From the NCBI GenBank assembly GCA_025966365.1, contig JAICWV010000009.1:1-47356 (forward strand): a stretch of 47,356 bases of DNA, written 5' to 3'. Shown here one piece after another: positions 1 through 47,356 of this stretch. The position numbers and the translations under genes are program-made. The notes under the pieces are model-generated. The model had not been told where the DNA came from, made no database searches, and was given only the letters and a program-made list of their open reading frames with translations. Every line of letters starts with the position of its first letter. Within the stretch, counting starts at the first letter, position 1. Origin of the DNA: Chloroflexota bacterium (lineage in GTDB: Bacteria > Chloroflexota > UBA5177).

Positions 1-644
1 GCTGATTCAAAGCTGTCCAGGCTGGAGAGATTGGTCGGCACCCCCGGCTGCCAGACTCCCAGATACGCTCCACTTGAGGGAATCGCCAATCCACTTCCTC
101 CCGCACCCACCGTTGCCGTTGGACTCGGGGTGCTCGTCGCCGTTGCCGTCGGCACCGGGGTGTTCGTCGCCGGCGGCGTCGGCGTATTCGTGGGGACGCT
201 GGTGGGTGTCGAGGTTGGTGCCTGCGTGGCAGTCGGCACGGCAGTCGACGTGGGCGCTGTCGTGGACGTGGGCACTACCGTGGACGTGGGAACTGCGGTC
301 GGCTGAGATACGGTGGAAAAGCTGGTGTTCAGTACAACTGAGTTGCCAATCTGAACGCTCACAGAGTGATTGCCGGGGACATCGGCGGGGACCACAAAGT
401 CCGTCGAAAAGTTCCCGGAAGGCGGAAGCGCGAACGTCGCGAGCACCGTTCCCTGGTCCCACACCAGCTCGGCGACCGTCGACTTGTAGCCGTTCAGTTT
501 GCCCTGGGCCTGGTCCAATAAGCCAGGTGGTCCGGCGGAAGGCGCCAGGCTGAGCCACTGCGATGATGCCCTGGCATTCGTGCCGGGTATCGTCGCCAGA
601 CCTAACGCAATTACTACTACCGAGACTATCTTCTTCCGCCACAT
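1..644 (-). CDS. Secreted protein with Ig-like domain and Thr/Pro-rich linker (3' end outside window)
   Basis: The gene runs off the left edge, so the C-terminus is missing. It starts with [17 protein letters not shown], a signal peptide. A domain of about 90 residues follows, with the pattern [11 protein letters not shown] ... [13 protein letters not shown], which resembles IPT/TIG-type Ig-like domains. A linker of about 70 residues made of [19 protein letters not shown]-like units comes next, then the beginning of another domain ([20 protein letters not shown]). That last stretch resembles the start of GH26-type glycoside hydrolase domains in Chloroflexota, but only about 20 residues are visible, so this is weak. 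The start is fixed by a strong Shine-Dalgarno sequence (AGGAGGAG, complement of 651-658) 7 nt upstream. Likely exported and surface-associated; substrate unknown. Confidence 0.8.
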
Positions 645-965
645 CGTCGCTCTCCTCCTGTGTTACCGACAGGCGGAAACGACGCGCAGTGGAATACCAC
701 TTCGGCGGCCCGGCTAACTCAGAGAGTCCCGTGGCTGTGCGTCCCCGCCTCACGGTGGGTTTGCCTTTATCGGTGGGTCGTGGCCAGTCTATTCGGGTGC
801 TTCGGAGAGGGACAGGGACCAGAGTCATGCGCGCGGCATGACTTTCCGCCCGTGGCTCGTGGTCTATGTCTGGTTCCCGGCCGCGACCTCTGCGGCCATG
901 GCCGGCGTGGAACTGCGCGCTGCCTGGAATCGCCTATACTGTGTAACTAACTGCGCGTCATACAG
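645..965. other. Intergenic region between divergent genes
   Basis: About 320 bp between a leftward secreted-protein gene and a rightward beta-propeller gene. It must hold both promoters. Apart from the Shine-Dalgarno sequence of the leftward gene at its left edge, I see no convincing gene, RNA or operator here; the open frames are short and unlike known proteins. Confidence 0.5.
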
Positions 966-1970
966 ATGAGGAGCCCACCTACGCCAGCACGTCTCTATAT
1001 CGCGGGCGGTCAGCAGCGGGAAGCGCGTTCTCTCGGGGCCACCGGCACAGACTGGCGAGGCTACCATCGGGGACTGGTCGTGGAAGTCGATACGGAATCG
1101 CGCGCTGCGCGGGCTCGGCTTTCATACGCATCTCCCCCCGACGTGTGCGCGGACGAGGATCCGGAGATACTCTTTCAATCCGGCACGATTGCAAATGACC
1201 GCCTGTACATCTGTACCGGGACCGAAGTCCTTACCTTCTCGGTGCCCGAGTTCGATCGGATTGGATACATTTCCCTCCCATGGTTCAACGACGTACATCA
1301 CGTGACACCCGGACCGAACGGGACGCTTCTGGTCGCCAATGCCGGGCTCGAAATGGTGCTGGAAATGACCCCGGCCGGAGAGGTTCTGCACATCTGGAAC
1401 GCGCTGGGAGAAGATCCATGGGAACGCTTCTCTCTGACCACTGACTACCGAAAGATTGCTAGCACAAAACCGCATCGATCGCATCCCAACTATCTCTTTC
1501 ACCTCGGTAACGATATATGGGCGACAAGGTTTCAGCAGGGAGACGCTGTCTGCCTGACGGACCCATCGAAACGCATCCAGGTCAGCAACGAGCGGATCCA
1601 CGATGGGGTCGTCCACGAGGGCCGTATTTACTTCACCACGGTGGATGGGACAGTGGTGGTCGTCGACGCACAAACGCTGGAGCGCGTTGAGGAAATCCGT
1701 CTCGCGTCCATGCATCCGCACGACACCCTCCTCGGATGGTGCCGCGGCATCTATATCGACGGTGATCGCATGTGGGTGGGCTTCTCGCGCATTCGGCCTA
1801 CCAAAGTGCGAGAGAACGTGGGCTGGATTATGCGCGGGTTTCGCCAGGTACGTGGAACGCACGTTAGCTGCTACGACCTGAAACGTCGCGTCTGCATCGC
1901 GGAGATCGAGCTAGAGCCCGTCGGGTTGAACGCGGTGTTCGGGATTTTTCCTGCGCCCATCGACGCCTGA
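966..1970 (+). CDS. Beta-propeller-like hypothetical protein
   Basis: 334 residues, no signal peptide or membrane segment. The sequence is a series of short beta-strand repeats of the form 'G-x-(I/L)-Y-(I/F)-(T/C)-T' and 'D-x-x-T-(L/G)-x-x-V', for example RLYICTGTEVLTF, GTLLVANAGLEMV and GRIYFTTVDGTVVVVD. This is typical of NHL/SMP-30/WD-like propellers. A closing WCRGIYIDGDRMWVGFSR repeat supports a complete fold. In-frame stop TAA at 948 leaves little room for an earlier start; no clear Shine-Dalgarno is seen. It lies next to a sugar-transferase operon, and similar propellers occur in such loci, but no catalytic function can be assigned. Confidence 0.7.
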   Translation: MRSPPTPARLYIAGGQQREARSLGATGTDWRGYHRGLVVEVDTESRAARARLSYASPPDVCADEDPEILFQSGTIANDRLYICTGTEVLTFSVPEFDRIGYISLPWFNDVHHVTPGPNGTLLVANAGLEMVLEMTPAGEVLHIWNALGEDPWERFSLTTDYRKIASTKPHRSHPNYLFHLGNDIWATRFQQGDAVCLTDPSKRIQVSNERIHDGVVHEGRIYFTTVDGTVVVVDAQTLERVEEIRLASMHPHDTLLGWCRGIYIDGDRMWVGFSRIRPTKVRENVGWIMRGFRQVRGTHVSCYDLKRRVCIAEIELEPVGLNAVFGIFPAPIDA

Positions 1971-2053
1971 CTCAGCTTCGGCTCGCCGGTGACGAGCAGA
2001 ATAGTCGGTGCGTGCAGAATCCGGCTCGAGCAGCCCCTGGACGTGAGGCGCCC

Positions 2054-2821
2054 TCACCGCGGCCTCATCCAGAGATAGACAGCCCGGTAGCGATGACTGG
2101 TGACGCCCTGGGTGCTTCTCAAGACAGCGTTGAGACGCGTGCCGGGCTTCGCTCGCACGGTATGACGCACCTGCCAGTGTTGTCCGGGGGACAGACGTAA
2201 AGACCACTGCTTGAGGCGGCGCCCGCCGACCGACAGCCTGAGGCTGTAGCGCCTGGCCTCGTGCTCGTGGCTGATAACGCCGATCCGGACCACTCCCGCC
2301 CGCGGTCCGGGCACCATCCATAGCTGCGTAAAACCCGGGTGCTTCGCCTGCTGCGCGCTCACCACGTCGAGCGTTATCGCGGCCGCGCCGATTGCCAGCG
2401 CGATCAGGAAAACGAGCACCGCGCCCAACCCCACCCGGGGAATGCGCGGTCCCGACGGGCGAAGTCGCCAGATAGCAAGTAACGATGCAACGATGGTGAT
2501 CCCGGCCAGAGCAACCCCCCAGACAGACCGGCTCAGTGGCATAAATTGGCTGATGATCAGCCCGCAAAGCGCGCACACCGCGATACTGAGCCCCAAGGTG
2601 AGGGCCACGCGATCGGAGCCTCGCATGGAAGCGCCATTGCCTGACTCATCCGCCGACGAAGGGAAGAGAGCCGCACATATCGCGTACCCGGGCAAGACAA
2701 ACACGAGCAGCGCGGCGAGAGGCACGGTAAGGACGGGCACGTGAGCGTTCAGGATGGCCATCGCGGCTGCCAGCGCAGCGACGGCCGCGATCGCCAGAAG
2801 TTCCAGACCGTTCAGTCGCAC
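2054..2821 (-). CDS. DUF1616-type membrane protein
   Basis: 255 residues. Four hydrophobic segments at about residues 8-25, 29-50, 72-92 and 97-115 plus one at about 130-152 are followed by a predicted extracytoplasmic domain of about 100 residues rich in Arg and beta-strands (RYSLRLSVGGRRLKQWSLRL, HRYRAVYLW). This arrangement, with the LLVFVLPGYAICAALFP motif in an early helix, matches the DUF1616 family, which is common in polysaccharide loci and of unknown function. Its start overlaps the end of the upstream GT4 gene by 10 bp, so it is the last gene of the GT2-GT4-GT4-DUF1616 operon and probably translationally coupled. It may act in export or surface assembly of the glycan; that is inference. 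Confidence 0.75.
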   Translation of the reverse strand: MRLNGLELLAIAAVAALAAAMAILNAHVPVLTVPLAALLVFVLPGYAICAALFPSSADESGNGASMRGSDRVALTLGLSIAVCALCGLIISQFMPLSRSVWGVALAGITIVASLLAIWRLRPSGPRIPRVGLGAVLVFLIALAIGAAAITLDVVSAQQAKHPGFTQLWMVPGPRAGVVRIGVISHEHEARRYSLRLSVGGRRLKQWSLRLSPGQHWQVRHTVRAKPGTRLNAVLRSTQGVTSHRYRAVYLWMRPR

Positions 2822-4065
2822 TGCGTTCCCCCATTTCCAGGCCGCGGCGAAAGCATTTCTCGGTAGGTATCCTCAAAGCACGGCACCACAACGCCGGCAG
2901 AATACTGCTCGACGTGCCGTAGCGCCGCCGCGCCCATCCGGTCCCTGAGCGCCGGGTCGGACAGGAGACAGTCGATGGCCTGCACCAAGTCGCGTGCATT
3001 CCCCGGCTCCACAAGCAGCCCCGTCTCTCCATCTCGAACCACCTCCGGGAGACCGCCGATCCGCGATGCGATCACCGGACGGCCGGCCGACATTGCCTCG
3101 AGCGCCACCATCCCGAATGTCTCCCGAACCAGCGAGGGAACGACCGCCACCGTGCTCCGCCTCCAGGCCTCCATGACAGCGGCGTGCGGCCAGTTCTTCA
3201 GTACGCGCACTCCCGGCGGGAGTTCGGTCGTGCGCAGCGGAGACTCGGCTGTGTCGTAGCCAATAAGGACCAGTGGTGGTGGCGACTGAAGCATGCTGTA
3301 CGCTTCCAGCAATACGTCCACCCCCTTATACGCACCCAGCGCCCCGGCGAAAAGCAAGAAGTCTCCCTCCGGCAGCTGGGCTACATAGGAGTCGGTAGGC
3401 GTGCCCGCGACCGTGTCGGGAAGAAAGTTGGGGATGATCCGGTATGGAAGCCGCAGCGAGTCGAGTTGATTGCCGGTCACGGTGGCCAGGCTGACAGGCA
3501 GAAACAGATCGACGAGACGACGCTCGACGAGATTCATGCCCCAGTTGGCCCCGGCAGTGATCGATCCTTTCAGGCGGCCATAGTGCGCAGATGCGCACCG
3601 CAGGCACTTGACGGGTCCCGGCCCGTCGCAAAGCTCACCCTCGTACAGCAGTTTCTTGGTGGCACAGACGAAGCTGTAATCGTGCAGGCTCAAGGCAAGT
3701 TTCGCTCCGCTCCAGTGCTTGATCGGGAGAAAAGAGTGCACCAGCCAATTGTGCGCGTGAACGATCTGGGGTTTCTCATGGGCGACAACCTGTCTGATGC
3801 CGATGGAGAGCTCGGGATCCGGCAGAGGCGGCGCGTGGCTCCGGCCATTGGCCCCGTAGAGTCCCGGCATCCGCTGCGCCGTACTTCGCAGGCGATAGAC
3901 CTGCACGCCGTCCATCACTTCACGCACCGGAAGCTCTGGCGTTCCAATCGTGATAACCGACACGCGGTGGCCGCGGGCCGCGAGTTCGGTGCTCAGGTTC
4001 CGCACCACCTGTTCTTCGCCCCCGATGAACGGAGGATAGAACTGGGTGAGCATTACGACTCTCAC
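2812..4065 (-). CDS. GT4-family glycosyltransferase
   Basis: 417 residues with the GT-B architecture of family 4. The N-terminal half opens with MRVVMLTQFYPPFIGGEEQ (acceptor-side Rossmann domain with the glycine-rich turn). The C-terminal half contains FAGALGAYKGVDVLLEAY and the nucleotide-sugar binding E-x7-E region RETFGMVALEAMSAGRPVIA. A Cys cluster (C-x11-C-x8-C-x2-C region around residues 134-157) is unusual for GT4 and could bind a metal. It overlaps the upstream GT4 by 4 bp (ATGA) and the downstream DUF1616 gene by 10 bp. It would transfer a sugar from an activated donor in assembly of an exopolysaccharide or cell-surface glycan; donor and acceptor are not evident. Confidence 0.88.
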   Translation of the reverse strand: MRVVMLTQFYPPFIGGEEQVVRNLSTELAARGHRVSVITIGTPELPVREVMDGVQVYRLRSTAQRMPGLYGANGRSHAPPLPDPELSIGIRQVVAHEKPQIVHAHNWLVHSFLPIKHWSGAKLALSLHDYSFVCATKKLLYEGELCDGPGPVKCLRCASAHYGRLKGSITAGANWGMNLVERRLVDLFLPVSLATVTGNQLDSLRLPYRIIPNFLPDTVAGTPTDSYVAQLPEGDFLLFAGALGAYKGVDVLLEAYSMLQSPPPLVLIGYDTAESPLRTTELPPGVRVLKNWPHAAVMEAWRRSTVAVVPSLVRETFGMVALEAMSAGRPVIASRIGGLPEVVRDGETGLLVEPGNARDLVQAIDCLLSDPALRDRMGAAALRHVEQYSAGVVVPCFEDTYREMLSPRPGNGGTQCD

Positions 4066-5171
4066 GATGCCCGGACGCCCAGTACGTCCCGATAGACGTC
4101 TGCCAGCTGCGCCGCGCAGTCTTCCCAGGTGGGAAGTATTGTAGAGGGCGGAATCAAGGGATCTGACAGGTTTCGAACGAGTGCCTCTGCGACGTCGACG
4201 GCCGTGCTCCGGAGCGGTATCGAGCGAACGAGTCCCTGATCCGCCAGTTCGGCCAGACCCGAGGTGTGTGTCACCAGCACCGGACGACCGGCGGATAGGG
4301 CCTCCATTACCGAGATGGGATGAGCCTCATAGTCACTGAGAAGCGTCACCAATGTGGCGCGCCTGAAGGCCTCGGCCATTCCTTGTCGATGGCTGGGGTC
4401 AATGCTTCCGATCTCGACGACTGGCCCGATGCCCAGATTATCTGCCCGGCTCCGAAGACTGTCCGCTTCCGGCCCACTGCCGAGAATCTGGAGGCGGGCG
4501 GACGGAACCTGCCGGACGACTTCGGGCATCGCGTCTATCACCCGGTGGTGTCCCTTGTAACGCTCCAGCCGGCCGACGGACAGGATCAGCGGCGCCGCTG
4601 CGGAACTGCCCGTACTCTCAGCACTTTGAGGAGCGATTGAGGAACCGTTCGGGACCACTACAAACCGATCCCTGGGTAGGCGGAGCCGCCGAGCGAAGAA
4701 CTCGGACTCGAAGCGAGACACGCCGATAAGGCGAGATGCGCGGGCGAGCAGGGGGCGAATCGCGGCCTGCTGGAGGGACCGTCCCGCGTTGCGCAATCGA
4801 GAGGAGTGGCCGCCGCTGTGAAAGGTAACCACAAATGGAGTGCCCGACCGCAGAGCAGAGGCCATCGCGATCACCGGCACCGCCGTGTTGTACCCCTGGC
4901 AGTGCACGATGTCCCAATCACCTGATTTCACCTTGCCATAGATGCCTGGGGCGACATAGTAGTCACGGCCTCGCGGCCAGGCGCGCACTCGCAGGGTTCG
5001 CACGCCCTCGGACCATTCCTCGGCAGGAAGTGATCCTTCGGTGTCGGTCGAGAGGATAGTGACCCTGTGCCCCATATCGGAGAGGCGCCGCGACACTTCG
5101 TGGATGTGGGTCTCGATGCCCCCCATGTGCGGGAACGACCGAGCGGACACCATGAGGATGTTGTAGCTCAT
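4062..5171 (-). CDS. GT4-family glycosyltransferase
   Basis: 369 residues, GT-B fold. The start SYNILMVSARSFPHMGGIETH is the typical N-terminal strand and Gly-rich loop. The donor-site domain has ILSVGRLERYKGHHRVIDAM and the E-x7-E-type motif DYEAHPISVMEALSAGRPV. Length is normal for the family. It sits 31 bp downstream of a GT2 gene and overlaps the next GT4 by 4 bp (ATGA), so all are one transcription unit. The two GT4 proteins are clearly different in sequence, so they are not a recent tandem duplication and probably add different sugars. Confidence 0.88.
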   Translation of the reverse strand: MSYNILMVSARSFPHMGGIETHIHEVSRRLSDMGHRVTILSTDTEGSLPAEEWSEGVRTLRVRAWPRGRDYYVAPGIYGKVKSGDWDIVHCQGYNTAVPVIAMASALRSGTPFVVTFHSGGHSSRLRNAGRSLQQAAIRPLLARASRLIGVSRFESEFFARRLRLPRDRFVVVPNGSSIAPQSAESTGSSAAAPLILSVGRLERYKGHHRVIDAMPEVVRQVPSARLQILGSGPEADSLRSRADNLGIGPVVEIGSIDPSHRQGMAEAFRRATLVTLLSDYEAHPISVMEALSAGRPVLVTHTSGLAELADQGLVRSIPLRSTAVDVAEALVRNLSDPLIPPSTILPTWEDCAAQLADVYRDVLGVRAS

Positions 5172-5202
5172 AAACGCGCAGGACCAGAGGGTGTCCTCCC
5201 GG

Positions 5203-6150
5203 CTACGCTGCCAGGCGAACTCGCCCCACTAGCTTGGCAAGCCCGTACCCGAAGGACGTACAGATAAGGCCTGCGGGGATAACCGCAGCCCGTACAATTC
5301 CACTTCGATCTCCGCGCACACTCGCCATTGTATGCCGGATGACGCCGGACGGAAGGGTACGGAAGGTGTATGCGCGTTCAGTGGACAGCGCGCTCCCCGC
5401 GCCCACCAGTTCTGCGATTGCGGCCTTCGACGTTCCTTCTCCCATGCACCGGGAGAAAAAATACTTGATCGTCCTCCGGCGCTCGTGCACGCGATGCGAG
5501 ACTCGAGCTGCCGGGTGGTAGATGACCTTTCCCAATGCGCCTGCTCGCACGCACAACTCCGTCTCCTCGCATCCGGTCGGCGTGAGTCCCACGCGTCCAA
5601 TCCCACTCTGGAAACCACCCAGATCGACCAGGACCGATCGCAGAAAGGACATGTTGCAGCCGATCAGGTTCCGTACTTCGGAGGTGGTCTCCGGCATGCC
5701 CCGGTAGCTGCATCCCACCACCCAGTCGAATTCGGATGGGAACCAGGACGGACGCATAGCTCCCGGCCACTCGGGGACGATTGCTCCCCCGACAGCCACC
5801 ACATCCTGCGCAGCGTATGGAGCCAGCACCTCCTCGATCCAGTGCTCGTCCGCGACGGCATCGTCGTCCAGAAACGCGACGATGCGGGATCGTGCTTCCT
5901 CGATGCCTCGGTTTCTTGCCTGCGACAAGCCGGGGCTGGCACCGTTCTCAACGGCGGTCACCCAGGGATGGGTGGCGCGAACCAGCTGCAACACACCGGG
6001 ATTGTGATCGACGACGACGATGACTTCTGCTGGAGGCACCGACTGGCGCTGAAGCGACGCCAGCGCGGCGCCGAGGTCCTCCCATCGTTCGTTGGAATAG
6101 GTGCAAATAACTACGGATACTTCCCCCGACAATTCATCCCCTCTGCTCAC
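5203..6150 (-). CDS. GT2-family glycosyltransferase
   Basis: 315 residues. GT-A fold signatures: SVVICTYSNERWEDLGAALA at the N-terminus, the DDDA (DXD-type) metal and nucleotide-sugar motif near residue 95, and the acceptor-loop motif GCEETELCVRAG near residue 195. A weak hydrophobic C-terminal stretch (PAGLICTSFGYGLAKLVG) may anchor it to the membrane. It is the first gene of the glycan operon; the nitronate monooxygenase ends 29 bp upstream on the same strand, so read-through from that gene is possible. Predicted to use an NDP-sugar; substrates unknown. Confidence 0.87.
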   Translation of the reverse strand: MSRGDELSGEVSVVICTYSNERWEDLGAALASLQRQSVPPAEVIVVVDHNPGVLQLVRATHPWVTAVENGASPGLSQARNRGIEEARSRIVAFLDDDAVADEHWIEEVLAPYAAQDVVAVGGAIVPEWPGAMRPSWFPSEFDWVVGCSYRGMPETTSEVRNLIGCNMSFLRSVLVDLGGFQSGIGRVGLTPTGCEETELCVRAGALGKVIYHPAARVSHRVHERRRTIKYFFSRCMGEGTSKAAIAELVGAGSALSTERAYTFRTLPSGVIRHTMASVRGDRSGIVRAAVIPAGLICTSFGYGLAKLVGRVRLAA

Positions 6151-6179
6151 AGTCCGAACGCGACCGTTCCTACCCTATC

Positions 6180-7241
6180 CTAACGAAAGTGGCTCCGAGA
6201 CAGGCGTTCTCCGGCCACCTTGAGCGCGCCGCGGGCATCCCGCGCGAGCTCTCTGACGAGATCCGCCGCCGGCAGGGGGCGGGCCAGCTCGTGCGTCTGG
6301 CCGGCCCACAGATTGACCACGTCTTCATCCCCCTCCTCGCGGCCCCGCGCGCGCAGAGGAGCGGTGAGGTGGTGGACCTCGGGATAGGCAACCGGGGCGT
6401 CCAAGTCGTAGTCGCGCATGAACCGGTTTACCACGCCTCGCGCCGACCGGCCGCTGAACGCGCGGGTGAGACTGGTCGGCCGCGAGGACGCCAACGCCGC
6501 GCGATGCACCTCGGAAGTCCCGGCCTCCGGACAGCGCATGAAGGCCGTGCCAAGCTGCGCGGCTGCGGCACCGGCGGCAAGGACGGCGGCGACCGCCCCA
6601 CCCGTGCTGATGCCCCCCGCGGCGACAAGGGGAATGCGGACGCGGGCGCCGGCAAGCTGAACCAGTGCCAGAACGCTGTAATCGGATGCTCCCTTTCCAT
6701 CCACAAAGAACCCGCGATGGCCGCCGGCCTCCAGCCCCTGGACAACCAGAGCCGAGGCCCCCGCTGCCTCCGCCAGCTCCGCCTCCTCGACGTCGGTAAC
6801 CGTGGCCCACGTCTCAGACCCAACCTCTCTCAGCGACGAAATAATCGCTGCCGACGGACAGCCGAAGGTAAAGGACACGAGGGGAACCGGATCGCGCAGG
6901 AGCCTGTCTATCTTCTCCTCGAAGGCATCACGATCGAAGCGTGGCTCTCCCAGATTGACGCCCATTCGCCGGGCCTCCGGTTCCAGACGCGCCGCGTAGC
7001 GCTCCACGGCCTCGCGACCGGCCGGTCCGGGCACCGGGGCAAAGAGATTGACACCGAACGGGCGGCCGGTTAACCCGCGCACAGTCGCGATTTCCTCCGC
7101 CATCACCCGGGGCGAGCGGTAGCCCGCGGCGAGAAAGCCGAGCCCACCCGCCCCCGACACCGCTGCGGCAAGCGCGGGCGTGGACGGCCCTCCGCCGAGC
7201 GGCGCCTGCACGATAGGAATGGGCAATCGATCGAAAATCAC
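6180..7241 (-). CDS. Nitronate monooxygenase (2-nitropropane dioxygenase family)
   Basis: 353 residues, an FMN-dependent TIM-barrel enzyme. Visible family motifs: IPIVQAPLGGGPS at the N-terminus, VQGLEAGGHRG (the His of GGH is the catalytic base in class I enzymes), PLVAAGGIST and AAQLGTAFMRCPEAG (FMN phosphate binding). Length matches the family. It oxidises alkyl nitronates such as propionate 3-nitronate to carbonyl compounds and nitrite, usually as detoxification. It lies between the glycan operon and the four-repeat protein on the same strand; no functional link is obvious. Confidence 0.9.
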   Translation of the reverse strand: MIFDRLPIPIVQAPLGGGPSTPALAAAVSGAGGLGFLAAGYRSPRVMAEEIATVRGLTGRPFGVNLFAPVPGPAGREAVERYAARLEPEARRMGVNLGEPRFDRDAFEEKIDRLLRDPVPLVSFTFGCPSAAIISSLREVGSETWATVTDVEEAELAEAAGASALVVQGLEAGGHRGFFVDGKGASDYSVLALVQLAGARVRIPLVAAGGISTGGAVAAVLAAGAAAAQLGTAFMRCPEAGTSEVHRAALASSRPTSLTRAFSGRSARGVVNRFMRDYDLDAPVAYPEVHHLTAPLRARGREEGDEDVVNLWAGQTHELARPLPAADLVRELARDARGALKVAGERLSRSHFR

Positions 7242-7287
7242 GACCGCTTCCTCTCCTGCCCCGTTCGAACGCGGCAGGATCTGCCTA

Positions 7288-8460
7288 CTATCGCCCTATG
7301 CCCCGGGCGCCCTCATTCCGCCCGCGGCGGGCGCGGGCTTCGGCAGTCAACTGCTGCAGCTCGGACTCGCTGAGCACGCGCACGGTCCGGCGCGCGGTCA
7401 TCTGCTGGCGCTTTTCCCGGTATTGGTAGGACACGGCCAGACCGTGGTCCTGCTCGGCGATGAAGATGCATGAAACGTCGGAGCGCTGCAGCTCATAGCC
7501 CAGGGCGCGCAACAGATCCGAATATCCGTCGGGCATCGGTGGCGGCAGGATAACCGCCGGACGGCGAAAGAAACCGCCGCTGGCCGGCTTGTGGCGGTTC
7601 TCGGGCTTCGGCGCGAGCGCGTCATCGGTGAAATGGGCCCAGCGAAGGCCACCGTGCGAGGAAGACTGATACCGAACCGCGAATCCGTCTGGCATCTCCA
7701 GCACGCATACACGCGCAGCGCCCTGCTCGTCGAGCGCTCGTCCCAGCCCACGGAGCATTTCCTGGTAGGGCAGGTTGGTGCGCTGCAGAATCCACTCCAC
7801 GCTGCCGTTCTGCCCGATGCTCTCTCCGGCTCCGCCCAAGTGCGTACGGAAATAGTCCGACGGCTTGCCTTCCTGTGGAATGCGGCGACGGCGCACAGCG
7901 TCATTCAGTATCTCTTCGATCTCGGTCCGTCCCAGGCTAAGCTGCCGCCTGATCGGCCCACCTCCGTCATTCCCCTCCTGCTCGTAGCGGAGAAGCAGTC
8001 CATCGGATAGCTCGTCGATGATGACGTGACGCGCCCCCACCGAGTCCAGCTCGTAGCCGAGAGCCCGAAAGAAGTCCTGGTGCGTGACGGGCAGGTTTCC
8101 CCACACCCCCGGATGGTGCCGTTTCCCGGAAGGGGGACGGATGCGGCGCATCTCGTCTGCCCGGCGGGACAGCGCCACGCGCGGCAAGTGGTTGACCGAC
8201 ACCTCGACCAGTAGTTGCTTGGGACGCTCGGCGCGGACAAGGAAACCATCCTCGACCTCGACAATCCCGATGGACGAGGTCGTTTCCTCGTCCAGCATCG
8301 AGCCGATCGCTCGAAAAAGCTCCTGATACGACTGGGCGCGCAACGACTCGTCATGCCTCGGTATCGCGGCCTCGCCGCTGCCGGGTACGATCGGCTCAGC
8401 CGTCACCGGAGACGAATTATCGCGCAGCCCGGCGGGCAGCTCCGCCTCGAACGATGCCAT
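7288..8460 (-). CDS. Unnamed protein with four tandem copies of a short domain
   Basis: 390 residues from the chosen start; I do not recognise the family. Four repeats begin near residues 44, 126, 231 and 312, each with the pattern Y/H-(Q/S)-(E/D)-(L/F/M)-(L/F)-R-(A/G)-(I/L)-G-x-x-L followed about 12 residues later by (I/V)-x-E-x-x-D-G-(F/L)-x-V-(R/S). Examples: SYQELFRAIGSMLDE, THQDFFRALGYELDS, PYQEMLRGLGRALDE, GYSDLLRALGYELQR. Each copy thus predicts one helix and a two-stranded hairpin. Basic helices follow repeats 2 and 4. No signal peptide or membrane segment, so cytoplasmic. The start at 8460 is preferred over an upstream ATG because GGAGG lies 8 nt before it and residues upstream are of low-quality composition. 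Confidence 0.75.
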   Translation of the reverse strand: MASFEAELPAGLRDNSSPVTAEPIVPGSGEAAIPRHDESLRAQSYQELFRAIGSMLDEETTSSIGIVEVEDGFLVRAERPKQLLVEVSVNHLPRVALSRRADEMRRIRPPSGKRHHPGVWGNLPVTHQDFFRALGYELDSVGARHVIIDELSDGLLLRYEQEGNDGGGPIRRQLSLGRTEIEEILNDAVRRRRIPQEGKPSDYFRTHLGGAGESIGQNGSVEWILQRTNLPYQEMLRGLGRALDEQGAARVCVLEMPDGFAVRYQSSSHGGLRWAHFTDDALAPKPENRHKPASGGFFRRPAVILPPPMPDGYSDLLRALGYELQRSDVSCIFIAEQDHGLAVSYQYREKRQQMTARRTVRVLSESELQQLTAEARARRGRNEGARGIGR

Positions 8461-8619
8461 CCTCAACCTCCAGTACCGGGACAACCGACCCGGAGTTCTG
8501 AAGCCAGCATATCTCCCTTTTGTTTGCCCGTCAACAGAATTCTGCTCCGGCTTCCGAGCCCGGATAGCCAGGCGCAGCGCTGCTGATCCTTCAGATCGCG
8601 GCACTCCCTGTACTCCGGA

Positions 8620-8651
8620 GGGGAGCCACCATGGTTCCATGGTGGCCCCCC
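8620..8651 (-). terminator. Strong hairpin downstream of the DUF892 gene
   Basis: A 15-bp inverted repeat with one mismatch and a 2-nt loop (GGGGAGCCACCATGG / CCATGGTGGCCCCCC). It lies 18 bp past the stop of the DUF892 gene in its direction of transcription. There is no T-run after it, so it may be a factor-assisted terminator or RNA-stabilising hairpin. Confidence 0.55.
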
Positions 8652-8669
8652 TGTCTGTGGGCCGCTAGC

Positions 8670-9173
8670 TCAGACGCCGGCTCCCGCCAGGGCCTGCTTG
8701 GCCAGTCGGGTCGCGATCTTGTGCGTGGTATGCGCCATCCACTCTTCGTCCTGGAGGTTCTGCTGGAGGAGCGAGGCGACCTCCTGCTGGCCCATGAGCT
8801 GGGCCTTTTCGATCAGCCCCTTATAGGCCGTGATCTCGTAGTGCTCGGTCTTCTCCCCGGCGCCGGTGTCGAACATGGTCAGCATCTGCTTGCTCGGGCT
8901 CTCTTTGCTCGCAAAGTTGTCATGCTCCTGCTTCAGCCCCTGCGCGCCAAAGCAAGTGACCTTTTCAGGCTGCGAGCCGAGAACCTGGAAGGCACGCTCC
9001 AGGCGCTGGACGTGCTCGCGCGTCTGCTGCTGGTGCTTCTCCAGCGCCGAGCGGAATTCCTGATCGTCGACTTCCTGAGCCAGCGTCCCCAGGACGCCTA
9101 CCAGGGTCTGCTCACAGTTGAGCTGGTCACTCAGCTCGTGAAGAAAGAGCTCCTTCGGATTCGTGATGGACAT
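8670..9173 (-). CDS. DUF892 (YciE/YciF-type) ferritin-like protein
   Basis: 167 residues. The N-terminus TNPKELFLHELSDQLNCEQ and the helices EHVQRLERAFQVLG and EKTEHYEITAYKGLIEKA carry the spaced Glu/His residues of the DUF892 ferritin-like four-helix bundle. Such proteins are stress-induced and thought to bind a di-iron centre. Start ATG at 9173 is supported by AGGAGGT 8 nt upstream; an upstream in-frame extension is not homologous. A large hairpin follows the gene. It is adjacent to a UspA gene on the same strand, which fits a general stress role. Confidence 0.88.
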   Translation of the reverse strand: MSITNPKELFLHELSDQLNCEQTLVGVLGTLAQEVDDQEFRSALEKHQQQTREHVQRLERAFQVLGSQPEKVTCFGAQGLKQEHDNFASKESPSKQMLTMFDTGAGEKTEHYEITAYKGLIEKAQLMGQQEVASLLQQNLQDEEWMAHTTHKIATRLAKQALAGAGV

Positions 9174-9314
9174 AGCTCCGGACCTCCTGCGCGAATTGCT
9201 GGGCGTTTTGCGCGCCCGTCCCATACCCCGCACTTTGCGTGCCACCGAAAATGTCAATGCGTGCCGGACAACGACGGTTGTCGCCCCCCGGATGATCACC
9301 GGCCGGAACGCGGC

Positions 9315-9962
9315 TCAGGCATCCTGCACCCGGACCATCAGCACCGGGCATGGGGCCGAGCGGAGTACTGCCTCGGCAACACTTCCGAACACCAGCCGTC
9401 CCAGTCCGCCACGCCCATACGTCGTCATGGCGATGAGATCCGCTCCCACCGACCGGGCGTAGTCCAGGATGCCGGTGGATGCCGAGCCCTCACGCGCCAC
9501 GTAGGTGGCATCCACGCCCTCGGATTTCAGCTGGTCACGGTGCACCGACAGGTATGCGGACGAGGCTACTCGCGCGTGCTTGCTGATCTCCAGGAGATTG
9601 GCGTCGTGGGTGCGCGGCCAGTGGGGCAGTCCGCCCCCGGCATAGACCGACGGCTGGGCCGGGACGACCACTTGCAGCAGTGTCACGTGTGAGCCGAAGG
9701 CCCGCGACAGCCGAGCGACCACGGGCAATATTTCCTCCGCCGCCGCGGACCCGTCGAGCGCCACCACGATGCGGCGAAAGGTAACGGCGTCGACAGCTGG
9801 GCACCCGGGCCCGGTGTCGGCCCAACCTGAGGTTTTGATCTCGTGCAGAACCGGCCGCTGGGCGTGATACGACAGGTCAGACCCCGGAAGCTTCACAGCA
9901 TTCATTCCCTGGCCGCGTGGGATCAGCATATCCAGTGACGCTGCCGATTTATTGACTGCCAC
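9315..9962 (-). CDS. Universal stress protein (UspA family)
   Basis: 215 residues. The Usp fold starts at about residue 62 (FRRIVVALDGSAAAEEILPVV) and ends with the ATP-binding signature G-x2-G-x9-G-S (TYGRGGLGRLVFGSVAEAVL). A 60-residue N-terminal extension without known domain precedes it. The GTG start at 9962 has AAGGAGGG about 6 nt upstream, so the extension appears to be translated. Divergent from the GerMN/FtsH genes, sharing a promoter region with paired 11-bp direct repeats. Closely similar to the Usp at 25280-25771 in the C-terminal half, so these two are paralogs. Confidence 0.88.
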   Translation of the reverse strand: MAVNKSAASLDMLIPRGQGMNAVKLPGSDLSYHAQRPVLHEIKTSGWADTGPGCPAVDAVTFRRIVVALDGSAAAEEILPVVARLSRAFGSHVTLLQVVVPAQPSVYAGGGLPHWPRTHDANLLEISKHARVASSAYLSVHRDQLKSEGVDATYVAREGSASTGILDYARSVGADLIAMTTYGRGGLGRLVFGSVAEAVLRSAPCPVLMVRVQDA

Positions 9963-10007
9963 CGTTACCCTCCTTGGTGATCGGTTACTCCCACCGTAGG
10001 GACAGGC

Positions 10008-10076
10008 GGTGAGACGACGGTGAGGGCTCTTCCCTTGGCCGACCGAGAAGAGGTAGAGGTCTCACAGAGGTCTCAT
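10008..10076. promoter_or_regulatory. Operator with two inverted pairs of 11-bp-spaced half-sites
   Basis: GGTGAGA at 10008 and GGTGAGG at 10019 lie 11 bp apart; GGTCTCAC at 10058 and GGTCTCAT at 10069 also lie 11 bp apart in opposite orientation. The TGAG-to-TCAC distance is 52 bp. The same layout is found at 17928-17995. Eleven-bp direct repeats are characteristic of OmpR/PhoB-family response regulators. The site lies between divergent usp and gerMN-ftsH genes and could control both. Confidence 0.6.
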
Positions 10077-10206
10077 GTGTCGCCGTCATGCTGGGAGCGA
10101 GGGTGTCTGATGACATCCAGAATGACAGCAAGGAGTGGCCGGCCACGCAGCCCGCGCCATACCATGCCATCTGTGACCCCGTGGTCCTTTGAAAGGAATT
10201 ACAGAG

Positions 10207-10734
10207 ATGTCACTGCGCACCTGGGCCCGGCTGCTCTACGTGCTATTGGCCGTGCTCCTCATCGCGGGGCTGGTGGTCGTGCCTGTCGTGGCCAGCGCAA
10301 CGTCGAACAATAAGAAATCCTCCGGGAAGGTCTCCACGGTGCGGGTCTATCTGATTGCCATCGGAGACAGCGGCAAGTCAGGAAGGAGCGTCGGCTGCGG
10401 CGACAGCCTGGTGGCGGTCAAGCGGGAGATCGCGCCCACCACAGCCCCGCTAACCGCGGCGATCCGCCTGACCCTCGCCAACCACCAACGCACCTACGGC
10501 CAATCCGGCCTCTACAACGCGCTGTACCAGTCCCGGCTTCAGCTCAAGCGCGCCACGGTGATCAAGGGCACGGCAACGATCAAACTGACCGGCCGGCTGA
10601 CACTGGGCGGTGTCTGTGACACGCCGCGTGTGCGGGCACAGCTTCGGCAGGCGGCACTTCAGTTCCCTACTGTGCACCGGGTCTTCGTCACCGTCAACGG
10701 TATCTCGCTCGCGGGAGCGCTCAGCAGTAAGTAA
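10207..10734 (+). CDS. Membrane-anchored GerMN-domain protein
   Basis: 175 residues. A signal-anchor helix (RLLYVLLAVLLIAGLVVVPVV) is followed by a GerMN-type domain: VRVYLIAIGD at the start, AAIRLTLANHQ (the 'al..Ll' helix), LKRATVIKGTATIKLTGRL and FPTVHRVFVTVNGI at the end. GerMN domains occur in GerM lipoproteins and many non-sporulation envelope proteins, probably as peptidoglycan or lipoprotein interaction modules. ATG at 10207 has AAAGGA 9 nt upstream; a possible TTG start 18 nt earlier would place the Shine-Dalgarno inside the gene. A perfect hairpin separates it from ftsH. Confidence 0.72.
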   Translation: MSLRTWARLLYVLLAVLLIAGLVVVPVVASATSNNKKSSGKVSTVRVYLIAIGDSGKSGRSVGCGDSLVAVKREIAPTTAPLTAAIRLTLANHQRTYGQSGLYNALYQSRLQLKRATVIKGTATIKLTGRLTLGGVCDTPRVRAQLRQAALQFPTVHRVFVTVNGISLAGALSSK

Positions 10735-10752
10735 CAGCGGCGGCTACCTTCG

Positions 10753-10800
10753 CAGAAGGGCGACCGGACAGACAGCACTGCCTGCTTGGTCGCCCTTCTG
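10753..10800 (+). terminator. Perfect 13-bp inverted repeat between GerMN gene and ftsH
   Basis: CAGAAGGGCGACC and its exact reverse complement flank a 22-nt loop. It begins 18 bp after the GerMN stop and ends 39 bp before the ftsH start. There is no U-tract, so it could be a terminator, an attenuator or a processing hairpin in the ftsH leader. Confidence 0.5.
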
Positions 10801-10839
10801 TGTCGCCACTACCATGGGCCAGACGCTTACGGAGGTGAG

Positions 10840-12891
10840 ATGGCTCACACGCCGACCAGGACACCACCCGAAACCGGCAACGACCAGGAAAACAAACCCC
10901 AGAAGCCCTTTCTGTCCGGGCGGATGTGGTGGCTCATCCTGGCAGCGATGCTGGTCTTCAACCTGATCTTCTATTACACCGACCTGGGCATGAATAAGTC
11001 GGTCGCGTCACCCCAGGTCACACTGCCGTACAGCGCCTTTGTGACCCAGGTACGAGCCGACAACGTCACCACGGCCCATCTCGATGGCGACACCATCACC
11101 GGCGACTTCAAGCATCCGTATAAGGAGTCGTCCAAGGAGTCGTCGGGTGGCAAAACCTATCCGCGCTACACCACGACCGTGGTTCCCGAGTTCCTGCCGG
11201 CCGTGGGGACACTCCTCGATAAGCACCACGTGCGCACGACGATCGTCAACCCGACAACGCCCTTCTGGATGACCGCCCTCACCATTCTGCTGCAAGGGCT
11301 GCCGTTCCTTCTCCTGATCGGTCTCCTGTACTTCGGCAGCCGGTCGGCGCAGGCGCAACAGCAGGGCATGTTCGGCTTCGGCCGGAGTAAGGCCAAGATG
11401 TACACCGAGGAACGGCCGAGCACGACTTTCGCCGATGTGGCCGGGGTTGACAGTGCCAAGAGCGAGCTGAGTGAGATCGTGAACTTCCTCCGCGACCCCA
11501 CCAAGTACCATCGCCTGGGAGCACGCATTCCCAAAGGCGTCCTCCTGACGGGGCCGCCGGGAACCGGCAAGACTCTGCTGGCACGCGCCGTCGCGGGCGA
11601 GGCGCACGCCCCCTTTTTCAGCATCAGTTCCAGCGAGTTCGTAGAAATGTTCGTGGGCGTCGGCGCCAGCCGGGTTCGTGACCTGTTTGAGCGCGCCAAG
11701 GCCGCGGCCCCGGCCATCGTCTTCGTGGATGAGATCGACGCCATTGGCGGGCGCCGCGGCCGAGGTCCGGGCGGCTTCGGCTCCAACGATGAGCGCGAGC
11801 AGACGCTGAACCAGCTCCTCGTCTCCATGGACGGATTTGAGCCCAACGAGGCGGTCATCATCCTGGCTGCAACCAATCGGCCGGACATCCTCGATCCGGC
11901 ACTCCTCCGGCCCGGCCGATTCGACCGCCAGGTTGTGCTCGATCTCCCCGACCGCCGGGGCCGCGAGGCCATCCTCCGGATTCACTCGCGCCAGCTCCCT
12001 CTGGCCCAGGATGTTGATCTGGCGGCGCTGGGCCGGGCCACGCCGGGGATGAGCGGCGCCGATCTGGCCAACCTTGCCAACGAAGCGGCACTGACCGCCG
12101 CCCGAAACAACGCCTCGGAGGTCACCGCCGCCGACTTCGACCAGGCGCTCGACCGCGTCACCCTGGGGACGGAGGGCGCACCCCTCATGGATGAGGAGGA
12201 GCGGCGCATCGTTGCCTATCACGAGGGTGGACACGCCCTCGTGGCACTGGTCCTTCCCAATGTGGACCCGGTTCACCGCGTGACCATCACGCCGCGCGGC
12301 CGCTCGCTGGGCGTGACCCAGTTCCGGCCCAACGAGGATCGCCGCAACTTCCGGCGCGACTACCTGCTCAATCGCATGGCGGTCGGCCTGGGTGGTCGAG
12401 CAGCCGAGGAGGTTGCGTGCGAGGAGATCACCTCCGGCGCTCAGAACGACATCCAGCAGGTCACCGCCATGGCGCGGGCCATGGTGATGGAGCTGGGCAT
12501 GGTGGACGATCTGGGCCCGATCCGCTGGGGCGAGGGCGGGCTCGACGGCGAGCCGGCTAACCCCTGGGACCCGCGGGAGTACAGCGACGAGACGGCGAGG
12601 CGGATCGACGCGGCCGTGATTGGTCTGGTGGGAGAGGCCCACCAGCGGGCCATCGACGTGCTACGTGGCAATCGGGCCGCGCTCGACGCTATTGCCAATG
12701 CACTTGTCCACGAGGAATCGCTGACCCGGGAGGAGCTGACGGCCATAGTCAACGCTCGCCGGGTTCCGGAACAGAAGCCACTACCGGTGCCCTCCGGTCC
12801 ACCCACCCCGACAGGGGAGACCACCGCCGTCGTCGAGCCTCCCCTCGAGCCGGCGCCGGAGCCGGCGCCCCGGAATCCCGGCCGGGGCTGA
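10840..12891 (+). CDS. ftsH: ATP-dependent zinc metalloprotease FtsH
   Basis: 683 residues. Two membrane helices (about 29-46 and 147-166) flank the periplasmic domain. The AAA domain has Walker A GPPGTGKT (238-245), Walker [10 protein letters not shown] (293-301), the second region of homology [20 protein letters not shown], and the pore FVGVGASR. The M41 protease domain has the zinc motif HEGGH (461-465) and the third-ligand region [11 protein letters not shown]. The tail is Pro/Glu-rich and probably disordered. Start at 10840 chosen for the directly preceding GGAGGTGAG; an in-frame extension upstream lies in the terminator hairpin. It degrades membrane and short-lived cytosolic proteins. 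This may be an extra copy, since ftsH often sits beside tilS/folE, which are not here. Confidence 0.96.
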
Positions 12892-12907
12892 TATCAGACT
12901 GCCTCGA

Positions 12908-14302
12908 ATGCTGAGCTTCATGCCCCGCTCTGCGCTCGTCACGCTCCTCGCCATTGCCTTCGTATCCGGCGCCGTCGCTGCCTGGTCCGCCGGGCCTGGA
13001 AGCGGCTCGGCCGAGGCGGAGCCGCAGGGGATTCACAAGATCCAGCACGTGGTGGTCATCATGATGGAAAACCGCTCCTTCGACGAGTACTTCGGCACCT
13101 ACCCTGGCGCCGATGGCCTTCCACGCGACAGCGAAGGCAAGTTTACCGTCTGCCTCCCCGATGCACGCACCACCCACTGCCGGAGCCCGTACCACGACCG
13201 CTCCAACGACAACGCCGGCGCGCGGCACGATATGATCGCCGCCAATCTGGCGATCAATCACGGCGCCATGGACGGCTTCGTCCGGGTGTCGCAGGAGACA
13301 CCACGGCAGTGTGAGCCGGTGGGCGATCCCAAATGCCTGCCCACGGCACCCCCCGACGTCATGGGCTATCACAACGGCAAGGACCTTCCCAACTACTGGA
13401 AGTATGCGCGCAACTTCGTCCTCCAGGATCACATGTTCTCGCCGGTCAACTCCTGGAGCCTGCCCTCGCATCTCTATATGGTCTCGGGCTGGTCGGCCCT
13501 CTGCTCCAGGCGAGACGACCCTATGAGCTGCCGTAACGAGCCCAGCCCTGGCGGTCCGCTGGTGGCGCGTCTCCACCTGCAGAACCGCCTCAACTTTGCC
13601 TGGACGGACATCACCGACCTGCTGCACGTACACCAAGTCAGCTGGCGCTACTACGCCCGGCCCACCACGCCCTACATCTGGAATACCCTGCCCTATTCCA
13701 GCGACGTTCGCCTCAATCACCAGCTGGGCAACATCCAGCCGCTCACCAACTTCTACCGGGACGCGCGCCGCGGGCGGCTACCGCACGTCTCGTGGGTGAT
13801 TCTCCGCCACACCGACCATCCGCCGGAGCTGATCTCAAAGGGCCAGACGGCGGTGACCACCGCTATCAACACCGTCATGCGCAGCCCGAATTGGAAGAGC
13901 TCGGCCATCTTCCTGGCCTGGGATGATTGGGGAGGCTTCTACGACCACGTCAAGCCGCCAGTTGTGGACGGCAACGGCTATGGGCTGCGCGTGCCGGCAC
14001 TCGTCATCAGCCCCTACGCCAAAAAGGGCTACGTCGACCACCAGACCCTCTCCTTCGATGCCTACCTCAAGTTCATTGAGGATGACTTTCTGGGTGGAGA
14101 CCGGCTCGATCCCAAAACCGACGGCCGTCCTGATCCCCGGCCGGACGTGCGCGAGAACGCCGCCACCCTGGGCGATATTGGCCGCGACTTCAACTTCCAT
14201 CAAGCTCCGCGCAAGCCCATGCTCCTGCCCAGGCACCCCAAAACCGACCTGATCACCACCTTTATTCCGGGCCACACCAACAAGCCACCCAACCCACCGT
14301 AG
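12908..14302 (+). CDS. Secreted phosphoesterase, phospholipase C / acid phosphatase family (copy 1)
   Basis: 464 residues with signal peptide ([20 protein letters not shown]). Family motifs: [17 protein letters not shown] (residues 54-70), [16 protein letters not shown] (149-164), [13 protein letters not shown] (182-194) and [12 protein letters not shown] (337-348), matching the PF04185 phosphoesterases (PlcA/AcpA type), in which Glu-Asn of ENRSFD and the Asp pair bind metal. Hydrolyses phosphate esters or phospholipids outside the cytoplasm; substrate uncertain. Sixteen bp after ftsH, no clear ribosome site; residue 5 Met is an alternative start. The next gene is a diverged tandem copy, and a third lies at 23546. 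Confidence 0.88.
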
Positions 14303-14332
14303 GCATGGCTCCGCCGGGAGGGGATTCTTGCC

Positions 14333-15700
14333 ATGAGCCCCCGCGCATATAAGGCGCTTCTCGCATCCTTGCTGGCCGCTGCCGGGCTATGCGCGGGGCT
14401 GGCCGCATGCGCGCCACTGATCGGCGGTTCATCGAGTCACACCACCCCGCTGACCGGAATCCATAAGATCCAGCATGTGGTGGTCATCATGCTGGAGAAT
14501 CGCTCCTTCGACGAGTACTTCGGCACCTATCCCGGTGCCGATGGCCCGTCCCGAAAGAATGGCGTCTTCACGGCGTGCCTGCCGGACCCGCGGGCGGGTC
14601 AGTGCCAGCGGCCATACCACGACCCCGCCAACGAGAACGGAGGCGGGCGGCACAACTGGCACGCATTCCACAACGACTTGAATCACGGTAAGATGAACGG
14701 TTTCGTGGTCGAGGCGGAGACCGCGGATCGCGGCTGTGGCGCAGTCCAGGACCCGATCTGCAAGTCCTGGGGCCCGGTCGACGTGATGGGCTACAAGGAC
14801 GGCCGCGAGCTCCCGAACTACTGGGCCTACGCCCGCAATTTTGTTCTGCAGGATCACATGTTCGCGCCGGTCAGCTCATGGAGTCTGCCCACCCATCTCT
14901 ACATGGTCTCGGCGTGGTCGGCCAAATGCAGCAAGTGGAACATGTCGATGAGCTGCACCAACGATCCCATCCTGCCCCCGCCCCAGGCGTTCGCAACCTG
15001 GAGGAAGGGGCGAGCCAATTTCGCCTGGACCGACATCACCTACCTGCTCGCCAGGCATCACGTGAGCTGGAAGTATTACGCCGACCCGGGAACTCCCTTT
15101 CACTGGAACATCCTTCCGTACTTCACAGACGTGCACCGGGACAAACAACTCGGCAACATTCAGGCGCTCTTCCACTATTTCTCCGATACCCGGCAGGGCA
15201 TCCTGCCCCAGGTGAGCTGGGTCGAGCCGCCGCCGGTGGACAACGACCACCCTCCGTCCCGGGTCTCGGCGGCGCAGCGATTCGTGACCGTGGCGATCAA
15301 CGCCGTGATGCACAGTCCCGATTGGGATAGCACCGCCATCTTTCTGGCCTGGGATGACTGGGGCGGTTTCTACGATCACGTCAAGCCAGTCCCGGTGGAC
15401 GCCAACGGATACGGCTTTCGTGTGCCCGCGCTCGTCATCAGCCCCTACGCCAAAAAGGGGTACATTGACCACCAGACCCTCTCCTTCGATGCCTATCTGA
15501 AGTTCATCGAGAACGACTTCCTCCATGGACAGCGCCTGGATCCGAAGACCGACGGGCGGCCGGACCGCAGACCGGATATCCGCGAGAACGCTCCAATCCT
15601 CGGGGATCTCGGCAAGGACTTTGACTTCAACCAGAAGCCGCGCCCCCCGCTGCTCCTTCCAATAGACCCGAAGACAGATCTGCGCGGAGGAACCACGTAA
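14333..15700 (+). CDS. Lipoprotein phosphoesterase, phospholipase C / acid phosphatase family (copy 2)
   Basis: 455 residues. Unlike copy 1 it has a lipobox, AGLAAC with Cys at about residue 26, so it is probably lipid-anchored on the outer face of the membrane. It keeps [47 protein letters not shown] and [12 protein letters not shown]. The C-terminal third ([15 protein letters not shown] ... [12 protein letters not shown]) is nearly the same in all three copies, while the central part is divergent. GGGAGGGGA lies about 10 nt upstream of the ATG. Thirty bp after copy 1, so co-transcribed. Confidence 0.88.
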
Positions 15701-15744
15701 AGGGTGTCACACCCGCCCCAGCCGGCAAGAGATATCAAACGGAG

Positions 15745-16314
15745 TTACGAGAAGAGCGTCCGGATCGGGAAGACAAAGCCCGGCAGGACATCGTCGCCGG
15801 ATAGCTCGTCGTGATCCGTCACCACGTGTGCCGGCTCCTGCGCTCGCCGTACTTCAACCGTGCGAGTCTCCGGAAACACGAGCCATACCACGCGCACCCC
15901 GGCGGTCAGCCACCGCTGTGCTTTCACGCGCATTTCTGGCTGGCCCTGGGATGGCGAGGCCACCTCCACTACGAGATCGGGCGCAAGACGCGGAAACCCT
16001 TCAGCCTGGGGATCCGGCGCGCGGCTTGCCTGCACGAAGGCAAGATCGGGTGCCAGGACGGTATCCGGCGCACCTGCGGCCGATGTCCAGAACCCGGTTT
16101 CGGGAGGGAACACCACACCGAGTTGCGCTTCCTCGACGAATCGGTCAACCACCCTCAACAGGGCCATGACTATGCGGCCGTGCTTACTACCGGTGGGCGG
16201 CATGCGCACCAGCCTCCCATCCACGAGCTCGTAGCGCCAGTAGTCGTCAGACCGCTGCAACAACTCGTCGGCAGTCATCAGTACCGGATCAGCCCACGGT
16301 GCGCGTGCCTCCAT
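15745..16314 (-). CDS. Uma2-family (DUF820) putative endonuclease
   Basis: 189 residues, PD-(D/E)xK nuclease fold. N-terminus MTADELLQ...YWRYELVDGRLVRM is the family's opening motif; the nuclease residues are in VLAPDLAFV and PDLVVEVASPSQ, with Lys/Gln in RVKAQRWLTAGVRVVWLV. Family members are widespread in cyanobacteria and Chloroflexota in many paralogs; their biological role is not established. Start at 16314 is chosen for GGAG 9 nt upstream; two ATGs lie upstream in frame. It stands alone between the phosphoesterase pair and the flavoenzyme, convergent with the former. Confidence 0.85.
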   Translation of the reverse strand: MEARAPWADPVLMTADELLQRSDDYWRYELVDGRLVRMPPTGSKHGRIVMALLRVVDRFVEEAQLGVVFPPETGFWTSAAGAPDTVLAPDLAFVQASRAPDPQAEGFPRLAPDLVVEVASPSQGQPEMRVKAQRWLTAGVRVVWLVFPETRTVEVRRAQEPAHVVTDHDELSGDDVLPGFVFPIRTLFS

Positions 16315-16384
16315 CGAAACTGACTCCCCTGGCATCACGGTTCGGATCCCCGGCCCCATTCTACTCACCGGCTCGGGACGCGGT

Positions 16385-16433
16385 CCCGGTGGTCCCTGAA
16401 CCTGACGCCTGAGGGACTTCAGTGACCACCGGG
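16385..16433 (-). terminator. Inverted repeat after the flavoenzyme gene
   Basis: CCCGGTGGTC (16385-16394) pairs perfectly with GACCACCGGG (16424-16433), with a smaller nested stem TCCCT/AGGGA inside. It lies 22 bp past the flavoenzyme stop in its transcription direction. No T-run is visible. Confidence 0.45.
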
Positions 16434-16455
16434 CACCACCGGTCGTGCGCTCTCG

Positions 16456-17850
16456 CTACCCCGGCTGAATGTTCTGGTTGAGCCGGAACACGTTTGCTGG
16501 GTCATACGTGCGCTTGAGCTGGGACAACCGGCGGTAGGTCTCCTGGCCATAGGCCTCCGCCACCCGCTCCGGACCTTCGTCGCTCAGGAAGTTGACGTAG
16601 ACGCCATCGGCGTGGGGCCGCAAGTCGCGCCCGAATTCTTCGACCCAGGCCCGCTGCGACGCCGCCTCGGTCGGGTCTTCCCACAGGCCAATCGCAGCCG
16701 CCAGGATCGACCTGTCACGATGGGCGAAGGCCGTGGCATCGGCCGGCACGCGTGCCATGGCACCACCCAGCGCGCGCAGTTGCACAAGACCCATGGGAGC
16801 CGGCAGGGTGTCCACGCCGCGCAGGATCGTTTCGAGCGCGTCACCCTCCAGCTCCCGGAGATACGACGAGCGGATCTCGCTATGGAAGCCGGGCACCGCA
16901 ACGCTCTCGGTGAGCGCGTAGACGGCAGGATAGGGAGCGGGCCCCGTGATGTCGGCCAGCACTGTGCCCAGCTCGCGCAACGGGGCGACGACGCCCTGTC
17001 CCGTCTCCGGGTCGCCGACGCAACAGACGCCGATCACAATGACGTTCCGGCCATGCACCTCGGGCGGGATGAACGGGAGGGGCGGGGCGTGCAGGACGAA
17101 GACGATGGTGCTCAGCTCCTCCGGGGCTGATTGCGCGTACCGTGCCCAGGCCGGCAGCACCGTCCGGCTCTCACTGGCGTCATAGATGATGGCGCCGCCG
17201 ATGATGGTCCCCACCGGGTGGGCCCGGAACTCGAAGGACGTGACGATACCGAAGTTGCCGCCACCGCCGCGCACCGCCCAGAAAAGGTCGGGGTTCTCCT
17301 CGGCACTGGCTCGCCGGAGCTGGCCATCGGCGGTGACGATATCCACTGACTGCAGACTGTCAATGGTCAGCCCATACTTGCGTACCAGCCAGCCGATGCC
17401 ACCCCCCACGGTGAGCCCGCCCACACCCACTGAGCCCGTATCACCCGACGGCACTGCCAGGCCGTATTCGTGCAGTTCCACGCTCACCTCGCCCCAGGTC
17501 AATCCAGGACCGGCCCGAACGATGTGCCGTTCCGGGTCGATCTCCAGGTAGCGCATGGGCGAGAGGTCGATGACCATGACATCCGAGGAACTGTGACCGG
17601 CGACGCTGTGGCCGCCGCTGCGCACCGCCACTTCCAGCTCCCGATTTCGGGCGAAGGCGACACCCCGTATCACGTCCCGAGCGCTGGCCGCTTGCAGAAT
17701 CAGGAGCGGTGATCGCTGGTATGCGGCATTGTGGATGACGCGCGCCTCGTCGTACCCCTCGTCACCGGGTTGCAGGAGGATGCCGTCCAGTCCTTCTTCG
17801 AACTGGCGAAGGTCTTGATCGTGGATTTCGATACGCTGCTCGGTAGCCAT
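16456..17850 (-). CDS. FAD-linked oxidoreductase, berberine-bridge-enzyme type
   Basis: 464 residues. The PCMH-type FAD domain contains AVRSGGHSVAG, whose His81 is the expected covalent FAD attachment site, and VGVGGLTVGGGIGWL for diphosphate binding. The Cys that makes the second covalent bond in bicovalent members is absent (SGDTGSVGVGG), so a mono-covalent flavin is predicted. The C-terminal BBE motif YDPANVFRLNQNIQP is intact. Such enzymes oxidise sugars, alcohols or secondary metabolites with oxygen. The gene is divergent from dedA, with a shared operator between them. Confidence 0.9.
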   Translation of the reverse strand: MATEQRIEIHDQDLRQFEEGLDGILLQPGDEGYDEARVIHNAAYQRSPLLILQAASARDVIRGVAFARNRELEVAVRSGGHSVAGHSSSDVMVIDLSPMRYLEIDPERHIVRAGPGLTWGEVSVELHEYGLAVPSGDTGSVGVGGLTVGGGIGWLVRKYGLTIDSLQSVDIVTADGQLRRASAEENPDLFWAVRGGGGNFGIVTSFEFRAHPVGTIIGGAIIYDASESRTVLPAWARYAQSAPEELSTIVFVLHAPPLPFIPPEVHGRNVIVIGVCCVGDPETGQGVVAPLRELGTVLADITGPAPYPAVYALTESVAVPGFHSEIRSSYLRELEGDALETILRGVDTLPAPMGLVQLRALGGAMARVPADATAFAHRDRSILAAAIGLWEDPTEAASQRAWVEEFGRDLRPHADGVYVNFLSDEGPERVAEAYGQETYRRLSQLKRTYDPANVFRLNQNIQPG

Positions 17851-17927
17851 GCCGTCTCCGTCCTTTCACTGCCTGTTCACGGCGAGCATCTGCCGCCGCG
17901 GATAACAGCTTGACAGTAGGCGGCAAT

Positions 17928-17995
17928 GGTGAGATAAGGATGAGACTTCCCCAAGGCGCCCAACGACAGAGCAAGGACGCTCACGGCGGTCTCAT
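17928..17995. promoter_or_regulatory. Operator with two inverted pairs of 11-bp-spaced half-sites
   Basis: TGAGA at 17930 and 17941 lie 11 bp apart; CTCAC (TCAC at 17981) and TCTCAT (TCAT at 17992) also lie 11 bp apart in the opposite orientation. The two pairs are 51 bp apart. This repeats the arrangement at 10008-10076 (52 bp). It lies in the promoter region between the flavoenzyme and dedA genes and suggests the same regulator. Confidence 0.6.
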
Positions 17996-18058
17996 GGCGT
18001 CCCGATACCCTCAGGGTGGTGGCCCCAGACGGGTCAAACTACCGCGTGGGAGGAGCGG

Positions 18059-18694
18059 ATGCCGGATATCCAGACGTTTCTGGATGCAGTGCGCGCAGCG
18101 TATCTCGACTGGGGTTACGCCCTGGTCCTCGTCGGCGCGCTGCTCGAAAACACCATCCTCCTGGGTCTTGTGCTTCCGGGCGGAACCATCGTCCTGCTCG
18201 GCGCGGTGTATGCGCAACAGGGAGCGATGAGTCTTCCGCTGGTCCTGCTGCTCGCCTGGATCGGCATGGTGCTGGGAACCAGCTGCGATTACCTGCTGGG
18301 ACGATATGGCGTTCGGCGCCTATTGGCCGGCACACGGCTGATGGCAAAGCTCGACCCCGGCCTCGCCAAGGCTGAGCGCTATCTGGAACGCCACGGTCCG
18401 TGGGCCTTTCTGCTGGCTCACTTTATTGGCCACACCCGCTCGTTCCTGGCCATCACCGCGGGAACCAGCCACCTGCCCTACCGCCGCTTCCTTCTGTATG
18501 AGGGGATTGCGGCTCTGGTCTGGAACAGCGCCTTCGTTGGCGCCGGCTTCGTTTTGAGCGAGAATGTGGAGCAGCTCCAGCGGCTGCTGAGTGGCGGCGG
18601 TGTCATCGTCGTCCTCGTCGCCCTTGTGCTCTACGTGGGAAATCGGCTGCTACGCCGAAGGCGCCGCGCCGGAGCGCCCGTTCGAAGCATGTAA
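18059..18694 (+). CDS. DedA-family membrane protein
   Basis: 211 residues. Several hydrophobic helices with the DedA motifs ENTILLGLVLPGGTIVLLGAVYA, GTSCDYLLGRYGVRR and the central R-containing segment LAHFIGHTRSFLAITAGTSHLPYRRFLLYEGIAALVW. DedA proteins act as undecaprenyl-phosphate or phospholipid transporters and support membrane homeostasis. GGAGG lies 5 nt before the ATG. The subtilisin gene begins 4 bp after the stop, so the two are one transcription unit under the shared operator. Confidence 0.92.
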   Translation: MPDIQTFLDAVRAAYLDWGYALVLVGALLENTILLGLVLPGGTIVLLGAVYAQQGAMSLPLVLLLAWIGMVLGTSCDYLLGRYGVRRLLAGTRLMAKLDPGLAKAERYLERHGPWAFLLAHFIGHTRSFLAITAGTSHLPYRRFLLYEGIAALVWNSAFVGAGFVLSENVEQLQRLLSGGGVIVVLVALVLYVGNRLLRRRRRAGAPVRSM

Positions 18695-18698
18695 ATGT

Positions 18699-20354
18699 AT
18701 GAGTGCAAGATCAGGTAGCTCGGGGCATCGGGCATCCCTGGCGGTGTGCGCGGCCGCGGTCCTGCTGATAGGGTCGGCGGTAACGCAGGGGGTTCGGGCC
18801 ACGTCCGTCAAGAGACACGCGGCGGTGGATATCGCGGACAACAAGGCCCGAGTAACCCAGGTGTGGACGACGGTTCGAGACCGGCAGGGGAGGCAAGTCC
18901 GCGGCCAGGGAGTCCTGGTGGGTATCGTCGACTCCGGGATCGACTATCGAAATCCCGACTTTCGAAACGCCGGTGGCAAGACGCGCATCAAGTTCATGTG
19001 GGACCAGACCGCCACGGGGAAGCCGCCCGCCGGATTTTCGTACGGAAATGTCTGTACTCCTGCCCAGATCAACAATGAATCGTGCACAGAGCGGGACCGG
19101 GAGGGACATGGAACGCATGTCGCAGGGATTGCCGCCGGCAACGGACGCTCCAGCAGCCCGGCCAGATTCCTCGGCGTGGCCAACATGGCCGACCTCGGGA
19201 TCGTCAAGGTGCGCGGCACCACGGAAACGGATGTCGCCGATGCCTGCCGCTATCTCACGGAGAAGGCGCGGCAGCTGCACGAGCCCATCGTCATCAATCT
19301 GAGTCTTGGCAGTGAGCATGGGCCTCATGATGGAAGTGGACCGGAAGCACAGGCGCTCAACAAACTGACAGGACCAGGGCGGATCATCGTGGCTGCGGCT
19401 GGAAACGAATCGCTCCGGGCCGGACACGCCAGCGGCGTGGTTCGGGAGGGTGAGACCGCCCATGCCCGGTTCACGACTCATGACGTCACTGACGGCACCC
19501 TCCATCTCTACTATCCGGTAGGGACCACCTTGAGCATCCGGCTCGTCGACGAAGCGACCGGCCAGCAGTTCATCCCCAGTTCCGATGGCCGCATCACGAC
19601 CCATGCTAGTGACGATGGAACCTACAAGGTTGCAATGCAGATCCATCGTCTGAACGCCGCATGGGAGACGGTGACCGCTGTGATCGTGGCCACGCGGCGC
19701 GTGGTCAATGATCCGTTCGATCTGTCCCTGGAGGGGCAGCGAGTCAACCATTCCGCGCGGTTCAACGTCTGGTCCGGCGGCTCCCATATTCGGTTTCGGG
19801 ATCCGGACCGTTTCATCACCCTCTCGACCCCTGCCGATGCTCGGAATGTTGTCGCGGTGGCCAATTACACGACGCGCGTTTCCTACGCGGATGCTGCGGG
19901 ACAGACCATCACCTTCTGCCAGCTCCTGACCTGTCCGGATGGGAGCCAGAAGGTGGGAAGCCTCGATCCCAGCAGCTCGTGGGGCCCGACGGTAGATGGG
20001 CGGCAGAAGCCGGATATCGCGGCTCCCGGGGGCTTGATCACATCCTCGCGCTCGGAAGATGTCCCCACCTGCCGCAGCGCTGCGCAGCCCGCGTGCATCC
20101 TGCCTCAGCTCCTGGTCAACGGGGGGCGCAATGCCATTGCTCTCGGCACGAGCATGGCATCACCCATGGTGGCCGGGACGGTCGCGTTGATGCTGCAGGT
20201 GAGACCGCAGCTCACGGCGCAGAAGGCGCGCCAGATTCTGCGGGACACCGCCCGTCACGACAGCTTTACCGGCAAGGCAGCCTGGACGCCTCAATGGGGC
20301 GCGGGGAAGCTGGATGCCCTGGCAGCGGTGCGCCGGGCGAAGTCACTGGGGTGA
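18699..20354 (+). CDS. Secreted subtilisin-like serine protease (S8)
   Basis: 551 residues with signal peptide (ASLAVCAAAVLLIGSAVTQG). Catalytic residues: Asp78 (VGIVDSGIDYRNPDF), His137 (EGHGTHVAGIAAG), oxyanion Asn236 (AAAGNES) and Ser485 (GTSMASPMVAG). An inserted region of about 150 residues between Asn236 and about residue 380 predicts a beta-rich domain, as in the CspA-like and related S8 proteases. There is no clear propeptide. The true start is the ATG 4 bp after dedA; the longer frame overlapping dedA is a shadow. The gene ends overlapping terC by 12 bp, tail to tail. Confidence 0.9.
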   Translation: MSARSGSSGHRASLAVCAAAVLLIGSAVTQGVRATSVKRHAAVDIADNKARVTQVWTTVRDRQGRQVRGQGVLVGIVDSGIDYRNPDFRNAGGKTRIKFMWDQTATGKPPAGFSYGNVCTPAQINNESCTERDREGHGTHVAGIAAGNGRSSSPARFLGVANMADLGIVKVRGTTETDVADACRYLTEKARQLHEPIVINLSLGSEHGPHDGSGPEAQALNKLTGPGRIIVAAAGNESLRAGHASGVVREGETAHARFTTHDVTDGTLHLYYPVGTTLSIRLVDEATGQQFIPSSDGRITTHASDDGTYKVAMQIHRLNAAWETVTAVIVATRRVVNDPFDLSLEGQRVNHSARFNVWSGGSHIRFRDPDRFITLSTPADARNVVAVANYTTRVSYADAAGQTITFCQLLTCPDGSQKVGSLDPSSSWGPTVDGRQKPDIAAPGGLITSSRSEDVPTCRSAAQPACILPQLLVNGGRNAIALGTSMASPMVAGTVALMLQVRPQLTAQKARQILRDTARHDSFTGKAAWTPQWGAGKLDALAAVRRAKSLG

Positions 20355-21269
20355 GCGCTGAACTGGCACCATCAGGGACGCCAGGATGGAGACAGCCAGC
20401 AGAGCAATAATGACCGCCAGCGAGAGAATCACCGGTACCACGTAGACCCCGGCGACCAGCATCTTGGCGCCCACGAAGGTCAGCACTGCAGCCAGGCCGT
20501 ACTTCAGGTAGGTGAAGCGCTGCACCGATCCACCCAGGAGAAAGTAGAGCGAGCGCAGGCCCAGGATCGCGAAGACGTTCGACGTGAACACGATGAACGG
20601 GTCCAGGGTGATGGCAAAGATTGCCGGGATCGAATCGAGCGCGAAGATCAGGTCGGTGCTTTCGATGATGAGCAACACGATCAGCAGTGGGGTCACCCAG
20701 CGCTGTCCATGCCTCCGGACCAGAAAGCGTGAGCCTTCGTAACCGGGGGTCACGGGCACAAGTCGTCGGGCCAGGCGGACCAGCGGATTTCGGTCGGGGT
20801 GGATCTCGCGTTGCTGGTGGATTGCCATGCGAATGCCGGTGACCACCAGGAAAGCACCGAACAGATAGAGGATCCAGTGGAAGGCGGCGATCAACTCGAC
20901 TCCCACGAGGATGAGGGCGCCGCGCATGACGATAGCGCCGATGACTCCCCAGATGAGCACCCGCTGCTGATAGGCGGCAGGGACGCCGAACGACGAAAAG
21001 ATCAGCACAAAGATAAAGATGTTGTCGATGCTGAGGGACTTCTCGATGAGGTAGCCCGTCAGGAACTGCAGGGCAACACTCTGGCCGCGCCAGAAGAAGA
21101 TCACCAGATTGAAGGTGAGTGCCATGCCGATCCAGATGGCGCTCCAGAGGATGGCCTCCCGGTACGTCACCTCCTTCGCCTCTCGGTGAAACACGCCCAG
21201 ATCGAGGCTCAGCATGACCAGCACAAAGAGGCTAAAGCCGGCCCACAGAGCGACTGTTTCCAGATTCAT
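20343..21269 (-). CDS. TerC-family integral membrane protein
   Basis: 308 residues from MNLETVALWAGF. Seven to nine membrane helices with TerC/Alx signatures: MLSLDLGVFHR, the conserved acidic segment LIEKSLSIDNIFIFVLIF, and ESTDLIFALDSIPAIFAIT. Family members export manganese or load metalloproteins and are linked to tellurite resistance. The start is at 21269, where TGGAG lies 7 nt upstream; the longer frame adds 25 unlike residues. Tail-to-tail overlap of 12 bp with the subtilisin gene. Confidence 0.92.
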   Translation of the reverse strand: MNLETVALWAGFSLFVLVMLSLDLGVFHREAKEVTYREAILWSAIWIGMALTFNLVIFFWRGQSVALQFLTGYLIEKSLSIDNIFIFVLIFSSFGVPAAYQQRVLIWGVIGAIVMRGALILVGVELIAAFHWILYLFGAFLVVTGIRMAIHQQREIHPDRNPLVRLARRLVPVTPGYEGSRFLVRRHGQRWVTPLLIVLLIIESTDLIFALDSIPAIFAITLDPFIVFTSNVFAILGLRSLYFLLGGSVQRFTYLKYGLAAVLTFVGAKMLVAGVYVVPVILSLAVIIALLAVSILASLMVPVQRSPQ

Positions 21270-21360
21270 CGTGTTACTCCAGCGTAGCCGCCTCAAACCG
21301 CCCACATGCCACCATCTACAAGACCTCGAAAGGACCTCAGGCATGACCGGGGAGACCCAG

Positions 21361-21573
21361 ATGACGCCACAGCAGCACGCGGAGCGGATCGCGGGAATGC
21401 TTCGCGCCCTCAGTTCAGCTCGCCGCGCAGGACATCATACAGCGAGAATGGAGCACCCGCGCAGGGCCCGAGTGCTCCCGTATATCGGACTGGTGAGCGG
21501 CCACCGATCGGCGGCGCTGTCCAGTCCGCCTGGCTTCAGGCTGCGTTACTTGCCATTGTTTCCTTTCCCGTGA
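21361..21573 (+). other. Possible small ORF or gene remnant, uncertain
   Basis: GGGGAGA precedes an ATG whose frame begins MTPQQHAERIAGMLRALSS, which looks like a real alpha-helical N-terminus. The rest is of low-complexity composition and antisense to a Thr/Pro tail, so it may be the start of a gene cut by rearrangement. No family recognised. The rest of 21270-21545 shows nothing else. Confidence 0.2.
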
Positions 21574-21680
21574 CCAGGAGTTGCCGTCGGCGCCGGTGTT
21601 GACGTGACCGTGGGGCTTGGTGTCACGGTGGCTGTGACTGTCGGCGTCGGTGTGGGAGCGGCGCACGACGTGGCCAGGGT
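21546..21680 (-). pseudogene. C-terminal tail of a lost Thr/Pro-rich secreted protein
   Basis: On the minus strand, a run APTPTPTVTATVTPSPTVTS ends with a Gly/Lys/Asn tail (GHGKGNNGK) and a stop. This is the style of secreted-protein linkers seen in the first gene of the window. Upstream of it the frame becomes antisense to the TrmB remnant, so the body of the gene is missing. The break lies near 21680. Confidence 0.45.
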
Positions 21681-22324
21681 GAAACTACTGCCGGGGCCAG
21701 CCGTCAAGTACGGGCTGATCGAGCCCAAGGAGGCAATCGAGCGGCTTGTAGAGGGGCAGCGAAAGCAGCTCGACGAACAGGAGCGGCATGGCGCAGACCT
21801 GGTCAAACTGCTCCAGCCGACCTACCGGGCCGGACGGCGCAACACGGACCCGCTCGATTACATCCAGATCTTGCGAGGACCGGGTGCAATTGCGACGCGG
21901 TTCAATGAGCTGCAGGCCCACGTGCAACGAGAGATCCTGGTCTTCAACCGACCGCCATATGCCACCGCTCCCCAGGAGAACACGATCGGTTTGGACCTGG
22001 CGCGACGGGGCAAGGCGCGAGGACTGTATGGGTTCTCGCTCTTTGACGATCCGGGGGGCGGCGGAAGGCGTGCGGCGCTTCGTTGCGGCGGGCGAGGACG
22101 CGCGCTTTGTCAAGGAGCTACCCATCAAGCTCGTGATCATCGATGGGCGCATCGTCATCTTTGGGATGGAGGACCTGGTGGCCGCGGGAAACGACCTCAC
22201 CGTCATGGTCGTCGAGCATCCGTCCCTCGCGCCGGTACTGAAGACCGCCTTCGAGGCGTACTGGGAGCGCGGGATCAGTTTCGAGGAAGCGCGGGAGCTT
22301 GCTGCCGGGAAAGCAGCCGTCTAG
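21680..22324 (+). pseudogene. TrmB-type transcriptional regulator, N-truncated and frameshifted
   Basis: The first part, in one frame, has the linker after a TrmB winged helix (KYGLIEPKEAIERLVEGQ) and the sensor domain start (FNELQAHVQREILVFNRPPY). At about 22050, near the GGGGGG tract after TTTGACGATCC, homology moves to the +1 frame: RFVAAGEDARFVKELPIKL, VIIDGRIVIFGMEDL and the final helix to a stop at 22324. A single inserted base would explain it. The DNA-binding domain of about 70 residues is absent; instead the frame is fused to the antisense of a Thr/Pro tail. The product cannot be a working repressor. Confidence 0.65.
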
Positions 22325-22446
22325 CGAGCGGTTGGTTCCACTCGGGGGCTCCCGGCACCATAGAATCGACAGCCACACGGCGGGCATGTACCATGACGGC
22401 AAGAGTTTGATCATCAATTGGGGATAGACGGATTGGAGGCTATGCT

Positions 22447-23169
22447 GTGAAACGATTGCTGGCACTGGCTGCACTGGTTGCGATGGGCGCGATTTGCCCG
22501 GCAGGCGTATCGGCCGCGCCGGCACACGGCATTGTGCATGCTCCTCGCCACACCTGGGGACGTGGGACCAGCACCAACTGGTCGGGATACGACATTACCG
22601 GTAGCGGGGCGACCTTCGTAAGCGGAACGTGGACCCAACCCACGGCGACATGCAGCACCGGGGAGAACAGCTGGTCCTCACCATGGGTGGGAATCGACGG
22701 CGATACCAGCAACACGGTCGAGCAGATCGGCACTGATTCCGACTGTACCAACGGCTCGCCCACCTACTACGCCTGGTATGAGATGTATCCGAAGAAGCTG
22801 GTTCAGATCCCAATGACGGTCAACCCGGGCGATTCCTTCACCGGCGAGGTGACCTACAGTGGCGGCGCCTTCACCCTCACGCTGACGGACAATACGACCG
22901 CCGCGACCTTCAGCACCACGATATCGCAGAAGCGCGCGCACCTGACCTCGGCCGAGTGGATCGAGGAAGGCCCGTCCAACGGCGGCCTCACCGACTTCGG
23001 GAAGGTGACGTTCACGAACACATCTGCCACGATCAACGGAACCACCGGCTCGCTGAGCTCCTTCTCGAACGCGGACCCGATCACGATGGTCACCAATTCC
23101 GGCATGCCGCGAGCGACCCCGAGCAACGTCAAGAACGGCTCGTTCAGTGTGACCTGGAACCAGAGCTAA
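22447..23169 (+). CDS. Secreted glutamic endopeptidase, family G1 (eqolisin-like)
   Basis: 240 residues with signal peptide (KRLLALAALVAMGAICPAGVSA). Family G1 motifs: NWSGYDI, SGTWTQPTATC, WVGIDG...TVEQIGTD with the catalytic Gln at 93, YYAWYEMYP, and SAEWIEE with the catalytic Glu at 170. The beta-sandwich alternation is clear throughout. G1 peptidases were first known from fungi and are acid-active; bacterial members exist in thermoacidophiles and Chloroflexota. The GTG start follows GGAGG by 7 nt; an ATG 5 nt upstream opens only a two-codon frame (ATG CTG TGA) overlapping the start. Confidence 0.88.
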   Translation: MKRLLALAALVAMGAICPAGVSAAPAHGIVHAPRHTWGRGTSTNWSGYDITGSGATFVSGTWTQPTATCSTGENSWSSPWVGIDGDTSNTVEQIGTDSDCTNGSPTYYAWYEMYPKKLVQIPMTVNPGDSFTGEVTYSGGAFTLTLTDNTTAATFSTTISQKRAHLTSAEWIEEGPSNGGLTDFGKVTFTNTSATINGTTGSLSSFSNADPITMVTNSGMPRATPSNVKNGSFSVTWNQS

Positions 23170-23212
23170 ACCGCGTAGACAGACATTCGAATCATCCGCA
23201 GGCAGCAGACAC

Positions 23213-23317
23213 GCTTCGCCGGGAGCCGGCATAGCGGTCCATGGCGACGCGACGGTGTCCGGCTCTACCGTGCAGAACAACAAGGGCACCACCACAGGTG
23301 TCGGCGGCGGTTTTTAG
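23213..23317 (+). pseudogene. C-terminal fragment of a beta-helix repeat protein
   Basis: One frame reads GAGIAVHGDATVSGSTVQNN and then KGTTTGVGGGF before a stop. The G-x-G-I-x-V-x-x-(G/D)-A-T-V-S-G-S-T-V-x-N-N pattern is the rung repeat of right-handed parallel beta-helix surface proteins, and a Gly-rich end with a terminal Phe is common there. No upstream coding continuation or start is present, so this is a stub. It lies 45 bp after the G1 peptidase gene. Confidence 0.45.
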
Positions 23318-23545
23318 TTGGCCGAGGGTGCCAGCAAACGGGGCGAGGCGGACCGCGATGTCAACAGGTGCAGGCGATCACCAGTTTTCGTGATCGCTAA
23401 CAAACACATTTCGCTCACCGTTTGTTGTCACGCAGCCATGCCACGTGCCACTATCGAGCGGAAGCGAACATCTGCTCGCTCGATCGAATCGCACGGTGCT
23501 GATGCGTTGATCACGAACCGGTCTCGCCTCTAAGGACCCGCTGCG
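23318..23545. other. Leader region of phosphoesterase copy 3, with a hairpin
   Basis: No gene seen. GCGATCAC (23374-23381) and GTGATCGC (23390-23397) form a perfect 8-bp inverted repeat around CCAGTTTT-like loop sequence. It could be a weak terminator or a dyad operator for the gene at 23546. Confidence 0.35.
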
Positions 23546-25012
23546 ATGCCCAGACGTGCCTATCGAGCCGCTGCTTTCGCATTCATGGTGTGCGCGCTTG
23601 CCTGCGGATCAGTCGCCGCCTGTTCTGTTGAATTCCATGACGCGTCACGCCCACCTGTATTGAACGGCATCCACAAGATCAAGCATGTGATCATCATCAT
23701 GCAGGAGAACCGCTCCTTCGACAACTACTTCGGCACGTATCCCGGAGCCGATGGCATACCCATGAAGAACGGGGAACCCACCGTTTGCGTTCCGGACTTC
23801 ATTGAGAACAAGCCGCGGACCTGCGTCAAGCCATACCACAACCCCTACGACCTCAACGTCGGTGGGCCGCACGGCATCGCCGATGTGCAGCCGACGATCA
23901 ACGGGGGCAAGATGGACGGATTCCTCCAGCGCCTCCCCCTGGGCAATCGCGACTCGCTCTTCTACCCGCCGGCACCCAAAGGTGTCTGCAACGACTACCT
24001 GCATCCGAGCTGTTACGGCGGCTTGCCTCCCGACCTCATGGGCTACCACAACGGGAAAGACATCCCAAACTACTGGGACTATGCCAGGAACTTCGTGCTC
24101 CAGGACCACATGTTCGAGCCCGTGGCCGCGTATAGCTTGCCGGCGCATCTCTACATGGTCTCCGCATGGTCCGCCAGCTGCTCCAAGCAGAGCGATCCAG
24201 CCAGCTGTAAGAATGAGCCCAGCAACGTCGATCACATCTTCCCTGGCGTTGGCACCTACACCACCCCCAACTACGCCTGGACGGACATTACCTATCTGCT
24301 GGCAAAGCACAGGGTCAGTTGGAAAGAGTATGTCGACAACGCCACCGGGCCCTACTGCAAGATCTACCAGCCAAAGTGCCAGTCGCTGCCGCAAAACGGG
24401 ACGCCGATGCTGTGGAACGTGCTGCCCTTTTTCACCACGGTCCATCAGGACAAACAACTCGGAAATATCCAGAAGCTGAGCCACTTCTTCGCCGATGCGA
24501 AGAATGGAGCGCTGCCGAGTGTCGCCTGGATCGTGCCCTCGGCCAAGAATAGCGAGCACCCGGCTGGGTTGATTACAACGGGCCAGTCATACGTAACAGA
24601 CCTCATCGACGCCATCATGCGGAGCCCCGATTGGAAGAGCAGCGTTATCTTTCTGGCGTGGGACGATTGGGGCGGATTTTATGATCACGTCCTGCCACCA
24701 AAAGTAGACGCGAACGGGTACGCTTTCCGTGTCCCGGCGCTCGTGATCAGCCCATACGCGAAAAAGGGCTATATCGATCACCAGACCCTTTCCTTCGATG
24801 CCTACCTCAAGTTCATCGAGGATGACTTCCTCGGCGGCCAGCGTCTGGACCCGAAGACCGACGGACGCCCGGACCCGCGACCGACGGTGCGGGAGAACGT
24901 CAGCGTTCTGGGGAACCTGTTCAACGACTTCGACTTCTCTCAAACGCCGAGGGCGCCGCTGCTGCTTCCCATCCACCCCAAGACCGACCTCCTGCCCCCG
25001 CCCAAAACGTAA
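23546..25012 (+). CDS. Lipoprotein phosphoesterase, phospholipase C / acid phosphatase family (copy 3)
   Basis: 488 residues, lipobox SVAAC with Cys near residue 26. Motifs: [46 protein letters not shown] and [12 protein letters not shown]. It has an insertion of about 15 residues with two Cys ([13 protein letters not shown]) before LWNVLPFF that the other two copies lack, perhaps a disulfide loop. The residue after SLP is Ala here, Thr in copy 2 and Ser in copy 1, while the preceding Ser is kept in all, so that Ser is the likelier active-site residue. Same reaction class as the other copies. Confidence 0.88.
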
Positions 25013-25140
25013 CCACCCGGTCAAGCCAGTTGTATGGCTCATGGCATGCCAGAGGTGCAGGTCGGACTCTGGAGGGCTGCTTGAATGGGAAGAATACGAA
25101 CAGAAGCCCGGGCACCGTCTTGTGCCTCGCTTTTCTCGTC

Positions 25141-25218
25141 TTAGCGGCCGATGGCAGCCTGCTCATCTCCGACGGCCGAGCTGGCGTGATCTACCGGGTA
25201 GCGCCCAAGGAACGATAG
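25141..25218 (+). pseudogene. C-terminal fragment of a PQQ-type sugar dehydrogenase
   Basis: The frame ADGSLLISDGRAGVIYRV ends at a stop a few residues later. This matches the last blade of glucose/sorbosone dehydrogenases (PDGSLLVSDDGAGRIYRV pattern). No start and no upstream blades are present. About 130 bp downstream of the third phosphoesterase; a dead remnant. Confidence 0.45.
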
Positions 25219-25279
25219 CGCGTGTGGCAGTGGACCAAAGGATGAGTGAACGTTCTGCGAGCCACCTGCTTGGCTCGGG

Positions 25280-25771
25280 TCAGTTGCGCTGGACGCGACC
25301 GAGCAAGACAGGGCAGGGGGCCGAGCGCAAGACTGCTTCGGCAACACTGCCGAAGACCAGCCGCCCGAGACCGCCGCGGCCATGCGTTGTCATGGCGATC
25401 AGGTCAGTTCCTTCCTTCTGTGCCTCGTCGAGGATAGTTTGTGCCGGGGCGCCATCAGGGGTCAGGCTGCTGACGGTCAGGCCCTGTTGCTCCAGACGGT
25501 CCTGTTGCGCCCCGAGATATGCGGAGGCTTCGGATCGAGCCTGCTTCGCCATTTCGGCCAGGTCACCATAGTAGATTTGCGGGGGATGGTTCATCATGTT
25601 GCCGGCGTAGACCGGCGGTTCCACCGGTTCTACCACGCGTATCAGCGAGACATTTGAGCCAAACGCGTGGGCAAGGGGTAGGACTACCGGAAAGATTTCC
25701 TCCGCCAGTTCGGATCCATCAAGCGCTACCAGGATGCGCTGGTACGGGTTGTCGGCTCCTTGTACGTTCAC
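25280..25771 (-). CDS. Universal stress protein (UspA family)
   Basis: 163 residues from a GTG start preceded by GGAGG at 7 nt. YQRILVALDGSELAEEIFPVV opens the Usp fold, and HGRGGLGRLVFGSVAEAVLRSAPCPVLL holds the ATP-binding loop G-x2-G-x9-G-S. The C-terminal half is nearly identical to the Usp at 9315-9962, so they are recent paralogs. It is divergent from the P-type ATPase gene. Confidence 0.88.
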   Translation of the reverse strand: MNVQGADNPYQRILVALDGSELAEEIFPVVLPLAHAFGSNVSLIRVVEPVEPPVYAGNMMNHPPQIYYGDLAEMAKQARSEASAYLGAQQDRLEQQGLTVSSLTPDGAPAQTILDEAQKEGTDLIAMTTHGRGGLGRLVFGSVAEAVLRSAPCPVLLGRVQRN

Positions 25772-26012
25772 GTGACGTCCTCCAACGCTCTCAGCTTCGA
25801 GTCCCCCCTCCTCACCCTGACCATACACCTCAACTTTCGGATATCAGGGATACTCGTAACGTCTCATTCGGTTCGGCTCACCGGTCGCTTGTGGACCAGG
25901 GCGAAGCGACTAGCTGAACGTACCCGCCGCTACAATGTCTCCGAGGGAGAACCCTGAACCGTGGGGAAGGCGCGAGTCAACGCCATTCCTTTCGTGACGG
26001 CAATTAGAACCC

Positions 26013-28478
26013 ATGACATCCGTCCACTCCGCTTCTGCGCCGTCCACCGACGCTGCTGATCATGAGCAAGGCCTCTCTCAGCGACAGGTCGTGGAGCGTC
26101 GAACCCGTGGCGAGGGAAACGCGGTGGCTCCCGCGACCGGGCGGACGTATCCGGCTATGCTGCGTGACAATGTCTTCACCTTCATCAACAACGTCCTTTT
26201 TGTGCTCTGCGCTGCCCTGATCGCGCTGGGCGAGGTGAGCGATGCGGTCATCGCAGCAGGAGTCGTCCTCGGCAACGTGGTGGTCAGCCTGTTCCAGGAG
26301 GTGCGCACCAAGCGTACGCTCGATCGTATTGCCCTACTTACCCGACCACGGGCTGCGGTCATCCGTGATGGACGGGAGCAGTCGGTGGATCCGGCCGAGA
26401 TCGTCCGGGGCGACACGATGATCGTGCGGCCCGGCGACCAGATCATCGTCGATGGTCCACTGGTCAGTGACGGCGAACTGGAGGTCGACGAATCACTTCT
26501 CACCGGCGAGTCAGAAGCGGTCCCCAAGCGCTCCGGCGATCCCCTGTACTCAGGCAGCTTCTGTGTCGCCGGGTCCGGTGTGTACCTGGCTGAAAAGGTT
26601 GGCGCGGAGAGCTTCGCCCACAAGCTCACCGCCCAGGCGCGGGGTTTTCGGCGGGTGCTGACGCCAATGCAGCGAGAGGTGAACGTTATCGTTCGCGTCA
26701 TTCTGTTGGTTGCCATCATCTTCGAACTCCTGCTCCTCGCCGAAACGCCCATCTACCATCTCACGCTGGTGGCGAGCGTCAAGATGTCGGTTGTGATTGC
26801 CAAGCTCGTCCCTGCCGGCCTCTTTCTTTCCATCACGCTCGCGTACGCCCTGGGTGCCGTCCGCATCGCGCGCCGCGGTGCGCTCGTCCAACAGGTGAAC
26901 GCCGTGGAATCTCTCAGCTACGTGGACGTGCTCTGTCTGGATAAGACCGGAACACTGACCGCGAATCGCCTGGAGCTCGACGCTGTGCACCCGGTGAACG
27001 GCGTCGAGTCGGATCTCCGTCAGCTCGTCGGCAACTTCGCCGCCAGCTCCTCATCCGGCAATCGGACCACGGCGGCGCTGATCGAGGGACTCGGAGGGAC
27101 GAAACAGCCCATCGGCGAGGAGATCCCCTTTTCGTCTGAACGTAAGTGGAGCGCTCTCTCGTTTGAGAGCAATTCGGCCAGTGGTAGCTACATTCTCGGT
27201 GCTCCAGAGGTGCTGGACGCCGCTGTACCTCTCCCTCCAGAGATGACCAAACGGCAAGAAGAACTGGTCCGGGGCGGTTTGCGCGTCTTGCTCTTTGCGC
27301 ACGTGCCGGAGGCGCGCCCCTTGCGAGACGCACAGGGAGAGCCACAATTGCCGAACGATCTCATTCCGCTCGGCCTGATCAGTTTGAGCGACGAATTACG
27401 CCCCGAGGCGCGCCAGACGCTTGCCCGCTTCGTGGCGGCCGGCGTTGCTCCGAAGATCATCTCAGGGGACAATCCCCAGACGGTGGTGGCGCTGGCAGCG
27501 CAAGCTGGCCTGGGTTCTAACATTTCGGCCGTGTCAGGCCGAGATCTGGAAGCCATGGATGAGGCGCAGCGAGCGAACGCAGTGGAGACCGCCACGATAT
27601 TCGGGCGCATCGCGCCTGAACAAAAGGAGGATCTGGTCCGGCTGCTGAAGCGAAACGGCCATTACGTGGCAATGATCGGGGACGGAGTCAACGATGTGCT
27701 GTCCCTCAAAGCAGCGCATCTCGGCATCGCCATGGAGAGCGGGACCCAGGCGACAAGAGCGGTCGCCGACATCATTCTTCTCGGCGACTCGTTCGCAGTG
27801 CTTCCCTCGGCGGTCGAGGAGGGACAGCGCATTCGCAACGGGACGCGCGACATCTTGAAGCTATTCCTGACACGTGTCCTGTCCGTCGCACTTCTGCTCA
27901 TGGGGGTGATGATTCTTGGGGGCTTTCCCTTCGATCCGAAGCACATCTCGATCCTCACGACCTTCACGGTGGGCATCCCATCGATTGCGCTTGCCGCCTG
28001 GGCGCAGCCTGGCCCGTTGCCGCGGACAGGCGTCGTCCGCTCCTTGATCCACTTCGTGCTTCCGGCAGCCTTGACGTTGGCGCTGGCGGGCATTGCCGTA
28101 TACCTTTACATGGCACTAACGACGCACCATACGGCAACCGGCGAGGCGCAGACGGCGCTGACCGTGCTGGCCGTCCCGTGCGGTCTCCTGCTACTGCCCT
28201 TCGTCTCGCCGCCGACACCATGGTGGGAGGCCGGCGCTCGTCTGAGCAGCGATTGGCGCCCGGGTGCCCTGGCCGGTGGGCTGTTCCTGGCATTTGCAAT
28301 CCTCCTCGCCATCGAACCGATTCGCTCCTTCTTCGGACTGGTTCCCCTGGAGCCCATGACCTATCTGATCATTGCTGGCACAGTCGCCGTCTGGGCAGCG
28401 ATCCTGCGCTTCGCCTGGCGCGTCAGTCTCCTGGACCGCTTTCTGGGCGTCGATCTTGCGCCGCCTGGGCCAGACTGA
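26013..28478 (+). CDS. CtpE-like P-type cation ATPase
   Basis: 821 residues. Actuator motif TGES (164-167), phosphorylation motif DKTGTLT (Asp310), hinge GDGVNDVLSLK (556-566), and about ten membrane helices. The layout and the segment NAVESLSYVDVLCLDKTGTLT match CtpE/Exp7-type ATPases, a group implicated in Ca2+ uptake. In helix M4 the usual P-E-G-L is P-A-G-L (266-270: VPAGL), removing an acidic ion ligand, so the transported ion may differ. No clear Shine-Dalgarno sequence; a short or absent leader is possible. Flanked by two usp genes, which suggests stress-linked ion homeostasis. Confidence 0.88.
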   Translation: MTSVHSASAPSTDAADHEQGLSQRQVVERRTRGEGNAVAPATGRTYPAMLRDNVFTFINNVLFVLCAALIALGEVSDAVIAAGVVLGNVVVSLFQEVRTKRTLDRIALLTRPRAAVIRDGREQSVDPAEIVRGDTMIVRPGDQIIVDGPLVSDGELEVDESLLTGESEAVPKRSGDPLYSGSFCVAGSGVYLAEKVGAESFAHKLTAQARGFRRVLTPMQREVNVIVRVILLVAIIFELLLLAETPIYHLTLVASVKMSVVIAKLVPAGLFLSITLAYALGAVRIARRGALVQQVNAVESLSYVDVLCLDKTGTLTANRLELDAVHPVNGVESDLRQLVGNFAASSSSGNRTTAALIEGLGGTKQPIGEEIPFSSERKWSALSFESNSASGSYILGAPEVLDAAVPLPPEMTKRQEELVRGGLRVLLFAHVPEARPLRDAQGEPQLPNDLIPLGLISLSDELRPEARQTLARFVAAGVAPKIISGDNPQTVVALAAQAGLGSNISAVSGRDLEAMDEAQRANAVETATIFGRIAPEQKEDLVRLLKRNGHYVAMIGDGVNDVLSLKAAHLGIAMESGTQATRAVADIILLGDSFAVLPSAVEEGQRIRNGTRDILKLFLTRVLSVALLLMGVMILGGFPFDPKHISILTTFTVGIPSIALAAWAQPGPLPRTGVVRSLIHFVLPAALTLALAGIAVYLYMALTTHHTATGEAQTALTVLAVPCGLLLLPFVSPPTPWWEAGARLSSDWRPGALAGGLFLAFAILLAIEPIRSFFGLVPLEPMTYLIIAGTVAVWAAILRFAWRVSLLDRFLGVDLAPPGPD

Positions 28479-28615
28479 CCAACCATTGGACGCAGGGGCC
28501 TGCTCGAACAGGTGCCCCGGATAGGGCGATGCCGCGGAGAGGGCATTCAGGCCCGCCGAAGAACATCGCTGGATTCAGCCACCGCGGCCGAGGCGCACTC
28601 GTCAGAGGGTGTAGA

Positions 28616-29095
28616 TCATGAAGTCTGTTCGTCCGCTCGAACGAGCAGAATCGGAGTTTGGGCCGTCTTCAGCACCTTGTCAGCCACGCTTCCGAAGATG
28701 ACGCGGGAAATACCGGTTCGTCCAATGGACGTCAGGGCGATCAGATTGGCGCCCAGATCGTGAGTGCGACGAACAATCACTGTGGCCGGTTCACCCTCGG
28801 GAGCCTCGAAGTCGACCGTGAGCCCGGCCTCCCGCAGTCTGGTGGCTACGCCATTCAAGTACTCAATCGCTTCCTCGTGCAGTGCTTCAATGACAGGAGT
28901 GAGATCGTGCTGCCAGCGGTCGGGCACCGGCATTCCGAGCACCGAGATCACCTGGACGAGCGTGATCTTGGAATCGAAGCGCCTGGCGAGCGACCGCACG
29001 TAAGGCAAGACGCCTTCGGCTAGTTTCGAGCCATCAAGAGCGACGACGATATGTTGGTAATCTTCCGATTCTGTCTCACCGGTCGTGCGCTCCAT
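28616..29095 (-). CDS. Universal stress protein (UspA family)
   Basis: 159 residues from ATG at 29095, with AAGGAGG 5 nt upstream. YQHIVVALDGSKLAEGVLPYV and IGRTGISRVIFGSVADKVL (G-x2-G-x9-G-S-like loop) define the family. It is more distant from the other two Usp proteins in the window. Convergent with the ATPase gene, 137 bp apart, with no identifiable feature between them. Confidence 0.87.
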   Translation of the reverse strand: MERTTGETESEDYQHIVVALDGSKLAEGVLPYVRSLARRFDSKITLVQVISVLGMPVPDRWQHDLTPVIEALHEEAIEYLNGVATRLREAGLTVDFEAPEGEPATVIVRRTHDLGANLIALTSIGRTGISRVIFGSVADKVLKTAQTPILLVRADEQTS

Positions 29096-29233
29096 CTGCG
29101 CCTCCTTCGATGCTCTGGCTACTTCGCTCGATACCATATTCCCACGCGGATTATCGCCTCGCTGGACGTCAAACGCGCGAGGGTCGTCTGCTGCGCCATG
29201 GCGAGACGTACGTCTTCGAGTGCTAAGAAGTGG

Positions 29234-30346
29234 TTAGCTTGCGCCGGCAGGCAACTCGCCGAGCGTCACACTGTATGTTCGGTGCGTCCCATCGTGGGTG
29301 ACCAGTCTCACCGTGACCGTGTCGCCCGGTTTCTTGCTGGCCAGAATGTCTGAGAGGGCCGCCGTGCTGTCGGTCGGCTTTCCGTCCAGCTCGATGATGA
29401 TCGATCCTGCCTGGACGCCGGCCCGTTCAGCCGGTCCCTTTGCCACGACCTGAGCGACCAGTACGCCGTGATCGAGCGGCAAACCGTATCGTGCAGCCAG
29501 CTCTGAGGTCACGGTCTCGACTGCAACGCCGATTGCCGCACGCCCGCTATGTATGACCTTCCCATGCTGGATGAGCTGCGAAGCAATCCGCTCCACCGTG
29601 TTGGACGCAACCGCGAACCCAACGCCGCTGGCTGGGGTTCCGAACGTGGGATCCACGGCCGACAGAGTGGGGATGCCGATGACTTTCCCGGACAGATCAA
29701 TCAGCGCTCCGCCACTGTTACCGGGATTGATCGCCGCGCTGGTCTGAACCATGTTGAGGATTGGTGGTCGCCCCTGCCCCTCACCCACCGTCCGGTTCAT
29801 GGCGCTCACGATCCCTTCGGTGACGCTGAAGTTAATGCCGAGCGGATTGCCGATCGCAAGCACCGACTGGCCGACCTTCAGGTTGGAAGAATTGCCGAAG
29901 GCAGCGGCCGGCAGATCCCTGGAATCGACTCTGATAACGGCCAGGTCGTCGAGGGGATCGCTCCCGACCAATCTTGCCCCGGCGGAGTGCCCGTTGGCAA
30001 AGGTAACGTCGAAGTGATTGCCGCCGGCCACCACGTGATTGTTGGTAACGATGTACCCATCCCTGCTCATGATGACTCCCGAGCCGAGCCCCCTTCCCGG
30101 ATTGTCGATACGGACGACCGACGGGCTCACCGTCGCGGCGGCACGCTCTCGAAGCCGATCGATACCGGCGACGACAACAGGGGCGGTTACCGCGCCCCCT
30201 GCCGCGGCAGTTGAGCCTGAAGTTGGGGAGGCGGTCGGTCCACTCGCTGTACTTCCCGGCAGGCTGCATGCGGAAAGTCCCAGACATAGGACCACAACGG
30301 GTAGCAAAGCCGATGAACGGAAGCCAACTCGCGCCATAGGCACCAT
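29234..30346 (-). CDS. HtrA/DegQ-type S1C serine protease, lipoprotein
   Basis: 370 residues. Lipobox LGLSAC with Cys27 suggests lipid anchoring, followed by a Ser/Thr/Gly-rich linker. Catalytic triad His104 (TNNHVVAGG), Asp134 (DPLDDLAVIRV), Ser211 (NPGNSGGALID). One PDZ domain occupies about residues 270-360 (GVLVAQVVAKGPAERAGVQAGSIIIELDG). ATG at 30346 has AAAGGGG 8 nt upstream; the longer frame covers the neighbouring gene. Degrades or holds misfolded envelope proteins. Starts 14 bp after the eRF1-like gene, so the two are likely one operon. Confidence 0.93.
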   Translation of the reverse strand: MVPMARVGFRSSALLPVVVLCLGLSACSLPGSTASGPTASPTSGSTAAAGGAVTAPVVVAGIDRLRERAAATVSPSVVRIDNPGRGLGSGVIMSRDGYIVTNNHVVAGGNHFDVTFANGHSAGARLVGSDPLDDLAVIRVDSRDLPAAAFGNSSNLKVGQSVLAIGNPLGINFSVTEGIVSAMNRTVGEGQGRPPILNMVQTSAAINPGNSGGALIDLSGKVIGIPTLSAVDPTFGTPASGVGFAVASNTVERIASQLIQHGKVIHSGRAAIGVAVETVTSELAARYGLPLDHGVLVAQVVAKGPAERAGVQAGSIIIELDGKPTDSTAALSDILASKKPGDTVTVRLVTHDGTHRTYSVTLGELPAGAS

Positions 30347-30360
30347 GTCCACTGCCCCTT

Positions 30361-31521
30361 TCAGTACCGAGTCCAGGCACCGATGCCCTCGTACTTTCGG
30401 AGCTCGTCTGCAGCTTCTCCCGAGACCATCTCGACGTGCGCCGCCTGCTCCAGAGCACGGTCCACGACCAGCTCGCGTAGGTCTGCTACCGGTTCCAGCG
30501 ATGCACCGCACCCCGGGCACTCGCCAGTTCCCGCCACGATCCGGCCGCAGTTCGGGCACTCGTCCGCGCTGCCCGCGAAGTCGCTCACCAAGAAAAGCCG
30601 GTGGACGCGCTCGTCATGCAGCGCGTCCAGCGTGTCCTCTAGTCCGATCGCGGCGCGGGGCGTGGTGCGCGCGGCGATCAATTCATCAACCATCTCGCGC
30701 TCGACTTGACGCTCGATTGCTTCCGCCGCCCTGCGTGCTGTCTCGAGCACCTCGGCGTCCGTGGCATCCAGCCCGATCGAGAGCATATCCGCATAACGGG
30801 ACCGGAGCGGGCGGGGCAGCTCATCGCGGAGCATGGTATCGACGTCGACCGGGCCGCCCAGAAGAAGACGGTCAAACGGTCGTGCACGTAGCAGGTCCAT
30901 CGTTGCATGGATCGTCTGGCGCAAATGACGGCGCACGTTCTCCTGATAATGTTGGGCGAAATTGCCGGCAATGCCGGAAACGGTTCTCTTCCCGGGATCA
31001 TCGCTCTCCACGACCTGTTGCTCCTCGATCGCTCCCAGGTAGATCGTGAAGAGTCGCGCCTGGCGCCGATCCGTGAGCACGACGGCGATACGCTCGTACT
31101 CGTCGAGTATCTCCTCTAACGGCGCCAGAATAGGCTGGGTGTCCCACACAATCAACGTCACCGGCTGCTCGGGCAGCGGTACGGCATACAGGTGCCCGCG
31201 CTCCTGGCCAGCAAACACCGCCAGGCCGGGGTGCCGAGGCACAGCCATCTGGTCAAGATACTCCTCGACACGTCCCACCGCAGCCTCGAACGCCTGCCGT
31301 TCGTCCCGGCTGGCCTCTTCCAGTCTCTGTCTGATGGCTTTGCACTCCTCGCGGAAGCGCACCAAATACTTTCGTCCCGCTACGGAGGTGGGTGGCGTCG
31401 GTAGATACGCGGAGAGCAGACCGCGGCCCGGGAGCTGACTCTCTCGCAGCTCGCCAAGGACGGCCGGAATCTCCCAGACGTCGGTGTGTACGGTCGGCGC
31501 GAATCGGGTTCCCTCATACAC
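30361..31521 (-). CDS. Bacterial eRF1-like protein with C-terminal zinc ribbon
   Basis: 386 residues. The middle and C-terminal parts follow the archaeal/eukaryotic release-factor domains 2-3: AVVLTDRRQARLFTIYLGAI, then a helix-rich segment GNFAQHYQENVRRHLRQ where aRF1 has GGQS-x-R, then FDRLLLGGPVDV and LEDTLDALHDERVHRLFLV. The C-terminus has a four-Cys ribbon (C322/C325 and C335/C338). The GGQ catalytic tripeptide is absent, as in many baeRF families, so peptidyl-tRNA hydrolysis is doubtful; a ribosome-associated rescue or quality-control role is possible. GTG start, AAGGAG 10 nt upstream. Followed by the HtrA gene. Confidence 0.75.
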   Translation of the reverse strand: MYEGTRFAPTVHTDVWEIPAVLGELRESQLPGRGLLSAYLPTPPTSVAGRKYLVRFREECKAIRQRLEEASRDERQAFEAAVGRVEEYLDQMAVPRHPGLAVFAGQERGHLYAVPLPEQPVTLIVWDTQPILAPLEEILDEYERIAVVLTDRRQARLFTIYLGAIEEQQVVESDDPGKRTVSGIAGNFAQHYQENVRRHLRQTIHATMDLLRARPFDRLLLGGPVDVDTMLRDELPRPLRSRYADMLSIGLDATDAEVLETARRAAEAIERQVEREMVDELIAARTTPRAAIGLEDTLDALHDERVHRLFLVSDFAGSADECPNCGRIVAGTGECPGCGASLEPVADLRELVVDRALEQAAHVEMVSGEAADELRKYEGIGAWTRY

Positions 31522-31618
31522 GGTTCATCATCTCCTTCGATCAAGGCCCTTTGGAAGTGAAATCTACTCTCCAATCCGAGCATATTCGGTTGCGATGAGG
31601 TCACGGGCGGTATGCGCC

Positions 31619-32092
31619 AGGCAGGCTGTACAGTCAGGTGCCGATTACGAAAGCACCCTGGCCGAACTGTCCCAGTACGGGGCGAACCTGGTCCTGGCCA
31701 CCCAGAGCCTGGCCAGGCTGGAAACCGTTGACGGAGAGCAGAGCCGTTGTCTTCGCTCCATGGTATTCGCCAATCTGGACGGTCTCTTCGCTTTTCATAC
31801 AAGCGCCGAAGATGCTCGCCATCTCGTGCTCGAGCTGGGTCGGGAGACCGACGAACAGGATCTGGTGGCGCGGGGCGAACATCAATGCTACGTCAAGCTC
31901 TCGGCCGCCGGTGAACGGATACCGACCTTCTCCATCCGCCTGGACCTGCTCCCGCGGGGAAATGCGGCGCTGGTACGGGAGCTCGCGGATCTGTCGCGAC
32001 GACGACACGGGCGGGATCGCCTTGCTGTCCAGCGCGACCTGCATTTGGCGATCGCTCGTATCGACACAAGCCAGGGGGGCGTTGCGCGATGA
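31619..32092 (+). pseudogene. C-terminal remnant of a conjugation-type (TraG/HerA-like) ATPase
   Basis: The frame GADYESTLAELSQYGANL, VLATQSLARLE, MVFANLDGLFAFHTSAEDAR and ELGRETDEQDLVARGEHQCYVKL matches the C-terminal part of conjugative DNA-transfer ATPases of type IV secretion systems: the end of the RecA-like core and the following region. The Walker A and B parts are missing, and the frame upstream of about 31619 is not homologous and runs into the start of the eRF1-like gene. So this is the 3' stub of a lost gene. An ATG overlaps its stop (ATGA) but opens only a short frame. Confidence 0.6.
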
Positions 32093-32453
32093 AGGAAAGG
32101 GCCACGCAGGCAGGTACAAGGATAAATTGCCAGAGGACAAGGCAACGGCGCCGCCCGGTCCGCAGTACGCGCGCAATCAGCACTGGAACCGCCGACATTT
32201 GACCGACGCGCAGCAACCGTCCCTTGCATACGATCGCTCCACTACCCCGATAGATTACGAGCGCGATCCACCGCTCGAGCGGGGACTCAAGGGCAGATGG
32301 TCCGCCTATCTCCTTGACGACACGATCCAGGTTCTCGAGCTGGACGCCGCGGCCCGATTGGCGTGGGCGAAGACGCCACGTCCAACGGACTGCTTGTTAC
32401 AGCAGATCCGGAGTGAGAACGGTGAAGCCGTACTGCGCAAAGTGGCGGTCGCG
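32093..32453. other. Region without recognisable gene
   Basis: About 360 bp between the ATPase remnant and the antitoxin-like gene. One plus-strand frame runs to 32534 with segments such as GRWSAYLLDDTIQVLELDAA, but it overlaps the antitoxin gene antisense and has no recognisable homology or ribosome site. Probably decayed mobile DNA. Confidence 0.4.
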
Positions 32454-32744
32454 CTAGCGGTGGCGACAATGCTCACGCTTCGCCCGCAACAGGACCTCGT
32501 GTTTGTCCTCGGAGCCGGGCTCGAGAGCAGGTGAACCTCCGATACCGATGAGGCGGAACAGCGGATCATCCTCGGTGACGGGTCCGCTGCGCCGCTTCCT
32601 CGATCTCTTTGGCGGCTCCAAGACTGCGACATCTTCATTGGCGATCTGGAGCACAAATGAGGCTCCTCGGTTTCGCACTTGCTCCACCAGGTCGCGAAGA
32701 TCCGGCTCGTGGGAAATGTCGATATGGACACGCTCCTGTGCCAT
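32454..32744 (-). CDS. Antitoxin-like protein
   Basis: 96 residues. HIDISHEPDLRDLVEQVRN followed by IANEDVAVLEPPKR and a tail TEDDPLFRLIGIG ... SEDKHEVLLRAKREH has the three-part form of Phd/AbrB-like antitoxins common in Chloroflexota: an N-terminal helix, a short strand pair 'ED(V)AVL.P', and a toxin-binding C-terminal part. It lies 43 bp downstream of a RelE-like toxin on the same strand; a separate PIN-type partner, normal for this antitoxin type, is absent. It could be an orphan. Confidence 0.6.
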   Translation of the reverse strand: MAQERVHIDISHEPDLRDLVEQVRNRGASFVLQIANEDVAVLEPPKRSRKRRSGPVTEDDPLFRLIGIGGSPALEPGSEDKHEVLLRAKREHCRHR

Positions 32745-32787
32745 CGGCTGCGCCTCCAGGTTACGGGGATCGGATCCGGCAATCAGC

Positions 32788-33060
32788 CTACAATCTCCCG
32801 ATCAGCCGCTCGTACTCGGTGTGAGGTCCGATCCAGAACCAGGTAACGGCGTCTCCCTCCAGCAAGCACAGAGCACGATAATAGACGCCAATCCGCGCGG
32901 AGTAGACCGGAGAGTGCGTCCCCCTCACGCGCTTGAAGTTCAGACTCGGATGCTGCGGATCTTGCTCGAACAGCGTATGTGCCTTGCGGGCCCTCTCCTG
33001 CACGCCCCCCGGGAGAGAATGAAAAAGGTCCCAGAACTCATGCGTCGTGTTGGATCTCAG
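32788..33060 (-). CDS. RelE/ParE-like toxin, probable CTG start
   Basis: 90 residues if read from CTG at 33060: LRSNTTHEFWDLFHSLP, then FEQDPQHPSLNFKRV, YSARIGVYYRALCLLEGD and WFWIGPHTEYERLI. These are the RelE-superfamily strands that cleave mRNA at the ribosome or target gyrase. Related proteins start at exactly this residue with Met. CTG overlaps the antitoxin stop as CTGA, so start by translational coupling is plausible; the next GTG (33003) would remove the first helix. Pair with the gene at 33057-33266. Confidence 0.72.
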   Translation of the reverse strand: MRSNTTHEFWDLFHSLPGGVQERARKAHTLFEQDPQHPSLNFKRVRGTHSPVYSARIGVYYRALCLLEGDAVTWFWIGPHTEYERLIGRL

Positions 33061-33266
33061 GAGGGAAACTCTTTGGTTTGACCTGCGCGCCGCTGGCTGC
33101 GGACACGCTCAGCCATCTCATCGAGCACCCGAATAGAACCAGGACTCTCGAGCATCTCATCCCACATCCGATCCAGTTCAGTCTGAAGCATATTCGCTAT
33201 CCTGTCCTGCTCCTCTTCGGGCAGGTCCTCTATCTCAGAGACCACCCGGCGCAGTGCCTCAGTCAT
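33057..33266 (-). CDS. RelB-like antitoxin
   Basis: 69 residues: LRRVVSEIEDLPEEEQDRIA then LDRMWDEMLESPGSIRVLDEM and a basic tail. This helix-helix pattern with 'LPEEEQD' is typical of the small antitoxins that precede RelE-like toxins in Chloroflexota and cyanobacteria. GGAGG lies 6 nt before the ATG. Its stop codon overlaps the toxin's presumed CTG start. The 240 bp to its upstream side hold no gene. Confidence 0.68.
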   Translation of the reverse strand: MTEALRRVVSEIEDLPEEEQDRIANMLQTELDRMWDEMLESPGSIRVLDEMAERVRSQRRAGQTKEFPS

Positions 33267-33506
33267 GTTCTGCCTCCCGATTTGTCCCAGCTTAGTAAAC
33301 CACTAGCCCATCCGTTCTCCCCTATCTGCCGGGCTGGCATCCGTCCTGACGGACAGAGGCCCAGCGGGATCAGGGAACAGCGACGGCATGTACGAGCCTG
33401 CCCTCCCGCTACACAGTGGTTGACAGGGCTTGACGGCCACAGACCGCGCCCACTCCGACCTGAGATGGGCTTGTCTTCGCCATACCGCACCGTCCCAACA
33501 GTATCG

Positions 33507-33545
33507 TGGTGAAGGCGCCGGGGCTCGAACCCGGGACACACGGAT
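33507..33545 (-). repeat. Distal att-like copy of the tRNA-Lys 3' half
   Basis: 39 bp, 38 identical to 35516-35554: the tRNA-Lys sequence from the 3' side of the anticodon loop through the T arm to CCA. Identity stops sharply at both ends. Same orientation as the intact tRNA. Just inside, the minus strand reads GCGTATTTCCGGCGTGTATTCC, a near-direct repeat that could be integrase arm or core flanks. Confidence 0.75.
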
Positions 33546-33568
33546 GGAATACACGCCGGAAATACGCG

Positions 33569-33973
33569 CTACAGTTGCTGGCGAATAAAGCGGACGATGG
33601 CGTCCGCACTGTCAACTGCCTGTTGCGCTTCAGCAGACGGAGGCGAGAGCGGACCGCCCGGATAGCGGAAGAGCGTCGCGTACGGACTCAGAGTCTGAGC
33701 CAAGGGCAGGAAGCGAGCAAAGCCGCCTTGGATAGCTTCTCATTTGGCCTGGAGAAGTACCAGATCGTGGGTGTATGGAAATGGAATCGAATTCGCCGTC
33801 AAGAAGGCCTTCAGTGACCTCTCCATAGCCTGCTGTGCGTGATATGCACTCATCTCTGGCAGGGGAACAGCCGCACGCAATTCGTTCCGGGCTGCCTGAA
33901 GGTCGCGCTCTGCTCGAGCAAGCCACTCCTGGGCCTCGCGCAATGCGCCCGAGCTAGGCAGTTCCGGCGGCAT
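33569..33973 (-). pseudogene. HEPN-domain toxin gene with in-frame TGA
   Basis: Reads LREAQEWLARAERDLQAARN, YHAQQAMERSLKAFL and FPYTHDLVLLQAK, then TGA (33740-33742). The same frame continues as EAIQGGFARFLPLAQTLSPY, ATLFRYPGG and ADAIVRFIRQQL to a TAG at 33569, which is the normal HEPN C-terminus. Related proteins have Cys at the TGA position, so a single base change explains the loss. The R-x4-6-H nuclease motif of HEPN toxins would lie around the broken second half (FRYPG region). It overlaps the MNT gene by 20 bp and ends 24 bp from the att repeat. Confidence 0.72.
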
Positions 33974-34359
33974 ACAACAGTTTGCCCTCCTTCAGTACCG
34001 TGGCGGGTAGAGACGTCACGACGCCCGAGCGCCACTCAAACTCCTCATGGCTCATGAAGACGATATCCAGCGGAAGGAGGTGATGGCCGACGACGCGGTA
34101 TGCCTCCTGGGCAAGGCGGTGGGGATACTCGCCTGCGTCCGGGACCACCAGTAAGATGTCGACGTCGCTATGGCGAGAGGGCGTGCCGCGCGCGAGAGCC
34201 GAAGACGTAAATTCTCTCGGGCTGAAAGGCGCGAAGCAATGTACCAACGATACGTGCCATGTCGGCCAACTCTGCGGGGCAGAGGCGGGGGAGTAGGCTG
34301 CATACCCGATCCTCCAGATCCCGCAGTGATACCGAGGTCTGATCGGTGACTAGTGCCAT
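33954..34359 (-). pseudogene. MNT-type nucleotidyltransferase antitoxin, frameshifted in its active site
   Basis: Starts MALVTDQTSVSLRDLEDRV with GAAGGA 4 nt upstream and reads to PERIYVFGSRAR, then leaves frame and stops. The other frame carries on GTPSRHSDVDILLVV and VFMSHEEFEWRSGVV to the stop at 33954. The expected join GSRARGTPS...SDVD is the G-S-x10-D-x-D pol-beta motif. Loss of two bases in a CGCGCGCGG tract explains the break. MNT proteins AMPylate and silence HEPN toxins. Confidence 0.72.
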
Positions 34360-34704
34360 TGGATCCTTCACAGTCCATTGTCGCCGATTTTCGATGTCCC
34401 GCCACTGGTCGCTCTGTCCATCCCGTCCGCCTTTCCCGTCCTGTCGCCGTTTCCGGACGCTCGGCTCCGGGACAACCCTTCCGCTGACGTACACGACTTC
34501 CGCCTATCACGCCGGCTCTGCTGTCCGACGGATACCCAGTAGTCACCGCCTACCTGATCACCGCGCGCTCCGCCACTCCGGCACGGACTCCGGGATGCGT
34601 CTCCACGATCCCATCGCCCCCGGCCACTGATCCCAGAAGGGAGTAGCCCCGAATGATCACGCAGCAGCATTCTCTGGCCGCGACCCGCTCTCGCTCATCA
34701 GCAG
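34360..34704. other. Gap inside the islet without recognisable gene
   Basis: 345 bp between MNT and vapC. Frames on both strands lack homology and usual codon pattern. It probably holds the MNT-HEPN promoter and perhaps decayed DNA; no terminator with T-run is visible. Confidence 0.4.
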
Positions 34705-35100
34705 TCAGTGCCGCAGTACCGTGACGCTTCTCGCCTCTGCCGCCTGTGCGAGACGCGCGTCAAACGTTGCAATACGTCCGGCGGTATCCTCCGCGGCCAG
34801 CACCACACAGCAGTCGGGCATCTTCAGTCCGGTAGTCGCCCGCAACTGAGCCAGGCGAACCGCGGTGTCGACAGGAAACGGCAGTTCCTGGATTTCGAGG
34901 TCAGCAAGTGCATTGCAAACCACCTGGAGACGACCATCTCGGCAAGGTACGACCAGTACCTCCGCCAGCGTGAGCGAGCTTGCGCCAAAATCTTCGTCTA
35001 TCACCCGGGCAAGCAGCGCTTCCGCGGCACCATGGTGGTTGTCGTGCTCGTCGAGGTAGGCGATGAGGACGCTTGCGTCAAGGACGATCACGCGGGCCAT
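34705..35100 (-). CDS. vapC: VapC-like PIN-domain toxin
   Basis: 131 residues. PIN nuclease acidic residues: Asp8 (VIVLDASVLIAYLD), Glu47 (LTLAEVLV), Asp96 (KMPDCCVVLAAE) and Asp114 (IATFDARLA). Length and spacing are normal and the frame is intact, unlike the HEPN-MNT pair in the same islet. It overlaps the upstream antitoxin gene by 13 bp, the usual VapBC arrangement. VapC toxins cleave tRNA or rRNA. Confidence 0.88.
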   Translation of the reverse strand: MARVIVLDASVLIAYLDEHDNHHGAAEALLARVIDEDFGASSLTLAEVLVVPCRDGRLQVVCNALADLEIQELPFPVDTAVRLAQLRATTGLKMPDCCVVLAAEDTAGRIATFDARLAQAAEARSVTVLRH

Positions 35101-35351
35101 TCATCGCGGAGGTGGTTGAGATAATCAGGACCATAGGCGCCGGTGAGTACCCCGCTGTGTTTGCGGAGGGCGTCGAGCTTGCGTCGGCGCCTTTCTTTGC
35201 CAGCCTCCCGGGCAGCGCGCTGACCCTCCAGGGCCAGGCGCACGATCAATTGCGCTCGGCTCAACTCTGGCCAGCGAAGCGCAGCATCATCAAGCGCGGC
35301 AGCAAGTTCGTCGGTCTCCGTCACGAAGTGCCGGGGGCGAGTAGTAGTCAC
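35088..35351 (-). CDS. VapB-like antitoxin
   Basis: 87 residues from GTG at 35351: TETDELAAALDDAALRWPEL, SRAQLIVRLALEGQ, then basic KERRRRKLDALRKHSG and an acidic end LNHLRDEWPA. This resembles ribbon-helix-helix-type antitoxins followed by a toxin-binding tail. No Shine-Dalgarno is present; TACACT lies 6 nt upstream of the GTG, so a leaderless message is likely. An alternative longer frame starts at 35390. Stop overlaps the vapC start by 13 bp. Confidence 0.7.
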   Translation of the reverse strand: MTTTRPRHFVTETDELAAALDDAALRWPELSRAQLIVRLALEGQRAAREAGKERRRRKLDALRKHSGVLTGAYGPDYLNHLRDEWPA

Positions 35352-35515
35352 AGGGTTAGTGTAGCACCACTGTCGTAGGTGATACACCATCCTCTCAGCG
35401 TCGCGCGATCGACTACTTCAGCAGTTGCGTAGCAGGTGATGACGCTACGCGGCCCTGACCCAGCAAATTCATCGCCCGCCATCAGTGCTTCCAGCGGCGG
35501 CACGCCGAAAACTGT

Positions 35516-35554
35516 TGGTGAGGGCGCCGGGGCTCGAACCCGGGACACACGGAT
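35516..35554 (-). repeat. Proximal att-like repeat within tRNA-Lys
   Basis: 3' half of the tRNA-Lys gene including encoded CCA; 38 of 39 bases equal to 33507-33545. The single difference is at the seventh base from the left (A in the left copy, G here), in the acceptor stem, so the intact tRNA keeps pairing. Confidence 0.75.
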
Positions 35555-35591
35555 TAAAAGTCCGTTGCTCTGCCAGCTGAGCTACGCCCCC
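35516..35591 (-). tRNA. tRNA-Lys (anticodon UUU)
   Basis: Reads GGGGGCG/CGCCCTC acceptor, GCTC-GAGC D stem, ACGGA-CTTTTAA-TCCGT anticodon arm with anticodon TTT, CCGGG-TTCGAGC-CCCGG T arm, discriminator A and encoded CCA at 35516-35518. All stems pair. Serves as the integration site of the islet on its 3' side. Confidence 0.95.
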
Positions 35592-35749
35592 GCGACGCTC
35601 CAGTATAGGAGCGGCCCCGGCACGCAAATTGGATGCTGAAGTAGCCGGTATCGCAAAAATTGACGTGCATGCCGGTTCTATCTCTGCAATAATGATTCGC
35701 CCAACGGACGCGGAAGCCGTCCGTCAAGATTTGCGTGCTGGGGTTCTGT

Positions 35750-36028
35750 ATGCGTAATGCGCCGCCGCTCACAGGCACTGGTTCCATCCAAACTGAGCAG
35801 CATTCCACTTTAGAAGTAGTCCCAGACGAGGCAGTCCCTGAGGAGCGAATGGCAACGGTGTGGGTTTCCCGCATCACGTTCGTCGTCGGTGCTGCCTTTC
35901 TCATTCTCGCCCTCCTCGCCTGGCTCTTCCGCCACGGCCACAACCGCCTCGTTCTTGCCCTGCTGATCGTGGCTCTCGTCGCCTCGATCCTCCATTCCTA
36001 CACCTTCGAGAACGGCGGGCAGGTTTAA
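35750..36028 (+). CDS. Small membrane protein of unknown function
   Basis: 92 residues from ATG at 35750, or 59 residues from ATG at 35849, which has GAGGAG 3 nt upstream. Two hydrophobic helices, VSRITFVVGAAFLILALLAW and RLVLALLIVALVASIL, separated by a short basic turn (FRHGHN), form a helical hairpin. No family recognised. Convergent with lepA. The second start is my slight preference because it begins right before the helices. Confidence 0.5.
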   Translation: MRNAPPLTGTGSIQTEQHSTLEVVPDEAVPEERMATVWVSRITFVVGAAFLILALLAWLFRHGHNRLVLALLIVALVASILHSYTFENGGQV

Positions 36029-36045
36029 GAGCTACCAGCTAACAG

Positions 36046-37845
36046 CTACGATTCCAGCTTCAATACGGCCATGAAGGCTTCGGGCGGGATATCGACACCA
36101 CCAACACTCTTCATGCGTGCTTTGCCCGCTTTCTGCTTCTCGAGCAGCTTGCGCTTGCGGGTGACGTCGCCGCCGTAGCACTTGGCCAGGACGTTCTTAC
36201 GCATGGCGCGGATTGTCTCGCGCGCCACGACCTTGTTGCCGATCGCCGCCTGGATAGGCACCTCAAAGAGCTGCCGGGGGATAACCTCGCGCAGCCTGGA
36301 GACCAGATCCCGGCCCATCCCCTGTGCCTTGTCCTTGTGCACGATGATAGAGAGGGCATCGACCGGTGTCCCCGCCACCAGCAGATCCACTTTCACCACC
36401 TGCCCCGGCCGGTTGCCGACGAAGCTGTAGTCGAGGGAGCCATAGCCCTGGGTGCGTGACTTCAGCTCGTCATAGAAGTCGACGATCAGCTCGGAGAGCG
36501 GCATGTCGTACTTCAGCATCACCCGCTGCTCCGAGACGTAGTCCATCTCGACCAGCGAGCCGCGCCGCGCCTGCACCAACTCCATAATGGGACCGACATA
36601 CTGCGGCGGCACAAACAGCGTGGCCGAAACCCACGGCTCTTCGATCTCCGCTATCTCAGTCGTCGGTGGGAGCTGCGATGGGCTGTCCACTTTCAGCACC
36701 TCACCGTCTGTCTTGCGCACCACGTACTCCACGCTGGGCGCCGTGGTCAGCAGATCCAGGGTGTACTCCCGCTCCAGCCGCTCGCGAACGATTTCCATGT
36801 GCAGTAGCCCCAGGAAGCCCACCCGAAAGCCGAAGCCGAGCGCCGCCGAGCTTTCCGGCTCGTACACCAGGCTGGCGTCGTTGAGCTTGAGCCGGTCGAG
36901 GGCGTCCCGCATCTCCGGGTAATCCTCGCCGTTCATCGGATACAGGCCGGCAAACACCATGGGATTGGCCGGGCGATATCCCGCCAGTGCCGCCGGAGCC
37001 GGATCCACCGCTGAAGTGAGCGTATCTCCCACCTGCGACTCGCGCACCGATTTCAAGCCGGTAGCCACATACCCGACCTCGCCGGCCTCGAGACGGTTGA
37101 CCGGCGTCATCCCGGGGCGAAAGATGCCTACCTCCAGCGCCTCGAACTCCTTGCCCGTGGACATGAGCTTGAGCGGCTTGTCCGCTTCCGCCACGCCGTC
37201 AACGATCCGGACATAGGCGATCACGCCCTTATACGGGTCGTAATGGGAGTCGAAGATGAGAGCGCGCAGGGGCGCCTCCGGATCTCCTCCGGGCGGCGGG
37301 ACTCGCTCCACCACCGCCTCCAGAATCTCCTCGATCCCGATTCCCTCCTTGGCGCTGGCGGGGATTGCGTCCTGAGCATCCAGACCGATGACCTCCTCGA
37401 TCTCGCGCCGCACCTCGTCGGGATCGGCAGCGGGCAGATCGATCTTGTTGATCACGGGGATGAGCACCAGATCGTGCTCCAGCGCCAGGTATACATTGGC
37501 GAGCGTCTGGGCCTCAACACCCTGGGCGGCGTCGACTACCAGGAGAGCTCCCTCACACGCGGCCAGGGACCGCGAGACTTCATAGGTAAAGTCCACGTGC
37601 CCGGGTGTGTCGATGAGGTTGAGCTCGTACTCCTGGCCGTCTCTGGCGCGGTACTGCATGCGAACCGCCTGCAGCTTGATGGTGATGCCGCGCTCGCGCT
37701 CCAGGTCCATCTGGTCGAGGACCTGCTCCGTCATCTGCCGCTTCTGCAGCGTGCCGGTGTCCTCGAGCAGGCGGTCCGCCAGGGTGGACTTGCCGTGGTC
37801 GATGTGGGCAATGATGCAGAAATTCCGAATGTTGGCGCGGTTCAT
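36046..37845 (-). CDS. lepA: Elongation factor 4 (LepA)
   Basis: 599 residues. GTPase motifs HIDHGKST (residues 14-21), DTPGH and NKID, followed by EF-G-like domains and the LepA-specific C-terminal domain ([20 protein letters not shown]) and ending in a normal LepA tail ([10 protein letters not shown]). It back-translocates or supports ribosome assembly under stress. Start at 37845 ([21 protein letters not shown]); the longer frame adds unlike residues and crosses the upstream terminator. Confidence 0.97.
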
Positions 37846-37880
37846 GGGCGCGGTGAGGGTTCCTCTTCTGGTTGCGGCAC

Positions 37881-37914
37881 AAAAAAAGTCGGCTGAGCGT
37901 GCTGCGCTCAGCCG
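37881..37914 (-). terminator. Intrinsic terminator of the phosphodiesterase gene
   Basis: On the minus strand, GGCTGAGCG pairs with CGCTCAGCC around a 5-nt loop, then a run of seven T. It starts 14 bp after the stop of the phosphodiesterase gene and lies 36 bp before lepA, so it insulates lepA. Confidence 0.9.
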
Positions 37915-37927
37915 GACTCCTTCTATT

Positions 37928-39589
37928 CTACCGTTTCGCCGAGGTTCCCGACCCGGATGGCGGCAGGACCTGCTGGCCGGCAAGCGCGTTGGTGTCCGCC
38001 GCTCGCTGCGTCTGGACCGCATTGGACGCGGCCGTCATCCAGGTATATGGAGCCGTCATGGCGTCGGCCAGCGGCACCCCATCGACATGCGTGGGGTGTG
38101 CCGTGAAGAGCGCCGCGACGGTGACGGGAATATCGACCAGGCGAGCCGGGTAGGTGGACGTCGCGCCCTGCTTGATGCCTGGGCCGGCCATGAAGAGGCC
38201 AATGTGCTGAGCTCCCCAGGTGGCGCCCTCGTGGTCGCCCTTGCGGCCGACCTTGACGAATGTGGGTGTCATGGTAATCGTGTTCTCGTCGTACAGCAGC
38301 ACGATGTCGGGTGATGAGGCATTGTTGTAGGTGGCCAGCAGGTCCGAGTACGCCTGCTGCAGTCCGGCATCCGCCGCCAGCGCCGATGGAGATGAGGCCA
38401 GTACGTATTGCCCGTGCGCGTCCTTCATATAAACTGCTCGAACGTGCGGGATATTGGCGCCGGCCAGTGCTCGTGCCACTGCCGGTGTTTTGTCCGTGTT
38501 TGTCAGCCAGATGGGGCAGTAATCGCCGTGGCCGACGGAGAGGTACTTCCCACCCGCGCTCTTAATCACGGTCTCGATTCGGCCGATGTCGATCGTCTGC
38601 GTGGCCGGCACCATGCCGTGGTCGGAGGTGATGATGAAGTCGGTTTTGGAGAGGATCCCGAGTTTCTCATAGTCCGACTCCAGCTGACCGATGTCTTTGT
38701 CCAATGCCTGCATGATGGGACTGATGTAGCGGGGATCGGTGCCGTAGGTGTGGCCGGCATTGTCGATCTCCGGATAGTTGATCATAAGTAGGCGCGGGCG
38801 GTAGCGTCTGACCATTTGTCCGGCCAGATTCGTGGCCCAGTGGTCCTCGACGCCCGCGGCCCTTGGATACGACTTGAGTGCCAGGGACTTGAGTCTCAGA
38901 ATGGACGCATCCGGCGCCTGGCCCGGCGTCGTCGCGGGAGCAAATTGCCCTTTCGCGTTGTACATGCCGAAGGCAGTGAAGTCTGCCCCGGTTCCCATCG
39001 CCGTTGCCGCGTAGACTTTGTGACCGCTCATCGTGATCACCTTTCCCTGTGGGAAGCGGCGGTGAACGATGCCGGCCAGCGTCGGCACGTTTTGTTGCCG
39101 GATCAGCGTCTCGATGTAGCCCGTTCGATCCAGCGAGGCGCTCAAGAGGTCGGGCGTCATCTTGTTCTGACCGGGGACCCGCCAGTTGTCGCCGAGAATG
39201 CCGTGCCGGTAGGGATACACACCGGTCCCCAGCGTGGCGTGTGAGCTTTCCGTGATGCTGGGAAGCTGTCCCACGGTCGCCTGGGTGAACGTGGTCCCCC
39301 GCTTGACCAGGGCCGCGAGGTTGGGCATGTGCGCCAGGTCCCACTCATCGTACCGGGCGCCGTCGGAGATGAGTACCACCACATACCGGTTCGGCGGGAT
39401 GGATTGCTTCTTTCCGGGCGTCTTTGCCGGTAGCGCCGTCTTCCGGGGCAACGCAGTCGCCCGGGGGGTCGGCGTCGTCAGCGTGTCACTCAACGCATTG
39501 CTCTGGGCGGACACCAGGCCGGCTACCAGAACGCCTACGGTTGCGATCACCGCGGTGATCACCAGCAGCCCCCGCGTCCTCATGCCCAT
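37928..39589 (-). CDS. Secreted alkaline-phosphatase-superfamily phosphodiesterase
   Basis: 553 residues with signal peptide ([19 protein letters not shown]) and a short Thr/Pro linker. Type I phosphodiesterase/nucleotide pyrophosphatase motifs: [15 protein letters not shown] (metal), nucleophile region [37 protein letters not shown] and, near the end, [19 protein letters not shown]. Cuts phosphodiester bonds outside the cell. No Shine-Dalgarno sequence at either candidate Met (39589 or 39583). Terminated by the T-run hairpin that follows. Confidence 0.88.
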
Positions 39590-39758
39590 ATCAGATCAAT
39601 GCTAACGAACATTCCTGAGGGAAGGCTGGTCGTTATCTTACAAAACAATAAATGAGCTTCTTTAATCGGCTCTGCACGCTAGCCCGGCGCGACTGTGGCA
39701 GAATCAAGGGTAGCTAGTGAATGCAGGCGAGACGCGCCGGCAGAAAGGATGCAGCAGC

Positions 39759-40334
39759 ATGGGGGACAACCAGAACTGGTACCGACAGCTCCTTGCGCTC
39801 TTGCTCCTCTCCGCGTCAAAAGCGGCGGTGGAGTATGTCACCAATCCAGGCAGCAGAGAGGATGCCGCCAAACAGCTCCGCGAGGCGTTTCAGCAGATCG
39901 ACTACGACGCGGCGGCCAGGGCGCTGACTCACGCCATCGACGACGCGGCGGCTACCAGCAAGGACAAGCTGGATACCGCGATCGATACCCTGAGGGACCG
40001 CGGAGTGGACGCCGTCAGCGAGGCGAAGGATCGCGCCGAGAAGCAGGCGGGCAAGAAGGGTGGAGGCAAAGGCAAACTGCTCTTCGGCCTCATCATTGGC
40101 GCCGTCATCGCCTACTTCCTGTTCGACGAGCAGCGGCGGGACGGCATCCTCGACAAGCTGACCGGGGCCAGCGGACCCATCGAGCAGAACATGTCGGGCA
40201 TGTCCCAGCAGGTCGGCAGTGCGGCCCAGCAGACGGCGAACGAGGCGGCCGGCACGGCATCGTCCACCTCACAGGACGTCACGCAGCAGGCCGAGCAGGT
40301 GGCCCAGGAGGCCGATCGGAAGTCCGAAAAGTAA
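39759..40334 (+). CDS. Single-pass membrane protein with helical, Gln/Ala-rich flanks (YtxH-like)
   Basis: 191 residues. Amphipathic N-terminal helices (SREDAAKQLREAFQQ, DKLDTAIDTLRDRG), a Lys/Gly-rich segment, one central membrane helix (LLFGLIIGAVIAYFLF) and a Gln/Ala/Thr-rich tail resembling LEA/YtxH-type proteins. AAAGGA lies 9 nt upstream of the ATG. Role unknown; such proteins are often stress-induced. Followed by a strong terminator shared with convergent smpB. Confidence 0.7.
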   Translation: MGDNQNWYRQLLALLLLSASKAAVEYVTNPGSREDAAKQLREAFQQIDYDAAARALTHAIDDAAATSKDKLDTAIDTLRDRGVDAVSEAKDRAEKQAGKKGGGKGKLLFGLIIGAVIAYFLFDEQRRDGILDKLTGASGPIEQNMSGMSQQVGSAAQQTANEAAGTASSTSQDVTQQAEQVAQEADRKSEK

Positions 40335-40351
40335 GACCGTTCAGCGCGTGA

Positions 40352-40376
40352 GGGGACGTCGAAGGACGTCCCCTTT
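40352..40376 (+). terminator. Hairpin terminator between convergent genes
   Basis: GGGGACGTC and GACGTCCCC pair perfectly around GAAG, followed by TTT and a T-rich stretch. Located 18 bp after the YtxH-like gene, 9 bp before the end of smpB. Confidence 0.8.
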
Positions 40377-40384
40377 CGCATTTC

Positions 40385-40855
40385 TCAGCCGCGGGACCGC
40401 AAGGCGCGGTCGATGTCTCTCTGCGCCTCGCGTTCGGCGATGGATGCACGCTTGTCGTACTGCTTCTTGCCGCGGGCCAGACCGAGTTCAACCTTGGCTC
40501 GCCCGCGCTTCAGATAGAGCTGAAGCGGGATGATGGTGTAGCCGCGCTGCCGCGCGCGTCCAATCAAGGATGCAATCTGGTCGCGGTGAAGCAGGAGCTT
40601 GCGGTCCCGCAGGGGCTCGTGGTTGTAGCGATTCCCCTGTTCGTAGGGAGCGATATGAACGTTGGTGAGCCACGCCTCTCCATTGGCGATTCGCACGTAG
40701 CCCTCGCGAAGGTTGACGCGCCCTTCGCGGATCGATTTGATCTCGGTCCCCATCAGGACCAACCCGGCTTCGAGCGTATCGTCGATGAAGTAGTCATGAT
40801 AGGCGCGGCGGTTGTTCGCCACCACCTTCACGCCTTCAGCAGTTGCGGCGGCCAC
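40385..40855 (-). CDS. smpB: SsrA-binding protein SmpB
   Basis: 156 residues. Core motifs [40 protein letters not shown] and the C-terminal [21 protein letters not shown] tail. Binds tmRNA for trans-translation; the tmRNA gene is not in the window. GTG start 3 nt after the accA stop, so coupled; a second GTG lies at 40831. Confidence 0.95.
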
Positions 40856-40857
40856 GG

Positions 40858-41781
40858 CTATTCGAGAAAGAAGGAGATATCGCGATACTTCCGGTACCGC
40901 TGCTCCAACAAACGCTCGACGGACAGCTCGAGCAGGACGTCGAGCGCGCGGTTAGCGGCATCTCCTACCGCTTTGGCCACCGCCGGGTAGTCTCGATGCG
41001 CCCCGCCCTCGGGCTCCGGAATGATCTCATCCACCAGCCCGAATGACCGCAGGTCCTGCGCGGTTATTCGCATGTTCTCCGCCGCTTCCGGTGCCTTAGC
41101 CGAGTCCCGCCACAAAATAGCCGCGGCGGCTTCCGGCGAAGCGACGGTAAAGACCGAGTGTTCCAGCATGAGAATGCGGTCGGCAGCGGCAATGGCAAGG
41201 GCCCCTCCGCTTCCGCCCTCTCCGATGACGACAGTGACGGTGGGGACGTGCAGAGAGAGCATGGTGGCGATGCAGGAGGCGATCGCCTCCGCCTGCCCGC
41301 GCTCCTCGTCGGTCAGGCCCGCATTGGCTCCCGGCGTGTCGACCATGGTGATGACCGGCATGCCGAATCGCTCAGCCTGCCGCATGAGGCGTTCGGCCTT
41401 GCGATAGCCCTCCGGGTGGGCCATTCCGAAGTTCCGCTGGATGTTCTCGCGGGTATCCCGGCCCTTCTGCTGGCCGATGACCATCACCGACCGTCCGTTA
41501 AGTGTCGCCGGCCCGCCCACGATGGCACGGTCGTCGGAGTACCGGCGGTCGCCGCGCAGCTCCACGAAATCGCTGAAGGCCCACTGCAGATAATCGAGCG
41601 CATAGGGCCGCTCCCGATGCCTCGCCACCTGCACCTTCTGCCAGGGGGTGAGATTGCGGTAGATCTCGGTCAGCCGCGCTTCCAGGGCCCCGTCGAGCTG
41701 CTCGCCGCCGATACCGTCCCGATGCGCTCGCTTGCGGATCGCCTCCAGCTCAGCGCTCTCAAAGTCAAGCAAGCTGACCAA
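40858..41781 (-). CDS. accA: Acetyl-CoA carboxylase carboxyltransferase alpha subunit
   Basis: 307 residues. Carboxyltransferase domain with [46 protein letters not shown] and [24 protein letters not shown]. With AccD it transfers CO2 from biotin to acetyl-CoA, the first step of fatty-acid synthesis. Start TTG at 41781 overlaps the end of accD by 17 bp; this is inferred from position, since no ATG or GTG lies nearby. Confidence 0.95.
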
Positions 41782-42655
41782 CGAGGTGTCGCTCCCTGGA
41801 CGGGTTCGCCGCCATATAGATCTTGAGCAGACGAGCCAGAACGCTCGGAATCTCCGCTCGCGACGTCACCATGTCCACCATGCCGTGCTGCAGAAGAAAC
41901 TCGGCGGTCGCGGCGTCCTGCGGCAGCTTCTGACGCATGGTCTGCTCGATCACTCTTCGGCCGGCGAACCCGATGTAGGCGCCGGGCTCGGCGATGTTGA
42001 CGTCACCCATCATGGCGTAGCTGGCCGTAGTCCCGCCCAGGCAGGGATCAACCATGATCGAGATATAGGGAAGGCTCTCCTCGCGCAGGCGATCCAGCGC
42101 CGCCAGCGTCTTGGCCATCTGCATGAGACTGATGATGCCCTCCTGCATGCGCATGCCGCCCCCGCCGGACACCAGCACCAGCGGCAGCCGCCGTTCCACG
42201 GCCAGCTCCACGGCGCGAGCCAGCTTCTCGCCGGTCGCCGCGCCCACCGTGCCGCCACAGAACTTAAACTCGATGACCCCGATGACCACGTCCTGGCCCT
42301 CGATCCGCCCGGTGCCGTAGAGAAACGCCTCGTTGGCGTCCGCCTGCTCGGTGTACTTGGTCAGCTTGTCGGCATAGCTTTCACCTGAGCTTCGGAATCC
42401 GATCGGGTCCGCGGAGCGCATGCCCGCGTCATGCTCCGAAAACGAGCCTTCGTCAAGGGTTATCGCCAGCCGCTCACGCGCACTGACCGACGCGTGATAC
42501 TTGCACTTCGAGCACACATACAGCGCCTGCTCGTGCTCCTTGGAATAGAGGAGCTCCTGGCAGCGCGGACAGCGAATCCAGAGATTATCCGGAAGCGCTT
42601 CGAAGTCCTGCGGCGCCTGCGCATAGCGCGGGTGACGCTTAAAAATCTCTTTCAT
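41765..42655 (-). CDS. accD: Acetyl-CoA carboxylase carboxyltransferase beta subunit
   Basis: 296 residues. N-terminal zinc ribbon CPRC ... CSKC, then the carboxyltransferase motifs KFCGGTVGAATGEKL, VSGGGGMRMQEGI and PCLGGTTASYAMMGDV and AYIGFAGRRVIEQT. First gene of an accD-accA-smpB operon with overlapping ends. Confidence 0.96.
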   Translation of the reverse strand: MKEIFKRHPRYAQAPQDFEALPDNLWIRCPRCQELLYSKEHEQALYVCSKCKYHASVSARERLAITLDEGSFSEHDAGMRSADPIGFRSSGESYADKLTKYTEQADANEAFLYGTGRIEGQDVVIGVIEFKFCGGTVGAATGEKLARAVELAVERRLPLVLVSGGGGMRMQEGIISLMQMAKTLAALDRLREESLPYISIMVDPCLGGTTASYAMMGDVNIAEPGAYIGFAGRRVIEQTMRQKLPQDAATAEFLLQHGMVDMVTSRAEIPSVLARLLKIYMAANPSRERHLVGQLA

Positions 42656-42712
42656 CGTGTCTCATACTACCCGTGATACGGGTCGATGGATAAGATCGCG
42701 GAACGGCGTTTC

Positions 42713-43429
42713 TCAGGATACTCGCTGCCAGCCCTGGGGGGTTGCCCGATCGACCACCGCACCGCGCCGTACCGACAAAAGTCCCCGTTGCTGGCCGTTG
42801 TAGATGGCTCGCACATGGGACCCGTTCATGGTCAGGATATAGACGGAGCGTCCCTTCCAGACCCGCGAGGCATGCGCGCGAAGGATACCCTGGAAAGCCT
42901 GATGTCCGTTCACAGTCACGCGGACCCAGACCGGCACCAGTGCCTGGAGCGTGACGTGCGCCAGTCGCACGTGAGGGTGTGGCTTGGGCGTGGGCGAGAT
43001 AGTCCCGCCCAGCGTGGAGGTGCTGACGTTGAGCGGGGTAGAGGAGTGCGCAGAGACGTCGTTGTACTGCTTGATGGCGTAGGCGGCAGCGAGCAACAAC
43101 ACGATCGCGGCCAGGCCCCACAGGAACCGCGTCCGGTTTTCACGCTGGTGGCCGCTGGCGAGCACCCGGGTAGCCGGCCGAACAGTCGGATGGGTGATCG
43201 GGCGGTATGCGTTGTACTCCTGGACGACGTCATCCGGATGGAGGCCGAGGTAGGCGGCATAGTTTCGCAGGAAGCCGGTGATGTATGCCGGTCCCGGGAG
43301 GGCGCCGTACTCGCCGTCTTCCAGGGCGGCCAGGAACGGGGTTTTGATCCGCGTCGCGGCGGCCGCTTGCTCCAGCGTGGCGTGCTTCTTGTGCCGCGCA
43401 TCGCGCAGCAGATCCCCGAGTTCGCTCAC
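42713..43429 (-). CDS. RodZ-like helix-turn-helix membrane protein
   Basis: 238 residues. N-terminal Cro-type HTH (GDLLRDARHKKHATLEQAAA ... KTPFLAALEDGEYGALPG) continuing YITGFLRNYAAYLGL, one membrane helix (FLWGLAAIVLLLAAAYAI), a Thr/Pro-rich linker and a beta-rich C-terminal DUF4115-type domain (VPVWVRVTVNGHQAFQG). RodZ proteins link MreB to the cell wall and help set rod shape. Upstream of accD on the same strand, 57 bp apart. Confidence 0.85.
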   Translation of the reverse strand: MSELGDLLRDARHKKHATLEQAAAATRIKTPFLAALEDGEYGALPGPAYITGFLRNYAAYLGLHPDDVVQEYNAYRPITHPTVRPATRVLASGHQRENRTRFLWGLAAIVLLLAAAYAIKQYNDVSAHSSTPLNVSTSTLGGTISPTPKPHPHVRLAHVTLQALVPVWVRVTVNGHQAFQGILRAHASRVWKGRSVYILTMNGSHVRAIYNGQQRGLLSVRRGAVVDRATPQGWQRVS

Positions 43430-43619
43430 ATGGGCCCCTTGCGGTAGGTGGGATTTTCAGGAGTCCACGGGCTGCGCGAGGGGAGATCGCGTCCGCATGA
43501 CCCGTCAAAAGCTTAGTAAGCGCATGTCAAAAAGTCAAGCACGCTCGGGCGCTACCAGTACAATAGAGGCCAGGTGGCCCAGCTCCGGCCGAGGCCGCTT
43601 CGCGACTAGAAGGAGAGGC

Positions 43620-44609
43620 ATGGACGTCCGACTGGCCCGTCCCACGGATGCGGCCGTCGTGCTGGCACTGGCACTTGACGATCGAGCACACCTCGTCCGA
43701 GCCCCCGAGTCCGTTGGACTCCGGACGTCCCTCGGAGCGCTGGCACGGTCTGTTCTCCCTCTCGCATTCAAGGATCGCATGTGGATAGCGTCGGACGGCG
43801 CCGACGTAGCAATTCTGGAGGCGCGGCCGCGGCAGTATGTGATCGGCTGGGATGTTATCCGGCTGGCCGGCCGTGGGGACCGTGAGGCAGTCGCCGGCGC
43901 TGTGCTGGAGGAAGCCATGCAGCATCTGCACCGGCGCGGCATTCCCCGCCTGTTCGCCCGCAGCGACCAGGATGCCCAGGAGGACCTGATGGCACTTGGC
44001 TTTCGCCCACTGGGCCACGAGCATATCCTGATCGGCTCGCGAGGCGGGACCGACGAAACCGTCGATCTGCCCGTGGGCAGCAGGTACCGGATGCCTCAGG
44101 ATGCCTGGGCACTCCACCAGCTGGAGAACGCCATCACGCCACCCCTTATACGTCAGCTGGAGGGACCGACCAGCGGGCAATGGGCGGCTCCGGAGAAAGG
44201 CATGTCGGAGATTGTCGTGGAGCGCGACGGAATCGCGGTGGCCTGGATCGGATGGGGCGGCCGCGCTGCTTCCGGCGCCCGGCGTCTCGGCCTGCTGATC
44301 CACTCCGATCACCGCAATCTGGCCCCGGCGTTGCTCCATTACGTGCTTTCACAGACGGATTCCTCCACCACCTTCCAGGCCCGCGTCCGCGATTACCAGT
44401 CGGAGCTACTCTCTGCCTTCGAGGAAACCGGATTCCGGATCGTGGGGGAAGAGGTGCTCATGATCCGGCACGGCGGAGTTGTCCCGGTCCGCGAACGCCC
44501 GCGCATGCGGGTGGCTCCGGCTCCGAGTATTCAGGCATTCCCCTTCGCCTCCCCTATTTCACAGGCCCGTCCGGTGACGGCCGGGCCGGAGAAGGACCAC
44601 AACCCGTGA
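43620..44609 (+). CDS. GNAT-like protein
   Basis: 329 residues. Two GNAT-like halves: [18 protein letters not shown]... with [31 protein letters not shown]-like acetyl-CoA fold pattern, and [30 protein letters not shown] at the end. AGGAGAGG lies directly before the ATG. The stop overlaps the next gene's start (GTGA), so it is co-transcribed with the AAA/R3H gene. Substrate not known; the classic Q/R-x-x-G-x-G/A loop is not obvious, so activity is uncertain. Confidence 0.6.
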
Positions 44610-46213
44610 CAGCATTGCGACAGGAGTCCGTGGACGACACCGAGGCGCTGCTTTCGGTCTTGCCGCCACACATCTTTCAAGGCCTCCGGCGATCGGAGCG
44701 AATCGGTGAGGTCCTGGAAATCGTGATGGATCTGGGCCGCGAGCCCGAGGCCCGTTTCTCCGGCTCGGACCTGATCCTGAGCTCGCGTCCCGTCTCCTTC
44801 GAGGACATCGAGTACGTGATCACGCGCATCGGCGCCTTTGGGGAGGACAATCGAGCCGGTATCGAGCGAACGCTGCACCGTATCTCTGCCATTCGCAATC
44901 GCGCCGGATTGATCGTGGGCCTGACACTCCGCTTCGGGCGCGCCATATACGGAACCATCGCCATCATTCAGGACATCGTGGAGTCGGGCAAGAGCATTCT
45001 GCTTCTGGGGCGTCCCGGAGTGGGCAAAACGACCATGCTGCGCGAAGTGGCGCGGGTGCTGGCGGATGACTTCAGAAAACGCGTGGTCATCGTCGACACC
45101 TCCAACGAGATCGGCGGTGACGGCGACATTCCCCATCCCGCCATCGGCCGCTCGCGCCGGATGCAGGTGGCGAGCCCGGCTCGCCAGCACGCGGTCATGA
45201 TCGAGGCGGTCGAGAACCACATGCCGCAGGTGATCGTCATCGACGAAATCGGCACCGAGCTCGAAGCAGCGGCCGCCCGCACCATTGCCGAGCGCGGCGT
45301 CCAGCTGGTCGGCACTGCCCACGGGAACGAGCTGGAAAACCTGATGCAGAACCCCACCCTCAGCGATCTGATCGGTGGTATCCAGGCCGTCACCCTGGGG
45401 GACGAGGAGGCACGCCGCCGCGGCACGCAAAAGACGGTGCTGGAGCGCAAAGCGCCGCCCACATTCGACGTCGTGGTCGAGATTCAGTCCTGGAACCACG
45501 TCGTCGTCCACCCGGATGTTGCCGATACCGTGGACAGCCTTTTGCGCGGGTACCCGGTGGAAGGCGAAGTCCGCGAGCGCGACGAATCGAGCGGCGAGGT
45601 GCGGGTGGAAGCCCAGGTACCGCCACCTACTCGAACTCCGGGACACCGGGACCAGCGAGAGATGCGCGATGGAGAGCCTCCTTCAGGCCGTCCTCCGCGC
45701 TCGGCTCCGCCCACCCGCGGAGCAGGTGAAGCGCTCCAGACGCTTCGCATCTTCCCCTTCGGCATCGGCCGCAACCGGCTGGAGCAGGCTTCCCGGGAGC
45801 TCCGTGTCCCGGTGGCCATTACCAACTCGTTGCAAGACGCGGATATGGTCCTCACTCTGAAGAACTACTATCGGCGCAAACCGGAGCAGCTCCGCGAGGC
45901 GGAAGCGCAGAACATCCCCGTCTATGTGCTGAAGAGCAACACGGTGGGGCAGATGCAGAGCGCGCTCGCCAGCGTCTTCAACCTGGGCAGCAGCGAGCGA
46001 GACACCACCACCGAGGCGCTGGAAGAGGCAGAAAGCGCCATCGCCGAAGTGCTGGAGCGGTCGCGCACCATCGAGCTGGCACCTCAGAACTCGCACATCC
46101 GGCGGCTCCAGCACCAATTGGCCGAGCGCTATAACGTGGGATCCCGGAGCCGCGGCAAGGAACCCAACCGGCGCGTGAAATTCTTCCCCAGGGAGTACGA
46201 AGAGTACCTCTGA
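44606..46213 (+). CDS. AAA ATPase with C-terminal R3H domain
   Basis: 535 residues. AAA core of the SpoIIIAA/Ycf45 type: P-loop GRPGVGKT (135-142), Walker [15 protein letters not shown], arginine-containing [13 protein letters not shown] Pro-rich linker near residues 335-385 leads to an [14 protein letters not shown] segment and a C-terminal R3H motif ([14 protein letters not shown]), which binds single-stranded nucleic acid. GTG start with AAGGA 9 nt upstream and 4-bp overlap with the GNAT-like gene. One base separates it from tmk. Role unknown, but conserved next to tmk. Confidence 0.85.
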
Positions 46214-46214
46214 C

Positions 46215-46850
46215 ATGAGCCTCTTCATTTCCATCGAGGGCCCTGACGGCAGTGGCAAGTCGACGCAGGCACGCCTGCTGGCCGACACCCTCCGGGCGCA
46301 GGGCTTTCCGGTCCTGACCACGCGGGAGCCGGGCGGAACACCGGTGGGCGAGGCGGTGCGAGAGATCGTCCTCCATCCCAGGGAAATGCCCGCGACCCCG
46401 ACCACGATTGCGCTGCTGTACGCCACCTCCCGAAGTGAGCTGGTGCAGACCGTGATCCGGCCTGCCTTGCGGCAGGGCACCAGCGTGGTCGCGGACCGCT
46501 ACGCCGATTCCACCATCGCCTATCAGTCGTTCGGCCTGGGTGTGCCGCTGGACGTCACGCGCTGCCTGGCCGAGATCGCTACGGACGGCCTGACACCGGA
46601 TGTGACCGTCTACGTCGATATCCTGCCGGAACGGGGGTTGGAGCGGCTGGCGGGCCGCCGCGGCGAGAACTGGCTTGACCGCGAGTCCGCCGCCTTTCAC
46701 ACGCGAGTGCGCGACGGATATTTGCAGATGATGGAAGAAGACCCAGCCCGGTGGGTGCGGGTGGACGGCGACGCGCCGCCGGAAGCGGTCCACGGTGCTA
46801 TTCTGCGTGCATTGGAGCCGATTCTAAAGTCCGAGAGGAACGCCGTATGA
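46215..46850 (+). CDS. tmk: Thymidylate kinase
   Basis: 211 residues. P-loop EGPDGSGKST (8-17), ADRYADSTIAYQ with the DR-Y motif, LTREPGG-like TTREPGGTPVGEAVRE, and the LID region RRGENWLDRES. Phosphorylates dTMP to dTDP. Immediately follows the AAA/R3H gene and overlaps the DarA-like gene by 4 bp (ATGA). Confidence 0.96.
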   Translation: MSLFISIEGPDGSGKSTQARLLADTLRAQGFPVLTTREPGGTPVGEAVREIVLHPREMPATPTTIALLYATSRSELVQTVIRPALRQGTSVVADRYADSTIAYQSFGLGVPLDVTRCLAEIATDGLTPDVTVYVDILPERGLERLAGRRGENWLDRESAAFHTRVRDGYLQMMEEDPARWVRVDGDAPPEAVHGAILRALEPILKSERNAV

Positions 46851-47176
46851 AGATGGTCATCGCCATCGTCCATGTCGACGACGCCGGCGGGTTAACCAAG
46901 GCGCTTTCCCAGGCAGGTTTCGGAGTAACGCAAGCGAAGAGCGCCGGTGGCTTTCTGCGGCGGCAGAACTCGATGATTTTCGCCGGAGTGCCCGAGCGCG
47001 ACGTGGAGCGGGTGATCGGGATCGTCCGCGACAAGTGCCAGAGCAGGACGGAGCAGGTCAGCCCTCTGCCACCGGTGGTTGAGCCCGGCGAGGTGTACAT
47101 GCCGTACCCCATGGAAGTAGAGGTCGGTGGCGCCACCATTTTCGTGCTGGACGTGGAGCGTTTCGAGAAGTGCTGA
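46847..47176 (+). CDS. Cyclic-di-AMP receptor-like protein (DarA/PstA family)
   Basis: 109 residues. MKMVIAIVHVDDAGGLTKAL, FGVTQAKSAGGFLRRQNSM and VEVGGATIFVLDVERFEK match the PII-like DarA/PstA (YaaQ) family, which binds c-di-AMP. In Firmicutes it also sits directly behind tmk. Overlaps tmk by 4 bp and the next gene by 7 bp. Confidence 0.9.
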   Translation: MKMVIAIVHVDDAGGLTKALSQAGFGVTQAKSAGGFLRRQNSMIFAGVPERDVERVIGIVRDKCQSRTEQVSPLPPVVEPGEVYMPYPMEVEVGGATIFVLDVERFEKC

Positions 47177-47356
47177 GCGGCGTGCAGCTGCGCGTCGTCC
47201 CGCTGGAGTCCATCCTTCCCCACGAGATTGCCGATCCGGGCCGCGAGGAGCGAATTGAGCGGCGCATCGCTGTGGACGGGCTGCTGCGCGATCCACTGCT
47301 GGTCGGCAGCGTCGCCGGAGTCGACGACTATATCCTTCTGGACGGCACCAATCGCC
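47170..47356 (+). CDS. ParB/sulfiredoxin-like domain protein (5' part only)
   Basis: About 62 residues visible. LRVVPLESILPHEIADPGRE, RRIAVDGLLRDPLLVG and YILLDGTNR follow the ParB N-terminal fold (L-x-x-L...V-x-G-x-x-x-P-hydrophobic-V ... LDG-x-x-R). GTG at 47170 overlaps the DarA-like stop; GTG at 47182 is an alternative. In other genomes this position is usually holB; this gene is different. The SbnI/SerK kinase group shares this start, so a kinase role is possible. Confidence 0.6.
   Translation, partial: MLSGVQLRVVPLESILPHEIADPGREERIERRIAVDGLLRDPLLVGSVAGVDDYILLDGTNR

Follow-up and report, generated by a model that had tools for sequence, protein, structure and literature searches.

A four-domain protein from a Chloroflexota bacterium built of two subtypes of a small domain described by none of the family libraries searched

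Introduction

The described systems that come nearest to the protein studied here are the response regulators, in which a receiver (PF00072) is joined to an effector, and the dsRNA-binding domains (dsRBD) together with the HPF/YfiA proteins. The amphi-Trp domain (TIGR04354) is likewise small and gave E 0.061 with one relative (L021), but the score of this relative, 13.6 bits, is far under the curated cut-off of 31, and the protein itself is unmatched. A one-domain member of the family is found in Thermomicrobium roseum, where it is annotated as 'hypothetical protein' (WP_143714796.1, TRD_RS11490; profile E 1.8e-22). It differs from the present protein in having one domain instead of four and sits behind AAA and VWA genes.

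The window, i.e. the whole stretch of 47,356 nucleotides that was analysed (contig JAICWV010000009.1), comes from a Chloroflexota bacterium. Among the close relatives of its genome is UBA5177, a Chloroflexota lineage known from uncultured members only (PMC10608941). A sequence-only reading had noticed in the window a protein with four copies of one domain, knew no family with its signature and proposed for the copies a common binding function, with multivalency. Here the protein, its relatives and its predicted structure are compared with the known systems.

Results

The gene and its four repeats

The features of the locus are as follows.

7288..8460, reverse strand: gene for the 390-residue four-domain protein (D1-D2-D1-D2), ATG start, stop codon included
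8467..8471, reverse strand: Shine-Dalgarno GGAGG, 6 nt upstream of the ATG at 8460, read from the sequence
8506..8534, reverse strand: sigma-70 promoter-like site TTGACG-17-TATGCT, weak (one site, with 0.6 expected by chance)
8134..8334, reverse strand: repeat R1, D1 type, predicted alpha-beta-beta-beta-alpha (profile E 1.1e-18; R1R2 model pLDDT 88.9)
7876..8088, reverse strand: repeat R2, D2 type (profile E 4.6e-21; single-domain model pLDDT 89.7)
7591..7770, reverse strand: repeat R3, D1 type, with a degenerate second helix, PKPENRHKP (profile E 3.2e-17)
7315..7530, reverse strand: repeat R4, D2 type, with His-Gly for Asp-Gly and Gln for the helix Asp (profile E 2.3e-22)

GC by codon position is 0.71/0.47/0.78 in the gene as against a flat 0.60/0.62/0.58 in the upstream in-frame extension to 8640, and the neighbouring genes show a codon-position signal as this gene does. 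Given the Shine-Dalgarno sequence and the coding-type codon GC, 7288-8460 on the reverse strand is a real gene. The promoter-like site at 8534-8506, taken alone, is near the chance rate for the region. The product has a mass of 43.5 kDa and a pI of 6.6; no membrane segment was seen in it and it is soluble.

The repeats begin at residues 44 (R1), 126 (R2), 231 (R3) and 312 (R4), which confirms the starts read earlier, and each of the six pairwise alignments outscored all of 2000 shuffles. All four repeats match the domain profile of the D1/D2 family, with E values of 2e-22 to 3e-17. The motif R-(A/G)-(I/L)-G-x-x-L is common to all four copies, as had been claimed. The second motif, E-x-x-D-G-(F/L)-x-V-(R/S), had also been assigned to every copy; it is strict in R1 and R3 only, since Leu replaces Val in R2 (ELSDGLLLR) and His replaces Asp in R4 (EQDHGLAVS). 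Within the helix motif Y-x4-L-R-(A)-(L/I)-G-x3-D the Arg and Gly are present in 4/4 repeats and the Asp in 3/4; the Asp-Gly turn, too, is present in three of the four.

Relatives and described families

No match above the curated cut-off was obtained in Pfam, NCBIfam or PADLOC, either for the window protein or for the D1/D2 regions of its relatives. PHROGs returned one-member matches only (best E 0.003) and PDB sequences gave a best E of 0.034, neither of them convincing. With no library match, a known-family identity for the window protein was rejected. The D1/D2 family is described by none of the libraries searched, and the earlier statement that no known family carries this signature was borne out.

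The domain profile found matches in at least 118 of 400 Chloroflexota genomes and in 71 of 224 genera, i.e. about 30% of the sampled genomes, a lower bound with few candidates scored per genome. There were no matches among 7820 reversed open frames. One narrow pattern, not a profile, was scanned against the genomes of 84,980 species and gave seven confirmed relatives, all of them Chloroflexota. Among 72,556 plasmids the sole member was that of T. roseum (Chloroflexota in the GTDB sense), and no family member was found in phages. The reading had foreseen a new lineage domain should a profile search return only Chloroflexota proteins of varied copy number, and this is largely what was seen, the relatives carrying one, two or four domains. 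The family is thus likely to be restricted to Chloroflexota, other phyla having been searched by limited means, in the genome scan with the narrow pattern only. Two of the seven relatives lie on contigs titled 'Proteobacteria bacterium' (JAJPIP010000079.1 and JAJPKF010000012.1, from Centralia_MAG_338 and _67; L103 and L107), which appear to belong to the family or order of the window's genome and are probably wrongly titled.

The 81 non-identical open frames collected comprise 61 two-domain and 19 one-domain frames and none with three; the window's protein is the only one with four. In several cases two one-domain genes lie next to each other (L063, L064, L065, L077, L098). The genome of the window encodes three more two-domain paralogues, and all five genomes of its taxonomic family have 3-8 domain proteins each. 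One genome (G040, with L014 and L021) holds about 14 diverged domain copies; the C-terminal region of its L014 is weakly like DUF2171 (E 0.045). A 678-residue frame (L087:4455-6491) carries a C-terminal D1-D2 pair after a long Pro/Glu-rich linker, and its N-terminal part recalls by eye a degenerate PP2C-like phosphatase, with no Pfam match.

Two subtypes and the origin of the four-domain form

Profiles built from the first and from the second domains of the relatives match each other at 98% probability. On a tree of 65 domains, in which few columns leave single forks weak, the D1/D2 labels need 4 changes as compared to 17 when shuffled, and none of 500 shuffles was as low. R1 and R3 group with the first domains (D1) and R2 and R4 with the second (D2). 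On a tree of two-domain units R1R2 falls inside a clade of 11 rows (96/95) that also contains the L006-like and L003-like orthologue groups, R3R4 joins L027 (85/85), and supported branches separate the two. Since the window's genome already has its own L006-like member (L002 on C72), R1R2 is an extra paralogue. Both trees speak against tandem duplication inside the gene, whether of a single domain or of a whole D1-D2 unit, and this origin was rejected; from these phylogenies the window protein is a fusion of two different paralogous D1-D2 genes. The multivalency proposed for tandem copies needs changing in this light: the order D1-D2-D1-D2 arose, on this evidence, by fusion of two paralogous pairs and the copies are not equivalent.

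Predicted structure

AlphaFold2 modelled R1R2 with a mean pLDDT of 88.9 and a pTM of 0.85 from nine sequences, and R2 alone with a pLDDT of 89.7 from eighteen. The elements of the R2 model are a helix at 4-17, strands at 20-28, 31-38 and 47-53, and a helix at 55-70; each domain is confidently predicted (pLDDT 89-90) to be alpha-beta-beta-beta-alpha. Foldseek gave nothing at E<=0.001 against the PDB and viral models. Naming the fold by this route was rejected for want of a significant match, and modelling of one repeat, which the reading had suggested as a check, led to no known fold. The weak likenesses of the single domain are to HPF/YfiA, dsRNA-binding domains and part of hydroxymethylbilane synthase (E from 0.11, TM <0.5).

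Genomic context

The window gene is flanked by an NMO-family gene and a DUF892 gene (8670-9299), neither of which is conserved in the family. The NMO neighbour was found in no other family member, and the DUF892 protein has one weak relative (28% identity) in the other four genomes of the taxonomic family. A universal stress protein gene (9315-9962) adjoins the DUF892 gene. As the NMO and DUF892 genes are not conserved, a function drawn from the window's own neighbours was rejected. The same lack of conservation would suit a decaying lineage-specific paralogue, one of several, fused by accident and without a distinct role; so would a four-domain form seen in the window's genome alone, the absence of a regular second helix in R3 and the loss of two conserved residues in R4. 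Such decay is nevertheless quite unlikely, as the 390-codon frame is open, shows the GC3 typical of coding sequence and is preceded by a ribosome site of its own, and all four domains retain strong profile scores.

Synteny around the relatives is lineage-local only, with no single partner, and a recurrent partner gene was rejected. In family f18 (L061-L062, L110-L115; genomes of 5.6-13.7 Mb in the sample) a single-copy one-domain gene is syntenic with NYN and M42-peptidase genes at 8/8 loci. In T. roseum and two close relatives (L067, L109, L125) the one-domain gene belongs to a tight one-strand row with genes for a T2SSE-like ATPase, an AAA protein and a VWA protein. A gene for a zincin-like protein lies in the neighbourhood of L063-L065.

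The NYN (RNase-like) gene of f18 could be taken to favour an RNA- or ribosome-binding protein, with a topology like the dsRBD or the HPF/YfiA core and tandem copies that bind one RNA. HPF/YfiA, many times, and several dsRBD entries also stand in the top 50 Foldseek matches of the single-domain model. All these matches are non-significant, however (best E 0.11, TM 0.48 or less), and the NYN gene is several hundred bases away from the domain gene. The fusion partners of the family are signalling domains and not RNA enzymes. Moreover, the domains are acidic, unlike dsRBD and HPF: the net charge per domain is -3.1 on average and no more than 3% of domains have a charge of +3 or above, which argues against binding of RNA or other nucleic acids. 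RNA binding is, in our estimate, very unlikely.

The links to signalling come from the relatives. Two of them have the architecture REC-D1-D2, L068 (Response_reg E 4.7e-16) and L069 (Response_reg E 5.9e-12), and in a third (L079) the pair is joined to a guanylate cyclase domain. The gene of L068 belongs to a tight same-strand row: a PAS-HisKA-HATPase kinase, a CheY-like response regulator and REC-D1-D2. Judged by its sequence, the receiver of L068 keeps the phospho-acceptor Asp, and that of L069 seems to have lost it. At L092, genes for a response regulator and then a cNMP-binding protein come after the D1-D2 gene in the same orientation. The receiver-fused relatives and the kinase-regulator-receiver-D1-D2 row thus indicate a putative signalling role. 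Most relatives, and the window gene too, are without an adjacent signalling gene, and Response_reg is absent from the window protein in the Pfam search.

Conserved residues

Conservation was measured on 126 domains less than 80% identical. In helix 1 the Arg is kept in 95% of them, the Gly in 99% and the Asp in 92%; the Glu of beta1 is kept in 84%, and a terminal Arg or Lys in 99% of the rows that reach the C-terminal position. From their spacing of 3 and 4 residues, the helix-1 Arg, Gly and Asp would lie on one face. A glycine at this place would let helices pack closely, and the charged residues could form salt bridges, either within a domain or across D1-D2. When covariation was tested among the conserved charged residues, whose near invariance limits the power to find salt bridges, only Asp28-Gly29 reached p 0.018 in 28 tests, which is non-significant after correction.

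The reading had held the Asp-Gly hairpin and the helix Arg to be conserved in all copies. For the Arg this is so in the four copies and nearly so in the family; the turn is missing from one copy, and in the 126 domains its Asp is kept in 48% and its Gly in 61%. The argument that these residues imply a common binding function fails because the turn is a feature of the hairpin and not a signature, and a beta-turn with a charged network can be structural.

A ligand-sensing pair, like the ACT pair, was also considered: a pseudo-dimer with a small-molecule site at its interface, the four domains sensing two ligands or one cooperatively. The prevalence of pairing, the two non-equivalent subtypes, the fusions to cyclase and receiver domains and the conserved Arg-Gly-Asp face of helix 1 would all fit such a sensor. 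We consider it unlikely, since, apart from those of helix 1, the Glu of beta1 and the terminal Arg, conserved polar residues form no cluster, and the residues just named are compatible with a structural salt-bridge network. In addition, paralogues within one genome show no common pathway neighbourhood.

Discussion

In the present analysis D1 and D2 proved to be subtypes of one undescribed domain of Chloroflexota, about 70 residues long and predicted to be alpha-beta-beta-beta-alpha; the working unit would be the pair. The prevalence of two-domain frames, the neighbouring one-domain genes, the separation of the D1 and D2 labels on the tree and the two-domain model all favour pairing. The pair may be supplied by one two-domain protein or by two adjacent one-domain genes, and a lone one-domain protein could form it as a homodimer. 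It would serve as a module for protein-protein interaction or regulatory output, and a phosphorylatable receiver domain can precede it. Because that of one relative is wired to a signalling kinase, the pair is more probably a module for regulatory interactions than an enzyme, and we infer that it binds protein partners. The window protein joins units of two paralogous lineages, and since its units come from different lineages it probably bridges two partners. On this view it would be a scaffold or adaptor, soluble in the cytoplasm and consisting of two D1-D2 pseudo-dimers, in which the pair is the interaction or regulatory module and the four-domain form a bridge of two units. We give this reading an even chance of being right. 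A more specific proposal, made only tentatively and with some doubt, is that D1-D2 is a new output or adaptor module of Chloroflexota response regulators, a pseudo-heterodimer which replaces DNA-binding outputs and has spread as stand-alone adaptors, the four-domain bridge included.

A domain present in about 30% of the sampled Chloroflexota genomes is missing from the libraries searched, and naming it would annotate many 'hypothetical proteins'. The row of kinase, regulator and receiver-D1-D2 genes makes its function testable.

As compared to the known systems, the dsRBD and HPF/YfiA proteins share with D1/D2 the order alpha-beta-beta-beta-alpha, a similar length and repeated weak Foldseek matches. 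D1/D2 differ from them in that no structural or sequence match is significant, the domains are acidic and not basic, and there is no fusion to an RNA enzyme. The likeness to response regulators consists of the two REC-D1-D2 relatives, one of them beside a PAS histidine kinase and a CheY-like regulator; the window protein differs in lacking a receiver, and none of the known output domains is matched by D1/D2.
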